From positions 1-64,000 of the forward strand of contig NZ_ATVB01000009.1 in NCBI RefSeq assembly GCF_000420505.1: 64,000 nt of DNA, read 5' to 3'. This document shows, piece after piece, positions 1-64,000 of this stretch. The notes beneath the pieces are model-generated. The model did no database searches, was not told the origin of the DNA, and was given only the letters and a program-made list of their open reading frames with translations. The stretch comes from Alloscardovia omnicolens DSM 21503 (GTDB lineage: Bacteria > Actinomycetota > Actinomycetes > Actinomycetales > Bifidobacteriaceae). Made by a program: the position numbers and the translations under genes. The first letter of the stretch is position 1. Each line of letters begins with the position of its first letter.

Positions 1-2
1 GT

Positions 3-101
3 CGACAAATCAAAAGTTGTTTAATGCACCAACTGGTTTATCATGATAAAAGAACTATGAAGTTTGAAAAGCGACGAGGAGATACTCATGACGAATTTTG
101 A
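3..101 (+). CDS. Possible 3' end of an upstream gene, perhaps hsdS (partial)
   Basis: An open frame enters from the left edge and ends in TGA at 99-101, overlapping the start of the HsdR gene by 14 bases. The 32 residues visible begin RQIKSCLMHQLV, which resembles the coiled-coil tail of type I specificity subunits (pattern I-K-x-x-L-x-x-Q-L). An hsdS just before hsdR would be a normal type I order. The other two forward frames also stop early (24 and 46), so the assignment rests on weak similarity and position only. Confidence 0.3.
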   Translation, partial: RQIKSCLMHQLVYHDKRTMKFEKRRGDTHDEF

Positions 102-3100
102 TTTTCTAAAATTAGAGCCAAAATTTGATAGCTTTTCAGATGATGCAATCTCTGCTGAAAAGATTTTGCCGATAGATGTGAAATCGTCTGCTGTTACATG
201 TCGTCGTGCAATGGAGCTTGCAATTAAATGGATGTATTCTGTTGATACATATCTCAATAAACCGTGGGATGAAAAGCTTGCTACGTTGATGAGTACTGAT
301 GATTTCAGAGGTATTGTTGACCCAGAGTTACTCGCCCGCATGCATTTCATTCGTAAAATAGGAAATTCTGCAGCACATGGCGATAAGAAGATTACGGAAG
401 ATGCGGCACTGGTATGTTTAGAAAATCTTTTCTATTTTATGGATTTTGTTGCATACTGTTACGCCGATAATTATACAAAGCCTAATTTTTCACATGAGAG
501 TATTGGTAAGGCTGAATCTGGTTCAGTTGCGGTTGCAGGAACGTCTAATCATTCAATTGATGTAGAGATAAAACTCGAACAGCTCATGAAGGAAAATGCT
601 GATTTACGTGAGCAACTTACCAGTAAGCGCGAAGAGCAGCAACCTACTTATGCTCCGAAGCCACTAGAATTTTCTGAGTTCAAAACTCGTAAGATTTATA
701 TAGATTTGATGCTTGAAGATGCAGGCTGGATTGAGGGCAAGAACTGGATTAATGAATATGAAGTTCTAGGAATGCCAAATAAGTCTGGAGTTGGTTTTGC
801 GGATTATGTGCTGTGTGGCGATGATGGAAGCATTCTAGCCGTTGTTGAAGCGAAGAAAACGTGTGTTGACGTGGCAAAGGGTCGTCAACAGGCAAAACTT
901 TATGCTGATTTGATTGCACAGCGGCAGGGATGTCGTCCAGTTGTATTCCTTACAAATGGTTTCGATATGCGAATCATTGATAACCAATATCCTGAGCGTA
1001 AAGTAGCTGCTTTTTACTCCAAGCGCGACTTGGAAAAACTCTTTAACTTGCAACGTACGCGCTCAAGTCTTCAAAATATTCGAGTTGATAAGAATATTGC
1101 CGATCGCTATTACCAAGAAGCAGCTATCAAGTCGGTGTGCGAGGGTTTTGGTAAAAAGAACCGTCGTAAGACACTTCTTGTCATGGCAACGGGCTCTGGG
1201 AAGACGCGTACAGTAATTGCTTTATGTAAAGTACTTCTTGAGCAAGGCTGGGTAAAGAATATTCTTTTCTTAGCAGATCGAACTTCATTGGTAACGCAGG
1301 CGAAGCGTAATTTTGTTAATTTATTACCTAGCCTATCCGTTACTAATTTGAGTGAAGAAAAAGATAACTATGCTGCACATTGTGTTTTCTCCACGTATCA
1401 AACAATGATGAATTGCATTGATGAAGTCTCCGATAATGAGGGGAAGCTCTTTACTGCAGGGCACTTTGATCTCGTTATTTGCGATGAGGCTCACAGGTCT
1501 ATTTACAACAAATATAAAGAGATTTTTAACTATTTCGATGCGCCTTTGGTTGGTTTAACTGCTACTCCTAAAGACGAAATTGATAAGAACACTTATGAAG
1601 TTTTTGAGCTTGAAAATGGCGTTCCAACCTATGGTTACGAACTTGCTCAGGCAGTGAAAGATGGTTATCTTGTTGATTTCATATCGGTGGAGACGACACT
1701 GAAATTCATTGAAAATGGGATTGTTTACGATGACTTATCTGATGCAGATAAGCAGTTATATGAGGAAACTTTTGAAGATGAAGACGGTGTAATGCCTGAA
1801 AATATTAGTTCGTCTGCACTCAACGAATGGATTTTTAATACAGATACCATTCGTGAAGTGCTCAACGTTGTCATGACAAATGGCTTGAAGGTTGACTATG
1901 GGAATAAGATTGGTAAAACAATTATTTTTGCCAAAAATCATAGGCATGCTGAGAAGATTCTTGAAGTGTTTAATAAGGAATATCCTCATTTGAACAATTA
2001 TGCGAAGGTCATTGATAATTACATGACGTATGCACAGAGTGCTATTGATGAGTTTTCTGACCCGAGCAAACTACCTCAAATCGCGATTTCCGTTGACATG
2101 CTTGACACGGGAATTGATGTTCCTGAGGTGCTGAATCTTGTGTTCTTCAAAAAGGTTATGAGCAAGGCGAAATTCTGGCAGATGATTGGGCGAGGAACGA
2201 GAGTGTGCCCAGAGTTGATTGATGGTGCAGATAAAAAGCAATTTTACATCTTTGATTTCTGTCGAAACTTTGAATTTTTCCGCATGAATAAGGGTAAAGC
2301 TGTGGCAAATAAACCCTCTCTTCAGAGCGCACTTTTTAATCTTCACTTTGATATGGCATATAAATTGCAAGATGGACAGTATCAAACTGATGATCTTATC
2401 CAATATCGCAATGAACTTGTGGACTATATGGTTGGTAAAGTTGGAGAACTTAACCGTGAGAATTTCGCTGTTCGTCAACATTTGCGCTATGTAGATCAGT
2501 ATGCTCAGGTATCTGGTTATCAAGCGCTTACTTATGAAGATACTCTTGTGGTTAAAGATGAGTTGGCGCCGCTCATTCAGCCGGATGATGATGATGATAT
2601 TGCTGCGCTCCGCTTTGATGCTCTTATGTATGGGATTGAACTTGCGTGTTTGATAGGGGAAAAACACGAGCGAGCAAAACGTGATGTTCGTTATCGAGTC
2701 GCTGGAATATATGAAGTTGCAAATATTTCAGAAATAGCTGCTCAGTCGGACTTACTCGTGAAGCTTTTGCATACGGACTATCTGGATAATGCCGATATTC
2801 ATGAATTTGAGCATATTCGTAAGTCTCTGCGTAATTTGATGAAGTATATGCCAAGAAAAGGTAGGACTTACGATACAAACTTCGATGATGAGATTCTTTC
2901 TATGGAATGGAAAGAAGCTGAACTCGAGAGTGACGATTTGAAGAATTACAAGGCGAAGGCAGAATTCTATATTCGTCAGCATCAGGATAATGCAGTAGTT
3001 ACTAAATTGAAGAACAACGTCCCACTACATGCTGATGATATTAGTGCATTGGAAACAATTCTTTGGAATGAAATTGGTACTCAGCAAGATTATGAAGCGG

Positions 3101-3402
3101 AGTACGGTGATAAACCGTTAGGTGAATTCGTGCGTGAAATTGTTGGGCTTGACATGAATGCTGCAAAGGCTGCTTTTGCACAGTATCTTGATGAAACGTA
3201 TATGGATAGCAGGCAAATTTACTTTGTGAATCAAATTATTGAGTATGTAGTGCGCAACGGAATGCTCAAAGATATGCATGTTCTTCAAGAAACTCCTTTT
3301 ACGGACAAAGGAAGTATCGTCGACATATTTACGGATATGCAAATATGGATTGGCATAAAACGTGTAATAGATCAAATTAACGCGAATATGCTTGCTGTGT
3401 AG
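88..3402 (+). CDS. hsdR: Type I restriction enzyme R subunit (HsdR, EcoEI-like), DEAD/DEAH helicase-nuclease
   Basis: This 1104-residue protein is the motor and nuclease subunit of a type I restriction system. Residues about 1-150 look like a DUF4145 domain. A PD-(D/E)xK nuclease follows, with ADYVL and VEAKK near residue 252. Then come Walker A (ATGSGKT, near 366), DEAH (near 464), GLTATP, and helicase motif VI QMIGRGTR (near 697). The C-terminal third fits the EcoEI R-subunit C-terminal domain. ATG 88 is chosen over TTG 64 because GAGGAGA lies 7 bases before it. No hsdM or complete hsdS is visible downstream, so partners must lie to the left. Base composition looks more AT-rich than the housekeeping genes, suggesting transfer. 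Confidence 0.88.
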   Translation: MTNFDFLKLEPKFDSFSDDAISAEKILPIDVKSSAVTCRRAMELAIKWMYSVDTYLNKPWDEKLATLMSTDDFRGIVDPELLARMHFIRKIGNSAAHGDKKITEDAALVCLENLFYFMDFVAYCYADNYTKPNFSHESIGKAESGSVAVAGTSNHSIDVEIKLEQLMKENADLREQLTSKREEQQPTYAPKPLEFSEFKTRKIYIDLMLEDAGWIEGKNWINEYEVLGMPNKSGVGFADYVLCGDDGSILAVVEAKKTCVDVAKGRQQAKLYADLIAQRQGCRPVVFLTNGFDMRIIDNQYPERKVAAFYSKRDLEKLFNLQRTRSSLQNIRVDKNIADRYYQEAAIKSVCEGFGKKNRRKTLLVMATGSGKTRTVIALCKVLLEQGWVKNILFLADRTSLVTQAKRNFVNLLPSLSVTNLSEEKDNYAAHCVFSTYQTMMNCIDEVSDNEGKLFTAGHFDLVICDEAHRSIYNKYKEIFNYFDAPLVGLTATPKDEIDKNTYEVFELENGVPTYGYELAQAVKDGYLVDFISVETTLKFIENGIVYDDLSDADKQLYEETFEDEDGVMPENISSSALNEWIFNTDTIREVLNVVMTNGLKVDYGNKIGKTIIFAKNHRHAEKILEVFNKEYPHLNNYAKVIDNYMTYAQSAIDEFSDPSKLPQIAISVDMLDTGIDVPEVLNLVFFKKVMSKAKFWQMIGRGTRVCPELIDGADKKQFYIFDFCRNFEFFRMNKGKAVANKPSLQSALFNLHFDMAYKLQDGQYQTDDLIQYRNELVDYMVGKVGELNRENFAVRQHLRYVDQYAQVSGYQALTYEDTLVVKDELAPLIQPDDDDDIAALRFDALMYGIELACLIGEKHERAKRDVRYRVAGIYEVANISEIAAQSDLLVKLLHTDYLDNADIHEFEHIRKSLRNLMKYMPRKGRTYDTNFDDEILSMEWKEAELESDDLKNYKAKAEFYIRQHQDNAVVTKLKNNVPLHADDISALETILWNEIGTQQDYEAEYGDKPLGEFVREIVGLDMNAAKAAFAQYLDETYMDSRQIYFVNQIIEYVVRNGMLKDMHVLQETPFTDKGSIVDIFTDMQIWIGIKRVIDQINANMLAV

Positions 3403-3412
3403 ACTTAGTCTG

Positions 3413-3460
3413 AGCTATATTGGTGTGTTGTTTCTAAAAGTGTACTATACACCAATAGCT
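3413..3460 (+). terminator. Hairpin after hsdR, possible terminator
   Basis: AGCTAT-ATTGGTGT pairs with ACACCAAT-AGCT across a loop of about 22 bases, 11 bases after the hsdR stop. There is no T-run after the stem, so termination is uncertain. Confidence 0.35.
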
Positions 3461-3740
3461 TAAACATTAAGCTGTTTCTTGATCATAGTAGAGGGCGACG
3501 TTTAAAAGGGCATTAATCCTGCTTCTCGTTATATGCATACGTTCTTTTTGCTTGCTCTACTTGTCGATGGAAGTGTTTCTTTTAACGCAAAACCGAGCGT
3601 TCATCTCGCCTTCTCAGGCATACGCGCGCTATAAATTATGCCGATGGCAATTTTCCGACATAATCATGGTGTAGGACGTGTGTATTCCTTAGGATTAAGG
3701 GTAGAAAATATAATCATCTCATATATCTTCAGGAGAGAAA
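3461..3740 (+). promoter_or_regulatory. Upstream region of the orphan peptide-binding lipoprotein gene
   Basis: A TATAAT -10 box lies at 3709-3714 with a weak TTCCTT -35 at 3685 (18 bp spacer). AGGAGAG sits just before the ATG at 3741. A short inverted repeat, AACGC...GCGTT, lies near 3585-3602. I see no supportable gene in the rest of this gap. Confidence 0.5.
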
Positions 3741-5405
3741 ATGGAAGTACGCGCACGCAAAAGTGCACTCAAAAAACTTGCTATCGCTGGTATTGCTGCT
3801 CTCGTCAGTTTTGCTTTAACGGCATGCGCGTCAACAGGTAACACAAAAACCGAGAGTAAAGGCGTCGATAGTTCCGCAATTATCACTGTTAACAGTGTGG
3901 AACCAACTGGTGAATTACTCCCCGGAAATGTATCTGATACTGCCAGCTGGAAAATTGCTACACAGCTTTTCGACGGTCTGGTAACCTTCACAAATAAAGG
4001 TGAGCTAGTTCTGGACGAAGCGGAATCTATTACTCCCAACGAGGATGCGTCTGTCTATACCATCAAGCTGAAGAAGGGCTTGCAGTTCTCCAATGGTGAA
4101 GCTATTACTGCTCAAACCTATGCGCGAGCTTGGTCTTATGCTGCCAATGCTGCAAACGCGCAGGTGGGTGCTTCTATTTTCGCAACTATTAAGGGTTACG
4201 ATGAGCTGCAGGCTGAGGGTGTAGATCCAAATGCTCAGCTGTCGGGTTTGTCGGTAGTTGATGATCGCACTCTCCAAGTTACGCTGAACGCTCCAGACTC
4301 TTCTTTCTCTTACAAAGTAGGAGACGTGGCATTTTTGCCTATTCCATCTGTGGCATATAAGGATATTCACGCTTTCGGTAAGAACCCAACTGTTTCGAAC
4401 GGTCCATATGTATTGGACGCATGGAACATCAATGAGAATATTAAGTTGCGTGTGAATAAGAAGTATTCCGGTGTGCGCGAGCCTAAAAATGCGGGTATTG
4501 ATTTCGTGGTCTACGATTCTCTCGACAGCGCTTACGCAGATTTGCAAGGCGGTAATTTAGACGTTCTTGATTCCATTCCAACATCTGCTCTGGGTGAGTA
4601 TAAGAATGATCGCAGTATTCAGGCTTTCTCTGATCGCTCGTCTGCTTTTAAGTCGATTACCATTCCTCAGAACTTAGCTCATTTTAGTGGGGAAGAGGGC
4701 GCTTTGCGTCGCGCGGCTATTTCTTATGCGATTGACCGTTCAAGTGTTACGAAGAAAATTTTAAGTGGCGCAGCAACTCCTGCAGCCGATTTCTTGGCGC
4801 CTGTTATCGCTGGATATTCTAAGGATTTGACTGGCTCTGAGGTTTTGAAGTATAACGCGAAGAAAGCGAAAGAACTGTGGGCGAAGGCTGATGAGATTTC
4901 GCCTTGGGAAGGCACTTTTACTATCGGATACAATGCTGACGGTCCTTACAAGGAATGGATTGACGCTGTGGCAAACTCGATTTCCAATGCTTTGGGTATT
5001 GAAGCGCGCGGTGACTCCTATGCCACGAGTAAGGATTTTGCTACGGCGGTGAATAAGCGTGAGACGCATGGTGCTTTCCGCTCAGGATTGCAATCTGATT
5101 ATCCTCACCCGGAAGGGTACCTTTTCCAGGCTTATGATTCGGCTTCGGCTGATGGTAAGGGCTTGAATAATGGTGATTACAAGTCTGCTGAATTTGATCA
5201 GTTTATGGATACTGCCGCTGCTCAAACGAATTTGGACGATGCAATTGCAACGTATCAGAAGTCTGAGGGGCTGCTTTTGAAGGATCTGCCTGTGATTCCG
5301 CTATGGTATGACAATGTGTCGGCTGGAGCAGCTCAAAAGATGAAGACCGTGAAATTCAACTACATGGGATTGCCTTCTTATTATGAGCTGGAGAAGGCGG
5401 AGTAG
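3741..5405 (+). CDS. Peptide ABC transporter substrate-binding lipoprotein (family 5, OppA-like)
   Basis: A 554-residue solute-binding protein of the OppA/DppA family, expected to catch oligopeptides outside the cell and hand them to an ABC permease. A basic N-terminus, a hydrophobic stretch and the lipobox LTAC give lipid-anchored Cys29. The body shows family features: a start like VNSVEPTGELLPGN, then QLFDGLVTF, YTIKLKKGLQFSNGE, and a C-terminal PVIPLWYDN. AGGAG before ATG 3741 supports the start. No permease or ATPase gene adjoins it, so it is an orphan that must dock on a transporter encoded elsewhere. Peptide rather than another solute is inferred from the family. Confidence 0.88.
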   Translation: MEVRARKSALKKLAIAGIAALVSFALTACASTGNTKTESKGVDSSAIITVNSVEPTGELLPGNVSDTASWKIATQLFDGLVTFTNKGELVLDEAESITPNEDASVYTIKLKKGLQFSNGEAITAQTYARAWSYAANAANAQVGASIFATIKGYDELQAEGVDPNAQLSGLSVVDDRTLQVTLNAPDSSFSYKVGDVAFLPIPSVAYKDIHAFGKNPTVSNGPYVLDAWNINENIKLRVNKKYSGVREPKNAGIDFVVYDSLDSAYADLQGGNLDVLDSIPTSALGEYKNDRSIQAFSDRSSAFKSITIPQNLAHFSGEEGALRRAAISYAIDRSSVTKKILSGAATPAADFLAPVIAGYSKDLTGSEVLKYNAKKAKELWAKADEISPWEGTFTIGYNADGPYKEWIDAVANSISNALGIEARGDSYATSKDFATAVNKRETHGAFRSGLQSDYPHPEGYLFQAYDSASADGKGLNNGDYKSAEFDQFMDTAAAQTNLDDAIATYQKSEGLLLKDLPVIPLWYDNVSAGAAQKMKTVKFNYMGLPSYYELEKAE

Positions 5406-5457
5406 GGCGTAGAAGCCGTAGTGCAGTAGAAGTTGATTCGCTTGCTTTAGTTCGTGC

Positions 5458-5466
5458 GGGGGGGGG
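5458..5466 (+). repeat. Homopolymeric G9 tract
   Basis: Nine consecutive G bases lie about 50 bp after the lipoprotein gene, in noncoding DNA. Tracts of this length are prone to slippage. Confidence 0.9.
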
Positions 5467-5494
5467 CGGTTCGGAAGTTGCTGGTGTATGCGCG

Positions 5495-5533
5495 TGGTGC
5501 TGTTTTGTGGTGCTGTTTTGTGGTGCTGTTTTG
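5495..5533 (+). repeat. Three perfect 13-bp tandem repeats
   Basis: The unit TGGTGCTGTTTTG occurs three times head to tail and is followed by a partial TGG. It lies between the G9 tract and the tRNA promoter. Nothing else is seen in the gap 5406-5552. Confidence 0.9.
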
Positions 5534-5552
5534 TGGCGCGTGGCGAAACGTT

Positions 5553-5580
5553 TTGATTTTTCGAGCGCTCTCGCTACACT
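5553..5580 (+). promoter_or_regulatory. Putative promoter of the CAT-anticodon tRNA gene
   Basis: TTGATT (5553-5558) and TACACT (5575-5580) are separated by 16 bp and lie about 60 bp before the tRNA. Confidence 0.45.
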
Positions 5581-5642
5581 AAAACACGTGACTGCGCGCG
5601 CATGGCTTTGACCCTCTGCTCGCGATAAACAGTTGCAAGGAT

Positions 5643-5716
5643 GGGGCCATAGCTCAGTCGGTTAGAGCAAGCGACTCATAATCGTTGTGTCCAGGGTTCA
5701 AGTCCCTGTGGCCCTA
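5643..5716 (+). tRNA. tRNA with CAT anticodon (elongator Met, or Ile2 after lysidine modification)
   Basis: A full 74-nt cloverleaf. The acceptor stem GGGGCCA pairs with TGGCCCT (one G-T at the end). The D stem is GCTC/GAGC, the anticodon stem AGCGA/TCGTT with loop CTCATAA, and the T stem CAGGG/CCCTG with TTCAAGT. Discriminator A is at 5716. The following bases are CCG, so the 3' CCA is not fully encoded. Sequence alone does not settle whether CAT reads Met or, with lysidine, Ile AUA. The loop is shared by both kinds, and Met is the default call. Confidence 0.93.
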
Positions 5717-5726
5717 CCGTGTCATG

Positions 5727-5774
5727 TCTCATGACATAGTTGCGCTAACTATGTCGTGAGATTTTTTATTTTTT
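5727..5774 (+). terminator. Strong intrinsic terminator after the tRNA
   Basis: A 15-bp stem (5727-5741 with 5747-5761, one G-T pair) and a 5-base loop are followed by a long T-rich run. This is a textbook rho-independent terminator. Confidence 0.92.
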
Positions 5775-5940
5775 GTGGTTGTGTTATGTTGTGTGGTGTT
5801 ATGGCATAATTCCGATGTTTTCCTCCGCATTTTCTTTGATAGTCATATGCTGTGTGTTTATTGTTGATTATTATTCTGCGAAAACTTCCATCGGATCTGA
5901 AGCTCATATGCATATGAAATTTTTGTGGATGGAACAATAA

Positions 5941-5977
5941 AATAGTCTCCTCAAACAGAAGTTACGAGGAGACTATT
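5941..5977 (-). terminator. Terminator of the DUF4190-like gene
   Basis: A perfect 12-bp stem, AATAGTCTCCTC with GAGGAGACTATT, and a 13-base loop lie about 30 bp after the minus-strand stop. T-rich sequence follows on the minus strand. Confidence 0.75.
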
Positions 5978-6005
5978 ATTTGTTTTATAGAAGGCGATAA
6001 ATCGC

Positions 6006-6836
6006 TTATTGCAGAGCAAATTCCTTCTTGGCTTCGTCACCAGAAGAGAAATCGATAGTGCCTTTAACCTCAACGGTTACAGGATTTGTTTCATCTTCAA
6101 GAACATATCCTTGTGTTACCGTATTTGTTGCGCCTGGCTGGAGAGTAGTCATCGCGCTGTTAGGATCGTAACCTTCTGGATTATCCATGTAGATAGCATT
6201 ATTGAGCGATTTACCATTCTGGAAAACTTCCGTATGAATCTCCATGAAGTTAGAATTCTTATTCTTATTGTTTGTTACTTCATAAGTAACGAGTACTGTT
6301 GGCTTACCTTCATAATCAGGATTTGACTTAACAGCGGAAACAATCTTGACTGTGTAGTTCCCGTTATCAATCTTTACGGAACCGTCTGCGCTCTCTTCAG
6401 CCTTTTCGCTCGACTTGTCTGCCTCGGATTTCTGTGGCTTTTCAGTTGTGCTTTCAGCTGTTGCAGAAGAAGTTGTTTCCTTAGTAGCGTCATAAATCGC
6501 CTTTGAAAATGCGCTCTGCATAGCAATGGTAATAACCATAGCGAGAACAGTTAATACCACACCAGCAACAGCGATGTTGTGTCCCTTTTTCTTACCTCGT
6601 TTACCTGTGGCAACAAGACCAATTACGCCGAATACAACGCCAATAATTCCAAGGATAAAAGCGAGATTATTGATAATAGGAATGAAAGACAACACTATTG
6701 CAGTAATACCGAGCACCAAGCTTGTAATAGCTAAACCGCTCGTTGATTTTGCTTCCTGTGCTGGAAGTGGGGCAGGGGCTGCAACCTGTGGCTCAGGCTG
6801 AGGCGCTACTGGAGTTACTTCTGGAGTATCACTCAT
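6006..6836 (-). CDS. DUF4190 / DUF5067-like membrane protein
   Basis: A 276-residue protein of unknown function. Residues 1-30 are proline/alanine rich. Residues about 34-115 hold three hydrophobic segments in the glycine-rich pattern of DUF4190 (GLAITSLVLGI, FILGIIGVVFGVIGL), followed by a KRGKKKG basic turn. Residues about 118-155 form a Ser/Thr/Glu/Lys-rich linker. The C-terminal part (IDNGNYTVKIVSA, VLVTYEVTNN, LQPGATNTVTQGY) fits the beta-sandwich DUF5067/DUF4352 type, presumably outside the membrane. It stands alone with its own terminator. A G10 tract lies 132 bp upstream of its start. Confidence 0.75.
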   Translation of the reverse strand: MSDTPEVTPVAPQPEPQVAAPAPLPAQEAKSTSGLAITSLVLGITAIVLSFIPIINNLAFILGIIGVVFGVIGLVATGKRGKKKGHNIAVAGVVLTVLAMVITIAMQSAFSKAIYDATKETTSSATAESTTEKPQKSEADKSSEKAEESADGSVKIDNGNYTVKIVSAVKSNPDYEGKPTVLVTYEVTNNKNKNSNFMEIHTEVFQNGKSLNNAIYMDNPEGYDPNSAMTTLQPGATNTVTQGYVLEDETNPVTVEVKGTIDFSSGDEAKKEFALQ

Positions 6837-6967
6837 CGTTTTCTCTTTTCTCTCGTGAGATAGCGGTTAGTAGTCTGATTGAATACGCGCAATGCAATAA
6901 GGAAAACAGGTTTCATATCGCGTAATTGCGTACATGAGGAGACTGCTAATTAATTCAGAATGCTATC

Positions 6968-6977
6968 GGGGGGGGGG
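6968..6977 (+). repeat. Homopolymeric G10 tract
   Basis: Ten consecutive G bases lie in noncoding DNA between the DUF4190-like gene and the 73-bp repeat array. Read on the minus strand, it is a C10 tract in the upstream region of that gene. Confidence 0.9.
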
Positions 6978-7021
6978 ACGCTGTTTTGCGTATTGTTTCT
7001 GTGTATTGGTTTGCTTTGCTT

Positions 7022-7475
7022 TAAGACTCACAGATGGGCTTGTGTGTGAGTGGTAAAGCTTTTACCAAGGGGTAAGAATGGCATATTTCGGCTTTAACGC
7101 TCACATAAGTCAGCGTGTGTGAATGGTAAAGCATATCGTGGTGAAGCAGGTGTTCGGTTTTCGTTGAAAAATCAAGGAAAGACAATCGGTGTGGATTGAC
7201 TGTTGTGCTGTAACGCTCACAGATGAGCTCGTGTGTGAGTGGTAAAGCTTTTACCAAGGGGTAAAAATGGCATATTTCGGCTTTAACGCTCACACAAGTC
7301 AAGATGTGTGAATGGTAAAGCCTTTACCACCCTGATTTCAGAGGTATTTTCGGCTGTAAGGCTCACATAAGTCCACATGCGTGAGTGGTAAAGCTTTTAC
7401 CACGACCTAAAAATGGTCTTTTTCCGCTGTAACACTCACATAAGTCAGCGTATGTGAATGATAAAGCCCATACCA
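7022..7475 (+). repeat. Six-copy tandem repeat array, 73-bp period, two inverted repeats per unit
   Basis: Units of about 46 bp start at 7022, 7095, 7211, 7284, 7357 and 7430. Spacing is 73 bp except 116 bp between units 2 and 3. Each begins TAACGCTCAC (with variants), followed after 12-16 bases by GTGTGAGTGG or GTGTGAATGG. Most then have the palindrome GGTAAAGCTTTTACC. The linkers are partly conserved (units 1 and 3 share AATGGCATATTTCGGCTT), unlike CRISPR spacers. Unit 2 lacks the second palindrome arm and has a 78-bp linker. No gene is supportable in 6837-7692 outside this array. Confidence 0.92.
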
Positions 7476-7622
7476 ATCCATTTCAGAGCAGCTAAGCTTT
7501 CAAGGTTCACGAATGAGAGGACACGAGTTCAGTGAATCTAAGCGAATCCAAGCGAATAATCACAGCGAGCACAACCATAAGTTCCAAGGTAGTTGTGAGT
7601 GCATAAGTCATCGAATAAACGT

Positions 7623-7664
7623 AGTTATTCACATTGGTTCACAATGTCTTGAAAAATTGATTTT
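7623..7664 (+). promoter_or_regulatory. Tandem DnaA-box-like element upstream of the DUF559-like gene
   Basis: TTATTCACA, one base, then TGGTTCACA, then 14 bases, then TGATTTT. The same 21-bp block with the same spacing occurs at 29638-29679 upstream of ssb. TTATTCACA differs by one base from the DnaA box TTATCCACA. It lies 70 bp before the preferred start at 7693. Confidence 0.6.
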
Positions 7665-7692
7665 CTCAGAAGGAAAAACCAGTATCGATAGT

Positions 7693-8736
7693 ATGAATAA
7701 TTTACAGAAGAACATATCGAGTTTACGAGCGAATGAGAAAAGACGAGTACATTATCCCCATGTTACTGTTCTGCGGTCCGTGGTTATGAACATTGAGTCG
7801 TTCTCAGCAGAAACTCCGCGTTGGCAGATTCGTTATGCACTAAATTTGGCAAGAATTGTGGGCGTATATCGTACACGGAAAAACCTGCAATACTTTACGC
7901 ATGAATCTGCCGTACTCTTACATGGCCTTTCGCCGTGGAACGTAGAGCCTTCAGTTTATGCTGCTACCAATAGCAATCGGCATAAAACAACGTTACCAAA
8001 AGTTACGATTAACACAGAGGTTTTTGAACCAAGAGAATTTCGTCCAACCTTTAGCCTGCAACGCAGCGATGAGTATCTAACAATCGACAATCTTCCGGTT
8101 GAGTCTCTGGAAAATACTGCTATTCGTATGGTTATTTCTCGTCCAGCGGTTGATGCGTTGGTTGCGGTATCCCAAATTCTGCATAGGCTTACGCGATTTT
8201 CGCATTTTCAATGGCAATATTCGCGTTCGTTAGAAAAACAAGTGAAACAGTCACTTCTTGTACGTTTAGACAAGATACAGAAAGAACACCCAAAGTTAGG
8301 TAATTATGACAGAGGAAGAGTACTCATAAACGTAGCCGATGCAGCTTGTGAATCAGCAGGAGAAGCAGCATTACAACCGATTTTATATGCGGTTTTCTCA
8401 GACGCTTTGGTGAGTCAGTATAAGATTCACATGAACGGTCATGATTATTTTGCAGATTTTGCAGTTCCAGAAGTGCATCTCATTATTGAATTTGATGGCG
8501 TGGGAAAAATGGGAACAAACGAACAAGAATTTAATGATGCTCTCCACGCCCAGCTCAATAGGCAAAATGCAATTGAGTCTTTGGGATATTCATTTATACG
8601 TGTGAAGTGGAATGATTTGCTCAATCCAACAGATCTCTACAATCGCTTCGTGAGGTATTCGATGAAAAAATATTCCGATTTTCACCTGCGTAGCAGTACT
8701 TTGAAAAGCTTACTTGAATCAGAAGCTGTTATATAA
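7693..8736 (+). CDS. DUF559 / AbiEi-like protein with a Vsr-type nuclease fold
   Basis: A 347-residue protein. The N-terminal half resembles the AbiEi-antitoxin-like region often found before DUF559: a helix-rich start, then THESAVLLHGL and a beta-rich middle. The C-terminal half carries the DUF559 signature: an acidic helix (CESAGEAAL), then DYFADFAVPEVHLIIEFDG, and an RVKWNDL end, a PD-(D/E)xK-like arrangement. The frame is open back to ATG 7513, but the extra 60 residues are low in family character and would run through the shared upstream element. ATG 7693, with AAGGA upstream, is therefore preferred. Function is unknown; such genes are typical of accessory, laterally moving DNA. Confidence 0.68.
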   Translation: MNNLQKNISSLRANEKRRVHYPHVTVLRSVVMNIESFSAETPRWQIRYALNLARIVGVYRTRKNLQYFTHESAVLLHGLSPWNVEPSVYAATNSNRHKTTLPKVTINTEVFEPREFRPTFSLQRSDEYLTIDNLPVESLENTAIRMVISRPAVDALVAVSQILHRLTRFSHFQWQYSRSLEKQVKQSLLVRLDKIQKEHPKLGNYDRGRVLINVADAACESAGEAALQPILYAVFSDALVSQYKIHMNGHDYFADFAVPEVHLIIEFDGVGKMGTNEQEFNDALHAQLNRQNAIESLGYSFIRVKWNDLLNPTDLYNRFVRYSMKKYSDFHLRSSTLKSLLESEAVI

Positions 8737-8814
8737 GTCTGCTATATAAACCCTAAAACCTAAAATCTCTTTTATTTCGCCTATATTCCACCTTTTATTC
8801 CCCTTGCTGTATGA

Positions 8815-8909
8815 TGTACACCACGGGGAGCTTGTGTAACAGGCTGAGAGGATGGTACGACCATCGACCCTTGAACCTGATGTGGATAATGCCAACGTAG
8901 GGAAATGCA
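8815..8909 (+). ncRNA. TPP riboswitch (THI element)
   Basis: The conserved blocks appear in order: GGGGAGC, GGCTGAGAGG, ACCCTTGAACCTGAT, and GGATAATGCCAACGTAGGGA. Thiamine pyrophosphate binding should lower expression of the salvage genes that follow. The first gene starts about 200 nt downstream. The stretch 8910-9108 holds a perfect palindrome (AAGTTCC/GGAACTT, 9057-9071) that could belong to the expression platform. No T-run follows it, so control of translation or of a distant terminator is not decided. Small frames in this leader look spurious. Confidence 0.95.
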
Positions 8910-9108
8910 GTGCATATCATTTCGTCGCGGAACGTTCCGTTTCAGGCCTCTCATAAACAACAGGAAACGAAGAAATGTGGCGATGTGTGCTCATACTCAT
9001 ACATTCGCCTCCGTGAGAACAGCTACTGCATCGCCGCATTCCTTCCCACTTTCAGAAAGTTCCGGGAACTTCAGAAACTTTCATGGAGTTACATTAAAGG
9101 GGTAAGTA

Positions 9109-9951
9109 ATGCTCACAGAAATGCTCACGAATGTTCGAGCACACAATCCGCTCGTTCACAACATCACGAATTATGTGACTGTGAACGATTGCGCCAACAT
9201 CGTTTTGGCTAGTGGTGGCTCGCCAATCATGGCAGACGGCATTGATGAAGTAGAAGAAATCACAACAATTTGCGCATCGCTTAACATTAATATTGGTACG
9301 CTTAACGATGCAACGCGCGAAGCAATGGTTCGTGCGGGCAAGCAAGCGAATAAAGTTAATCATCCAGTGGTTCTCGATCCAGTGGGCGTGGGAGCATCAA
9401 CTCTGCGTAACGAGACTATCGTTCAGCTTCTCAAAGAAGTGCAGTTTAGCGTTATCCGCGGCAATATTTCCGAAATTAAGTTCATTGCTGATTTGCTTGG
9501 CCTCGATGTAAATACAGCGTCTCAAAGCCGTGGAGTAGATGCCAGCGATGAAGATAAGGTTACGAAAGACAACCTCAATGAGGCAGCAGCTTTTGCGAAG
9601 GCTATGGCGCGCGCAACTGGCTCGGTTATTGCTATGACTGGTGCGATCGATGTAGTAGCAGATACAGAAAAAGCGTATTGCATTTTCAACGGTCACGCTG
9701 AAATGTCTACGATTACAGGATCTGGCTGCCAGCTTTCTGCTTTACTTGGCTCGTATTTGGGTGCTAACCCAACGACTCCATTAGATGCTGCCGCTGCTGC
9801 AGTTATTGTTATGGGTGTATGCGGTGAGATTGGTCATGAACGCATGACTGATGTAGACGGTAACTCCAGCTATCGCAACTATATTATTGACGCTGTTCAG
9901 CGCTTAACTTCTCAGCAGCTTGAAAACAAGGCACGTTATGAAGTTCGATAA
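9109..9951 (+). CDS. thiM: Hydroxyethylthiazole kinase
   Basis: This 280-residue kinase phosphorylates 4-methyl-5-(2-hydroxyethyl)thiazole, salvaging the thiazole half of thiamine in the cytosol. Family motifs are VHNITNYVTVNDCANI at the N-terminus, PVVLDPVGVGAS near residue 85, and TGSGCQLSALLG near 203, the ATP/substrate-binding loop of the ribokinase-like fold. AAAGGGG precedes ATG 9109. It is the first gene behind the TPP riboswitch and its 3' end overlaps thiE by 14 bases, so the two are translated from one message. Confidence 0.95.
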   Translation: MLTEMLTNVRAHNPLVHNITNYVTVNDCANIVLASGGSPIMADGIDEVEEITTICASLNINIGTLNDATREAMVRAGKQANKVNHPVVLDPVGVGASTLRNETIVQLLKEVQFSVIRGNISEIKFIADLLGLDVNTASQSRGVDASDEDKVTKDNLNEAAAFAKAMARATGSVIAMTGAIDVVADTEKAYCIFNGHAEMSTITGSGCQLSALLGSYLGANPTTPLDAAAAAVIVMGVCGEIGHERMTDVDGNSSYRNYIIDAVQRLTSQQLENKARYEVR

Positions 9952-10603
9952 CCGCAAGCAAGCCGTTAAAGATATGATGCTACTGTATGGCGTTACTGAC
10001 CGCACGTGGTCAAGTAATTACCCGCTTATACAGCGCATTACAGAAGCTTTAGATAACGGCATGACGTGCGTTCAGCTGCGTGAAAAACATATGAGTGACG
10101 AGGATTTTCTCTCTGAAGCTCGCGAAGTGAGCGCTTTATGCAAGCACTATAATGTTCCGTTTATTATTAACGACAACGTTGATGTAGCTATTGCTTGTGG
10201 CGCTGACGGTATTCACGTTGGTCAAAGTGACGAAGCTGCCACACAGGTGCGCGCTCGCGTAGGCAGTTCCATGATTGTAGGTGTGTCTGCATCAAGCCTT
10301 GAGGAAGCTATTAAAGCTGAAAAAGATGGTGCAGATTATGTGGGAGTGGGTGCTGTTTTCAGCACATCCACCAAAGCAGATGCCGACTACCTCAGTATGG
10401 ATGAGCTACGTGCAATTTGCGAGACTGTGAATATTCCTACCGTTGCTATTGGCGGCATTCACGCAGGAAATATTCAGCTTCTGCAAGGCACAGGTATCGA
10501 TGGCGTAGCGGTCGTCTCCGCCATTTTTGGTGCGGACGATTCGGCTGCAGCCACCGCTCAGTTGCGCGCGCTCGCTGAGAAAGTAGTGCCCGAGCATGCT
10601 TAA
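9938..10603 (+). CDS. thiE: Thiamine-phosphate synthase
   Basis: A 221-residue TIM-barrel enzyme that joins HMP pyrophosphate to thiazole phosphate, giving thiamine monophosphate. It has the ThiE motifs VQLREKHMSDEDF, IINDNVDVA, GADGIHVGQSD, GVGAVFSTSTK and VAIGGI. The start is taken at ATG 9938, inside the thiM 3' end. An in-frame TTG at 9920 would overlap more deeply and ATG 9974 would cut the first helix. It overlaps the following HAD gene by 8 bases, so thiM-thiE-HAD are translationally coupled. Confidence 0.95.
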   Translation: MKFDNRKQAVKDMMLLYGVTDRTWSSNYPLIQRITEALDNGMTCVQLREKHMSDEDFLSEAREVSALCKHYNVPFIINDNVDVAIACGADGIHVGQSDEAATQVRARVGSSMIVGVSASSLEEAIKAEKDGADYVGVGAVFSTSTKADADYLSMDELRAICETVNIPTVAIGGIHAGNIQLLQGTGIDGVAVVSAIFGADDSAAATAQLRALAEKVVPEHA

Positions 10604-11234
10604 ACGCTACGTTGTGTGGGATATGGACGGAACTTTGATTGATTCTATGGAGATGTGGACCAATTTGGTTGGCGAGTACTTGGAATCGCAAGACATTTCG
10701 CCCGTAGATCACGCGCAGCTCGTGAAGCAGTTAGATATGCTGACCGTAAGCGAGGGAACAGCTTTGTTATCCCAACATTTTCCTCGCTTAGGCAGTCCGC
10801 GCGCTATAGAGCAGCAGATTGATGCGCTGCTAGAGCGTCATTACCGCGAAGACCTCGTTCTTAAACCAGGCGTCGAGCAAGCTTTGCGCTGTCTGAGCAG
10901 AAAAGACGTGCACATGTGCGTGGCATCCGCCACAGCAGAACCGCTTATTCAAGCGTGTTTAGCGCGCTTAGGTGTGCTGCATCATTTTGATTTTCTACTC
11001 TCGTGCGAAACATTGCAGACGAGCAAGCGCGAGCCGAGGATTTACTTGGAAGCAGCCAAGCGCTGGGCAGTCAAACCGAGCGATATAGCCGTGTGCGAGG
11101 ATGCGTATCATGCGCTCGAAACCGCGCATAAAGCGGGTTTCTATACGGTCGCGGTTTTCGATCAATCAAACGCGAATCAGTGGGCAGACTGCCTAAAAAT
11201 CGCGGACGAATCAATCATAAACAAAGAAGAATAA
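10596..11234 (+). CDS. HAD-IA hydrolase in the thiamine salvage operon
   Basis: A 212-residue haloacid-dehalogenase-type phosphatase with all four motifs: DMDGTLID (motif I, near residue 9), a VASATAEP-type motif II, the lysine of SKREPRIY (motif III), and CEDAYHAL (motif IV). A helical cap lies between motifs I and II. It starts inside thiE and stops immediately before thiD, placing it firmly in the operon. The obvious candidate substrate is thiamine monophosphate or another phosphorylated salvage intermediate, but this is inference from position; sequence does not fix HAD substrates. Confidence 0.82.
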   Translation: MLKRYVVWDMDGTLIDSMEMWTNLVGEYLESQDISPVDHAQLVKQLDMLTVSEGTALLSQHFPRLGSPRAIEQQIDALLERHYREDLVLKPGVEQALRCLSRKDVHMCVASATAEPLIQACLARLGVLHHFDFLLSCETLQTSKREPRIYLEAAKRWAVKPSDIAVCEDAYHALETAHKAGFYTVAVFDQSNANQWADCLKIADESIINKEE

Positions 11235-12047
11235 ATGAAAACAGTATTATCCATTGCCGGAAGCGACTGCAGCGGCGGCGCCGGTATCCAAGCGGACCTG
11301 AAGACCATGACCATGAACGGCGTGTACGCGATGACAGCGATCACCGCGCTGACCGCGCAAAACACGACCGGAGTGCAAGCGGTAATGGAGGTGACGCCTA
11401 CCTTCCTTGAGCAGCAGATCGACAGTATTTTTACGGATATCGCGCTCGACGCGGTAAAAATCGGAATGATCTCCTCACCTGAGCTCGTCGATGTTATCGC
11501 GAAAAAACTGCGCGAATACGAGGCGCACAATATTGTACTGGATCCTGTGATGGTGGCTACCAGCGGTAGTGCGCTGTCGACGAGCAGCACTATCGAGGAG
11601 ATGAAAAATCAGCTTTTCGCGCTCGCAACCGTTATAACGCCTAATATTCCCGAAGCGCAAGTGTTGTGGGGCAAGAACATCGACACTGCCAATCAGATGG
11701 AAGAAGCGGCAGCAGATATCGCGAAACGGTACGGATGCTCGGTACTGGTCAAGGGCGGTCATCGCGTAAACGATGCGAACGACTACCTGTTCGACGTGGA
11801 CGCGGATAAGGGAACGTGGTTCGTCGGTCAGCGCATAAATAACACGAATACGCACGGAACTGGTTGCACGCTTTCGAGCGCAATTGCCTCGAACCTGGCG
11901 AAGGGATACGACCTCGACGAATCTATTGAGCGCGCGAAAAACTATCTGAGCGACGCGCTCGCCGCCATGCTCGACCTGGGCAAGGGGAGCGGTCCGATGC
12001 AGCACAATTTCAATCTGAACGGCACATATAAGGAAGTAAAGGAATAA
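11235..12047 (+). CDS. thiD: Hydroxymethylpyrimidine/phosphomethylpyrimidine kinase
   Basis: A 270-residue ribokinase-family enzyme that phosphorylates HMP twice to give HMP pyrophosphate for ThiE. Motifs include SIAGSDCSGGAGIQADLKT at residues 5-23, VKIGMISSPE, VLDPVMVATSG, TPNIPEA, LVKGGH and the anion-hole loop NTHGTGCTLSSAIA. ATG follows the HAD stop directly. Sampled lines run 53-58% GC, higher than thiM and most of the window, and codons such as GCG, GAC and CTC are common. This suggests a different recent origin for this part of the operon. Confidence 0.95.
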   Translation: MKTVLSIAGSDCSGGAGIQADLKTMTMNGVYAMTAITALTAQNTTGVQAVMEVTPTFLEQQIDSIFTDIALDAVKIGMISSPELVDVIAKKLREYEAHNIVLDPVMVATSGSALSTSSTIEEMKNQLFALATVITPNIPEAQVLWGKNIDTANQMEEAAADIAKRYGCSVLVKGGHRVNDANDYLFDVDADKGTWFVGQRINNTNTHGTGCTLSSAIASNLAKGYDLDESIERAKNYLSDALAAMLDLGKGSGPMQHNFNLNGTYKEVKE

Positions 12048-12049
12048 TA

Positions 12050-12715
12050 ATGAACGCAACAGAACGCTTACTGGCAGACAGCAAAGATATTTGGGATCAG
12101 TACTACACACATCCGTTTATTCTAGGACTGCAAAACGGCGACCTCGATCCAGACAAATTCCGTTTCTACATTCTGCAGGACTATCTATATCTCGAGGAGT
12201 ATGCCAAGGTTTTCGCAGTGGGCGTGGCCAAGGCAAAATCGCATGAGCTTATGCAGACTTTCTCGGGAATTCTTACAGCAATTACGCATGTGGAAATGAA
12301 TTTGCACAACGGATATATGGGCAAGTTCAATGTGAAGCCGCAGGAGCTGGGCAATAGCTCACGCAGTCTCGATAATCTTTCGTACACCTCGTACATGCTG
12401 CGCGTGGCATACGAGGCCGGCGAGGTGGAGATTCTTGCGGCAATTTTGTCGTGCGCGATTAGCTACGAATATATTGCGAACAATATTGTGAAGAACAATC
12501 CGAAGGCTACTGAACACGAACTGTACGGCGAGTGGGTTAGCTGCTATTCGGGCGAGGAATATGCTGCGAACAATCGCTCGCTCACCGAGACTTTTAACCG
12601 TTTGGCTGTCGATTATTCCGACAAGCAGATGGCTGAGCTCAGCGAAATCTTCCGCCGCTGCTCGCAGTATGAGCTTGATTTCTGGGAGATGGGCTGGAAC
12701 AAGGCGATGGTCTAA
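12050..12715 (+). CDS. tenA: Aminopyrimidine aminohydrolase / thiaminase II (TenA)
   Basis: A 221-residue all-helical TenA protein. It hydrolyses amino-HMP from degraded thiamine, or thiamine itself, to HMP, feeding ThiD. It shows DPDKFRFYILQDYLYLEEYAKVF early, the nucleophile region ILSCAISYEYI near residue 136, and the C-terminal YELDFWEMGW with the conserved Glu. It starts 2 bases after thiD. With ThiD, ThiM and ThiE it completes a salvage set. ThiC, ThiG and ThiS are not in the window, so de novo synthesis cannot be inferred here. Confidence 0.93.
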   Translation: MNATERLLADSKDIWDQYYTHPFILGLQNGDLDPDKFRFYILQDYLYLEEYAKVFAVGVAKAKSHELMQTFSGILTAITHVEMNLHNGYMGKFNVKPQELGNSSRSLDNLSYTSYMLRVAYEAGEVEILAAILSCAISYEYIANNIVKNNPKATEHELYGEWVSCYSGEEYAANNRSLTETFNRLAVDYSDKQMAELSEIFRRCSQYELDFWEMGWNKAMV

Positions 12716-12726
12716 GCTGGCGAATC

Positions 12727-12745
12727 GCTTCGCTGTGTGCGAAGC
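12727..12745 (+). terminator. Hairpin after the thiamine operon
   Basis: GCTTCGC pairs with GCGAAGC over a 5-base loop, 11 bases after the tenA stop. There is no T-run, so it is only a possible terminator. Confidence 0.35.
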
Positions 12746-12784
12746 TTGCCTGCGCTCTGGCTTGCTCTCGTCTGGCGAGGTGAG

Positions 12785-12863
12785 TATAATATGTTAGGTT
12801 CTCCGGTTCACGCTTAACACAAGGTTATGCGACCCGGGTTCCTTAGATTCCCTAGGAGATATT
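12785..12863 (+). promoter_or_regulatory. rpmE promoter and 5' leader, candidate L31 leader RNA
   Basis: TATAAT at 12785-12790 is followed by a leader of about 70 nt with small inverted repeats (ACCCGGGT, CCTTAG/CTAGG) ending in TAGGAGAT before the ATG. Actinobacterial rpmE genes are known to carry autoregulatory L31 leader motifs. Whether this leader fits that model was not tested. Confidence 0.4.
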
Positions 12864-13073
12864 ATGAAGCAGGACATTCATCCTGAATATGTGGCAACTG
12901 AAGTTGTATGCTCTTGCGGCAACACTTTCGTTACCCGTTCTACCGTAAAGAGCGGTCATATTACTGCAGACGTGTGCTCTAACTGCCATCCTTTCTACAC
13001 TGGTAAGCAGAAGATTCTCGATACTGGTGGTCGTGTGGCTCGCTTCGAAGCACGCTACGGTAAGAAGAACTAG
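12864..13073 (+). CDS. rpmE: 50S ribosomal protein L31, zinc-binding type
   Basis: A 69-residue protein of normal length for bacterial L31. It begins MKQDIHPEY and carries two Cys pairs, VVCSCGNTF and [12 protein letters not shown]. Together these mark the zinc-binding (C+) form of L31. It ends in a basic RYGKKN tail. It precedes prfA as in other actinobacteria, with its own promoter and a probable terminator between them. Confidence 0.97.
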
Positions 13074-13090
13074 CTCTTTTAAAACGTCAT

Positions 13091-13158
13091 CCAGCGCTTT
13101 CGCGGGCTGTGCGGCTTTCGGTTGCACGCGCGGCGAGGCGGCTGGTTGGCGTTTTTTA
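13091..13158 (+). terminator. Probable terminator between rpmE and prfA
   Basis: A GC-rich stretch closed by CCAGC (13091) and GCTGG (13141), with inner inverted pieces, is followed by GCGTTTTTTAAT. The stem is imperfect but the T6 run is clear. Confidence 0.45.
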
Positions 13159-13265
13159 ATACAGATTTTTGATTGTTATAGAGATTTAAGAAAGCGGCTC
13201 GTTTCGCAGGCAGTTTGATTTGGCTGGAGCGGGCGCGCAACGGACTTTGAGGAAAGGCACAGCCA

Positions 13266-14366
13266 GTGGCATCTGAGAATCAGTTCCCAGCAGCTCAAAC
13301 TGCTCTTGAGGAATACCATAATATCGAAGCTGAGATGAGCCAGCCTGACGTGGCGTCCAATCCAGATAAGATTCGCAAGCTGGGCCGTCGCCATGCGGAG
13401 CTCGGTCAGATCGTGTCGGCTTACCAGAAGTACCTGGACGTAACCGAGAACCTGGAAGCCGCCCAAGAGCTTGCCAGTGAAGACCCTGACTTCGCCGAAG
13501 AAGCAGCGCGTTTGCAGGCTGAGCTTCCTGAAGTTGAAGAAAACTTGCGTAAGGCTTTGATTCCTCGCGATCCAGATGATGCCTCCGATACGATTATGGA
13601 GATTAAGGCAGGCGCAGGCGGCGAAGAAGCTGCTTTGTTCGCGGGTGATTTGCTACGTATGTATATGCGCTATGCAGAAAAGCGCGGCTGGGCGTACGAA
13701 ATTCAGTCGCAAAATGCCACTGAATTGGGTGGCGTGAAGGATGTGCAGATTGCTTTCCGCGCCAAGGGTACTGTTGCTCCTGCTGATGGTGTGTGGGCAA
13801 GCCTCAAATATGAAGGTGGCGTGCACCGTGTGCAGCGTATTCCAGTAACCGAATCGCAGGGTCGTATTCAGACCTCTGCAGCAGGCGTTATCGTTTTCCC
13901 TGAAGCAGAAGACGACAATGATGAGATTGAGATTGATCAGAAAGATTTGAAGATTGATATTTTCATGTCTTCAGGTCCCGGCGGTCAGTCTGTGAACACA
14001 ACGTATTCTGCTGTGCGTATGACTCATATTCCAACTGGAATTGTGGTGTCTATGCAGGATGAGAAGTCTCAGATTCAAAACCGCGCTGCTGCTTTGCGCG
14101 TGCTCAAGTCTCGTTTATTGGCTATGAAGCATGAAGAGGAAGCTGCGGCAGCTGCAGATATGCGTCATTCTCAGGTACGCACTTTGGATCGTTCTGAGCG
14201 TATTCGCACCTATAACTTCCCAGAAAACCGTATTGTGGATCATCGCACAAATTACAAGGCATATAACTTGGATGCTGTGCTTGATGGTGATTTGCAAGCA
14301 GTAATTGATTCTGATATCCAGGCTGATGAGGCTGCACGTCTTGCCAGCCAGAACGGCGAAAACTAA
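13266..14366 (+). CDS. prfA: Peptide chain release factor 1
   Basis: A 366-residue class I release factor that reads UAA and UAG. The codon-recognition tripeptide of RF1 type (P-x-T) is present as IPVTES near residue 192. The GGQ peptidyl-tRNA hydrolysis motif ([12 protein letters not shown]) lies near residue 239. The start is GTG 13266 behind GAGGAAAGG. It is followed by prmC, whose enzyme methylates the GGQ glutamine. Confidence 0.97.
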
Positions 14367-14380
14367 AACGATTGCTAGGG

Positions 14381-14437
14381 CAGTGCTGGTTGGTAGTGGC
14401 TCGCTGATATAACGGCCAGTTCAACGACAACCAGCAC
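14381..14437 (+). promoter_or_regulatory. Inverted repeat between prfA and prmC
   Basis: GTGCTGGTTG (14381) is matched by CAACCAGCAC (about 14428), giving a long-loop hairpin ahead of prmC. It could attenuate or stabilise the message; there is no T-run. Confidence 0.3.
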
Positions 14438-14493
14438 ATCACCAGCACACCAATTGGCACACTAACGAGCACAATACTGATAAGAGTTTTCTC

Positions 14494-15432
14494 GTGATTG
14501 ATTATGCTGAAAATGCTGATGTGCGCACTGTTGTATTGCAGTGCGCACAGCGCTTGTGTGCAGCTGGAGTAGGGCAAGATTTCTCTGATACACAGCCTGA
14601 AGTAGCCCGTCACGAGGTGACGGTTTTGCTGGCTGAAGCTTGCGGACTGAATGCGCGCGATATTCAAGCCGCCTCTTTAATGGGTAAAACGTTGGGAGAG
14701 CTGGGAACTGCTATTCAGTTGAAGCGTTTTAATAAGTGGGTAGAGCGTCGTGAGAAGCGCGAACCATTGCAGCATATTGTGGGGCGCGCTCCATTTCGTT
14801 ACTTAGATTTACTTGTAGGCCCAGGCGTTTTTATTCCTCGACCGGAAACAGAACTGCTGATTGATGAGGCTTTAGAATATGTACGTTCGCTGCGGTCTTC
14901 TCAATCTTCCAGCGCAGCTGTGCGCATTGTGGATTTATGTGCGGGTTCCGGTGCTCTGGGATTAGCTGCTGCAACCGAGATTGATTCGAGTTATGTGTGG
15001 GCTGTTGAACTGTCTGAACAAGCCTTTGTGTATGCGCAGAAAAATAGCCGGCGAGTCCAAGCGCGTAATTATGAAGTTATACAAGCCGATGCCACGCTTG
15101 AACAGACTTTGCAAGATTTAAACGGAACAGTAGATATAGTTCTGAGTAATCCACCGTATATTCCTCTTACCGATATTCCTGAGCAAGTTGAGGCGCGCGA
15201 ATCCGACCCTGATATGGCGCTGTATGGAGCAAGCGATGACGGTATGAAAATTCCGTCTCTGATTATTCAACGAGTATCGCAATTGCTGAAAACTGGGGGA
15301 TTGCTGTTAATGGAGCATGACTGGAGTCAGGGAAAGAGTACCTGTGAACAGGCACGAAACTGTGGGTTTAGTAGTGCACAAACGCACCGAGATTTCGCTG
15401 GAAAAGAACGTTATCTGCGTGCCATAAAATAA
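14494..15432 (+). CDS. prmC: Release factor glutamine N5-methyltransferase
   Basis: A 312-residue SAM-dependent methyltransferase that modifies the GGQ glutamine of RF1 and RF2. It has an N-terminal helical domain (residues about 1-90), QHIVGRAPF, FIPRPETELLIDEAL, the SAM loop VDLCAGSGALGLA, and the catalytic NPPYIP near residue 218. The GTG start at 14494 lacks a convincing ribosome binding site. Its position after prfA matches the conserved gene pair. Confidence 0.93.
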   Translation: MIDYAENADVRTVVLQCAQRLCAAGVGQDFSDTQPEVARHEVTVLLAEACGLNARDIQAASLMGKTLGELGTAIQLKRFNKWVERREKREPLQHIVGRAPFRYLDLLVGPGVFIPRPETELLIDEALEYVRSLRSSQSSSAAVRIVDLCAGSGALGLAAATEIDSSYVWAVELSEQAFVYAQKNSRRVQARNYEVIQADATLEQTLQDLNGTVDIVLSNPPYIPLTDIPEQVEARESDPDMALYGASDDGMKIPSLIIQRVSQLLKTGGLLLMEHDWSQGKSTCEQARNCGFSSAQTHRDFAGKERYLRAIK

Positions 15433-15491
15433 AGACAGTGCAACGTAGCCGCACACACCTTGCGTATACCTAATACTGTTAAGGAGGACAT

Positions 15492-16469
15492 ATGAAGTAT
15501 GCGCAACTAGGGAAAACAGGTATTGAAGTATCACGTTTATGCGTTGGTGGAATGTCTTTCGGTTAACGTTTCGAGGATTTTCATCAATGGACGCTCGACC
15601 AAGATAGCACTACAGAAATGATTAAACAGGCTCTTGATTTAGGCGTTAATTTTATAGATACCGCTAATACGTATGCGCATGGCACAAGTGAAGAATTTAT
15701 TGGTGGAGCACTGAAAACTTTAGGTGTGAAGCGTGAAGATGTGGTGCTGGCAACAAAAGTGTATTTTAATGAGGGAAAACTTTCCCGCAGCGCAATTAAA
15801 AGAGAAATTGATGGAAGCCTTCAACGTTTAGGCGTTGACTATGTAGATCTCTATCAGATTCACCGTTTTGATTACGATACGCCTATTGAAGAAACTATGG
15901 AAACCTTAGACGAGCTTGTAAAAGCTGGTAAAGTCCGTGCTTTGGGAGCTTCTGCAATGTATGGGTACCAATTCCATAATATGCAGATTATTGCTGAAAA
16001 GAATGGGTGGACTCAGTTTTCTACTATGCAAAATCACTATAATTTGCTTTACCGTGAAGATGAACGTGAGCTTATTCCAGTGTGCAAACAGTATGGAGTT
16101 TCTCTTGTGCCATATAGCCCTCTTGCAGCAGGGCATTTAACACGTTCCACATGGGATAATAGCGCATCTGAGCGCAGTATGAGCGATAAAGTAGCGCGTT
16201 CAAAATATGATGCATCTCGCGCTCATGATGAACAGATTATTAAGCGAGTACATGAGTTATCTCTCCGTTATGGCGTATCTATGGCACAAATTTCTCTAGC
16301 ATGGTTGGCATCGCAAGGAGTGACAGCACCTATTGTGGGCGCTACTTCGCCACGTCATTTTGCAGATGCTGTGCGCTATGGTGACGTTGAATTAACTCAG
16401 ACTGATGTTGATTACCTCAGTGAACCATATGTGGCACATGAACTTGTAGGCTTAATAGAACATAAGTAA
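15492..16469 (+). pseudogene. Aldo/keto reductase interrupted by an in-frame stop codon
   Basis: The reading frame starts at ATG 15492 behind AAGGAGG and encodes a normal aldo/keto reductase N-terminus (MKYAQLGKTGIEVSRLCVGG, then MSFG). It then meets TAA at 15564-15566, codon 25. The same frame continues without a gap (RFEDFHQWTLDQDST) through DTANTYAHGTSEEFIGGAL, the catalytic-region lysine of VVLATKV, VDLYQIHRFD and the end at 16469. Related proteins usually have Lys after SFG, so one A-to-T change (AAA to TAA) explains the stop. Restart at ATG 15618 would remove the first strand and NADPH-site residues, so the product is probably inactive. A sequencing error is possible. Confidence 0.88.
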
Positions 16470-16578
16470 GTTTACGTGTTCATTCAGTGGACGTACTGAA
16501 TAAAGTGTTTAATTATTTCTTAGAATAAACACAGCAATTAGCCTATTACGGAAGTCTTTCAAGGAAGAAGGAGACCTC

Positions 16579-17397
16579 ATGCTTCCCATTTCATGCCCAT
16601 ACAAAGCAATCTTTTGCGATTTATATGGAACGATTTTCGATATTTCTACGCATGAAGATGATGCCTCCGTATGGGAGGAGATGCGTGCATATATGAACGA
16701 CAGGGGAACACACTATGTCAATGGAGCTGATCTGTATGAGAATTATCTGCATGAGATGAACCAAGCGCAGGCTCGGGGCGAGCGTGATAAAGGTGTTCAT
16801 GTGGAAATTGACTTCGTTCCTGTATGGAAAACACTGTATGAGCGTTCTGGAGCAGAGGTGAGTGTCGAGGAAGCCTACAGCACGTCAACGTATTTCCATC
16901 AGACAAGTATGAGTCTTCTTGAGCCATATTCGAAAGCACGTGAATTTTTAGCAGTCGTGCGGCGCTTGGGATTGCGCCCGATTCTCGTATCGAATGCTCA
17001 AGCTTCCTATACTCGCCCAGATTTGAAGTCTCATCATCTTACTGAATACTTCGATAGGATTTTCCTTTCGTCCGATTTCGGCATTAAAAAGCCTGATGCG
17101 CGTTTCTTCCAGCATGCCTTAGATGAGTGTGGGCTGAGTCCTCATGAGGTTGTGTATATGGGCAATGAAATTGGTTGCGATGTGCTTGGCGCTCGGGGCG
17201 TTCAGATGGATGCGATTTATCTGCATACGCCTTTATCTGTTCCTGGAGATCCGGCGTGTAGCGAGCATGCTACGTTGAACGTAGAGGGTGCTGATTATGA
17301 GGCTGTGCTTTCATGGCTGTGTAAGACTCCTGTGCGTATTGAGGGTGACGATACTTCTGCGAGAATTATTCCTGCACAGTCCGCACAGTCTGCGTAG
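16579..17397 (+). CDS. HAD-like hydrolase with DLYGT motif I
   Basis: A 272-residue HAD-IA-like protein. Motif I reads CDLYGTIFD near residue 14: the nucleophile Asp is present but the usual second Asp (general acid/base) is Tyr. Motif II is LVSNAQ, motif III is IKKPDARFF, and motif IV is YMGNEIGCDVLGAR. The Tyr variant is known among HAD-IA proteins, and its effect here is unknown. AAGAAGGAG precedes ATG 16579. Substrate unknown. It ends with QSAQSA, a tail from short repeats. Confidence 0.78.
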   Translation: MLPISCPYKAIFCDLYGTIFDISTHEDDASVWEEMRAYMNDRGTHYVNGADLYENYLHEMNQAQARGERDKGVHVEIDFVPVWKTLYERSGAEVSVEEAYSTSTYFHQTSMSLLEPYSKAREFLAVVRRLGLRPILVSNAQASYTRPDLKSHHLTEYFDRIFLSSDFGIKKPDARFFQHALDECGLSPHEVVYMGNEIGCDVLGARGVQMDAIYLHTPLSVPGDPACSEHATLNVEGADYEAVLSWLCKTPVRIEGDDTSARIIPAQSAQSA

Positions 17398-17429
17398 TTT
17401 GCACCAAGCATTTTATTCATAAAGTTAGG

Positions 17430-18194
17430 GTGCGCACTAAGCTGACATATATGAAGAGAAAAGGAATAACGCGCACTACCTTAGCATGCTGTGCGTTACT
17501 AGGGGTTGTGCTGTCTATAGTGGCACGTGTTATAGAGCCAGATCCTAATGGGGCTGTGCAGTCTTTTGATATATGGCTGTACGGATCCGTCGCCCTAGAA
17601 GTGCTCTCATGGAGTATGGCTGCGATTCCTGCATGGTTTGTAGCTCGACGGGTGCGTGCCTTGCGTACTATGACTGTTCCTTTTCAAGTCGTGTTATGGT
17701 GCTATATTGCGGTTCTGACTTTTCTGGCTCTGTTGTGCGAAGCGCCGTACGACTATGCGCGTTCAGGTCAGTGGTGGGATTATTCATCACAAAATCCCTT
17801 ATGGGCGGTGATTATTGCTCTTGTCACATGTAGCGTGTGGAATATTGAATCCGATTCTATGCCCTCCACTGTGATAGTGCGCTTAGTTTTAGTTATTGTG
17901 GCAGTTGTATGGTCCTTCGCTTTCCAAGTTCTTTTGAGTATTGTTCTTTTTACTCTGCTTCTTTTAGTGTGGCCAGTTGACGAGAAGTTCACATGGAAAT
18001 CTATAAGCATCAGTAGGCAAACTGCTCTTATTATGACGGCTGTGGGCACAGGCATAACACCTCTTGTGAGCGTATGGTTAATTGGACACGTTTCTCACAG
18101 TAAAAATCAAGGCAATCAATGGCTCTTATGGTGGGCGTATCCTCTTGTTCTTGTGAGCGCAGCAGTAATACGTCTAACAGTTAATATGATCTAA
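17430..18194 (+). CDS. Multi-spanning membrane protein of unknown function
   Basis: A 254-residue protein with about seven hydrophobic segments, including ACCALLGVVLSIVARVI near the N-terminus, VVLWCYIAVLTFLALLCEA, LVLVIVAVVWSFAFQVLL and a final YPLVLVSAAVIRLTVNMI. I recognise no family. GTG 17430 and ATG 17451 are both possible starts, and neither has a strong ribosome binding site. It lies just before tsaC on the same strand. Confidence 0.6.
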   Translation: MRTKLTYMKRKGITRTTLACCALLGVVLSIVARVIEPDPNGAVQSFDIWLYGSVALEVLSWSMAAIPAWFVARRVRALRTMTVPFQVVLWCYIAVLTFLALLCEAPYDYARSGQWWDYSSQNPLWAVIIALVTCSVWNIESDSMPSTVIVRLVLVIVAVVWSFAFQVLLSIVLFTLLLLVWPVDEKFTWKSISISRQTALIMTAVGTGITPLVSVWLIGHVSHSKNQGNQWLLWWAYPLVLVSAAVIRLTVNMI

Positions 18195-18207
18195 ACGAGG
18201 CATATAT

Positions 18208-18858
18208 ATGACGCATACATACGGTATTCAGCCGGTAAATGAGGAATCAATCGCTTTAGCAGTATCTCTTATTGAGCAAGGTGAGGTTGTGGTTATTCCC
18301 ACCGATACAGTTTACGGTGTCGTTGCTCATCCAGTACACGCTCAAGCGGTAGAAAAAATATTTACTGTTAAACACCGTCCGCACGAAAAAAGTGTACAAA
18401 TTCTTGCGGCCTCTCTTACTGATACACAGCGTTATGGTGTGCGTGTGCCGCAAGCGCTGAACCCTGTTGTCAGCACTTTTATGCCCGGAGCAGTCAGTAT
18501 TATCGCTACCGTTAACCGTTCGGAAAGCTTGGAAACTTTAGCAACCGTACGCGAAGAAGCAGACGGTTCATATACGCAAGCGGTACGTTTGCCGAATAAT
18601 CCTGTTAGCCTCAGTATTTTGCGTGCTACAGGACCATTAGCGGCTTCAAGCGCTAATTTGAGCGGTAATCCTTCGCCGTCAACCGCCCAGGAAGCATACG
18701 CGCAACTGGGAGATACGGTCAGTCTCTATCTTGATGGCGGTTCTACGCCTGGCCCAGTGGCTAGCACAGTTGTTGCGTGGGATGAGCTGAATAAACAGCC
18801 AATATTCTTGCGCGAGGGAGCAATAACTGCCCAACAGATTCGCGCTGTGTTAGCATAG
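18208..18858 (+). CDS. tsaC: L-threonylcarbamoyladenylate synthase (YrdC/Sua5 family)
   Basis: A 216-residue YrdC-domain enzyme that makes threonylcarbamoyl-AMP from Thr, bicarbonate and ATP for the t6A37 modification of ANN-reading tRNAs. Motifs are VVIPTDTVYGVVAH near residue 30, IFTVKHRP, FMPGAVSII, VRLPNNPVS and AASSANLSGNPSPSTA. It follows prmC and precedes wecA, the conserved actinobacterial order. Confidence 0.93.
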   Translation: MTHTYGIQPVNEESIALAVSLIEQGEVVVIPTDTVYGVVAHPVHAQAVEKIFTVKHRPHEKSVQILAASLTDTQRYGVRVPQALNPVVSTFMPGAVSIIATVNRSESLETLATVREEADGSYTQAVRLPNNPVSLSILRATGPLAASSANLSGNPSPSTAQEAYAQLGDTVSLYLDGGSTPGPVASTVVAWDELNKQPIFLREGAITAQQIRAVLA

Positions 18859-18865
18859 AGGCACT

Positions 18866-20029
18866 ATGCGAATCTATATTTTTATCGCCGCCATAGCAGG
18901 AGCGGTTGTCTGGTTTATGACGCCTGTAATCCGTCAACTCGCTTTCCGTATTGGAGCTGTGGGGGAAGTGCGCGCTCGCGATGTGCACACAGTGCCCACA
19001 CCACGTATTGGTGGTGTTGCCATGCTGACCGGCGTTATTGTTGCATTTATTTTCGCCAGCCGTTTGCCGTGGGTTGATAATCTTTTTGATGAATCTCATC
19101 AGCTCTGGGTGGTGTTGCTGGGTGCTGTGCTGATTAACGCCGTAGGAGTGCTTGACGATTTATTTGATTTGGACTGGATGCTTAAAATGTCTGGTCAGCT
19201 CCTTATTTCTCTGCTCGTGTCGTGGGGAGGAGTGCAAATCGTTTCTTTACCACTGGGAAATCTGTATTCCATATCTACCAGCTGGTCTATTGCTATTTCC
19301 GCGTTTTTGCTCGTTGCCTCCATTAATGCGGTAAATTTTGTGGACGGCTTAGACGGTTTAGCAGCCGGTATTGTGGGTATTGGAGGTGTGGCTTTTGCCG
19401 TGTACTCCTATATGCTGGCACGTTCCACAGCGAACTTTGCTTCTGTAGCAATTATTATTGATGTGGTGATTGTGGGCGTATGCGTGGGCTTCCTTCTGCA
19501 TAATTGGCATCCTGCAAGTATTTTTATGGGCGATTCCGGCTCGATGTTGCTCGGCTATATGGTAACGTGCGCATCGATTGTTATGACCGGCCGTTTAGAC
19601 CCTAATGCACATCATGTGAACGTGTATTTGCCTGTTTTTATTCCTATTTTGCTGCCGATTTTAGTGTTGTTCTTGCCTGTGCTCGACATGATTCTTGCTA
19701 TTGTGCGCCGCGTAAGTAAAGGTTTATCTCCTATGCATCCTGACCGTATGCATTTACATCATCGCATGTTGAGGATTGGACATTCCGTGCGGGGAGCTGT
19801 AGGTATTTTGTGGAGCTGGGCTGCTCTTATTTCATGTTCCTCGGTTCTTTTACTGTTCTTCCGTATGCGTTATGTTTTCGCAGGATTTTGCATAGCTGCA
19901 CTGATTTTGGCAGTTATTACTATGTTGCCGTATTATCGTGTACGCATTGCAGAAATTCGCGCTGAACACGCGCAACGGCATGATGTGAACGGTTCAGAAC
20001 GCAGTAGTGGTGAAGGAAGTGACGCATGA
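18866..20029 (+). CDS. wecA: Undecaprenyl-phosphate GlcNAc-1-phosphate transferase-like (MraY/WecA family)
   Basis: A 387-residue integral membrane protein with about 11 hydrophobic segments. It transfers a sugar-1-phosphate to undecaprenyl phosphate, the first lipid-linked step of cell-wall glycopolymers. Motifs are RARDVHTVPTPRIGGVAM, GVLDDLFDLDW (Asp-Asp Mg site), NAVNFVDGLDGLAAG, FMGDSGSMLLGY and the HHRMLRIGHS loop. The tail after residue 365 is hydrophilic. It overlaps the next gene by 4 bases (ATGA). Confidence 0.9.
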   Translation: MRIYIFIAAIAGAVVWFMTPVIRQLAFRIGAVGEVRARDVHTVPTPRIGGVAMLTGVIVAFIFASRLPWVDNLFDESHQLWVVLLGAVLINAVGVLDDLFDLDWMLKMSGQLLISLLVSWGGVQIVSLPLGNLYSISTSWSIAISAFLLVASINAVNFVDGLDGLAAGIVGIGGVAFAVYSYMLARSTANFASVAIIIDVVIVGVCVGFLLHNWHPASIFMGDSGSMLLGYMVTCASIVMTGRLDPNAHHVNVYLPVFIPILLPILVLFLPVLDMILAIVRRVSKGLSPMHPDRMHLHHRMLRIGHSVRGAVGILWSWAALISCSSVLLLFFRMRYVFAGFCIAALILAVITMLPYYRVRIAEIRAEHAQRHDVNGSERSSGEGSDA

Positions 20030-20439
20030 AAAAATCACGTTTAGGTTTTACGCTCGGATCTGCTTTTGCGCGCACCTCTACTATCAGCATTATTATTGAC
20101 GCGGTTATGCTGGTTCTCGGTCTTTTCGCTGGCTTTATGAACGCGAACTGGTCAGGCTTTTTCTCAGCTCTGTGCGGATGGATTCTCGCTATTGTTTTTT
20201 CGGAAACAAACGCGGTTATAACTGTTATACTCGATGCGCTCAAAATCAAAAGTAAACAGTATATTATTTTTCTTATTCAGTTATGGGGGCTAAAACTTAT
20301 TGCTGTGTGCGCTTTAGGAGCTATTTTCTTAAGCTTCGTATCGCTGAAAACAGCTGTTTTCTTTTTCCTTCTCGTTTTTACTGTTTTTGTATGCACTATT
20401 AAAAACCTTATTATTACTGCTACCGCGCAGATCTTATAA
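20026..20439 (+). CDS. Small membrane protein in the AtpI position
   Basis: A 137-residue protein with four hydrophobic segments, coupled to wecA by an ATGA overlap. In many actinobacteria, wecA is followed by atpI and then the ATP synthase operon. Length and topology fit an AtpI-like subunit, but there is no decisive motif, and guaB, not atpB, comes next. It may be a remnant of the ancestral order. Function unknown. Confidence 0.6.
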   Translation: MKKSRLGFTLGSAFARTSTISIIIDAVMLVLGLFAGFMNANWSGFFSALCGWILAIVFSETNAVITVILDALKIKSKQYIIFLIQLWGLKLIAVCALGAIFLSFVSLKTAVFFFLLVFTVFVCTIKNLIITATAQIL

Positions 20440-20484
20440 ACAGCAGTGAGATAAAGACACTCGCAGAGCGTATAAACACCCTGA

Positions 20485-22041
<1,557 letters not shown>

Positions 22042-22058
22042 AAAGTTGTAAAAACATT

Positions 22059-22092
22059 AGAAGGTCTGCACTGCGTTGGTGCGGGCCTTCTT
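22059..22092 (+). terminator. guaB terminator
   Basis: AGAAGGTCTGCAC pairs with GTGCGGGCCTTCTT (two imperfections) over a short loop and is followed by TTGTGTTTTCTCTTG. Confidence 0.7.
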
Positions 22093-22142
22093 GTGTTTTC
22101 TCTTGTGTAAGCGCTGTGCGGTCATTTTTTCATGTCATATCA

Positions 22143-22391
22143 GCTCTCATATATTCCTGAAAGTTGCTAGCGTCGCACGCGCACAACGCCCACGTCCATA
22201 ATTCAGATGAAATCAGCGCTCACGAGTGCGTGAAAGTTGTCAGCGCACAACGCTGACAATGTGTGCGCTTGAAAAACCCTCTCAATTCTCACTCATGAGA
22301 TACGTAGACGTTGTTAGCGCCGAACGCTCACAATGCTCACGTCCATCGTTAAGAGTGATTGAAATCCTCACCCGTGCATGAATCATGGAAC
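22143..22391 (+). repeat. Tandem repeat cluster, about 73-74 bp period, four degenerate units
   Basis: The core GTTGCTAGCG / GTTGTCAGCG / GTTGTTAGCG recurs at 22163, 22236 and 22310 (73 and 74 bp apart). Each is preceded by a CTCAC-like motif (22144, 22219, 22288, 22367). The second unit holds a perfect hairpin, TTGTCAGCG-CACAA-CGCTGACAA, and the third a near-perfect one. The ACGTCCAT block ends units 1 and 3. Unit 1 (22143-22198) matches 53532-53587 in inverse orientation at 53 of 56 bases. CCGTGCATGAATCATGGA (22373-22390) also recurs there. The rest of the gap, 22392-22650, shows no gene. Confidence 0.85.
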
Positions 22392-22654
22392 GCTAGAGCA
22401 AGTCATGTTTCACGCATCACTCAAGTTCCTACACGCCGCAATAATAACCAGATGAAATAAGCCAGCCCCAACCAAAACCCCGCTAAAATCCCAAGAGTTA
22501 CTAAAAGCTAAAGAATAGTTTTTTGGTCTTAACGCATTAGGTTAAAGCTTGGTGATAGGACACAATACTGGTTAATCCTGTGCTAAGTTTTACAAAGCGC
22601 AACCGTCAAACTTGCGGCGCACCACGCCACACACTAAACCCTAGCAATAGTAAA

Positions 22655-22687
22655 GGGTCACAGCTTCAGTGAACTGAGCTGCGACCC
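22655..22687 (-). terminator. Terminator of the cyclophilin gene
   Basis: GGGTCACAGCT pairs with GAGCTGCGACCC across a 10-base loop, shortly after the minus-strand stop, followed on that strand by TTTACT. Confidence 0.6.
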
Positions 22688-22714
22688 CTTCATTATAGAG
22701 AGCTATGCAGTAGA

Positions 22715-23251
22715 CTACTTAATAATCTCAATGCTTTCAATCATCACTGGCTCAACAGGATTATCGCGAGCATCGGTAGCTACTTCATTAATGGCATCCA
22801 CAACTTTCTTCGAAGCCTCATCTGTAACCTCACCAAAAATTGTGTGCTTACCGTCTAACCATGTGGTTGGAACTGTTGTAATGAAGAACTGGGAACCGTT
22901 AGTGCCAGAGAGTTTACCCGTGAATGGATTTGGACGGCGACCAGCATTTGCCATAGCGAGCTTATAAGGCTCGTCAAAACGATGCTGATTAATCTCATCA
23001 TCGAAGTTATAGCCAGGACCACCAGTGCCGGTACCCAAAGGGCAGCCACCCTGAATCATAAAGTCCTTAATAACGCGATGGAAGGTGAGACCATTGTAGA
23101 AAGGCTCGTGCGACTTTTCACCGGTTAAAGGATCAGTCCATTCCTTTTCACCAGTTGCTAAGCCTACGAAGTTCTCTACGGTTACAGGAGCGTCGTTAGG
23201 GAACAGCTCGAGTGTAATATCACCGTGTGTAGTGTGCATAATTGCTTGCAT
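22715..23251 (-). CDS. Peptidyl-prolyl cis-trans isomerase, cyclophilin type
   Basis: A 178-residue single-domain cyclophilin that speeds proline isomerisation during protein folding. It shows [30 protein letters not shown] with the catalytic Arg, [34 protein letters not shown] and [11 protein letters not shown]. No signal peptide or membrane segment is visible, so it is cytosolic. AAGGAGA precedes ATG. It is a single gene with its own terminator. Confidence 0.95.
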
Positions 23252-23288
23252 ACTATCTCCTTGAATAGTGAAGAATACTTATTCTCAA

Positions 23289-25010
23289 CTAGTCTAGCTT
23301 AATCCACACCGAGGTGTCTTGTGGTAACTTGCCATCAGCGGTGAGTTCGCCAGAAGCGAGCACAACTTCGCCAGCAGGAAGTTCGGCAGGGGTAGCGGAG
23401 AAGTTCGTCAGATTAGCCCAGCCATTGGCGCGCTTATAGGCAATAATGCCGCCAGGATTGCCGTCAGCACCATCTGTCAAACCGCTTTCCTTATCCTGCT
23501 CAAGCCATTCCAAACTCAAATCATTAGTTTGGAATTCGTGACGCAACTTCAAAGCAGCACGGTATAAGCTGAGCATAGAATCAGCATCATCTGCTTCAAC
23601 ATCGGCAGAGAAATCAGCGAACCATGCTGGCTGAGGAAGATGTGGCTTTTCAGAAGCATCAGCAGGAGAGAAGCCGAAGGAACCATCCGCATCGGCAGAC
23701 ACCCATGGAAGTGGAACGCGGCAACCGTCACGACCCTTTAATACGCCATTATTTTGGCTTGTGAAAGCACTCGGATCTTCCAACTGATCCCAAGGAATAT
23801 CGGCAACTTCAAACAGTCCGAGCTCTTCACCCTGATAAATATAAGCGGAACCTGGCAAAGCCATTTCCAAAAGCAGAGCAGCGCGAGCGCGTTTCGTACC
23901 TAGTTCGCGGTTCTCGGTATAGCTCTTACCGTCACGCAAAACCCAATCAACAGCAATCTGATGCTGGTCAGTAGCAGGAATTTGAGGCAAAGCGAAACGT
24001 GTTGCGTGACGAATAATATCGTGATTGCTCAAAACCCACGTTGCGCTCGAACCAGAACGTTCAGCAGTTTCAATGCCTGCTTCAATGGCTTCATGGAAGT
24101 TATTGCGCGCCCAAAGCTTGGTTGCGAAAGAGAAGTTGAAAATCTGTCCCAAATCATCTTTGCTGGCATACAAATACTGACGTTCAGGACGCACCCAACC
24201 TTCAGCAACAGCAAAACGAGGAGGATCGTATTCGTTGAACACTTTACGCCATTCAGCGTAAACTTCGTGCACCTCATTGCGGTCGAAGAGGGGGTGAGAG
24301 CCGTCAATGCGGTTAGCTCCATCGCGAGGGGAGACCTCGGCAATCTCTGGGGAATTCATATCCTTCTTCAAAGCGTGAGCCACGTCTACGCGGAAGCCGT
24401 CCGTGCCATGATCGGACCAGAAACGCAAGGTTTTAATGAACTCTTCATGAACATCTGGATTGTCCCAGTTCCAATCCGGCTGTTCTGGAGCGAACATGTG
24501 CAGATACCACTGACCGTCTTCAACGCGCGTCCATGCAGAGCCGCCAAAAATGGATTCCCAATCGTATGGAGGTAGTTCGCCGTTTTCTCCACGACCATCG
24601 CGGAAAATGTAGCGGTCGCGCTCTGGAGAGCCCTTACCGGCTGCCAAAGCAGCTTTGAAATACTCGTGACGGTTGGAACTGTGGTTAGGAACAATATCGA
24701 CCACAACTTTAATACCCACAGCATGAGCTGCTTCAACCATGGCGTCAAAATCATCCATCGTTCCCAAACGAGGATCTACATTGCGGTAATCGTCCACATC
24801 GTAACCGCCGTCGGCCAAAGCGGATGGGTAGAAAGGCGAGAGCCAAATAGCATCTACGCCCAACTTGTCGAGATAATCCATATGCGCGGTAATGCCTGGA
24901 ATATCGCCTAAACCTGAGCCTGTGCTATCGGCGAAGGAGCGAGGATAAATCTGATACACCACTGCGTTCTGCCACCATAAAGCGTCAGTGGAGCGCTGAA
25001 TTTCTGCCAT
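23289..25010 (-). CDS. Alpha-glucosidase (GH13, oligo-1,6-glucosidase-like)
   Basis: A 573-residue cytosolic glycoside hydrolase that releases glucose from short alpha-glucosides. GH13 regions are clear: VVYQIYPRSF, VDIVPNHSS, GFRVDVAHAL (nucleophile Asp near residue 210), FAVAEGWV (acid/base Glu near 268) and VLSNHDIIRHATR (third carboxylate). The C-terminal beta domain ends SVWIKLD. AAAGGAGAG precedes ATG. No transporter adjoins it. The upstream region carries LacI-type operator-like sites, so induction by a sugar is likely. Linkage preference (1,4 or 1,6) cannot be read from sequence. Confidence 0.93.
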   Translation of the reverse strand: MAEIQRSTDALWWQNAVVYQIYPRSFADSTGSGLGDIPGITAHMDYLDKLGVDAIWLSPFYPSALADGGYDVDDYRNVDPRLGTMDDFDAMVEAAHAVGIKVVVDIVPNHSSNRHEYFKAALAAGKGSPERDRYIFRDGRGENGELPPYDWESIFGGSAWTRVEDGQWYLHMFAPEQPDWNWDNPDVHEEFIKTLRFWSDHGTDGFRVDVAHALKKDMNSPEIAEVSPRDGANRIDGSHPLFDRNEVHEVYAEWRKVFNEYDPPRFAVAEGWVRPERQYLYASKDDLGQIFNFSFATKLWARNNFHEAIEAGIETAERSGSSATWVLSNHDIIRHATRFALPQIPATDQHQIAVDWVLRDGKSYTENRELGTKRARAALLLEMALPGSAYIYQGEELGLFEVADIPWDQLEDPSAFTSQNNGVLKGRDGCRVPLPWVSADADGSFGFSPADASEKPHLPQPAWFADFSADVEADDADSMLSLYRAALKLRHEFQTNDLSLEWLEQDKESGLTDGADGNPGGIIAYKRANGWANLTNFSATPAELPAGEVVLASGELTADGKLPQDTSVWIKLD

Positions 25011-25033
25011 AAAACTCTCCTTTAAGTTTTGGT

Positions 25034-25203
25034 TGGTACGGTTTGCATATAACCCTTACTAATGTAACCGTTTTCCATTTTGTTTCCGAGAGAAAGTATA
25101 TATGATTTTGCATATAATATGAAAGCGTTTGCCATCTTCGGCGAGTCGCATGTAAAAGTGCTGTACGGCATGGAAATACTTGATGATATCGTTTGCAAAA
25201 ATT
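25034..25203 (-). promoter_or_regulatory. Alpha-glucosidase promoter region with repeated CGTTTGC-like operator sites
   Basis: On the minus strand a possible -35 TTTCAT and -10 TATACT are 18 bp apart near 25095-25124. ATGAAAGCGTTTGCCAT (25119-25135) is a catabolite/LacI-type palindrome with a central CG. Related sites are AATGTAACCGTTTTCC (25061), TACGGTTTGCAT (25037) and ATATCGTTTGCAA (25186). The rest of the gap to 25446 holds TAGAAT boxes near 25366-25380 that may drive orn, and no gene. Confidence 0.5.
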
Positions 25204-25446
25204 AGGTAAACTGTGTTGCTGCGGATATTTTGCAGTAACTGGAAAAACAGAGCAAAAATTTAGCGAGAAATTCATCGAGAATCTGTGCGCAGAATAAAGC
25301 CGCTATAAAGATACTGCATAAAGATAGCGCCAAGGTTTGCCGTGCGTGCAACAATAGAAGCGACATAGAATCATGATAGAATCAATGCGTACAGCGTACT
25401 AAAGTGCAACAGAAGACCAGTGCATGTGCGTTGAGGGGAGATAAAT

Positions 25447-26145
25447 ATGGCGCAGGAAACGGCTTTGAGTGCGGAAGAATCTCGACTCATTTGGATTGAT
25501 TGCGAGATGACCGGTTTAGATATTAATAACGATGAGCTATGCGAAGTATCCGTGGTCCCTACTGACTTTAATTTACGTGTTCTCGACGAAGGCATTGATT
25601 TAGTAATTAAGCCAAGTCAAGCAGCGGTGGATCATATGAATGATTTTGTGCGCAATATGCACACATCCTCCGGCTTAGTCAACGAGTGGAATAACGGTTT
25701 AAGCCTAGCTGATGCGCAGCAGCAGATTATTGAATACGTACAGCGTTTTTTGCCAACCGATGGTAATGGAAAAGCTCATTTAGCAGGAAATTCCATTCAT
25801 TCCGATAAAAAATTCCTCGACAAATACATGCCTGAACTCATGAGCAATCTGCACTACCGCATTATTGACGTGAGCACTCTTAAAGAGCTGAGCCGCCGCT
25901 GGTATCCAGCTGTGTACGAAAATAAGCCTGCTAAGCATGGCGGACACCGCGCTTTGGCAGATATTATTGAATCTATTGATGAACTGCGTTATTACCGAGA
26001 TATGATGTTCGTCCAAGCTCAGCCAAGCGCTCAAGAAGCTCAAGCAGGTGCTGAGCATGTAGAAGAAACTAGTTTGCTGCGTGAGTACGAAAAGAACGGC
26101 AACGCTTTAACAAGCGAAGATACGCCAGAAAAAGCCGATTATTAA
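25447..26145 (+). CDS. orn: Oligoribonuclease
   Basis: A 232-residue DEDDh 3'-5' exoribonuclease that degrades 2-5 nt RNA, including pGpG. Motifs are [12 protein letters not shown] (first Asp and Glu), [19 protein letters not shown], and [22 protein letters not shown] with the catalytic His and last Asp. The acidic tail after residue 190 extends beyond the usual 180-residue enzyme. AGGGGAG lies before ATG 25447. Confidence 0.95.
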
Positions 26146-26220
26146 AACGCTGAGCGTATGCAGCTGTGTAAAACTCACGGAAAGTTACGCCCCTAATCTG
26201 CCTGAGAAGAGGACCTTACT

Positions 26221-27639
26221 ATGCTACAAAGTCAAGCTCTACAGATTCTCAACTCTGGTGCATCTGCATATCTAACAGGTGCACCGGGAGCAGGTAAAAC
26301 CTACGTTCTTAATCAATTTATTAAGCGAGCGCGTACAGAAGGTAAAATAGTCGCAGTTACAGCCTCTACAGGTATTGCGTCCACGCATATTAACGGGCAA
26401 ACTATCCATTCATACAGCGGTTTAGGCGTAAATACGTATCTCACAGAAAGTGTAACGAAACGTATTCTCACCAGACGCAAGAAAACTATTGCGAACACCG
26501 ATATTCTCATTATTGATGAAGTATCTATGATTCATGCATGGCTTTTCGACCTCGTAGATGAAATCTGCAGGCGCGCTCGCAAAAATGATTTACCTTTCGG
26601 TGGCATGCAAGTTGTGGTCTCTGGCGACTTCTTCCAATTACCTCCTGTGTCTGTGGCATCGCGAAATGCCGATCTTCTGGGACTGTCGCCAGAAGCTGTG
26701 ATCATGCAAAACAAATACGCATCGCATGGCAAAGATATGAACGGTTTTATTACCGAATCTTTTGCATGGGATGCGCTTCGTCCTGTTATCTGTTATCTCA
26801 CAGAACAGCATCGTCAAGATGACGGTCAACTTCTCAGCGTTCTCAGCTCTATACGTGACGGTTCGGTTGATCAAAACGATTACAATACAATCGCTTCACG
26901 CATGTCTGCTTCTTTTGATGAGAACGATCTTATTACGCATCTGTTCCCTTCAAATAAACAAGCAGATTCGCTCAATGACACTCGTTTGGCTTTATTGCGT
27001 GGCGATGCACATGCGTTCGTAGCGACATCATCGGGATCTAAGCAGCTGGTTGACCGTCTAAAGAAGAATATGCTTGCTCCAGAAACTCTTGTTCTTAAAG
27101 AGGGAGCTACAGTTATGGCTCTGCGCAATGACAGCGATAAACAATATGTGAATGGCTCTCTGGGCATCGTAAAATCTTTTGCTTCTGAATCTAAAGGCGG
27201 ATGGCCCATCGTGGAATTTGAAAACGGTCATGTGGTTACAATGAAGCCAGCAGATTGGGAAATTACTGATGCGGACACTGTTCTTGCCGTAGTTTCTCAA
27301 GTTCCTTTGCGCTGTGCGTGGGCTATTACTATTCATAAATCACAAGGAATGACTTTAGATCGCTCTGTTATGGATTTGCGTCGCACATTTGCTCCCGGGA
27401 TGGGATATGTAGCTATGTCGCGAGTACAAGGATTAGAAGGCTTGTTCGTGCAAGGTTTGACTGAACGCGCCTTCCTCGTGTCTCAACAAGCAGTATTTTT
27501 AGATGCACAGTTGCGCTTTGAGTCTGAAACAGCAAGCGCTTTACTGGAGAAAGAAGGGCAACAGGCAGTTCTCCAATCTCAACGTCCAGTTGCGTTGAAC
27601 GAGGCTGAAGATGAGTTCAATCAAGGAGCACTGTTCTAA
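26221..27639 (+). CDS. Pif1-like superfamily 1 DNA helicase
   Basis: A 472-residue SF1B helicase resembling Pif1/RecD. Walker A is LTGAPGAGKTYVLN near residue 20. Motif Ia is VTASTGIASTHINGQTIHS, Walker B IIDEVSM, motif III GDFFQLPPV, motif IV-like LFPSNKQAD, motif V HKSQGMTLD and motif VI YVAMSRVQGLEGL. The TASTGIAA-type motif and the order of blocks separate it from UvrD. A role in genome maintenance such as unwinding unusual structures is inferred from the family. AGAGGA precedes ATG. Confidence 0.87.
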   Translation: MLQSQALQILNSGASAYLTGAPGAGKTYVLNQFIKRARTEGKIVAVTASTGIASTHINGQTIHSYSGLGVNTYLTESVTKRILTRRKKTIANTDILIIDEVSMIHAWLFDLVDEICRRARKNDLPFGGMQVVVSGDFFQLPPVSVASRNADLLGLSPEAVIMQNKYASHGKDMNGFITESFAWDALRPVICYLTEQHRQDDGQLLSVLSSIRDGSVDQNDYNTIASRMSASFDENDLITHLFPSNKQADSLNDTRLALLRGDAHAFVATSSGSKQLVDRLKKNMLAPETLVLKEGATVMALRNDSDKQYVNGSLGIVKSFASESKGGWPIVEFENGHVVTMKPADWEITDADTVLAVVSQVPLRCAWAITIHKSQGMTLDRSVMDLRRTFAPGMGYVAMSRVQGLEGLFVQGLTERAFLVSQQAVFLDAQLRFESETASALLEKEGQQAVLQSQRPVALNEAEDEFNQGALF

Positions 27640-27720
27640 GTAGCTGCTCCTATATTAGTCCTTCCTATAGTCGGTCTCTTCACGTGGTTCTAAACGTAAC
27701 TTGTAAAGTCGGGTAGCGCC

Positions 27721-27736
27721 TATAATCTTGGGTTTT
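27721..27736 (+). promoter_or_regulatory. -10 box of proS, probably leaderless or nearly so
   Basis: TATAAT (27721-27726) lies 10 bases before ATG 27737, and there is no Shine-Dalgarno. Confidence 0.5.
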
Positions 27737-29530
27737 ATGAGCTCAGAAGTATTACGTATGTCCCAGATGTTTTTGCGCACATTGCGCGACGATCCAGCGG
27801 ACGCAGATGTTAATTCAGCAAAGTTGCTTATCCGGGCAGGATATATTCGCAAAGTAGGACCAGGCTTATACTCGTGGCTTCCTCTTGGCTTAAAAGTTCT
27901 GCGTAAAATTGAAAACGTTATTCGCGAGGAATTAGCGAAAACTGGCGCTCAGGAAGTTGAATTTCCTGTGCTTTTGCCAAAAGATCCATACACTGCTACG
28001 AACCGTTGGGAAGAGTATGGAGATAACCTCTTCCGTGTAAAAGATCGTCATGATGCAGACTATTTGCTCGTGCCTACTGCTGAGGAAATGTTCACCTTGA
28101 TGGTCAAGGATATGTATTCCTCCTACAAGGATTTGCCTGTTACTTTGTATCAGATTAAGTCCAAGTATCGCGATGAATTCCGTCCTCGTGCAGGCATGAT
28201 TCGTGGACGCGAATTTGTGATGCAAGATGCATATTCCTTCGACATGACCGAAGAGGATTTGAAGAAGAACTACCTGATTCAGCGCGATGCTTATGAGCGT
28301 ATTTTCCAGCGACTACACGTGCCTTATGTGATGGTTCATGCAACCTCCGGCCCGATGGGTGGCTCTGCTTCTGAGGAATTCTTGTCGCCTATGCCTATTG
28401 GCGAAGATACATTCGCTTTGGCTCCTTCTGGCGCAGCATGGAATGTGGAAGCGCTTACTACAGTGAAGCCACAGGATGTTGATTTTAGCTCTACTGAAGC
28501 TATGGTGGCTTTGGAAACACCAGATTCACCAACTATTGAAACTTTGGTGGATCAATCTAATGCTTTGCATCCTCGTAGCGATGGTCGTTCGTGGCAAGCG
28601 GAAGACACGTTAAAGAACCTGATGATTGCTGTGAAGCATCCAACAGGTGAGCGTGAGGTCGTAGCTATTGGCGTGCCAGGGGATCGCCAGGTAGATATGA
28701 AGCGTTTGGAAGCTAGCTTCACCCCAGCTGAGATTGAAGAAGCAACACCAGAAGATTTGGCTGCTTTCCCAGAGCTCGTTAAGGGATATATTGGGCCAGG
28801 CGTGCTCGGACCACAGAATACCGATGAAGAAGGTCATTCACGCATTAAGTATCTGCTCGATGCTCATATTGCTCGAGGTTCCGAATGGATTACTGGTGCA
28901 GATGCAGCTGATACACACGTTTTCCACGCTGTGTATGGACGCGATTTCGAGGCTGACGGTTTCGTTGAGGCTGTAGAAGTACGCACTGGAGATATGAGCC
29001 CTGATGGTTCAGGTCCGCTCAGCTTGGAGCGCGGCGTAGAAATTGGTCAGGTGTTCCAGCTCGGTTTGAAATACTCGAAGGCTCTGGATCTGACTGTTTT
29101 GAACGAGAACGGTAAAGCTGTGCCTGTATGGATGGGCTGCTATGGCATTGGTGTGTCTCGTGTGATGAGCTGCATTGCTGAATTCTTCAACGATGAGAAC
29201 GGTTTGAAGTGGCCAGTAGAAGTAGCTCCTGCTCAGGTGCATGTTATTGCTACAGGTCGCGATCAGATGGCTTTTGATACGGCAGAACAGCTCGTTGAGC
29301 AGTTAGCTTCTGCAGGTATTGAAGTTATTTTTGATGACCGCGCTAAGGTATCTCCAGGTATTAAGTTTAAGGATTCCGAACTTTTGGGTATGCCGCTGAT
29401 TGCAGTAAGCGGTCGCGATACCGTAAATAACGGAACTATTGAAATTCGTTTCCGTGATGGTTCAGATACCAAGGTTGTGTCGATTGAAGAGGCTGCGCAG
29501 GCAATTATTGAGGCTGTGAACGCTCTATAA
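27737..29530 (+). CDS. proS: Prolyl-tRNA synthetase, bacterial type
   Basis: A 597-residue class II synthetase charging tRNA-Pro. It has motif 2 RDEFRPRAGMIRGREFVMQDAYSF-type sequence (residues about 140-165), the editing (INS) domain between motifs 2 and 3 (residues about 225-400), motif 3 GCYGIGVSRVMSCIAE, and the C-terminal anticodon-binding domain (VHVIATGRDQ, DDRAKVSPGIKFKD). ATG 27737 is preferred to TTG 27728, which overlaps the -10 region. Confidence 0.96.
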   Translation: MSSEVLRMSQMFLRTLRDDPADADVNSAKLLIRAGYIRKVGPGLYSWLPLGLKVLRKIENVIREELAKTGAQEVEFPVLLPKDPYTATNRWEEYGDNLFRVKDRHDADYLLVPTAEEMFTLMVKDMYSSYKDLPVTLYQIKSKYRDEFRPRAGMIRGREFVMQDAYSFDMTEEDLKKNYLIQRDAYERIFQRLHVPYVMVHATSGPMGGSASEEFLSPMPIGEDTFALAPSGAAWNVEALTTVKPQDVDFSSTEAMVALETPDSPTIETLVDQSNALHPRSDGRSWQAEDTLKNLMIAVKHPTGEREVVAIGVPGDRQVDMKRLEASFTPAEIEEATPEDLAAFPELVKGYIGPGVLGPQNTDEEGHSRIKYLLDAHIARGSEWITGADAADTHVFHAVYGRDFEADGFVEAVEVRTGDMSPDGSGPLSLERGVEIGQVFQLGLKYSKALDLTVLNENGKAVPVWMGCYGIGVSRVMSCIAEFFNDENGLKWPVEVAPAQVHVIATGRDQMAFDTAEQLVEQLASAGIEVIFDDRAKVSPGIKFKDSELLGMPLIAVSGRDTVNNGTIEIRFRDGSDTKVVSIEEAAQAIIEAVNAL

Positions 29531-29555
29531 TATGTGGCTACACTTTTAGATAGTT

Positions 29556-29587
29556 AAAGAGATCGCATTGAAAGTGCGGTCTCTTTT
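29556..29587 (+). terminator. proS terminator
   Basis: AAAGAGATCGCATT pairs with AGTGCGGTCTCTTTT over a 3-base loop and runs into TTTTGCTTTTG. Confidence 0.85.
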
Positions 29588-29637
29588 GCTTTTGTGATTA
29601 CTTATGTGTGGCTTATATGATTTGTCAAGCTGAGGCG

Positions 29638-29679
29638 AGTTATTCACATTGGTTCACATATACGTGACAAGATGATTTT
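29638..29679 (+). promoter_or_regulatory. Tandem DnaA-box-like element upstream of ssb
   Basis: TTATTCACA, T, TGGTTCACA, 14 bases, TGATTTT: the same block and spacing as at 7623-7664. It ends about 70 bp before the ssb start. Confidence 0.6.
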
Positions 29680-29751
29680 TGGTTCTAATCTTGGCATAGT
29701 AGAGCTACAGTCTCAAGTAGAAAGCTTGAGAGAAAAGGTATCGAAGGAGAT

Positions 29752-30246
29752 ATGATGACTAACTCAGCTCAGATAGTGCTTACTGGTTATGTGGGAACCG
29801 AGCCAAAAACATGGACAACGAATTCTAATACACCAGTGTGTAACTTCCGCGTTGGCTCTACACGTCGCTATTTCAGCACGAAAGAAAATCAATGGAAATC
29901 TGCAGAAACCACATGGGTACAGGTCAAGTCTTTCAGAAATCTCGCCACCCATGCTATGAAATCATTAAGTGTAGGAGATCCCGTTATTATTGTGGGTGCT
30001 TTGAGTATAGATTCATGGGAGAAAGATGGAGTACGTCATACTATTCCCACTATAGAAGCCACCAGTATTGGGCATAATCTCAGTTTTGGCGATGGCATGT
30101 TTAAAAAAGATGAAAGCTTAAAAAATACCCCACAACAAACGCAGTCTGCGCCTTCTGTTCCTTCTCAAAACTCGTCATCTCAGGCAGCAGTTTCTGAGAA
30201 TGAATCGAGTGCACACGATATCGTCGATGCTCCCGTGAATATATGA
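29752..30246 (+). CDS. ssb: Single-stranded DNA-binding protein, stand-alone second copy
   Basis: A 164-residue SSB with an N-terminal OB fold: IVLTGYVGTEPKTW, TPVCNFRVGSTRRYF, TTWVQVKSFRNLATHAMKSL, GDPVIIVGALSIDSWEKDGV. A Gln/Ser/Pro-rich linker of about 40 residues ends in DIVDAPVNI, not the canonical DDDIPF tip that recruits SSB partners. It is not beside rpsF/rpsR, so it is probably a specialised paralogue, for example for DNA uptake or repair. AAGGAGA precedes ATG-ATG. Confidence 0.88.
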   Translation: MMTNSAQIVLTGYVGTEPKTWTTNSNTPVCNFRVGSTRRYFSTKENQWKSAETTWVQVKSFRNLATHAMKSLSVGDPVIIVGALSIDSWEKDGVRHTIPTIEATSIGHNLSFGDGMFKKDESLKNTPQQTQSAPSVPSQNSSSQAAVSENESSAHDIVDAPVNI

Positions 30247-30248
30247 AA

Positions 30249-30288
30249 CCCTGTTTCTCTTGCCTCCTTCGAGGCAAGAGAAACAGGG
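30249..30288. terminator. Perfect 18-bp hairpin between convergent ssb and pepO
   Basis: CCCTGTTTCTCTTGCCTC pairs perfectly with its complement over a CTTC loop. It can serve both strands, although neither side has a good T-run. Confidence 0.7.
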
Positions 30289-30308
30289 GCATAATGCATG
30301 TATATCGC

Positions 30309-32438
30309 TTACCAGATATGTACGCGCTGGTCAGGAGCCAAATACATGGCATCTCCTTCATGCACATCGAAAGCATCGTAGAAACGATCAACGTTGCGCA
30401 CAATACCGTTCACACGGAATTCAGCAGGAGAATGTGGATCAATCTGCAGGTATTGCTCTGCCATCTCCACACGAATAACGCTACGCCAAATCGATGCATA
30501 CGAGAGGAAGAAGCGCTGCACACCAGTGAAGCCATCAATAACAGGAGCTGAATCTAGTGCGCGCGTTAACTCTTCATCGGAATCATTCTGAGCGCCAAGA
30601 GACAAGGCATAAGCCTTTAAGGAAATATTTACACCACCTAAATCACCAATATTTTCCCCAATAGTAAAGGCACCTTTGACGTGTGGCATCTGGTCAGCCT
30701 TACCTTGAGCAGTATACTTGTCTGCCACATCTTGAGGGGTGAACTGATCGTACTGGTCAATTAAAGAATGCGTCAGCTTGTCGAACTTTTCGCGGTCTGT
30801 TTGTGTCCACCAGTCTTTCAGATTTCCATCGCCGTCATACTTACTGCCTTGGTCGTCGAAACCATGACCAATCTCGTGGCCAATAACTGCTCCAATGCCA
30901 CCGTAGTTAGCAGCATCATCGGCATCAGCGTGGAAGAAAGGAGGCTGCAAAATAGCAGCAGGGAATACAATCACATTCGTTGTTGGCTCATAATACGCAT
31001 TCACAGTTTGTGGAGTCATAAGCCATTCGCGCTTATCGACCAGCTGACCTGCTTTAGCTAACTGATAAGCTGTTTCGTACAAGCTTGCATTGCGTAAATT
31101 GTGAATAAGGCTGTATTCTTCACGAATATCCAAAGCGGAATAGTCCCGCCATTTATCTGGGTATCCAATCATTGGTGTGAACTTAGATAGTTTATCTAAG
31201 GCCTTCTCCTGCGTATCTTTACCCAACCATGCGCTCGACTTAATAGAGACCTCATATGCATGAATAAGATTATCTACTAGCTCGCTCATGCGTGCCTTCG
31301 AAGAAGCAGGGAAGTGACGCTTCACATATTCCTGAGCAATTTCTTCTCCAGACACGCCATCTACCAGAGCTACAGCTCGACGCCAACGGTCACGCTGTAC
31401 TGTTGTTCCACGCAAAACCTTGCCATAGAAATCAAACTTTGCATTTTCAAAATCAGATGGTAAATAGCTTGCCCAATGAATAAGCACATGAACTCGTGCC
31501 CAGAGCTTCACGTCATCAACATCGGCATCCGACCAGAACTGATCAATACCATCAATAAAGCTTGGCTGATACACAATAACATGAGATAGTGCAGAACGTA
31601 ATGACAAAGGCTGTGCATGGGAAGCCTCAGAATTGTTATATGATTCCTGCCATGCATCCACCCATGCTTCCAAGTTGAAACTATTTAATGCAGCAGCAAA
31701 CTCATCAAAAGTACGCGGATTATACGTTTTATCGCTATCGCGAGAAGCAACAACATCCCAATGATGAGAGGCAATAGAACGCTCAATATCCACAAACTTA
31801 CGTGCAGAACGCAAACCTTGCTTCTCATCCTTCACATAGCCTGCTAAGAGAAGAAGCTGTGCAACCATAGCAGTATATTTTTCCACCACTGGCTTGTGGT
31901 TATCTTCACGATAATATGCCTCATCAGGCAAACCTAAACCAGACTGGAAAATATGAACGGTATGATGCGTAGGATTTCCAGGGTCTGCAAACACAGCCTG
32001 GGAGAATAAAGAAGGTCCGCCAGCTGCATCCATAGCACCCAAAACCTGAGTTAAACCAATTTTTGTGGTAACTTCATCAATACGATTCAAATCCTCGCGA
32101 ATAGGATTAATACCCGCACGCTCAATAGTCTCCGTATCCATAAAGGAACGGTACAGAGCCACAGACTTAGGGCTGCTTGGGTGAGCTTCTTCCAAAATCT
32201 CATGAATCTGCTCTTCAGCATCATCAGCAAGCTTATCGAAAGAGCCGTAGCGAGCCTTATCTGCAGGCAGTTCGTACGAGTCAATCCATGTGCCATTAAC
32301 GTGACGGAAAAAATCAGCCTGAGCAGGAACGGTAGACGATAAAGACTCTACATCAATACCTGAGCTGACTGAATCAGCAGAGCGGACGGAGCGCGCGCGT
32401 GAAAGCGCGAAAATAGTAGAACGGTTCATAAAAGTCAT
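30309..32438 (-). CDS. pepO: M13-family zinc endopeptidase (neprilysin-like, PepO)
   Basis: A 709-residue metallopeptidase that cleaves oligopeptides. HEIGH (in IGHEIGHGFDDQG) lies near residue 520 with the downstream Glu in FTIGENIGDLGG, and NAYYEPTTNVIVFPA precedes it. The N-terminal M13 domain begins ADFFRHVNGTWIDSYELP. No signal peptide or membrane anchor is visible, so it is probably cytosolic and may finish peptides imported by the ABC systems here. ATG 32438 is preferred to TTG 32459; another ATG lies three codons on. Confidence 0.93.
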   Translation of the reverse strand: MTFMNRSTIFALSRARSVRSADSVSSGIDVESLSSTVPAQADFFRHVNGTWIDSYELPADKARYGSFDKLADDAEEQIHEILEEAHPSSPKSVALYRSFMDTETIERAGINPIREDLNRIDEVTTKIGLTQVLGAMDAAGGPSLFSQAVFADPGNPTHHTVHIFQSGLGLPDEAYYREDNHKPVVEKYTAMVAQLLLLAGYVKDEKQGLRSARKFVDIERSIASHHWDVVASRDSDKTYNPRTFDEFAAALNSFNLEAWVDAWQESYNNSEASHAQPLSLRSALSHVIVYQPSFIDGIDQFWSDADVDDVKLWARVHVLIHWASYLPSDFENAKFDFYGKVLRGTTVQRDRWRRAVALVDGVSGEEIAQEYVKRHFPASSKARMSELVDNLIHAYEVSIKSSAWLGKDTQEKALDKLSKFTPMIGYPDKWRDYSALDIREEYSLIHNLRNASLYETAYQLAKAGQLVDKREWLMTPQTVNAYYEPTTNVIVFPAAILQPPFFHADADDAANYGGIGAVIGHEIGHGFDDQGSKYDGDGNLKDWWTQTDREKFDKLTHSLIDQYDQFTPQDVADKYTAQGKADQMPHVKGAFTIGENIGDLGGVNISLKAYALSLGAQNDSDEELTRALDSAPVIDGFTGVQRFFLSYASIWRSVIRVEMAEQYLQIDPHSPAEFRVNGIVRNVDRFYDAFDVHEGDAMYLAPDQRVHIW

Positions 32439-32631
32439 ACCTATAAGGGTAACGCACAACAGCTGAGGAAACTGAAAATGTTCGAAAACTCACCTGAGAG
32501 AAAACAAAAGAACCACATAAGTTCGACCCCTCGAAACTATAACGAATACGCCTAAAAAGCTGTTATTCGCAAAAAGAGCTTGTAGATTCTTAACATCAGC
32601 ACAAAACCAACCGTGCAGAAAGAAGGCGCAC

Positions 32632-33207
32632 ATGCTCAGTACGGCAACTACTCTTATAGGAGCTGTGCTTCTGGCTGGTACGTTGAGCGTTGACGCGCTC
32701 TCGGTAAGCATGTCAATTGGTGCACGCATGCATAGTGCTTTGATGCCTCAGCATTACCGCACTGCGATTGCTTGGTTTGCTGGATTACATGCCGTTGTGT
32801 ATTCTTTAGGCTTTCTTTTGGGAGATTCCTTAGCTCGTGTCATGAATGGCGTGGGAGCATGGGTATCTTTTACTTTGCTTGTTATTGTTGGCGCTATTAT
32901 GATCCGTTCGGCTTTTGCAACGTCTCAAGAAGATGAGTGTATGGAATCGATTCCTCCACTGCAATGGAAAACCTTAGCGCCGCTCGCTTTTGCGTGCAGT
33001 ATCGATGCTAGTGCAGTTGGTTCGAGTGTAGGATTATCGGGAAGTTTGCCGTACGGTGTAAGCGTGCTTGTGCTTGGCATAGTAACAGCTCTTGCTGTAA
33101 GCCTAGGACTTCGCTTGGGCGATGTTGCTGGACAAAAATGGCAGCGTCGCGCTGAAGTAGGCGGAGGATTGGTGCTTATCTTACTAGGAGTGAAGGCACT
33201 TCTGTAA
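32632..33207 (+). CDS. mntP: Putative manganese efflux pump MntP
   Basis: A 191-residue membrane protein with six hydrophobic segments in two repeats. The repeated metal-site motifs are SVDALSVSMSIGA and CSIDASAVGSSVG. It ends in GGGLVLILLGVKALL as in the family. Expected to export Mn2+. No yybP-ykoY riboswitch is evident in the 190-bp upstream region, which instead holds an inverted repeat, CGAATA...TATTCG, near 32544-32570. AGAAGG precedes ATG. Confidence 0.88.
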   Translation: MLSTATTLIGAVLLAGTLSVDALSVSMSIGARMHSALMPQHYRTAIAWFAGLHAVVYSLGFLLGDSLARVMNGVGAWVSFTLLVIVGAIMIRSAFATSQEDECMESIPPLQWKTLAPLAFACSIDASAVGSSVGLSGSLPYGVSVLVLGIVTALAVSLGLRLGDVAGQKWQRRAEVGGGLVLILLGVKALL

Positions 33208-33235
33208 TAACTTTTCTACTGTTTGGGTGTGGGCG

Positions 33236-33247
33236 TATTCTAAAAGC
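33236..33247 (+). promoter_or_regulatory. -10 box of map, probably leaderless
   Basis: TATTCT (33236-33241) ends 6 bases before ATG 33248, with no Shine-Dalgarno. Confidence 0.45.
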
Positions 33248-34024
33248 ATGATTGAACTGAAAACTCCTCAAGAAATTCAGCAGATGCGCCCGGCAGGAAA
33301 GTTTGTGGGACAGATTCTGTCTGATTTGAAGAAAATGACGACAGTAGGCACAAATCTGCTGGAGATTGACAACTTCGTTAAGAACGCTATTGAAAACCGC
33401 GCGGGAGCAACATCCTGCTACGTTGATTATGCTCCAGATTTTGGAACTGGACCATTTGCGCACTATATTTGCACGTCAGTTAATGATGCTGTGCTTCATG
33501 GTATTCCTTATGATTACAACTTGAAGAACGGCGATCTGCTCAGCCTTGATTTAGCAATTAACGTTGATGGTTGGGTAGGAGATTCCGCTATTAGTTTTGT
33601 AGTAGGAGATGCTAATCCAGAAGATTTGCGCTTGATTAGGAGCACTGAAGAAGCTTTGGCTGCAGGTATTGAACAGGCTCGCTCGGGCAACCGTTTGGGG
33701 GATATTTCTGCTGCTATTGGTGACGTTGCTGCTAGCTACGGTTATGACGTGAACTTAGAATTCGGCGGCCATGGCGTGGGGCATATTATGCATGGAGATC
33801 CACACGTGCCAAATAACGGTCGCGCACACCACGGTTACCGTTTACGTCCAGGTTTGGTTATTGCTATTGAGCCATGGTTCTTAGCTACCACAGATGAGAT
33901 TTATCAGGATGAGAATGACGGGTGGACGCTGCGTTCTGTTGACGGTTCACGTGGCGCTCATACCGAGCATACTATTGCAATTACTGATGGAGATCCGATT
34001 ATCTTAACAGCTCGCGACGAGTAA
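33248..34024 (+). CDS. map: Methionine aminopeptidase, type I
   Basis: A 258-residue cytosolic pita-bread enzyme that removes N-terminal Met. Metal ligands are visible in LSLDLAINVDGWVGDSA (two Asp), GHGVGHIMH (His), VIAIEPWF (Glu) and AHTEHTIAI (Glu). ATG 33248 is chosen over GTG 33227 because the -10 box falls between them. A strong hairpin follows. Confidence 0.95.
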   Translation: MIELKTPQEIQQMRPAGKFVGQILSDLKKMTTVGTNLLEIDNFVKNAIENRAGATSCYVDYAPDFGTGPFAHYICTSVNDAVLHGIPYDYNLKNGDLLSLDLAINVDGWVGDSAISFVVGDANPEDLRLIRSTEEALAAGIEQARSGNRLGDISAAIGDVAASYGYDVNLEFGGHGVGHIMHGDPHVPNNGRAHHGYRLRPGLVIAIEPWFLATTDEIYQDENDGWTLRSVDGSRGAHTEHTIAITDGDPIILTARDE

Positions 34025-34026
34025 AA

Positions 34027-34060
34027 AATAGAGGCTGTGCATTCATGCACAGCCTCTATT
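34027..34060. terminator. Bidirectional terminator between map and dapD
   Basis: A perfect 15-bp stem (AATAGAGGCTGTGCA and its complement) with a TTCA loop lies between convergent genes; A-rich and T-rich flanks suit both strands. Confidence 0.85.
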
Positions 34061-34069
34061 CATCAATCA

Positions 34070-35110
34070 TTAATTTTTATGTAAAGCGGAGTTGAGCTCA
34101 ATACCCAGCTTGCCTTGAGCGCGTGAACGAGCTTCAATCGCACCAGTTACCGAGTTGCGGATAAACAAAATATTATCTTTACCGCTTAAATCAGCGCCTT
34201 TAACTACTTCTAAGCTCATTCCTGCAGTCAAACGTTCTTTATCGTATACGCTAATCTTAGTGCCAGCTGTTACATATAATCCAGCCTCAACAACACAGTT
34301 ATCGCCCAAAGAAATACCAATACCAGCATTTGCGCCGAGCAAAGAGTGACGACCGATAGATACACGATGCTTACCGCCACCGCTGAGCGTCCCCATAATG
34401 GAAGCGCCGCCACCAATATCGGAGCCATCGCCCACAACAACACCTTGAGAAATGCGTCCTTCAACCATGGATGTGCCGAGCGTACCAGCGTTAAAATTCA
34501 CGAAGCCTTCATGCATAACTGTTGTGCCCTCAGCCAAATGAGCGCCTAAACGGATACGGTCAGCATTACCAATACGCACTCCTGTTGGCACCACATAATC
34601 CACCATGCGCGGGAATTTATCGATAGACAGCACGTTCACATCAGCCGCAATATGACCATGCGCACGCGCATCAGCAAGCACATCCAACTTGCGCACAGCA
34701 AAATTCTCCACCGCAAACGGGCCATAATTCGTCCACACAACATTGTTGAGTGCGCCAAAAATCCCATCAAGATTTACGGAGTTTGGAATCGCCAAACGCA
34801 TTGACAACAAGTGCAATCGGGCATAGGCGTCAGCTGCATCCACAATCGGCTCATCAAGATACGACACAGTAAACACAGGCACACGACGCACCCCGCGCGC
34901 ATCAGCAGAATCGTAAGCGGCATTGCCAAAACCGTGCGCACCGCGTGAGCCTTCAGAAGGAACAGAATCTGCCGTACCAAGTGTCAAAGACGGATACCAC
35001 ACATCCAAGGTATCGCCTGCTTCATCAATCGAAGCTAAACCCCAACCGTATGCCACACGCTGGGATGAAGACTGTGTTGAAATCTGTGTTTGAGTCATTT
35101 CTTCTGTCAT
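34070..35110 (-). CDS. dapD: Tetrahydrodipicolinate N-succinyltransferase, actinobacterial type
   Basis: A 346-residue acyltransferase of the succinylase branch to meso-diaminopimelate and lysine, needed for peptidoglycan. The middle is a left-handed beta helix of hexapeptide repeats ([58 protein letters not shown]). The long N-terminal domain with [19 protein letters not shown] is typical of the actinobacterial form. It is a single gene that converges on map. Confidence 0.93.
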
Positions 35111-35332
35111 GTTGTCTCACTTTCTGGCGACGAACTCTTTTGTTTACTTCTGCTTACTATCGCTTACTATAATCGCAGCGCGCTATGAATAGAGTAAATA
35201 GGCTAAAAACTGTATACAGTGCGCGTCATCTATCTCAGAAAAAACATCCCAGAAAACATCTCAGAAGTCACCATGTCATCCACTCAACACCCCCGTAAAT
35301 GTGCCTAGGTTGTTAAGGCATGAGCAAAACAG

Positions 35333-35369
35333 CTGAACTAGACCTCCCAAAAGCGTAGGCTAAATAAAC
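35333..35369 (+). promoter_or_regulatory. prfB promoter, probably leaderless
   Basis: CTGAAC (35333-35338) and TAGGCT (35356-35361) are 17 bp apart. The GTG start is 8 bases after the -10. The gap 35111-35332 also holds three imperfect CATCYCAGAA repeats (35229-35267). Confidence 0.4.
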
Positions 35370-36497
35370 GTGGCAGATTATGACTTTTCTCAAGATCTAG
35401 AAGTAGCACGCGCGAAATACGAGACTATTGCTGGGGCAGTAAATCTCGATGCTTTGCGTACACAGATTAAGGATTTAGAGCGCGAAGCCAGTGAGCCAAA
35501 CTTATGGGATAATCCTGAACACGCACAGAAAGTGACGGCAAAGTTATCGGCAAGCCAGGCGCAATTGCGCAAATTAAACGCGGTGGCTCAACGTTTGGAT
35601 GATATTGCAACCCTCTACGAGTTGGGGTCTGAAGAAGACGATGAAGACAGCATGAGCGAAGCAAGCGCCGAACTCGTTGCCACTACAAAAGAACTCGAAG
35701 AAATCGAAATTCAAACCTTGCTAGATGGCGATTACGATGACCGCACAGCTGTGGTAACTATTCGTTCTGGTGCTGGCGGCGTTGATGCTGCCGATTGGGC
35801 ACACATGTTGTTGCGCATGTATGTGCGTTACGCTGAACGTAACGGCTATAAAGTCAAGATTTTAGATACTTCATATGCAGAAGAGGCTGGTATTAAGTCA
35901 GCAACAATGCAGATTGAAGGCGATTATGCTTATGGAAAGCTTTCCGTTGAAGGCGGAACGCATCGTCTTGTACGTATTTCTCCTTTTGATAACCAGTCGC
36001 GTCGTCAAACGAGCTTTGCTGCTGTAGAAGTTATTCCTTTGGTAGAAGAAACAGACCATATCGATGTGCCAGATGCAGATATTCGCATCGATACGTATAT
36101 GTCGTCTGGTCCTGGCGGTCAAGGTGTAAATACCACGTACTCTGCTGTGCGATTAACCCACATTCCCACTGGTATTGTTATTACCATGCAAGACGAGCGC
36201 AGTCAGATTCAAAATCGTGCTGCTGCTATGAGCATTTTGCAGTCGCGTCTGCTAGTTATGAAGCATGAGGAAGAAGCGAAAACACGTAAGGAACTAGCTG
36301 GCGATATTAAAGCTAGTTGGGGAGACCAGATGCGTTCCTATGTGCTCCACCCTTATCAGATGGTAAAAGATTTGCGCACTGGCTATGAAACCTCAGATAC
36401 TCAAGGTGTATTTGATGGCGATTTGAACGCTTTTGTTGATGCAGGAATTCGTTGGCGTCATCAGCAGCGTCGTGAAGCGCTTGCTGAGCAGGAATGA
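35370..36497 (+). CDS. prfB: Peptide chain release factor 2
   Basis: A 375-residue class I release factor for UAA and UGA. The RF2 recognition tripeptide SPF is present (RISPFDNQS), as is GGQ (SSGPGGQGVNTT). The whole protein lies in one frame from GTG 35370, so there is no programmed +1 frameshift. It leads the conserved prfB-ftsE-ftsX-smpB order. Confidence 0.96.
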   Translation: MADYDFSQDLEVARAKYETIAGAVNLDALRTQIKDLEREASEPNLWDNPEHAQKVTAKLSASQAQLRKLNAVAQRLDDIATLYELGSEEDDEDSMSEASAELVATTKELEEIEIQTLLDGDYDDRTAVVTIRSGAGGVDAADWAHMLLRMYVRYAERNGYKVKILDTSYAEEAGIKSATMQIEGDYAYGKLSVEGGTHRLVRISPFDNQSRRQTSFAAVEVIPLVEETDHIDVPDADIRIDTYMSSGPGGQGVNTTYSAVRLTHIPTGIVITMQDERSQIQNRAAAMSILQSRLLVMKHEEEAKTRKELAGDIKASWGDQMRSYVLHPYQMVKDLRTGYETSDTQGVFDGDLNAFVDAGIRWRHQQRREALAEQE

Positions 36498-36516
36498 GCC
36501 AAGCAAGGCTACAGCG

Positions 36517-36543
36517 AGCAAAACTAAGTAGAGCAAAACTAAA
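36517..36543 (+). repeat. Direct repeat upstream of ftsE
   Basis: GAGCAAAACTAA occurs at 36517 and 36532 (15-bp offset), with a partial third GAGCA at 36547. Confidence 0.7.
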
Positions 36544-36569
36544 CTGAGCAAGTACAAGAAGGGAAGACC

Positions 36570-37715
36570 ATGGCACTGATTGATTTAGTGAATGTGAGCA
36601 AAGTCTATGAGCATGCATCACGTCCAGCCTTGGAAGATGTGAATGTGCATATTGATCGAGGAGATTTTGTCTTCCTTGTAGGCGCTAGTGGTGCTGGTAA
36701 ATCAACTTTATTGAGCCTCTTGCTACGCGAAGAAGAAATTAGCGAGGGCGAAATTCGTGTGGCGGGTAATGATTTGCGTCGTATTTCTCATCGTCGCGTG
36801 CCGCATTATCGTCGTGGCATAGGTTTTGTTTTTCAGGATTATAAGCTATTGGAAAATAAAACAGTGTGGGAGAACGTTGCTTTTGCTTTAGAAGTGATTG
36901 GCACGAAGCGCTCTACTATTAAATCTATTGTTCCTCAGGTTTTGGAAGCTGTTGGTTTAACAGGTAAAGAAAACCGTATGCCTCACGAACTGTCTGGTGG
37001 TGAAGCTCAACGTGTGGCTATTGCACGAGCCTACGCTAATCATCCAGCTATTATTCTGGCAGATGAGCCAACAGGAAATCTTGATCCTACAACATCCGTG
37101 GGCATTATGGAAGTGCTTGAAGCCATTAACCGCACCGGCACAACGATTGTTATGGCTACGCATAACGAAGAAATTGTAAACTCCATGCGTAAGCGTGTTA
37201 TTGAGTTGCATAACGGTCGCATTGTTCGTGACGAAGAAAACGGTATGTATGATTCTGCTTTGTATTTCCCTGATGAAGAAGTAGCGCAGAAAACTCATTT
37301 AAAGCAAACTGAAGAGGCTATTGATTCGCTGACTGCTGCTCTTCCAGAAACAACGATAAGCGATAATTATGAAGAAGAAGTCGTCGATATGGATGCTCTT
37401 CATGGCACATCTAATAATTCTGAAGAATCTGATGGTATTGCACGCTTAGCGCGCAGTGTTCATGCTGGTCGCCGCGGTCGTTTCGGAGAGGCTTTTGCCT
37501 CAGCAGAAGAAACACTCACCTGGGGCGGAGGACTCAAACAAGAGAACTCCGTTCCGGCACCTCCTCAGAACGAGCAACGTAACGAGGTCACGCAAGAGCC
37601 TACGCAAGAATCTGCACAAGAATCTGCAGTTCCTCCAGTTCCTCCAGCATTCCTGATGGAAGACGCCAAAAATACACTCAACAACAATACTGAACAGTCA
37701 AAGGATGGCGAATAA
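36570..37715 (+). CDS. ftsE: Cell-division ATP-binding protein FtsE with a long C-terminal extension
   Basis: A 381-residue ABC ATPase, partner of FtsX, that drives cell-wall hydrolase activation at the septum. Walker A is VGASGAGKSTL near residue 36, the signature [14 protein letters not shown], Walker B IILADEPTGNLDP and switch His ATHNEE. The standard protein ends at about residue 230. Here about 150 more residues follow, acidic and Gln/Glu/Pro-rich with short repeats (TQEPTQESAQES, VPPVPPAF). GAAGGGA precedes ATG. The stop is 2 bases before ftsX. Confidence 0.94.
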   Translation: MALIDLVNVSKVYEHASRPALEDVNVHIDRGDFVFLVGASGAGKSTLLSLLLREEEISEGEIRVAGNDLRRISHRRVPHYRRGIGFVFQDYKLLENKTVWENVAFALEVIGTKRSTIKSIVPQVLEAVGLTGKENRMPHELSGGEAQRVAIARAYANHPAIILADEPTGNLDPTTSVGIMEVLEAINRTGTTIVMATHNEEIVNSMRKRVIELHNGRIVRDEENGMYDSALYFPDEEVAQKTHLKQTEEAIDSLTAALPETTISDNYEEEVVDMDALHGTSNNSEESDGIARLARSVHAGRRGRFGEAFASAEETLTWGGGLKQENSVPAPPQNEQRNEVTQEPTQESAQESAVPPVPPAFLMEDAKNTLNNNTEQSKDGE

Positions 37716-37717
37716 TC

Positions 37718-38641
37718 ATGCGTTCGCGTTTTATTTTGTCTCAAACATGGACGAATTTTAAGCGTAACGGAGCCATGATTATCTCCGTTATGCTGGTAAC
37801 CTTTATTTCTTTCCTTTTTATTGGTTCTGCCGCTCTCATGCAGACGCAGGTTCAAAAGGCTAAAGGCGATTGGTACGATCAGGTAGAAGTTGTGGTGTGG
37901 CTATGCCCAGATGGTAAGAGCACATCCGCTAACTGTGCTTCAGGAACAGCACTAACTGACGGTGAAGTTTCTGATATTGAAGCCAAAATTCAAACAGAAC
38001 TGTCGGGAGTTGTTTCTTCTATCCGTTATGTGTCTAAAGAAGACTTCTTTAAGAATACTTTTGTGAAGCAGTATCCTGACGGAGTATATGAGGGGCGAAC
38101 ACTTACTGCTGCAGATATGCAAGCTTCTTTACGTTTGAAGCTCAAAGATGCTAATAAATATCAGCTTGTTTCTGAAATGCTGAGCGGAACTAAGGGAGTG
38201 GAACAGGTTGAAGATCAGCGAGAAATCTTCGATCCTGTTTTTGCTGTGCTGAATCGCGGAACAGTAGTAGCAAGTGTTTTGGCAGGCGTTATGATTATTG
38301 TGGCGGTTTTGCTCACGGGCACAACTATTCGTATGAGCGCAGCCAGCAGACGTAAAGAGACAGAGATTATGCGTTATGTAGGTGCTTCCAATTGGGCAAT
38401 TCGCATGCCATTTATTTTGGAAGGCGTTTTAGCCTCGGTTCTCGGCTCTCTTCTCGCTATCGGATCATTGATGGCTGTTGTAAAGATTTTCGTTACTGAT
38501 TGGCTTGCACAACAGATTACATGGATGACTTTTATTAATATGACGAGCGTCTTATGGATTGCGCCGTGGATTCTTCTGGGATCTATTGTGCTGTCTGTTA
38601 TCGCTTCCTCAATTTCGCTACGAAAGTATCTACACGCATAA
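37718..38641 (+). CDS. ftsX: Cell-division permease-like protein FtsX
   Basis: A 307-residue membrane protein with one N-terminal transmembrane segment (MIISVMLVTFISFLFIGSAAL), an extracellular domain of about 150 residues, and three C-terminal segments (VVASVLAGVMIIVAVLLTG and two more). SAASRRKETEIMRYVGAS precedes the third segment as in the family. The external domain carries a Cys pair (WLCPDG, ANCASG). It pairs with FtsE and probably controls the CHAP hydrolase encoded next. Confidence 0.94.
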   Translation: MRSRFILSQTWTNFKRNGAMIISVMLVTFISFLFIGSAALMQTQVQKAKGDWYDQVEVVVWLCPDGKSTSANCASGTALTDGEVSDIEAKIQTELSGVVSSIRYVSKEDFFKNTFVKQYPDGVYEGRTLTAADMQASLRLKLKDANKYQLVSEMLSGTKGVEQVEDQREIFDPVFAVLNRGTVVASVLAGVMIIVAVLLTGTTIRMSAASRRKETEIMRYVGASNWAIRMPFILEGVLASVLGSLLAIGSLMAVVKIFVTDWLAQQITWMTFINMTSVLWIAPWILLGSIVLSVIASSISLRKYLHA

Positions 38642-38711
38642 TTCTTGACCGTCCAGTATTCGTGTATTAGCGTGTATATAAGCGGTTAAACCGAGAAGAT
38701 TGAAGGACAAT

Positions 38712-40115
38712 ATGAAAGCACCAACGAAAAATATGCGTGCCAAGCTTAAAGCAGCTGTGGCAGCAGGAACCGTCGCTCTTTCACTGGTCTCAGGAAGTAT
38801 CGTATCGTGGTACGTATCTCCTCTTACTGATGCGTATGCGGTTACACCGTATCAGACTTTAGCTCAACATCAGCAGGCACAAGCACAGCTGAAGGCTCAG
38901 TTAGCTGGTGTTAATAATCAACTAGCCCGTCTCATCACTGATTTAGATGATTTAGTGAATAATCAAATACCTGCAGCTCAAGATGCAGCATCGCAAGCTC
39001 AAGATGCAGCGCAGGCAGCAGCTCAGCGCGCACAGGAAGCCAGCGAGCGTCTGAGCGCAGCACAGAACGATAAAACTATGCTCGAAAATCAGTTGCAAAA
39101 TACGCAGGCAAGTAATGAAACAGCTAAGGAAAACGTGGCTGCTCTAGCACGTCAAAGTTTCCATAGTTCTAACGCGTCGAAAACGATGAGCGTTGTTACT
39201 GGCTCAAAATCTACATCTGACTTTATTCAATCCATGCAGTCGGATGCTGCTGTCGGTCGTGTAGAAGCAAAAACAGCATCTGATTCTGCAACTGAATTAA
39301 ATACGGGTAAGAATCGTGCTGACCGTCTTGTGGCTATTGAGCAACGCATTAGTGATTTGAAGAATCAAGCAGACAGCGAATCTGCGGCCGCCGCTCAAGC
39401 ATCAACAGCTGCCCAAGCCAAGGTCAGCTCATTAAATGACTTGCAATCTCAGGCAGAGGAAAAATCAAAGCAGTTATCTGCTCAACAGTCCAGTCTGCAG
39501 ACTCAAGCTGCTCAAGAAGCGGCTGCTATTGTTCAAGCCCAAGCTCAAGTAGCCGAATATAATCGTCAACTTGCTGCTCAGGCAGCGGCTCAAGCAGCGG
39601 CAGCACGACGAAATGCTGCAACTTCACAATACACAGCATCACGTAACAACTCTGCTGCACAAGCTCCAGCACCAACCTATGCTGCAACTTCTGCTGGCGA
39701 TTACTCAGTTCCTGGTAACTGTGGCCCAACAGCAACAAGCTGCTACGGTCATCCAACAGGGCGTACCGCTGTTTTGGGTGGTGCATATCCATGGAGTCAG
39801 TGCACGTGGTATGCCTATAATCGTCGTACTGCTTTAGGTCTGCCTGTTGGATCATATATGGGTAACGGTCGAGATTGGGCTAATACTGGTCGCCGTCTTG
39901 GATATGTGGTGAATAACACTCCACATGTTGGTGCAGCAGTTGTCTTCCAGCCAGGTCAAGCAGGTGCAGACCGCACATATGGTCACGTTGCTGTTGTAGA
40001 ACGTGTTAATGCTAACGGAACAATCCTTATCTCTGAATCAGGTGCTGTATATCAGGGTCGTTCTGTAACACGTACCTTGGGTAATGTGAATGCTTACCAG
40101 TACGTGCATTATTAA
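38712..40115 (+). CDS. Secreted coiled-coil CHAP-domain peptidoglycan hydrolase (PcsB-like)
   Basis: A 467-residue secreted protein. A signal sequence lies at residues about 10-40 (AVAAGTVALSLVSGSIVSW). Residues about 50-300 form an Ala/Gln-rich coiled coil. The C-terminal CHAP domain starts near 330, with the catalytic Cys in WSQCTWYAYNRR and His in YGHVAVVERV. Placed after ftsEX with a coiled coil plus amidase/endopeptidase, it has the PcsB layout, in which FtsEX activates the enzyme for daughter-cell separation. ATG 38712 behind GAAGGA is preferred over TTG 38700. Confidence 0.88.
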   Translation: MKAPTKNMRAKLKAAVAAGTVALSLVSGSIVSWYVSPLTDAYAVTPYQTLAQHQQAQAQLKAQLAGVNNQLARLITDLDDLVNNQIPAAQDAASQAQDAAQAAAQRAQEASERLSAAQNDKTMLENQLQNTQASNETAKENVAALARQSFHSSNASKTMSVVTGSKSTSDFIQSMQSDAAVGRVEAKTASDSATELNTGKNRADRLVAIEQRISDLKNQADSESAAAAQASTAAQAKVSSLNDLQSQAEEKSKQLSAQQSSLQTQAAQEAAAIVQAQAQVAEYNRQLAAQAAAQAAAARRNAATSQYTASRNNSAAQAPAPTYAATSAGDYSVPGNCGPTATSCYGHPTGRTAVLGGAYPWSQCTWYAYNRRTALGLPVGSYMGNGRDWANTGRRLGYVVNNTPHVGAAVVFQPGQAGADRTYGHVAVVERVNANGTILISESGAVYQGRSVTRTLGNVNAYQYVHY

Positions 40116-40153
40116 AAGGTAAAGCTGCTGTTATCAGCCTTGAACGCACTGCA

Positions 40154-40185
40154 AAAACGCGTCACCTATTCAGGTGGCGCGTTTT
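40154..40185 (+). terminator. Terminator after the CHAP hydrolase gene
   Basis: A 14-bp stem, AAAACGCGTCACCT with AGGTGGCGCGTTTT, over a 4-base loop ends in TTTT. Confidence 0.88.
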
Positions 40186-40262
40186 ACGTGTAGACTAAAC
40201 AGCAGTAAAAACGGACAGTAATACAATAAAATCAAAAATAAAACTTAGAAAAAGGACACTAT

Positions 40263-40748
40263 ATGGCAGCGAAAAAAGCGAAAGATCCGCGCAACGGTGT
40301 AGTGGCGCAAAACCGTCGCGCTCGCCATGATTACACAATTGAAGATACAGAAGAAGCAGGTATTGTTCTTACCGGTACAGAGGTAAAAAGTTTGCGTGAA
40401 GGACGAGCAAGCTTAACTGAGTCTTTCGTGAGCATCGATAAGCATAATGAAATGTGGCTTGAGGGCGCAAATATTCCTGAGTATTTAAACGGAACGTGGA
40501 ATAATCACATGCCTAAGCGTAAGCGTAAACTGCTTTTACATGCGGTTCAAATAGAGAAATTCGCTCGTGCTTTGCAAGCCAAAGGCTATACGATAGTTCC
40601 ATTAAGCTTATATTTTAAGAATGGGCGAGCCAAAGTAGAAATTGCCTTGGCGAAGGGTAAACGCGAATACGATAAGCGTCAAGCTCTCAAAGAGGCGCAA
40701 GATAAGCGTGAAGCATTGCGTGCCATGCGTGAACATAATTTGCGGTAG
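40263..40748 (+). CDS. smpB: SsrA (tmRNA)-binding protein SmpB
   Basis: A 161-residue protein that delivers tmRNA to stalled ribosomes. It shows [31 protein letters not shown], the [10 protein letters not shown] block, [10 protein letters not shown] and [27 protein letters not shown], then a basic tail. Length is normal. AAAAAGGA precedes ATG. No tmRNA gene is visible nearby. Confidence 0.97.
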
Positions 40749-40883
40749 AACGGTAGTGCGTTCATACGCTTGAAGATGCTCGCACGCATGCGTAAACCTT
40801 CGGTTGGCAAACGATTAGCTGGTAAACGGTCAGCTGGTATAACCTTCACACGCTGTGAGAAGAGAATGAGAATAGGGAGATTT

Positions 40884-41807
40884 ATGGTGCTTTCTAGCGG
40901 ATTGAAGCGTGCAGGTCGCGCTGTTATGGCTACAGTGGTAGCGCTGGCAGTCTGCACCTCGCTGATGGCGTGCGGTACAAGCGATGGCTTGGACGCTCAG
41001 CAAGCCAATATTGATTTGAGCGATGTGCACGAAAATAAACAATTAGCCGCGATGGTCTCTCCTGAAGTCTCTCATGATGGCGTGCTTACTGTGGGTAGTA
41101 ACGCTACGTGGGCTCCTGCAGAGTTTACGGGAGAAGATAACGAAACAGTTATTGGTTTTGATATTGATATTATTAAAGCCGTAGCGAAGGTTTTGGGGCT
41201 GAAAGTAAAAGTTGTGGACTCAGCTTTTGCTACGATTATTCCTTCTGTTGGTTCGAAATTTGATGTGGGTATTTCCGGCTTTACTATTACTGCTGAGCGC
41301 GAAAAAGCTGTGACTTTTGTGCAACATTATTCAGCTGGTATGAGTTACGCTGTGCGTGCAGGTAATCCGAAGAATATTGATTCAGATAATTTATGCGGTG
41401 TGCGCGCTTCTGTGCAGGTGGGTACTGCTGAAGAAACAGCTTTAGAGGATTCTTCGGTTGCCTGTGTGAAAGCAGGAAAGCCAGCCATAGCTTTGCAAGT
41501 GTATGAACAGCAGACTCAGGCTACAACTGCACTGATTACAGGACGCAGTGATGTGATGTATTCCGATACTCCTGTATCTGCATATGCTGTGAAGCAAACT
41601 AAGGGTAAGCTCGAACTGTTGGGCAAGCCGTACGATATTGCGCCTCAGGGCATTGTGGTTAAGAAGGGTGATGATAAAACAGCTCATGCTATTCAAGGTG
41701 CTTTACAAGAACTGATTGATTCAGGCGTTTACATGCGTATTTTGAAAGCATGGGGTGTAGAAGATGGAGCTATTGATAAAGCTGTGATTAACCCGAAGGT
41801 TGATTAA
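40884..41807 (+). CDS. Polar amino acid ABC transporter substrate-binding lipoprotein
   Basis: A 307-residue family 3 solute-binding protein. The lipobox SLMAC puts the lipidated Cys at residue 30. The body has LTVGSNATWAPAEFTGED, VIGFDIDIIKAVAKVLG and FDVGISGFTITAEREKAVTFV, characteristic of the family. ATG 40884 with GGGAG 4 bases upstream is preferred to ATG 40866 or the far start at 40770, which would bury the signal peptide. First gene of a three-gene importer. The exact amino acid is not determined. Confidence 0.9.
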   Translation: MVLSSGLKRAGRAVMATVVALAVCTSLMACGTSDGLDAQQANIDLSDVHENKQLAAMVSPEVSHDGVLTVGSNATWAPAEFTGEDNETVIGFDIDIIKAVAKVLGLKVKVVDSAFATIIPSVGSKFDVGISGFTITAEREKAVTFVQHYSAGMSYAVRAGNPKNIDSDNLCGVRASVQVGTAEETALEDSSVACVKAGKPAIALQVYEQQTQATTALITGRSDVMYSDTPVSAYAVKQTKGKLELLGKPYDIAPQGIVVKKGDDKTAHAIQGALQELIDSGVYMRILKAWGVEDGAIDKAVINPKVD

Positions 41808-41843
41808 AATTTATCGGTTGTAAGGGACGAGAGAGACAAGATA

Positions 41844-42779
41844 ATGGCAAATAATATTCCAAATCGTATTCATGCACGTCCAGTGCGCAAACCCGGTCCT
41901 ATTGTGGCGGGCATTATTGTAGCGCTGCTGGCTATTTTTCTGGCACATGGCGTTATTACTAATGAGAATTTTGCTTGGCCAACTGTGTGGAAATATCTGT
42001 TTAATGAACATATTCTTACGGGTGTAAGTTGGACTCTTATTCTCACGGTTGTATCTATGGCAATAGCGATTGTGCTTGCTGTTACTCTTGCAATTATGCG
42101 ACAGAGCACCAATGTTGTGTTGCGTTGGGTCAGCTGGTTCTTTATTTGGTTCTTCCGTGGAACGCCAGTGTATACGCAGCTGACATTTTGGGGTTTGATT
42201 TCTGTTCTTATTCCTAAGATTTCTGTGGGAGTATACACGTGGGATACTCAGGATATTATTACTGCAGGTAAAGCAGCTATTTTAGGTTTGGCGCTTAATG
42301 AAGCCGCATATTTGGCAGAGATTGTGCGCGCTGGTTTAGAAGCAGTTGACCGCGGACAGGCTGAAGCTGCTCAAGCATTGGGTATGAGCCACTCTTTGAT
42401 TATGCGTCGTATTATTTTGCCTCAAGCAATGCGTATTATTGTTCCTCCAACTGGTAATGAGGCAATTGGTTTGCTTAAAACCACATCTCTTGTTCTGGCA
42501 GTTCCATTCACCATGGATTTGCAATATATGTCGAATAATATTGCTAACCGCATTTATGAACCAATTCCTCTGCTTTTAGTAGCTTCTCTGTGGTATTTGG
42601 TTATTACATCCGTACTTATGGTGGGTCAATCTTATTTAGAAAAGTACTTTGGTAAGGGTTTCGACGAGCAGCCTGTAGGTCGCGCGAAGAGTGCACAAAA
42701 ACCAGGTAAAACAAGCGGTGAAACGCAATACGATGTGAAGAAGCAGAACGAAGCTTTCTGGGGAGGTCTCAATGCCTAA
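41844..42779 (+). CDS. Polar amino acid ABC transporter permease
   Basis: A 311-residue HisM/GlnP-type permease with five hydrophobic segments. Typical strings are [31 protein letters not shown] and the EAA loop [22 protein letters not shown], with [21 protein letters not shown]. The hydrophilic tail after residue 270 is long. A single permease implies a homodimer. It overlaps the ATPase gene by 8 bases. Confidence 0.93.
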
Positions 42780-43557
42780 AACGAATACTCAAGCACAAAT
42801 CGTTATTCGCGATGTGCACAAAGAATATGGCGATCTTCATGTGCTCAAAGGAGTGAACCTCGAGGTTGCGCCGAGCACAGTAACCGTTATTTTAGGTCCA
42901 TCCGGTTCTGGTAAATCAACTCTTTTGCGCATGATTAATCAGCTGGAAACTATTACCGGCGGTCGCATAGATGTAGATGGCGAAATGATTGGATATAAGG
43001 AAGTAACAGCAGGCGGTAGCACTGTTTTACAGACCTTGTCGGATAAAGAAATTGCTCGCCAACGCTCACGCATTGGCATGGTATTCCAGCGTTTCAATCT
43101 TTTCCCGCACATGACGGTTCTAGAAAATGTGATGGAAGCTCCTATCCATGTTGCAGGTATGAAGCGTGCCCAAGCAGAGAAGGAAGCACGTGAATTCTTG
43201 AATCTAGTGGGCATGTCTGATCGTGTGGACCATTACCCATCTCAGCTTTCTGGTGGTCAGCAGCAGCGCGTGGCTATTGCTCGTGCAATTGCTATGCATC
43301 CCGATATTATGCTTTTCGATGAGCCAACCTCTGCTCTCGACCCTGAACTGGTGGGTGAAGTTCTTAACGTCATGCGCACCCTTGCCGATGAGGGGATGAC
43401 TATGGTGGTGGTAACTCACGAAATCGGTTTTGCTAAAGAAGTTGCCGATCAAATTGTGTTTATGGACGGTGGCGTGGTTGTAGAATCAGGTAGTTCCGAT
43501 ATTATCGATCATCCACAAACTGATCGTTTCCAAGAATTCCTACAGGCAGTACTGTAG
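42772..43557 (+). CDS. Polar amino acid ABC transporter ATPase
   Basis: A 261-residue GlnQ/HisP-type ATPase. Walker [14 protein letters not shown]-loop [11 protein letters not shown], signature [14 protein letters not shown], Walker [15 protein letters not shown] and switch His VVTHEIGFA are all intact. An insertion of about 15 residues lies between Walker A and the Q-loop ([17 protein letters not shown]). Last gene of the importer. Confidence 0.94.
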
Positions 43558-43579
43558 AACAACTGGGGATGTAAACCTT

Positions 43580-43613
43580 CTTGTGTGTGCATGGGCTCGT
43601 GAGCTCATGCACA
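43580..43613 (+). terminator. Hairpin after the amino acid transporter operon
   Basis: TGTGCATGGGCTC pairs with GAGCTCATGCACA around a tiny loop, followed by TATTCAT. The stem is strong and the T-run poor. Confidence 0.5.
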
Positions 43614-43669
43614 TATTCATAGTGGCGCTCTTCGTACAAGGGCTCTGGGCATAACGTGCACCCATCCTA

Positions 43670-43683
43670 TATAATGAAGTGTT
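43670..43683 (+). promoter_or_regulatory. -10 box of glmS, probably leaderless
   Basis: TATAAT (43670-43675) lies 8 bases before ATG 43684 and there is no Shine-Dalgarno. No glmS ribozyme is seen. Confidence 0.55.
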
Positions 43684-45570
43684 ATGTGTGGAATTGTTGG
43701 ATATGCAGGCGGTGGTACCGCTTGCGGTAAGCCATTAGAAGTATGTTTGCAAGGCTTGGCACGTTTGGAGTATCGAGGATACGACTCCGCGGGCGTGGCT
43801 TTAAGCTCTCCTGACTTAGATACTATTGCTTTTAGAAAGAGGGAAGGACGCCTCGATAATTTAGTAACTAGCGTTCACAATAATCCTCTGCCTGATGCAA
43901 CGGCTGGTATTGGTCATACGCGATGGGCAACTAACGGTGCTCCAAGCGATACGAATGCACATCCTCATCTGAGTCAGGATGGGGAAGTGGCTATTATTCA
44001 CAACGGTATTATTGAGAATGCTCCAGCTTTTAAGCAGCAACTGCTCGATGAAGGCTATACTTTTGAATCTGATACAGATACAGAAGTAGCTGCGAAACTG
44101 ATTGGGAAAACTGCAAACGATATTATTGCCGAAACAGGTACACCAGATATTTTCGAAGCTGTGCGTCGCGTAGCACGTCAGCTTGAAGGAACTTTTACTA
44201 TTTTGGCAGTAGATAATCGCCAAGCACATACGGTTGTGGGTGCTCGTCATGATTCGCCATTAGTTGTGGGCTTGGGTGAGGGAGAAAACTTCCTCGGTTC
44301 TGATGTAGCTGCTTTCGTTGCATATACGAAGAACGCTTTAGAACTTGGTCAAGATGAAGCCGTGCAGATTACTCCTGATAGCGTTACAGTAACCGATTTT
44401 TATGGCAACGATGTTGAACTTCGTCCATTTACTGTTGATTGGGATGCGTCTGCCGCAGATAAAGGCGGTTGGGATTCCTTTATGAATAAGGAAATCCATG
44501 AAGAACCTCATGCTGTAGCAGATACTCTGCTCGGACGCTTTAACCTCAACGGAGATTTAAATCTCGACGAGGTGCATATTGATGAAGATGTGTTCCGCTC
44601 TATTGACAAGATTATTGTGGTGGCATGCGGTACCGCTTCTTACGCGGGATTAGTGGCAAAATACGCTATTGAACATTGGGTGCGAATTCCAGTTGAAGTG
44701 GAATTAGCACACGAATTTAGGTATCGTGATCCTATTCTTACTCCACGTACGTTGGTTGTGGCTGTATCTCAGTCGGGCGAAACGATGGATACTTTGATGG
44801 CTGTGCGCCACGCTCGTGAACAAGGCTCACGAGTACTGGCTATTTGCAATACACAAGGCTCGACTATTCCTCGTGAATCCGATGCTGTGCTCTACACGCA
44901 TGCAGGGCCAGAAATTGCTGTGGCATCGACCAAAGCTTTCGTTGCGCAGATTACTGCCGCTTATTTGATTGGCCTGTATTTAGCTCAAGCTAAGGGCACT
45001 ATGTATCGTGACGAAATCCGCGATGTTATTGAAGAACTGCGCGCTATGCCAGATAAGATTCAACGAGTTATCGATACGCAGTCAGACACTATTAAGCAAG
45101 CTGCAGAAAAAATGTTGGATGCGCATTCCTTCCTCTTCTTAGGACGCCATGTGGGATACCCAGTGGCTTTGGAAGGAGCATTAAAGCTCAAAGAAATCGC
45201 ATACACATTTACTGAAGGTTTTGCAGCTGGGGAACTCAAGCACGGTCCTATTGCTTTAGTAGATTCTGGCGAACCTGTTGTGGTTATTGTGCCACCAGCA
45301 CGTGGTCGTAATATTTTGCATTCCAAGGTTATTTCTGCCATTGAAGAAGTGCGTGCTCGTGGAGCTTATACTATCGCCGTTGCAGAAGAAGGTGACGACA
45401 ACGTACGCGATTATGCTGATGTGGTCTTCTGGCGTCCGCAGTGTCCAACACTCATGAGCCCTCTAGTTGATGTTATTCCGCTGCAATTATTTGCTATGAA
45501 TATGGCTCAGCTGAAAGGCTTTGATGTTGATAAGCCACGTAATCTCGCCAAGTCTGTAACCGTCGAGTAG
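43684..45570 (+). CDS. glmS: Glutamine-fructose-6-phosphate aminotransferase (isomerizing)
   Basis: A 628-residue enzyme making glucosamine-6-phosphate, the entry to peptidoglycan amino sugars. The N-terminal glutaminase has Cys2 as nucleophile (MCGIVGYAG) with GHTRWATNG. Two SIS domains follow (VACGTASYAG, VAVSQSGETMDT, CNTQGSTIPRESD). The C-terminus ends KPRNLAKSVTVE, as in the family. nnrD follows after 3 bases. Confidence 0.96.
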   Translation: MCGIVGYAGGGTACGKPLEVCLQGLARLEYRGYDSAGVALSSPDLDTIAFRKREGRLDNLVTSVHNNPLPDATAGIGHTRWATNGAPSDTNAHPHLSQDGEVAIIHNGIIENAPAFKQQLLDEGYTFESDTDTEVAAKLIGKTANDIIAETGTPDIFEAVRRVARQLEGTFTILAVDNRQAHTVVGARHDSPLVVGLGEGENFLGSDVAAFVAYTKNALELGQDEAVQITPDSVTVTDFYGNDVELRPFTVDWDASAADKGGWDSFMNKEIHEEPHAVADTLLGRFNLNGDLNLDEVHIDEDVFRSIDKIIVVACGTASYAGLVAKYAIEHWVRIPVEVELAHEFRYRDPILTPRTLVVAVSQSGETMDTLMAVRHAREQGSRVLAICNTQGSTIPRESDAVLYTHAGPEIAVASTKAFVAQITAAYLIGLYLAQAKGTMYRDEIRDVIEELRAMPDKIQRVIDTQSDTIKQAAEKMLDAHSFLFLGRHVGYPVALEGALKLKEIAYTFTEGFAAGELKHGPIALVDSGEPVVVIVPPARGRNILHSKVISAIEEVRARGAYTIAVAEEGDDNVRDYADVVFWRPQCPTLMSPLVDVIPLQLFAMNMAQLKGFDVDKPRNLAKSVTVE

Positions 45571-45573
45571 ATA

Positions 45574-46428
45574 ATGCTGTACACAGACGAACACCTGCAC
45601 GGACTTTTTACCCCTCCGTCCGCTCAAGACTCCAAATATACACGGGGAGTAGTGGGCTTAGTTACGGGCAGTGAAGAGTATCCTGGAGCAGGTGTTTTGT
45701 CTGTAAGCGCGGCTGCCTCGTGCGGTGCTGGATACGTGCGCTATAGTGGTCCAAGCACAGTTGTGCAGGCATTACTTGGTTTGCATCCCGAAGTAGTGTT
45801 TTCTGCTTCTTCTCACAACCATGTAGATTGCTGGGTGCTGGGAAGCGGTTATGCGGATGCGCGAAGTAACCCGCTTATTGACGAGATAATCCGCAATCTC
45901 GATGCTCAATATGCTGTTATTGATGCAGGAGCTTTAGAAGGTTTTACCACGATGGATCTGAGCGATGAGCAACGTGCTCACTGCGTTCTTACCCCTCACA
46001 CCGGTGAAGCTGCCCGAGTTTTTTCTGCCTTGGGGCACGCACGTTCTGCGCAGGAATGTGCTGATAATCCTGAAGATACAGCACAGAGCTTAGCGCGATT
46101 ACTGGGCTGCACAATGGTTTTGAAAGGCGCTCAGACTGTGGTATCCGATGGCTGTGAAACATTCGTATGTCCTCCTGCTACGCATTGGTTGGCTACTGCT
46201 GGCACAGGAGATGTATTAGCAGGACTTATGGGCGGTGTAATTGCTCAACATGCTCAAGAACTGAGAGCACAACAATATAATCTTGTGCGCATAGCTGCTG
46301 CAGCAGTGCGCGTGCACTCGGTAGCAGCACACATTGCTTCTGGTCAGGGAGAACATGCTCTTAATCTGCTTGATATGACAAAACTCATTCCGCAGTCTAT
46401 AGCGCAACTGAAGGGGGGTGCTGCTTAG
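45574..46428 (+). CDS. nnrD: ADP-dependent NAD(P)H-hydrate dehydratase
   Basis: A 284-residue ribokinase-like enzyme that repairs hydrated NADH and NADPH. It shows KYTRGVVGLVTGSEEYPGAGVLSV, AAASCGAGYVRY, VLTPHTGEAARV and the anion-hole motif TAGTGDVLAGLMGG near residue 210. Many bacteria fuse it to the epimerase NnrE; here it is alone. Its TAG stop shares one base with the next gene's GTG start. Confidence 0.87.
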   Translation: MLYTDEHLHGLFTPPSAQDSKYTRGVVGLVTGSEEYPGAGVLSVSAAASCGAGYVRYSGPSTVVQALLGLHPEVVFSASSHNHVDCWVLGSGYADARSNPLIDEIIRNLDAQYAVIDAGALEGFTTMDLSDEQRAHCVLTPHTGEAARVFSALGHARSAQECADNPEDTAQSLARLLGCTMVLKGAQTVVSDGCETFVCPPATHWLATAGTGDVLAGLMGGVIAQHAQELRAQQYNLVRIAAAAVRVHSVAAHIASGQGEHALNLLDMTKLIPQSIAQLKGGAA

Positions 46429-47234
46429 TGTCTCGCCGCCGTCATCGTAATCATCGAGTGCAGCGTGCCCATGCCTTCGTTACCGATGAACCAGATATTC
46501 CCTTTGATTTACCTGTTCTTTACGAAGACGAGCATATTATCGTCGTAGATAAACCTCATTTCTTACCCACCATGCCGCGCGGTATGTGGTATAAATCTAC
46601 TGCTCTTATGCGTTTGCGTGACATTTTTGGCGAAGACGATATTGTGCCGGCACATCGTTTAGACCGCTTAACCGCAGGCATCGTTGTTTTTGTGCGCGAT
46701 GTTAAAGCACGCGGTAAATATCAGTTACTCTTCCAAAATAAAAAAGCAAGAAAAGTGTATGAATGCTTAGCGCCGATGTCTCCTATCTGCACGCCGCGTT
46801 ATGGAACCGTCCGCCGCGATAATCCGTCAGCACCTTTTCCTCTCGAAAGACGCTCGCATATAGTGAAAGTGCATCATATTTTGCAAGCATTTGAAGAGCC
46901 TGGCGAAGTTAATGCTCATACGCGCATAGAAGTTTCTGGTAATCAGCCTGCAGATGTTGTGCGAGCAGGGTATCGCGCTTACACTCTGTATCCGAGTACA
47001 GGGAAAACGCATCAGCTGCGGGTGCATATGAACGCTTTAGGATTACCGATTTTAGGCGATGATTTTTACCCAGTTATGCGTAAACGTGACGATACGGATT
47101 TTACTCATCCTCTTCAGCTTGTGGCTCGCAGTTTAGAGTTTATTGATCCGTATTCGCATCGCACTATGCGATTTGAATCACGCTATCCGCTGGATGTGAG
47201 CGGACAGAGTTTTAGTGATTCTTCTCGTAAATAA
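46428..47234 (+). CDS. RluA-family RNA pseudouridine synthase
   Basis: A 268-residue synthase. The catalytic-Asp motif is AHRLDRLTAGIVVF near residue 80, preceded by LYEDEHIIVVDKPHFLPTMP and followed by PSTGKTHQLRVHM and LPILGDDFYP. It lacks an S4 domain; the N-terminus is a basic RRRHRNHRV stretch. Target RNA unknown. The PRGMWYKSTAL insertion after the KPH motif is the form seen in actinobacterial relatives. Its 3' end overlaps coaX by 23 bases, tail to tail. Confidence 0.88.
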   Translation: MSRRRHRNHRVQRAHAFVTDEPDIPFDLPVLYEDEHIIVVDKPHFLPTMPRGMWYKSTALMRLRDIFGEDDIVPAHRLDRLTAGIVVFVRDVKARGKYQLLFQNKKARKVYECLAPMSPICTPRYGTVRRDNPSAPFPLERRSHIVKVHHILQAFEEPGEVNAHTRIEVSGNQPADVVRAGYRAYTLYPSTGKTHQLRVHMNALGLPILGDDFYPVMRKRDDTDFTHPLQLVARSLEFIDPYSHRTMRFESRYPLDVSGQSFSDSSRK

Positions 47235-47976
47235 TGCGCATACCCTTAAAAATCAAATCAGGGTCATATATATCAATAAAATCGCTATCGTGTTCAATAA
47301 CGCGCCCAAAACCTCCAGTAGCTACTACCGTAAAATCAGTGCCAGTTTCTTCACGACACTGTTTAATCATGCGTTCAATACCGCCAATAAAACCGTAATA
47401 TAATCCTGTTTGAATAGCACTAAACGTATTTTTCGCCATAACAGTTGACGGCGAGGCAATCTCTACTTCAGGAAGTTGAGCAGTATTACCTGCTAAAGCG
47501 CGTGCAGAGGTGAGCAAACCCGTCTGAATAACGCCCATCGTAATCGCTCCGCTCGTATCTACATAGTTGAAAGTAGTGGCAGTGCCCATATCAATAACCA
47601 AGCAAGGCGTGCCATACAAAGCAGAAGCAGCTACACAATCTACTAAACAGTCTGCTCCCAAAGATTTAGGATCGTCAATGCGCACAGCCATACCTGTTTT
47701 GATGCCTGGCCCTACAACTATAGGGGTTTTGCCTAAGAATTTTTCAATCGAACCGCGGAAAGAATGCATAACGCTCGGAACAACAGAGCACACAATCACA
47801 TCTTCTACGTCATCGGTTGTATAACCGCTTAGAGAGAGAAACTGTAGAAGATGAATGCCGTATTCATCGCTCGTACGCACGCCCGATGTGGTGAGACGGT
47901 AACTATGCGTAATATCTGGACCCTGCATAAAGCCTAAAACAATATTGGTATTGCCAATATCAACAGCGATGAGCAT
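47212..47976 (-). CDS. coaX: Type III pantothenate kinase
   Basis: A 254-residue ASKHA-fold kinase for the first step of coenzyme A synthesis. The phosphate-1 motif is AVDIGNTNIVLGF and the phosphate-2 motif VIDMGTATTFNYVD, with GVIQTGLLTSARAL and ATGGFGRVIEHDSDF. The usual GADR-x-x-N segment reads GADCLVDCV, an Arg-to-Cys and Asn-to-Asp difference. AAGGAGGT precedes ATG. It converges on the pseudouridine synthase gene. Confidence 0.93.
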   Translation of the reverse strand: MLIAVDIGNTNIVLGFMQGPDITHSYRLTTSGVRTSDEYGIHLLQFLSLSGYTTDDVEDVIVCSVVPSVMHSFRGSIEKFLGKTPIVVGPGIKTGMAVRIDDPKSLGADCLVDCVAASALYGTPCLVIDMGTATTFNYVDTSGAITMGVIQTGLLTSARALAGNTAQLPEVEIASPSTVMAKNTFSAIQTGLYYGFIGGIERMIKQCREETGTDFTVVATGGFGRVIEHDSDFIDIYDPDLIFKGMRIIYEKNH

Positions 47977-48158
47977 AGAAACCTCCTTCGCGAATGTTCA
48001 ACTGTATTTGATTGTACGTGCTTTGCGTGACGGAGCGTGTGTTTTTAGACGTGAGAAATTCATCTGTGATTCATGTAGGAACAGCTGAGTATAGTTGTGC
48101 ACATACCACGAAACTCTACGAGCAACGACGTCTTGGACGCGGGGACTTAAGGGAGAAA

Positions 48159-49754
48159 ATGAAAAACAATTCACGTGGGCAGTTAAGCATACCTGTCCAA
48201 AGTTTAGACGATGAGCTTAATGCTCGTCGAAAACCATTATTACAAGCAAAAATAAAACCGTGGTGGAGCATGATTGCAGCTGCTCTGGCTGTTGTTGTAA
48301 CACTGACGGGAGTGACGATTGGCTATATCAACCTATCTGAGCGTACTACGAGTAATCGTCTAGCTATAGGTCTTACTTTAGCGCCAACTAATTTAGATTT
48401 ACGCACAACCTCAGGAACAGCACTTGAGCAGTTGCTTATAGGTAATGTATATGAGGCTTTGCTCACGCGCAATTCTGATAACAGCGTGTCTCCCGGTGTA
48501 GCGCAGTCATGGGAGGTCAGTGCTGACCGTAAGCAATATACTTTCCACCTTCATAAGAATATGAGTTTTAGTAATGGACATGTTTTAGATGCTCAGGACG
48601 TGGCCTGGTCAATCCAAACTATGATGGATAAGCAACTGCAAGGCGCGGTTTCTCTGGCGAACTTTGAATCGGTAAAAGCGCTCGATGCTCACACAGTTGT
48701 GCTACGCCTCAGCGCCCCATATTCCGAACTTTTGTGGAATCTGTCGAGCCGTGCAGGTGTGGTCTACGATAAAGATGCAACATACGACGCAAAGACCCAA
48801 GCCGTAGGCTCCGGTCCATATACCATTGCCGCATACAATCCCGGAGTATCCGTTACTCTCCAAGCTCGCCCGAACTACTGGGGGAGCGCACACAAAGCGC
48901 AAGTACGCACTATTGTGCTCAACTATTACGTAGACCCTCAGGCTGCTCTTCACGCTCTGGAATCGAACGATGTGCAAGTCCTCGCACCTATCAGCTCACA
49001 ACTTGCCTCTACCATCGAAAAAGACGAGCGTTTTCAGGTTCAAGCAGGCGACGGCACAGACAAATACGTGTTGGCATTCAACAATCGCAAGGAGCCTTTT
49101 ACCGACAAACGTGTGCGCCGAGCAATTCGCTATGCCATCGACGAAAAATCCATTATCGCCTCGCGAGGAGGAACGGATGCTCTTCTCGGCGGGCCTATTC
49201 CTAGCCTTGATCCTGGCTATGAAGATTTAACAGGACTATACGCTACAGATGTGAAAAAAGCACAATCGTTAATGCAAGAAGCAGGATACAGTCCAAGCAC
49301 ACCACTGAAACTCACCTTGACCTACGCCAATATTTACCCAGCAGAAATTGGTCAACAATTACGCAGCCAGCTGGCCAAAATTGGCATAGATTTAACGGTT
49401 AACCGCACAGAATTTGCCACATGGCTTGCGCAAGTCTACAAGCAGCACAATTTCGACATATCAATGGTTGACCATAACGATAGTCATGACTTTAAGCAGT
49501 GGGCTACGCCAGATTACTATTACGGATACAATAATGCCCAAGTTCAGAAGCTCTATGCCGAAGCTATGGCAGCGCTGAGTGATGAACAGCGCGATACCTT
49601 GCTGGCGAAGGCTGCTCGCATTGTAAGCGAAGATGCCCCAGCTGATTGGATTATGAATTTCCGTGTGGTCTCTGCATGGCGCACAAATGTAGAAGGATTC
49701 CCTGTGAATTTGAATCAAACCGTTTTGCCGTTGTGGGAGGTGAGTGTGCGATGA
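48159..49754 (+). CDS. Membrane-anchored family 5 substrate-binding protein (peptide/nickel type)
   Basis: A 531-residue solute-binding protein. It has no lipobox. Instead a cytoplasmic N-terminus of about 40 residues precedes one transmembrane segment (WSMIAAALAVVVTLTGVTIGYI), leaving the binding domain outside. Family signatures are APTNLDLRTTSGTALEQLL, VSADRKQYTFHLHKNMSFSNG, KDVAWS-type DAQDVAWSI, and AIRYAIDEKSI. ATG 48159 behind AGGGAGA is preferred to the open frame from 48012. It leads a five-gene importer and overlaps the next gene by 4 bases (ATGA). Confidence 0.88.
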   Translation: MKNNSRGQLSIPVQSLDDELNARRKPLLQAKIKPWWSMIAAALAVVVTLTGVTIGYINLSERTTSNRLAIGLTLAPTNLDLRTTSGTALEQLLIGNVYEALLTRNSDNSVSPGVAQSWEVSADRKQYTFHLHKNMSFSNGHVLDAQDVAWSIQTMMDKQLQGAVSLANFESVKALDAHTVVLRLSAPYSELLWNLSSRAGVVYDKDATYDAKTQAVGSGPYTIAAYNPGVSVTLQARPNYWGSAHKAQVRTIVLNYYVDPQAALHALESNDVQVLAPISSQLASTIEKDERFQVQAGDGTDKYVLAFNNRKEPFTDKRVRRAIRYAIDEKSIIASRGGTDALLGGPIPSLDPGYEDLTGLYATDVKKAQSLMQEAGYSPSTPLKLTLTYANIYPAEIGQQLRSQLAKIGIDLTVNRTEFATWLAQVYKQHNFDISMVDHNDSHDFKQWATPDYYYGYNNAQVQKLYAEAMAALSDEQRDTLLAKAARIVSEDAPADWIMNFRVVSAWRTNVEGFPVNLNQTVLPLWEVSVR

Positions 49755-50869
49755 CGGAGATGAAGACAGAGATGACGAAGGCGAGCACGACGACGGAGCC
49801 GAAAAAGATGAAAAAGGCAAAAAAGGCAAAGAATCAGTCAAAAGTCGCAACTGCCCTCAAACGTTTCGCTGTGCTCCTGCTTATGCTGTGGATTGTATCC
49901 GTCGTTATTTTCTTCGCCCTGCGTGTTTTGCCTGGCGATATTGCAGCTATTATGGCTGGAACGAATTCAACTCCAGAAAAATATGAGCAGTTGCGCGCTG
50001 AGTTAGGTCTCAATCGGCCTCTTATTGTGCAGTATGGGCAATGGTTAGGCTCTATTTTTACCGGGCATTTAGGCACGTCTTTGCTCACTGGGCAAGCTAT
50101 GAGCACGCGATTGCTCACGCGTGCGGCGGTGACTTTCCCGCTCATCGTAGTGAGCATGGTTTTAACCCTAGTGATTGCTTTGCCTACGGCCGTGTACTCG
50201 CTCACTTCACGGCACGCTTGGGTGCGCGGTGGACTGCGTGTGATTTCTCAGATTTTGGGCGCCGTTCCTGCATTGTGGGCAGCTTTAGCTCTTATTATTG
50301 TTTTTGGAAAAGGCAACGGAATGCTTAACGTGTTACCAACGCAGGGCTTCCCATCCAATCCTTTGAGTTCACCTGCGAATGTGGTGAGTGCAGCTGCATC
50401 GTTAATTATTCCTGCTTTGTCAGTGAGTATTATTACGGGAGCACATCTTATGCGCTACACCCGCTCTGCAATTGTTGACGTAGAAAAATCTGATTATATT
50501 GCGTGGAGCATGGCTTCAGGAATGACCTATGCTCAGGCTGTGCGCACCACAGGTTTGCGTTTAGCTGCCCCGCAGATTGCATCGGTTGCAGGCGTTACTT
50601 TTGCCTCCATGATTACCGGCGTTCTGACCGTAGAAACCCTCTTTAATCTGCCTGGACTCGCTACTATGCTCATGACAGATTTATCTGAGCGAGACCTCGC
50701 GTCTGTGCAAACTGAGCTATTGCTTTTATCAGCTTTCTTCCTCATTGTGGGATTTGTTATTGACACGATTGTGCGTATGCTCGATCCTCGTCTAAAAACC
50801 TCTGCTCACAGCACTAATACTCGCGCAACACAAGCGATAGAAGTGGATACGAAGAGGCGGGATCAATAA
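49751..50869 (+). CDS. Peptide/nickel ABC transporter permease 1 (DppB/NikB type)
   Basis: A 372-residue permease with six hydrophobic segments. A hydrophilic N-terminus of about 35 residues, rich in Thr, Lys and Met, precedes the first. LRVLPGDIAAIMAGTNSTPEKYEQLRAELGLNRPL is the DppB N-terminal block, and DYIAWSMASGMTYAQAVRTTGLRLA is the EAA loop. GGGAGG precedes ATG 49751. The TAA stop shares a base with the next ATG. Confidence 0.9.
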   Translation: MTEMKTEMTKASTTTEPKKMKKAKKAKNQSKVATALKRFAVLLLMLWIVSVVIFFALRVLPGDIAAIMAGTNSTPEKYEQLRAELGLNRPLIVQYGQWLGSIFTGHLGTSLLTGQAMSTRLLTRAAVTFPLIVVSMVLTLVIALPTAVYSLTSRHAWVRGGLRVISQILGAVPALWAALALIIVFGKGNGMLNVLPTQGFPSNPLSSPANVVSAAASLIIPALSVSIITGAHLMRYTRSAIVDVEKSDYIAWSMASGMTYAQAVRTTGLRLAAPQIASVAGVTFASMITGVLTVETLFNLPGLATMLMTDLSERDLASVQTELLLLSAFFLIVGFVIDTIVRMLDPRLKTSAHSTNTRATQAIEVDTKRRDQ

Positions 50870-51744
50870 TGAAAAACACAGAAAAAACACCTTTAAGAAC
50901 TTTACGTATTATTATCCGCTCCATTCTTATGCGCACAGACGGTTTATTCGCCTGCCTTTTCTGTGCGTTATGGATTATTACTGCCCTCGTTTCGCTGGTA
51001 TGGACTCCATACGATTTGAACATTAGTGATGGTTACAATGTGTGGAGCTCGCCATCTGCTGCGCATTGGCTGGGAACAGATGGAGCAGGTGCAGATATTG
51101 CATCATGGCTTCTGGCAGGATCTGCTACAGAGCTACTTATTGTTATAGCTGTGTCTGTGATTACATGTGTTGTAGGTATTGCAGGAGTATCTGTGACTAT
51201 TAGCCGTCATACTGGTGTGCGCACACTCAGCGTCATTATTATTGATGCTTTAATTTCCATACCAACCATTGTTGTAGCATTGTTATGCGCAGCTCCTCTC
51301 GGAGCAAGTATTGCAGGCATTATTATCGCATGTTCTTTCGCATACAGTCTTAATCTTATGCGCGTTGTGCGTCCTGTAGCAGTGGCTGCCGCGCGCTCGC
51401 CTTACGTTACTTTCGCGCGGTATAAAGGAAAATCACACGGCAGAATTTTTATTGAACATATTCTGCCACAAATCATGCCATCCGTTATTATTAATGTTTC
51501 TCTGGCTGCAGCAACCTCAATGCTTGCGGAATCAGGTTTAACATATCTCGGAGTTGGTGTGCCAAGTCATATTGCATCATGGGGACGATCTTTAGCGAGC
51601 GCGGTCAGCTATGTTACCGTCCATCCGAGCGTAGCAATCTGGCCAGGTTTACTTATTACTCTTGCAGTTCTCAGCGTGAACTTACTGGGCGACGCTCTGC
51701 GAGAAGCAAGTGATCCTGTATCGAACGAAGCATTGAGGCAATAA
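50869..51744 (+). CDS. Peptide/nickel ABC transporter permease 2 (DppC/NikC type)
   Basis: A 291-residue permease with six hydrophobic segments. SAAHWLGTDGAGADIASWLLAG matches the conserved DppC block (HWLGTD). AAARSPYVTFARYKGKSHGRIFIEHILPQIMPSVI holds the EAA loop, and ESGLTYLGVGVPSHIASWG the late conserved block. One-base overlap with permease 1. Confidence 0.92.
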   Translation: MKNTEKTPLRTLRIIIRSILMRTDGLFACLFCALWIITALVSLVWTPYDLNISDGYNVWSSPSAAHWLGTDGAGADIASWLLAGSATELLIVIAVSVITCVVGIAGVSVTISRHTGVRTLSVIIIDALISIPTIVVALLCAAPLGASIAGIIIACSFAYSLNLMRVVRPVAVAAARSPYVTFARYKGKSHGRIFIEHILPQIMPSVIINVSLAAATSMLAESGLTYLGVGVPSHIASWGRSLASAVSYVTVHPSVAIWPGLLITLAVLSVNLLGDALREASDPVSNEALRQ

Positions 51745-51745
51745 T

Positions 51746-52522
51746 ATGAGTGTACAGATTAAAAATCTTTCTGTGAGTTTATGCAATAACCAGTTATTGC
51801 ATAACGTGAATCTTGACGTAGCAGATCATGAACGTATCGGTTTAATCGGTGCCTCGGGTTCAGGAAAATCATTAATAACAAAAGCAATTTTAGGAACTCT
51901 TCCACGTTCTATGAGGGTTGAAGGGCAAATTCTTATTGATGGAGTTAATGTTTTAGAACTCAGTGAGCATGAACGTGCAGCTATGCGCGGTACGTATATG
52001 ACTGCTGTTTTCCAAAATCCTGTGGCAGCTCTTAACCCGGTAGTTTCTGTGCGTGCTAACGTGGAGCTACCTCTTACATTGCATTACAATTTGAGTGCTG
52101 CGGAACGTTTGCACCGCGTGCAGCAAGCTTTAGAAAGCGTTGGCTTAGACAGTGATTTAGTCTCGCGTTACCCTTCAGAACTATCGGGAGGGCAAGCGCA
52201 GAGAGCAGCTATTGCGCAGGCTGTTGTGGCACATCCTCAACTGCTTATTGCTGACGAGCCAACTACTGCTGTTGATTCTATTGTGCAAAAGCAGATTATG
52301 GATGTGCTTGTAGAACGTTCTGATAAGCAGAATTTGAGCGTAATATTTGCTAGTCATGATTTTGCTGTTATTTCTCGGGTAGCTCATCGCTGTTATGTGA
52401 TTAATAACGGTGGGGTTGTAGATAGTGGACGTTTAGAGGAACTATACGAGTCGAGCGTGGACTACACCCGTCAATTGGTTGAAGCTGCACGCAGTATAGC
52501 TGTACGCGGTGAGGGGGAGTGA
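51746..52522 (+). CDS. Peptide/nickel ABC transporter ATPase 1 (DppD/NikD type)
   Basis: A 258-residue ATPase. Walker A GASGSGKSLITKAI, Q-loop AVFQNPVAALNPVV, signature LSGGQAQRAAIAQA, Walker B LLIADEPTTAVD and the switch His ASHDFAV are present. It lacks the C-terminal Cys cluster that many DppD proteins use to bind a [4Fe-4S] cluster, being shorter. It follows the permease after 1 base. Confidence 0.92.
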   Translation: MSVQIKNLSVSLCNNQLLHNVNLDVADHERIGLIGASGSGKSLITKAILGTLPRSMRVEGQILIDGVNVLELSEHERAAMRGTYMTAVFQNPVAALNPVVSVRANVELPLTLHYNLSAAERLHRVQQALESVGLDSDLVSRYPSELSGGQAQRAAIAQAVVAHPQLLIADEPTTAVDSIVQKQIMDVLVERSDKQNLSVIFASHDFAVISRVAHRCYVINNGGVVDSGRLEELYESSVDYTRQLVEAARSIAVRGEGE

Positions 52523-52524
52523 TC

Positions 52525-53217
52525 ATGAGTTTATTATCTTTACGTGAGGTCTCTCATAGTTTTGCAGGTGCGCATGAGCCTGCTGTTCATGCAGTCAGCC
52601 TGAGTGTGAGCGAGGGGGAGCGTGTAGCAATTGTCGGTCAGTCTGGTTCAGGCAAAACCACCGTCTTGAATATTGCGCTCGGTTTTATTACTCCTCAAGC
52701 TGGGGAAGTGGAGATTGCGGATCCAGCGAGCACAGGCTTAGTTTTTCAAAATCCGCTGACTTCTCTTGACCCACGGTGGACTGTGGAACGTATTGTGCGT
52801 GAAGGCTCAACGACTCAGGTGGATCGCTCTGATGTGATTTCTGCTTTGCACAGCATTGACTTGGGAGAGGAATTACTCGGACGGTATGTGAGCGATATTT
52901 CAGGTGGGCAAGCTCAGCGCGTAGCAATTGCACGTGCTTTGCTGAGTAATCCGAGCCTACTGGTAGCTGATGAGCCAGTGAGCGCTGTTGATGTGCTGGG
53001 AAAACAGCATATTATTGAGGCTTTAGCAAGGATTCAGCGCGAACGTAATCTGGCTACCTTAATCGTTCTGCATGATTTAGGTGTTGCGCAACAAGTTTCC
53101 GATACTCTGGTTGTGATGCATCGCGGGCGTATTGTTGAGCAGGGTTCTACACGCGAGATTCTTGCGCATCCTCAACATGAATATACAAAACAACTGATTG
53201 ATGCTGCGCGATGGTGA
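52525..53217 (+). CDS. Peptide/nickel ABC transporter ATPase 2 (DppF/NikE type)
   Basis: A 230-residue ATPase with Walker A GQSGSGKTTVLN, Q-loop LVFQNPLTSLDPRW, signature [14 protein letters not shown], Walker B LLVADEPVSAVD and switch His VLHDLGVA. ATG 52525 is chosen over GTG 52519 because GAGGGGGAG ends 5 bases before it. Last gene of the importer; the substrate (dipeptide, oligopeptide or metal chelate) is open. Confidence 0.92.
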   Translation: MSLLSLREVSHSFAGAHEPAVHAVSLSVSEGERVAIVGQSGSGKTTVLNIALGFITPQAGEVEIADPASTGLVFQNPLTSLDPRWTVERIVREGSTTQVDRSDVISALHSIDLGEELLGRYVSDISGGQAQRVAIARALLSNPSLLVADEPVSAVDVLGKQHIIEALARIQRERNLATLIVLHDLGVAQQVSDTLVVMHRGRIVEQGSTREILAHPQHEYTKQLIDAARW

Positions 53218-53490
53218 GGACGTATTCTGGTTCTTGGGGGTTTAGCAGGGTTTTCGAGGTTGCAGGTGAGTGACTAGCAGTTGTTCTGTGCGATTAACCT
53301 TCACACTGCGTTACATCCGAAGAGCTATTACTCTTACACATTCTGCTTAACCGATTAATACACTGTTATGCCAGTTTTGATGCGGAAAAATGGCTTCACA
53401 AGTGGCATATCGGTTGCGCGTATCGACTTCACGTATGTAGGCAAACTTGCTCTTGGGGTTTCGTGGGGGTGGTTTGATTTGGTATAGTAC

Positions 53491-53587
53491 TCCATGATTC
53501 ATGCACGGCACGAAGACTGCAATCCTTAAAGTGGACGTGGGCGTTGTGTGCGTGCGACGCTAGCAACTTTCAGGAACGTATGAGAGC
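53491..53587 (-). repeat. Inverted, shortened copy of the 22-kb repeat cluster
   Basis: Read on the minus strand, 53587-53532 matches 22143-22198 at 53 of 56 bases, and 53508-53491 matches 22373-22390 exactly (18 bases). The two blocks start 79 bp apart here against 230 bp at 22 kb, so this copy lacks about 151 bp, equal to two repeat units. The rest of the gap 53218-53490 holds only a small AAGAG/CTCTT hairpin near 53320, and no gene. Confidence 0.88.
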
Positions 53588-53627
53588 ACGCCATCACTAT
53601 CAAAACGCAAGCTAGGCGAAAACAAAA

Positions 53628-53663
53628 GTGGGGGGTACAGGTTATTCAACTCTGTACCCCCAC
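53628..53663 (-). terminator. sod terminator
   Basis: GTGGGGGTACAG pairs with CTGTACCCCCCAC across an 11-base loop, about 14 bp after the minus-strand stop, followed on that strand by TTTTGTTTT. Confidence 0.88.
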
Positions 53664-53676
53664 GTGGCTTTTATTG

Positions 53677-54282
53677 TTACTTTAAGCCCTTAGCCTTTGC
53701 CCATGTTTCTGCTGCGTGATCCCAGTTGACGATATTCCACCAAGCCTTCACGTAGTCAGCCTTTACATTCACATAATCCAAGTAGAATGCGTGCTCCCAC
53801 ATGTCGAGCATAACCAGTGGAACAATGTTGACTGGAACATTAGACTGCTGATCGTAGAGCTGGAAGGTTACCAAGCGGTCACCCAAAGCATCCCATGCGA
53901 GAACAGCCCAACCAGAACCCTGCAATCCCAAAGCAGCAGCAGTGAACTGAGCCTGGAACTTTTCAAAGGAACCGAACTGCTTGGTGATTTCTTCGCCGAA
54001 TTCACCATCAGGACGACCCTTACCTTCTGGAGTCAAATTGTTCCAGAAGAAGGTGTGATTAATATGACCACCCAAGTTGAAAGCGAGATTCTTTTCCCAC
54101 AAGTTGATAGCAGCAAAATCGTTCTTATCGCGTGCTTCTTCGAGACGCTCAAGAGCTGTATTAGCGCCTGCTACGTAGTTTGCATGATGCTTATCGTGAT
54201 GAAGCTCCATAATCTTGCCAGAAATATGTGGCTCGAGTGCTGCGTAGTCATATGGCAGTTCAGGGAGAGTGTAAATTGCCAT
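53677..54282 (-). CDS. sodA: Superoxide dismutase, Mn-type
   Basis: A 201-residue Fe/Mn-family enzyme. Metal ligands are His in [13 protein letters not shown], His in [10 protein letters not shown], and Asp/His in [12 protein letters not shown]. The GGHINH glycine and the downstream YDQQSNV glutamine follow the Mn-type Gly/Gln pattern rather than the Fe-type one; cambialism is possible. No export signal. AAGGAGA precedes ATG. Single gene with its own terminator. Confidence 0.95.
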
Positions 54283-54386
54283 GATTCTCCTTCTTTAGTG
54301 ACAGAAATAACGTCCCTACTATTTTCGCGCATAAGCGTTCGCAATAAGCCACAATGTGTGAAATATCACGAACGCTTGTATACCAA

Positions 54387-57536
<3,150 letters not shown>

Positions 57537-57562
57537 TTACTCCTCTTTGAGTGAGAGTTCTA

Positions 57563-58831
57563 CTAAGAATTATTGTTATTTCGTACTTTTCGTACTTTTC
57601 GCGCGTTTTGCGTTACTTGCTTTTTCGCGTTACCTGCGCTGTTTGTGCTGTCCGCACTGTCTGCGCTACCCGCATTGTCTGCCACATCGGGTGGGGCTTG
57701 AACTTCTTGAAGAACACTCAACGCTAGGTCAGGTGCAGATCCTGAGGGTAAAGTCGCAGACGAGGCAATAATGCCAGCTGAAGTATCGGCACCCTTCGCG
57801 CTCGCTGTATTGTGTGGAGCATTTAAATCACGTACAGAACTGCGCTCTACAAAAGTGGAGGCAATCAGTTTTTCGCGCCCTGTTTCTACTTTCTGCCCAT
57901 CAATTAAAGCCTTAACGCTTAAGAAGGCTTCACGGCCAATCAAATCAAAACGCATGCGCATCGTGGTTAAATTTAAGCGAGGAACATTGCCCACTAAGGA
58001 ATCATCCACGCCAACAATACTCACATCTTCGGGCACACGCTTACCTGCTGTGCGTAAACCAAGCATAATGCCGTAAGCCATCTGATCGTTCGCAGCATAC
58101 ACAGCAGTGCAATCTGGCTCATGAGCTAATGCTAATCCCGCCTGATATCCACTATCTGCCAACCAATCTCCGCGATATAAAGGAGGAAGCTGAGTTATGC
58201 CATGCGCGTGCAAAGCGTCTCGCCATCCGCGTTCACGGCTCTGGGCTGCGCGAGAATCAAGAGGTCCAGCCATGTGATACACGGTTTTATGTCCTTTGCG
58301 CATCAAATAATCCACAATCTCAGTTGAGCAGCCGTATTGGTCGCCATCTACTGTTGGGCAATGAGCCGAAGGTTGGTCAGTAATAAGCACCACTGGAAGT
58401 TTTGACGGCGGTGCAAAAGTTTCAAAATCAGGAATGCGACGTTCAAGAACCACAATTACGCCGTCTACCGGAAGTTGCTTCATGCGCTCCATTGCTGCCT
58501 GCAAAGTTCGTTCTTGTTGGTTGAGAAGCGTGCACATAGTAATAGCAAAATCGTATTGACTTGCTGCGGCAGAAATACCGCTAAGAATACGTGAATTACC
58601 AAAAGTGGAGGTGTCAAACAAAATAACGCCAACATTGTTAAATTGTTGATACTTGAGCGCGCGGGCAGCATAATTTGGACGGTATCCCAGCTTATCCATA
58701 GCCCGTTCCACACGTTGTTTAGTATCAGGTTTTACGGCATCGCTACCATTAGCGACGCGCGAAACAGTTTGTGGTGAAACTCCTGCCTCTTTGGCAACAT
58801 CCTGTAAAGACACAGGTGATTTGCGTGCCAT
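57563..58831 (-). CDS. LacI-family repressor with a low-complexity C-terminal tail
   Basis: A 422-residue regulator. The N-terminal helix-turn-helix and hinge read VSLQDVAKEAGVSPQTVSRVANGSDAVKPDTKQRVERAM, then LGYRPNYAARALK. The sugar-binding domain follows (NNVGVILFDTS, GVIVVLERRIPD, VYAANDQMAYGIMLGLR, VSIVGVDDS). LacI proteins usually end near residue 340. Here about 75 residues follow, rich in Ala, Ser, Asp and Asn, ending in basic NARKVRKVRNNNNS. It precedes lacZ and diverges from the sugar importer, so it probably senses a galactoside. Confidence 0.93.
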   Translation of the reverse strand: MARKSPVSLQDVAKEAGVSPQTVSRVANGSDAVKPDTKQRVERAMDKLGYRPNYAARALKYQQFNNVGVILFDTSTFGNSRILSGISAAASQYDFAITMCTLLNQQERTLQAAMERMKQLPVDGVIVVLERRIPDFETFAPPSKLPVVLITDQPSAHCPTVDGDQYGCSTEIVDYLMRKGHKTVYHMAGPLDSRAAQSRERGWRDALHAHGITQLPPLYRGDWLADSGYQAGLALAHEPDCTAVYAANDQMAYGIMLGLRTAGKRVPEDVSIVGVDDSLVGNVPRLNLTTMRMRFDLIGREAFLSVKALIDGQKVETGREKLIASTFVERSSVRDLNAPHNTASAKGADTSAGIIASSATLPSGSAPDLALSVLQEVQAPPDVADNAGSADSADSTNSAGNAKKQVTQNARKVRKVRNNNNS

Positions 58832-58884
58832 AGTCCCACTTCCTTACTTCATCGAGTACAGCGGCATTGTTGCACTGGTATTTC

Positions 58885-58900
58885 ATGGCATATATGCCAT
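58885..58900. promoter_or_regulatory. Perfect 16-bp palindrome upstream of the LacI-family gene
   Basis: ATGGCATATATGCCAT is fully self-complementary and lies 54 bp before the repressor start. It is unlike the AAATGTTTGCGT site, so another regulator may bind it. Confidence 0.5.
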
Positions 58901-58940
58901 TTTAGCGAAAATCTTCACATCATGTCTGTGTGCATGTGTG

Positions 58941-58985
58941 TTGCGTTCGTTCCGTTGTAATGTTATTATGATAACGCAAACATTT
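58941..58985 (+). promoter_or_regulatory. Importer promoter with LacI-type operator half-site
   Basis: TTGCGT (58941-58946) and TATTAT (58964-58969) are 17 bp apart. ACGCAAACATTT (58974-58985), just after the -10, is the exact complement of AAATGTTTGCGT at 61231. The rest of the gap 58832-59168 shows no gene apart from upstream in-frame codons of the permease. Confidence 0.6.
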
Positions 58986-59168
58986 GAGAAATGCATTAAG
59001 TTTCAAAAGATTTCTTGAGAAACTAACTTAAAAAATGGGAACGTCGATGTTTTCATGAGAGATTTCGTCAGAAATTTCGCGGGGAATTCCGCCAGAGATT
59101 TCAACACGAGATTTCACGTTTCAGCAGTTCTTAAATGTTCCATATTTCTTAATGAGGAGGAGTGTCAG

Positions 59169-60101
59169 GTGAGTGCACAACGATCGCGTGCTACAGCTGC
59201 ACAAACACGCATGAGTCATGTGCCTGTTAATCGTCATAAGGCAGACTGGCGTGGCTGGAAGTTTATGTGGCCTTTTGCGGCTGTTTTTGCTTTTGTTTTT
59301 ATTATTCCTATTGCTTACGCCATTTATATTAGCTTTTATCAGCAGCGCCTGATTGGTGGTAACGTTTTTGTAGGAATAGATAATTATGCGCGTCTGTTTA
59401 AAGACCAGCAGTTCTGGGCAGCAGTTATGCGCGTAAGTCTATTTACTCTCGTGCAGGTTCCTATTATGTTGTTCTTGGCAGCTGCTTTGGCATTGGCGAT
59501 TGACTCTATGAAGTTACATGGCACAAAGTTTTTCCGCATTGGAACTTTCTTGCCTTACGCAGTTCCTGCTGTGGTGTCTACCTTGATTTGGGGTTTTGCC
59601 TACGGTGCAAAATATGGTCTTGTGGGAAGTTTTAATTCCTTCTTTGATACGCATTTTGATGCTTTTGCTCCTAATATGTTGCTGGCATCCATCGGTAATA
59701 TCGTCACATGGGAATACACGGGCTATAACATGCTGATTTTCTACAGCTCCCTGTCAACTATTCCGCATTCGCTTTATGAGGCAGCCTCTATTGATGGAGC
59801 AAGTGAGTGGGCAATTGTGAAGTCTATTAAACTTCCTGAACTGCGCGGCTCCTTAGCTATTACTGTTATTTTCTCCATTATTGGTTCTTTCCAGCTGTTT
59901 AATGAACCAAGCATTTTGCAGAACATGGTTCCAGGTAATGCGATTACCACGAACTTTACGCCAAATATGTATGCGTATAATTTGAGCTTCTCTGGTAACC
60001 AAAGTAATTATGCGGCTGCAATGGCTATTGTGATGGCCATTATTACCATGGCGATTGCTTACGCAGTACAGCTGCGCAGTATGAAAGATCAGATGAAGTA
60101 G
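59169..60101 (+). CDS. Sugar ABC transporter permease 1
   Basis: A 310-residue MalF-type permease with six hydrophobic segments, from FMWPFAAVFAFVFIIPIAYAIYISF to the final AMAIVMAIITMAIAYAVQL. The EAA loop is YEAASIDGASEWAIVKSIKLPELRGSL. The start is set at GTG 59169, which has GAGGAGG 8 bases upstream; the open frame from 59055 adds 38 residues of no family character. Probably carries lactose or another galactoside, judged from the divergent lacI-lacZ. Confidence 0.9.
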   Translation: MSAQRSRATAAQTRMSHVPVNRHKADWRGWKFMWPFAAVFAFVFIIPIAYAIYISFYQQRLIGGNVFVGIDNYARLFKDQQFWAAVMRVSLFTLVQVPIMLFLAAALALAIDSMKLHGTKFFRIGTFLPYAVPAVVSTLIWGFAYGAKYGLVGSFNSFFDTHFDAFAPNMLLASIGNIVTWEYTGYNMLIFYSSLSTIPHSLYEAASIDGASEWAIVKSIKLPELRGSLAITVIFSIIGSFQLFNEPSILQNMVPGNAITTNFTPNMYAYNLSFSGNQSNYAAAMAIVMAIITMAIAYAVQLRSMKDQMK

Positions 60102-60113
60102 GACGGTGGAGCA

Positions 60114-61100
60114 ATGACAACAACAAGTTCAACAATGAGTCTTCGTCGGCGAGAACGTGCTGCTAAGAAAGCTGAAAAACTGCGTCAAAAGCGTGTTTTG
60201 GCAGACGAGAAAGCTGAACGTAAACGCAGTGCTAAAGCAGGTTTTGCTAATGTTAACAATCCTCGACGCAGCATTACCTTAACGATCGTCAGTGCAATTT
60301 TCGCTATCTACTGCCTTTTTCCGTTTGCATATTTATTGATTAATGCAACGAAAACGCAGCCAGATTTTAACTCCACTTTCGGTTTAGGGCCAGGGCATAG
60401 CTTTGCTTTGATTGATAATATTGTGGGCGTCTTTACTTATGGCGACGGCATTTTTACTCGCTGGCTACTCAATACCTTACTGTATGTGCTTGTGGGTGCT
60501 GGTGGAGCAACCTTGCTCGCGATTATGGGCGGTTATGCATTGGCTAAGTTCCGTTTTCCTGGACGTAAAGCTGTTTTTGCTATTATTATCGGCTCGATTT
60601 CTGTTCCAGGTATTGCTTTAGCTGTTCCGCAGTTCCTGCTCTTTGCCAAGTTAGGATTAACAAATACGCCATGGGCTATGTTGATTCCATCACTTATTTC
60701 GCCGTTTGGACTGTATTTGATGTGGATTTTCTCTGAGCAGTCTGTGCCAACTGAACTCTTAGAGGCAGCGCGTGTTGATGGTGCCAGTGAGTGGCATACT
60801 TTCTGGAAGATTTCCTTACCTCTGCTATCTCCAGGTATTGTTACTACGGCATTATTTACTATTGTTGCCACATGGAATAACTACTTCCTGCCAATGATTA
60901 TGATTAAAGACCCGAACTGGTATCCATTAACCATTGGTTTGAACCAGTGGAAGAATCAGGCTGCAACATCGGGTGGTGTGCCTATTCAGCATCTGGTTAT
61001 TACGGGATCTTTGCTCACGATTATTCCTCTCGTTATCGCTTTCCTCTGCTTGCAAAAGTACTGGCAGTCCGGTTTGGCTGCAGGTGCTGTGAAGGAGTAA
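60114..61100 (+). CDS. Sugar ABC transporter permease 2
   Basis: A 328-residue MalG-type permease. A highly basic N-terminus of about 50 residues (RRRERAAKKAEKLRQKR) precedes six hydrophobic segments. LLEAARVDGASEWHTFWKISLPLLSPGIV is the EAA loop and WNNYFLPMIMI the late conserved block. It starts 12 bases after permease 1. Confidence 0.93.
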   Translation: MTTTSSTMSLRRRERAAKKAEKLRQKRVLADEKAERKRSAKAGFANVNNPRRSITLTIVSAIFAIYCLFPFAYLLINATKTQPDFNSTFGLGPGHSFALIDNIVGVFTYGDGIFTRWLLNTLLYVLVGAGGATLLAIMGGYALAKFRFPGRKAVFAIIIGSISVPGIALAVPQFLLFAKLGLTNTPWAMLIPSLISPFGLYLMWIFSEQSVPTELLEAARVDGASEWHTFWKISLPLLSPGIVTTALFTIVATWNNYFLPMIMIKDPNWYPLTIGLNQWKNQAATSGGVPIQHLVITGSLLTIIPLVIAFLCLQKYWQSGLAAGAVKE

Positions 61101-61121
61101 GAAACTAAATCCTGTGTGTGA

Positions 61122-61153
61122 TGTGGCTGAGCTTCATGTAAGTCTCAGCCACA
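61122..61153 (+). terminator. Hairpin between permease 2 and the sugar-binding protein gene
   Basis: TGTGGCTGAG pairs perfectly with CTCAGCCACA over a 12-base loop. No T-run. It may end part of the permease transcripts or protect an RNA end. Confidence 0.5.
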
Positions 61154-61230
61154 CTGCTATGCGGAGGTAGTTGTGATGCTAGAGAAAGCATGACGACAAT
61201 ACATAAAATCAAAAAACGACACGAAATCAA

Positions 61231-61265
61231 AAATGTTTGCGTAAACATTTTAATAGTGGTATCGT
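61231..61265 (+). promoter_or_regulatory. Promoter and operator of the sugar-binding protein gene
   Basis: AAATGTTTG-CG-TAAACATTT (61231-61250) is a near-perfect LacI-type palindrome around a central CG. TTGCGT (61237-61242) inside it and TATCGT (61260-61265) have a 17-bp spacer, so repressor binding would cover the -35. GTGTACAC follows. Remaining sequence to 61403 is leader; AGAAAGGA lies before the ATG. Confidence 0.6.
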
Positions 61266-61403
61266 GTACACTACGACGAAAATAACACAATGTTCTCGCT
61301 GTTCACGGGGAGGTGTTACCGCAAGCAATGGAGGCTTGCACTCATGAATATGTAGAGGAAGAAAAATAGTGTTGTCGTTCTAATCATTGAGAAAGGACTC
61401 AAG

Positions 61404-62753
61404 ATGAAGTTAGGTAAGAAGCTTGTTGCTGTGCTGGGTGCAACAGCGATGTTGGGATCTGTTGCAGCATGCGGCTCACAATCTGGTAGCGCTAACAGCT
61501 CGGATTCTTCTGGTAAAACGACGTTAACTGTGTGGGCATGGGACTCCACCATGGGTCGCACTATTAAAGGCTTTGAAAAAGCTAATCCAAATATTAAAAT
61601 CAAGCTGGTTAATGCTGGTACCTCAAAAGATCAGTACACTGCATTAAACAATGCTATGCAAGCTGGTTCTGGTGCTCCAGACTTGGCTCAGATTGAATAC
61701 TATGCTCTTCCTGAGTACGTTATTCGCGGATATGTAGAAAACGTAGCAGATTTAGGTGCAAAAGATTTCAGTGACTTCTATACTCCAGGTACCTGGGCTT
61801 CTGTCAATATTAACGACGGCGTATACGGTCTGCCAATGGATTCTGGTCCTATGGCTTGGTTCTACAATAAGGAAGTTTTCGATAAAGCAGGTGTAGACCC
61901 TACGCAGATTACTTCCTGGGATCAGTTCTACGAAGCGGCTAAGAAAGTGCGCGCAACCGGCTCTTATATTACATCTGATTCCGGCGATGCAGGTTTCTTT
62001 GATTCCATGACTTGGCAAAACGGTGCAGTTCCATTTGAAACTTCAAAGGATGGAAAGACTGTATCTATTAAGCTGACCAGCAATCCAAAGGTAAAGGAAT
62101 TCGAAGATTGGTGGCAAAAGCTTATTGATGAAGACCTCATTGACACCAAGACTGCAGGATGGACTGATGATTGGAATAAGGGCTTAGATAACGGTTCTAT
62201 TGCTTCTTTGCTTATTGGTGCATGGATGCCATACAATCTCTTGACTGGTGCTCCAAACGGTGATGGTAAGTGGCGCATTACCCAGATGCCGACTTCTGAT
62301 GGTCAGCCAGCAGGTTCTGAATCTGGCGGATCGTCCTTAACAGTTATCAAGTCTGATGATAAGGCGAAGGTAGAAGCAGCATACAAGTATCTTGAATACG
62401 TTACCCACAACAAGGATGGTGTAGCGGTACGTGTTGAAGGTGGTGCTTTCCCAGCAGATAACAACAGCTTGTCGTCTGAAGACTTCCTGAACCAAACCGC
62501 TATTACCGATGCTGATGGTAAGGCTCATGAATACTTCGGCGGTCAGAAGTTTAATGAAGAACTTGCTAAGGCAGCAAAGAATGTGCGTGCAGGCTATAAG
62601 TTCCTACCATTCGAAGTATATGCTCGCGGTAAGTTCGGCGACTTTGTTGGCAAGTCCTTCACTGGCGACCAGAAGCTCTCTGATGGTGTTAAAGATTGGC
62701 AGGCTGATTTGGTCAGCTACGCACAGCAGCAGGGTTACACAGTAAAAGAATAA
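61404..62753 (+). CDS. Sugar ABC transporter substrate-binding lipoprotein
   Basis: A 449-residue family 1 solute-binding protein. The lipobox VAAC gives lipidated Cys23, followed by a Ser-rich linker. LTVWAWDSTMGRTIKGFEKANPNIKIKLV, GAPDLAQIEYYALPEYV and GVYGLPMDSGPMAWFYNKEVFDKAG match the family. It is the third gene of the importer but has its own promoter and operator, which would let it be made in excess of the permeases. No ATPase gene is present here; a shared MsiK-type ATPase elsewhere is expected. Confidence 0.93.
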   Translation: MKLGKKLVAVLGATAMLGSVAACGSQSGSANSSDSSGKTTLTVWAWDSTMGRTIKGFEKANPNIKIKLVNAGTSKDQYTALNNAMQAGSGAPDLAQIEYYALPEYVIRGYVENVADLGAKDFSDFYTPGTWASVNINDGVYGLPMDSGPMAWFYNKEVFDKAGVDPTQITSWDQFYEAAKKVRATGSYITSDSGDAGFFDSMTWQNGAVPFETSKDGKTVSIKLTSNPKVKEFEDWWQKLIDEDLIDTKTAGWTDDWNKGLDNGSIASLLIGAWMPYNLLTGAPNGDGKWRITQMPTSDGQPAGSESGGSSLTVIKSDDKAKVEAAYKYLEYVTHNKDGVAVRVEGGAFPADNNSLSSEDFLNQTAITDADGKAHEYFGGQKFNEELAKAAKNVRAGYKFLPFEVYARGKFGDFVGKSFTGDQKLSDGVKDWQADLVSYAQQQGYTVKE

Positions 62754-62780
62754 AGTAATCTTCTTTTCTCCTCTCCACCC

Positions 62781-62816
62781 AACGCTTCCCACTTCATTCA
62801 TACAGTGGGAAGCGTT
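62781..62816 (+). terminator. Terminator of the sugar-binding protein gene
   Basis: A perfect 13-bp stem, AACGCTTCCCACT with AGTGGGAAGCGTT, over a 10-base loop, followed by GCTTATAC. Confidence 0.75.
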
Positions 62817-62864
62817 GCTTATACAGAGCTGCAGCGCGGTGAGTTGAAGGTTGAGTAGGCGCTC

Positions 62865-62928
62865 TATAATGGGAACAGTTCATGCACGGCGACTTTGCTT
62901 GTGCTCATAAAGACATAGAGAGGTAGAT
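62865..62928 (+). promoter_or_regulatory. luxS promoter and leader
   Basis: TATAAT at 62865-62870 is followed by a leader of about 55 nt with AGAGAGGTAG before ATG 62929. TTCATGCACGGC (62879-62890) is identical to 53498-53509 in the repeat copy upstream of sod. Confidence 0.55.
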
Positions 62929-63423
62929 ATGACTGAATCAACTCCTGAAAATATGCCAGAAAGCTTCAGCCTTGATCACACTGCTGTGAAGGCTCCCTAT
63001 GTGCGTTTGATTGACACGCAAAGCGGCCCACATGGTGACGTGATTTCTAACTATGATGTTCGCTTAGTGCAGCCTAATGAAAACGCTATTCCTACCGGTG
63101 GCTTGCATACGATTGAACACACTATTGCCGTGAAGCTTCGTGAGCGCATTCCTGGCTATATTGATTGTTCTCCTTTTGGCTGCCGAACAGGCTTCCATCT
63201 GTTGGCGTGGGGTGAACATTCTGCGCAAGACGTTGCCCGCGCCGTGAAAGAATCTTTGGAATTTATTGCTTTTGAGGCACAGTGGGAAGATGTCCCTGCT
63301 ACCACCATCGAAACTTGCGGTAATTACAAAGATCATTCGTTGTTCACAGCTCGAGAGTGGTGCAAGCTTATTTTGAGCCAGGGCATTAGTTCCGATGCTT
63401 TCGAACGTCGCGTAGTTGAGTAA
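62929..63423 (+). CDS. luxS: S-ribosylhomocysteine lyase
   Basis: A 164-residue metalloenzyme that splits S-ribosylhomocysteine into homocysteine and the autoinducer-2 precursor, part of the activated methyl cycle. The metal motif HTIEH lies near residue 60, the catalytic Cys in [13 protein letters not shown] near 85, and the third His in [10 protein letters not shown]. Length is normal. Followed after 25 bases by alr on the same strand. Confidence 0.97.
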
Positions 63424-63448
63424 AACCATTTCATAAGAAGCTGAATAC

Positions 63449-64000
63449 ATGAGTTTAACTGCTGTTGATCTTCCCGAATTATCTGATGCTGGTCGCCACG
63501 TTTATAATGCTACATTGCGTAAATATCCAGCTCAGGCTTTAGTGCGCCTCGATGTGCTGGCACATAATATGGCTCATATGGTGGAGATGACAGCTGAACA
63601 TGCTCGCGTTGCTGGGGTAGAAGCCCCACAAATTATGGGTGTGGTTAAGGCAGATGCCTACGGGCACGGTTTAATTCCTTCTGCATTAGCAGCGCTCTCT
63701 GGCGGAGCTACATGGTTGGGAGTGGCTCAAGCTCGCGAAGCTTTAGCTTTACGTTGCGCGGGAATTGATAAGAGCAGAGCACATATTTTGTGTTGGATGT
63801 TCTCTGCTCTTAGTTCCCCTTTTGATGAGCTGATTGACAATAATATTGATATTGCTGTTGGTTCTGTGAGCGATATTGAAGCTGTGTGTGATGCTGCGAA
63901 GCATGTGCATAAAACGGCTCGCGTGCACGTGCAGATTGAAACAGGCTTTGGGCGCAACGGTTTTACCTCACAACAACTCAGTGAAGCTATGGTTGCTTTG
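63449..64000 (+). CDS. alr: Alanine racemase, 5' part (runs off the window)
   Basis: An open frame of 184 codons begins at ATG 63449 behind AAGAAG and continues past the window edge. It makes D-alanine for peptidoglycan. The PLP lysine is in GVVKADAYGHG near residue 67, followed by WLGVAQAREALALR and VHVQIETGFGRNGF. The first 25 residues form an extra N-terminal stretch before RLDVLAHN. Only the N-terminal barrel part is visible. Confidence 0.95.
   Translation, partial: MSLTAVDLPELSDAGRHVYNATLRKYPAQALVRLDVLAHNMAHMVEMTAEHARVAGVEAPQIMGVVKADAYGHGLIPSALAALSGGATWLGVAQAREALALRCAGIDKSRAHILCWMFSALSSPFDELIDNNIDIAVGSVSDIEAVCDAAKHVHKTARVHVQIETGFGRNGFTSQQLSEAMVAL

Follow-up and report, generated by a model that had tools for sequence, protein, structure and literature searches.

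Correia and ERIC elements are among the MITE-type repeats with which short palindromic repeats can be compared. BOX elements of Streptococcus pneumoniae, present in 125 copies, have the layout boxA-boxB(n)-boxC; target-site duplications are documented for them, and ISSpn2 is their candidate mobiliser; RUP from the same species is a MITE of 107 bp (PMC3049150). REP sequences are extragenic palindromes that often occur as inverted dimers whose spacers measure 20-100 bp; certain spacers agree in length and not in sequence, and the dimers may fold as separate hairpins or as a single one. There are also clusters at regular spacing, as in BIMEs, in which the orientation alternates (PMC2817692, PMC3733652). 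The phyla listed for tagged REPs exclude Actinobacteria (PMC3733652).

We analyzed a repeat array at positions 7018-7467 (+) of the window, i.e., the whole stretch of 64,000 nucleotides under study. It consists of six 42-bp imperfect palindromes (H) in the layout H-L-H-S-H-L-H-L-H-L-H, placed and scored with a model, R2 (Table 1). All H modules can be aligned to one another (alignment A2); they begin with GCTKTAA, end with GRTAAAGC and carry an internal CTCACA...GTGA(G/A) pair. We consider it likely that small palindromic repeats form an interspersed, lineage-specific family and that the array is one of its members, extended in tandem. The repeats are probably non-autonomous and mobile. Most likely this is a new family of a known kind (MITE/BOX/BIME-like), rather than a unique regulatory device.

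Table 1. Coordinates of the repeat array, its modules and the flanking genes in the window.
Feature	Position	Strand	Evidence or remark
Whole array, six H modules	7018..7467	+	R2 matches; orthologous array in sister species G003, C1:1659452-1659944
H1, 42-bp imperfect palindrome GCTTTAAG..GGTAAAGC	7018..7059	+	R2 40.2 bits
Linker L1, 31 bp, starts TTTTACCA, completes palindrome GGTAAAGCTTTTACC	7060..7090	+	
H2	7091..7132	+	R2 45.2 bits
Linker S, 74 bp	7133..7206	+	26-nt stretch TTTTCGTTGAAAAATCAAGGAAAGAC unchanged in sister species
H3	7207..7248	+	R2 44.7 bits
Linker L2, 31 bp	7249..7279	+	
H4	7280..7321	+	R2 42.9 bits
Linker L3, 31 bp, GGTAAAGCCTTTACC at junction	7322..7352	+	
H5	7353..7394	+	R2 40.7 bits
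Linker L4, 31 bp	7395..7425	+	replaced by 73-bp S-type linker in sister species
H6	7426..7467	+	R2 45.9 bits
Junction-palindrome remnant, degenerate (CCATACCA)	7468..7475	+	
Divergent flanking gene, DUF4190 + DUF5067 protein (context only)	6006..6836	-	Pfam
Flanking ORF, DUF559 protein (context only)	7513..8736	+	Pfam

The preliminary description of this DNA had reported six units with intervals of 73, 116, 73, 73 and 73 bp. These were borne out, its unit starts lying 4 bp inside the H starts at 7018, 7091, 7207, 7280, 7353 and 7426, and its inverted pair was present in all six units as CTCACA...(T/C)GTGA(G/A). It contained neither the composition of the 73-bp period, i.e., a 42-bp palindrome plus a 31-bp linker, of which there are four, nor the second linker type of 74 bp, nor the genome-wide dispersal described below. 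The single 116-bp interval arises because the S linker fills that gap. Tandem Repeats Finder (TRF) gave a period of 73/146 bp over 7207-7475. The further palindrome that had been noted in most units forms at the junction, where the opening bases of L (TTTTACCA) join the end of the preceding H to give GGTAAAGCTTTTACC. It is exact in three units (at 7052, 7241 and 7387), reads GGTAAAGCCTTTACC once (7314), is degenerate once (7460) and is missing after the second unit, where GGTAAAGCATATCG is found instead. With up to three mismatches allowed, there were 14 palindrome matches compared with 2.3±1.5 expected, and none of 100 shuffles reached this number. Conservation among the aligned copies is highest at the 8-bp ends of H and at the GGTAAAGCTTTTACC junction.

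A search of the same genome with the array as query gave matches on many other contigs, and those that were read out shared the H-L-H architecture, the ends being TGCTGTATC...GATACAGCA. From 20 aligned units (alignment A1) we built a covariance model, R1, which found 24 full-length matches at E<1e-11. Four of these fall in the array, where they overlap, and 20 are spread over 17 other loci. The latter, each about 117 bp long, scored between E 3.5e-26 and 8.9e-12. The distance between their two H starts was 73 bp in 14 copies, 72 bp in three and 74 bp in three. Doublets occurred at three loci (C14, C20 and C24) with an inner linker of 74 bp, matching the length of S in the array. Weaker matches and lone H units were also present, e.g., at C4:72985, a near-perfect 42-bp palindrome, and at C4:117559. 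Close copies were 83-91% identical over about 117-128 bp, and their flanks were mostly unrelated. Indels were rare family-wide: the six closest disjoint pairs differed by 115 substitutions and 5 indels. The inspected copies sit between larger ORFs, which may be convergent, divergent or codirectional, and have no fixed orientation; at codirectional sites, six copies run against the gene direction and two with it. The units of the array form a diverged subfamily, so that the dispersed copies probably did not originate from it.

Other repeats were seen at the same sites. A second family of about 170-230 bp with 80-85% identity adjoins four H-L-H elements (L042:1228-1457, L056:1194-1413, L057:1058-1223, L060:1219-1461) and contains an inverted repeat (TCAAAACTGGCAT...) and GGTTGCGCGTATCGACTT. 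Two further stretches are each common to two intergenic regions of this genome (L044:1278-1458 with L046:1966-1790, and L054:1362-1459 with L059:1397-1494); several repeat families therefore crowd the same sites.

The array had also been described as resembling no named element in its layout. This holds for the sequence family, which has no name, and not for the modularity, in which BOX elements and BIMEs are comparable. Like BOX, the family is small, interspersed, modular and MITE-like, with a variable number of tandem middle modules, lone modules, a predicted large hairpin and clustering with other repeat families; the likeness is one of layout, and a relation in sequence would not be expected. 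Unlike BOX, it uses one palindrome H throughout with two linker types and has no distinct A and C ends, no target-site duplication or mobiliser was found, and besides the array there are 20 elements at 17 loci compared with 125 copies. With REP and BIME it shares extragenic inverted doublets, here at 73±1 bp, and a regular cluster, here of six H. In contrast to these, it has neither a conserved GTAG/CGTC tag nor a detectable RAYT (Y1_Tnp) gene, and H, at 42 bp, exceeds a REP in length and is less perfect. GTAG does lie inside the second H of 8 of the 20 aligned copies but is absent from the array units, and no tag is conserved in A1 or A2. The H-L-H unit is short, non-coding, dispersed and hairpin-forming with terminal inverted repeats, as in MITEs: about 100-130 bp with ends TGCTGTATCTTTC...GAAAGATACAGCA, a stable hairpin and intergenic dispersal. 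It differs from them in that no target-site duplication and no insertion sequence with H-L-H ends were detected, and in its interior, which consists of two palindromes plus the junction palindrome. Because the tests for BOX ends, for the GTAG/CGTC tag and for RAYT all failed, we assign the repeats to a new family of a known kind.

Mobility is suggested by the dispersal, the inverted terminal ends, the intergenic siting and the unrelated flanks of close copies; transposition itself we infer from the dispersal only. The basic mobile unit would be H-L-H (about 117 bp), two inverted 42-bp imperfect palindromes 73±1 bp apart. The two H modules of one element are mutually inverted and are predicted to be able to form one long hairpin, in which 81% of the cells of A1 pair and both sides have changed in 15 of 23 pairs. 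Its covariation was 0.305 compared with 0.197±0.018 in shuffled alignments (0 of 500 reached it) and with at most 0.118 when the register was slid; the local H hairpin covaries less strongly (0.196 vs 0.157). A transposase supplied in trans, since lost or having escaped recognition, probably spread the unit through the genome in the manner of a non-autonomous MITE or REPIN. Tandem multiplication of the H-L module at the array locus, by unequal recombination or slippage, would have followed before the divergence of the two species that carry it, much like that of the boxB modules in BOX. What keeps the spacing fixed is probably the need of a mobilising or binding protein, or the shape of the folded hairpin.

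Flanking direct repeats were not in excess in 14 copies, i.e., no target-site duplication was seen. Orthologous flanks were found in the sister species for 14 sites, where the intergenic DNA is too diverged to reveal empty sites. Transposases of the Y1, rve, ISL3 and IS256 types were considered. RAYT/Y1 (PF01797) gave no match in this genome, a draft 98% complete, with positive controls, and no rve transposase was found in its 43 contigs. ISL3 was rejected as mobiliser, its inverted repeat ATCTGCGCTAAGTGTGGGTAA differing from the H ends, and the IS256-type matches have no H nearby. Because neither a target-site duplication nor a matching transposase was found, the mobiliser may be lost, lie in a draft gap or belong to another family. 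The single ISL3-type transposase of this genome (L103, G000:C1:66117-66896) is absent from the sister species; a 21-bp inverted repeat unrelated to H flanks the copy (L103:1237-1257 and 2868-2888). At three loci, element-bearing intergenic regions were several times longer than their orthologues in the sister species, i.e., 698 vs 49 bp (L060:1084-1782), 731 vs 141 bp (L045:1046-1777) and 490 vs 138 bp (L047:1305-1795).

The preliminary description had proposed a search for the unit among Bifidobacteriaceae genomes. Two of the 121 family genomes searched matched, this one and that of one sister species of the same genus (G003), and none of the other 119 did, three of them congeneric and 116 from the wider family. 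In the sister species the same two genes flank the orthologous array, and a model search of that genome found no strong copy outside it. Strict pattern scans of genome and viral contigs outside the lineage gave scattered matches in Sideroxydans, Methylobacter, Gynurincola and two viral contigs, which we treat as chance, as R1 gives them 21.5 bits at best. No description was found in the literature on repeats in Alloscardovia and Bifidobacterium, for which most subscription journals were out of reach. The family is thus apparently undescribed and lineage-specific.

The DUF559 ORF beside the array probably has its true start near 7657-7696, the point at which similarity to the sister gene sets in. 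Between the divergent genes, upstream of the DUF5067 gene, lies a run of ten G (6968-6977), which has nine in the sister species; such a length-variable homopolymer could act as a switch. Elsewhere in the window, an ordinary TPP riboswitch (8816-8920, Rfam, 61.2 bits) precedes the hydroxyethylthiazole kinase gene at 9109, and a perfect 13-bp tandem repeat, GTGGTGCTGTTTT, with 3.3 copies (5494-5536) lies just before the tRNA gene at 5643.

The preliminary description had offered three guesses, a cooperative protein-binding array, a structured RNA and a tandemly expanding repeat. The last is the best supported, with the correction that the array is one locus of a dispersed palindromic family. 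We think it unlikely that the array is a structured RNA transcribed from the + strand and exapted from a dispersed repeat, whether as the leader of DUF559 or as a small RNA in its own right. Aligned between the two species, the arrays run gapless over 374 bp with 57 substitutions and without a reading frame open in both; at the right end they differ in the linker between the fifth and sixth H. In the five comparable H stems, 73 of 90 pairs are kept in both species despite 33 stem substitutions, where random placement of these keeps 64.8±2.7 (p about 0.003). Of the Watson-Crick pairs with a single hit, seven turned into G·T and none into A·C as read on the + strand. The numbers are low, however (two-sided p about 0.016), and compensation could be mimicked if quasi-palindromes were corrected by template switching. 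The close dispersed copies evolve without such strand bias, with 13 G·T to 16 A·C among recent changes of Watson-Crick pairs in the long hairpin, nor do copies have a fixed gene orientation. The predicted fold of 7206-7467 is stable on the + strand (z -4.1), but the reverse strand folds equally well (z -5.1). The forward fold was more stable in 18 of 27 elements (median 4.3 kcal/mol, Wilcoxon p 0.006), a set that includes overlapping array units and related, i.e., not independent, copies. No promoter above chance and no terminator were found in the array region; a terminator role was also rejected, copies lying between divergent genes as well. Rfam 15 gave only tRNA and TPP above the gathering score over the window, and we take the best match in the array, RT-17, as chance (23.2 bits vs 40.4 needed). 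The G·U bias together with the stem retention is a hint of something beyond passive mobility at the array. We regard it as a minor possibility that a mobile repeat has become, at this locus, a conserved + strand RNA with multiple hairpins, or a scaffold for phased binding, in which selection in two species maintains the six hairpins and their precise spacing.

Still less probable, in our view, is a cooperative DNA-binding array with a dimer on each H (GCTKTAWC...GKTAMAGC) and modules whole helical turns apart. The helical phasing that had been proposed is no more than consistent with the module lengths of 42, 31, 73 and 74 bp, which all come near whole turns, and with the conserved spacing. 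At 10.5 bp per turn, H makes 4.0 turns, L 2.95 and S 7.05, and the H-to-H distances of 73 and 116 bp make 6.95 and 11.05, although this arithmetic is post hoc. Spacing stays within ±1 bp across 20 diverged copies, and conservation peaks at the H ends and the junction. Over the 374 bp aligned, the array has no indel between the species, compared with 10 indels to 33 substitutions in the neighbouring intergenic stretches; however, few indels are a trait of the whole family, whose six closest disjoint pairs are the fairer control, and at that rate the absence of indels has a p of about 0.08 and is no more than suggestive. Moreover, no binding protein is known for H, and the genes adjoining the copies show no consistent setting. 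A simple tandem repeat found at this locus alone, arisen by chance or in decay, would fit the imperfect units and the lost junction palindrome, but is refuted by the dispersed copies and further opposed by the orthologous array, the stem retention and the palindrome excess; we give it next to no credence. The preliminary description had held that stems disrupted without compensation would point to such a repeat. Alignment of the units instead revealed compensatory change, and because the stems covary and are kept in two species, the array does not point that way. Equally implausible is that a real 93-aa ORF at 7021-7302 (-) sets the length. The frame is present in the window, but it has no Pfam match, and the gapless sister sequence refutes it with stops in all six frames, at least three of them in the frame of this ORF.

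A tandemly extended mobile repeat hence remains our preferred reading. It adds a modular interspersed palindrome family, apparently undescribed, to a lineage for which none was found in the literature searched. As the complete genome of the sister species has the array without strong dispersed copies, the spread of the family and its possible exaptation may be traceable step by step. Should the array prove to work as an RNA, it would illustrate the domestication of a repeat.
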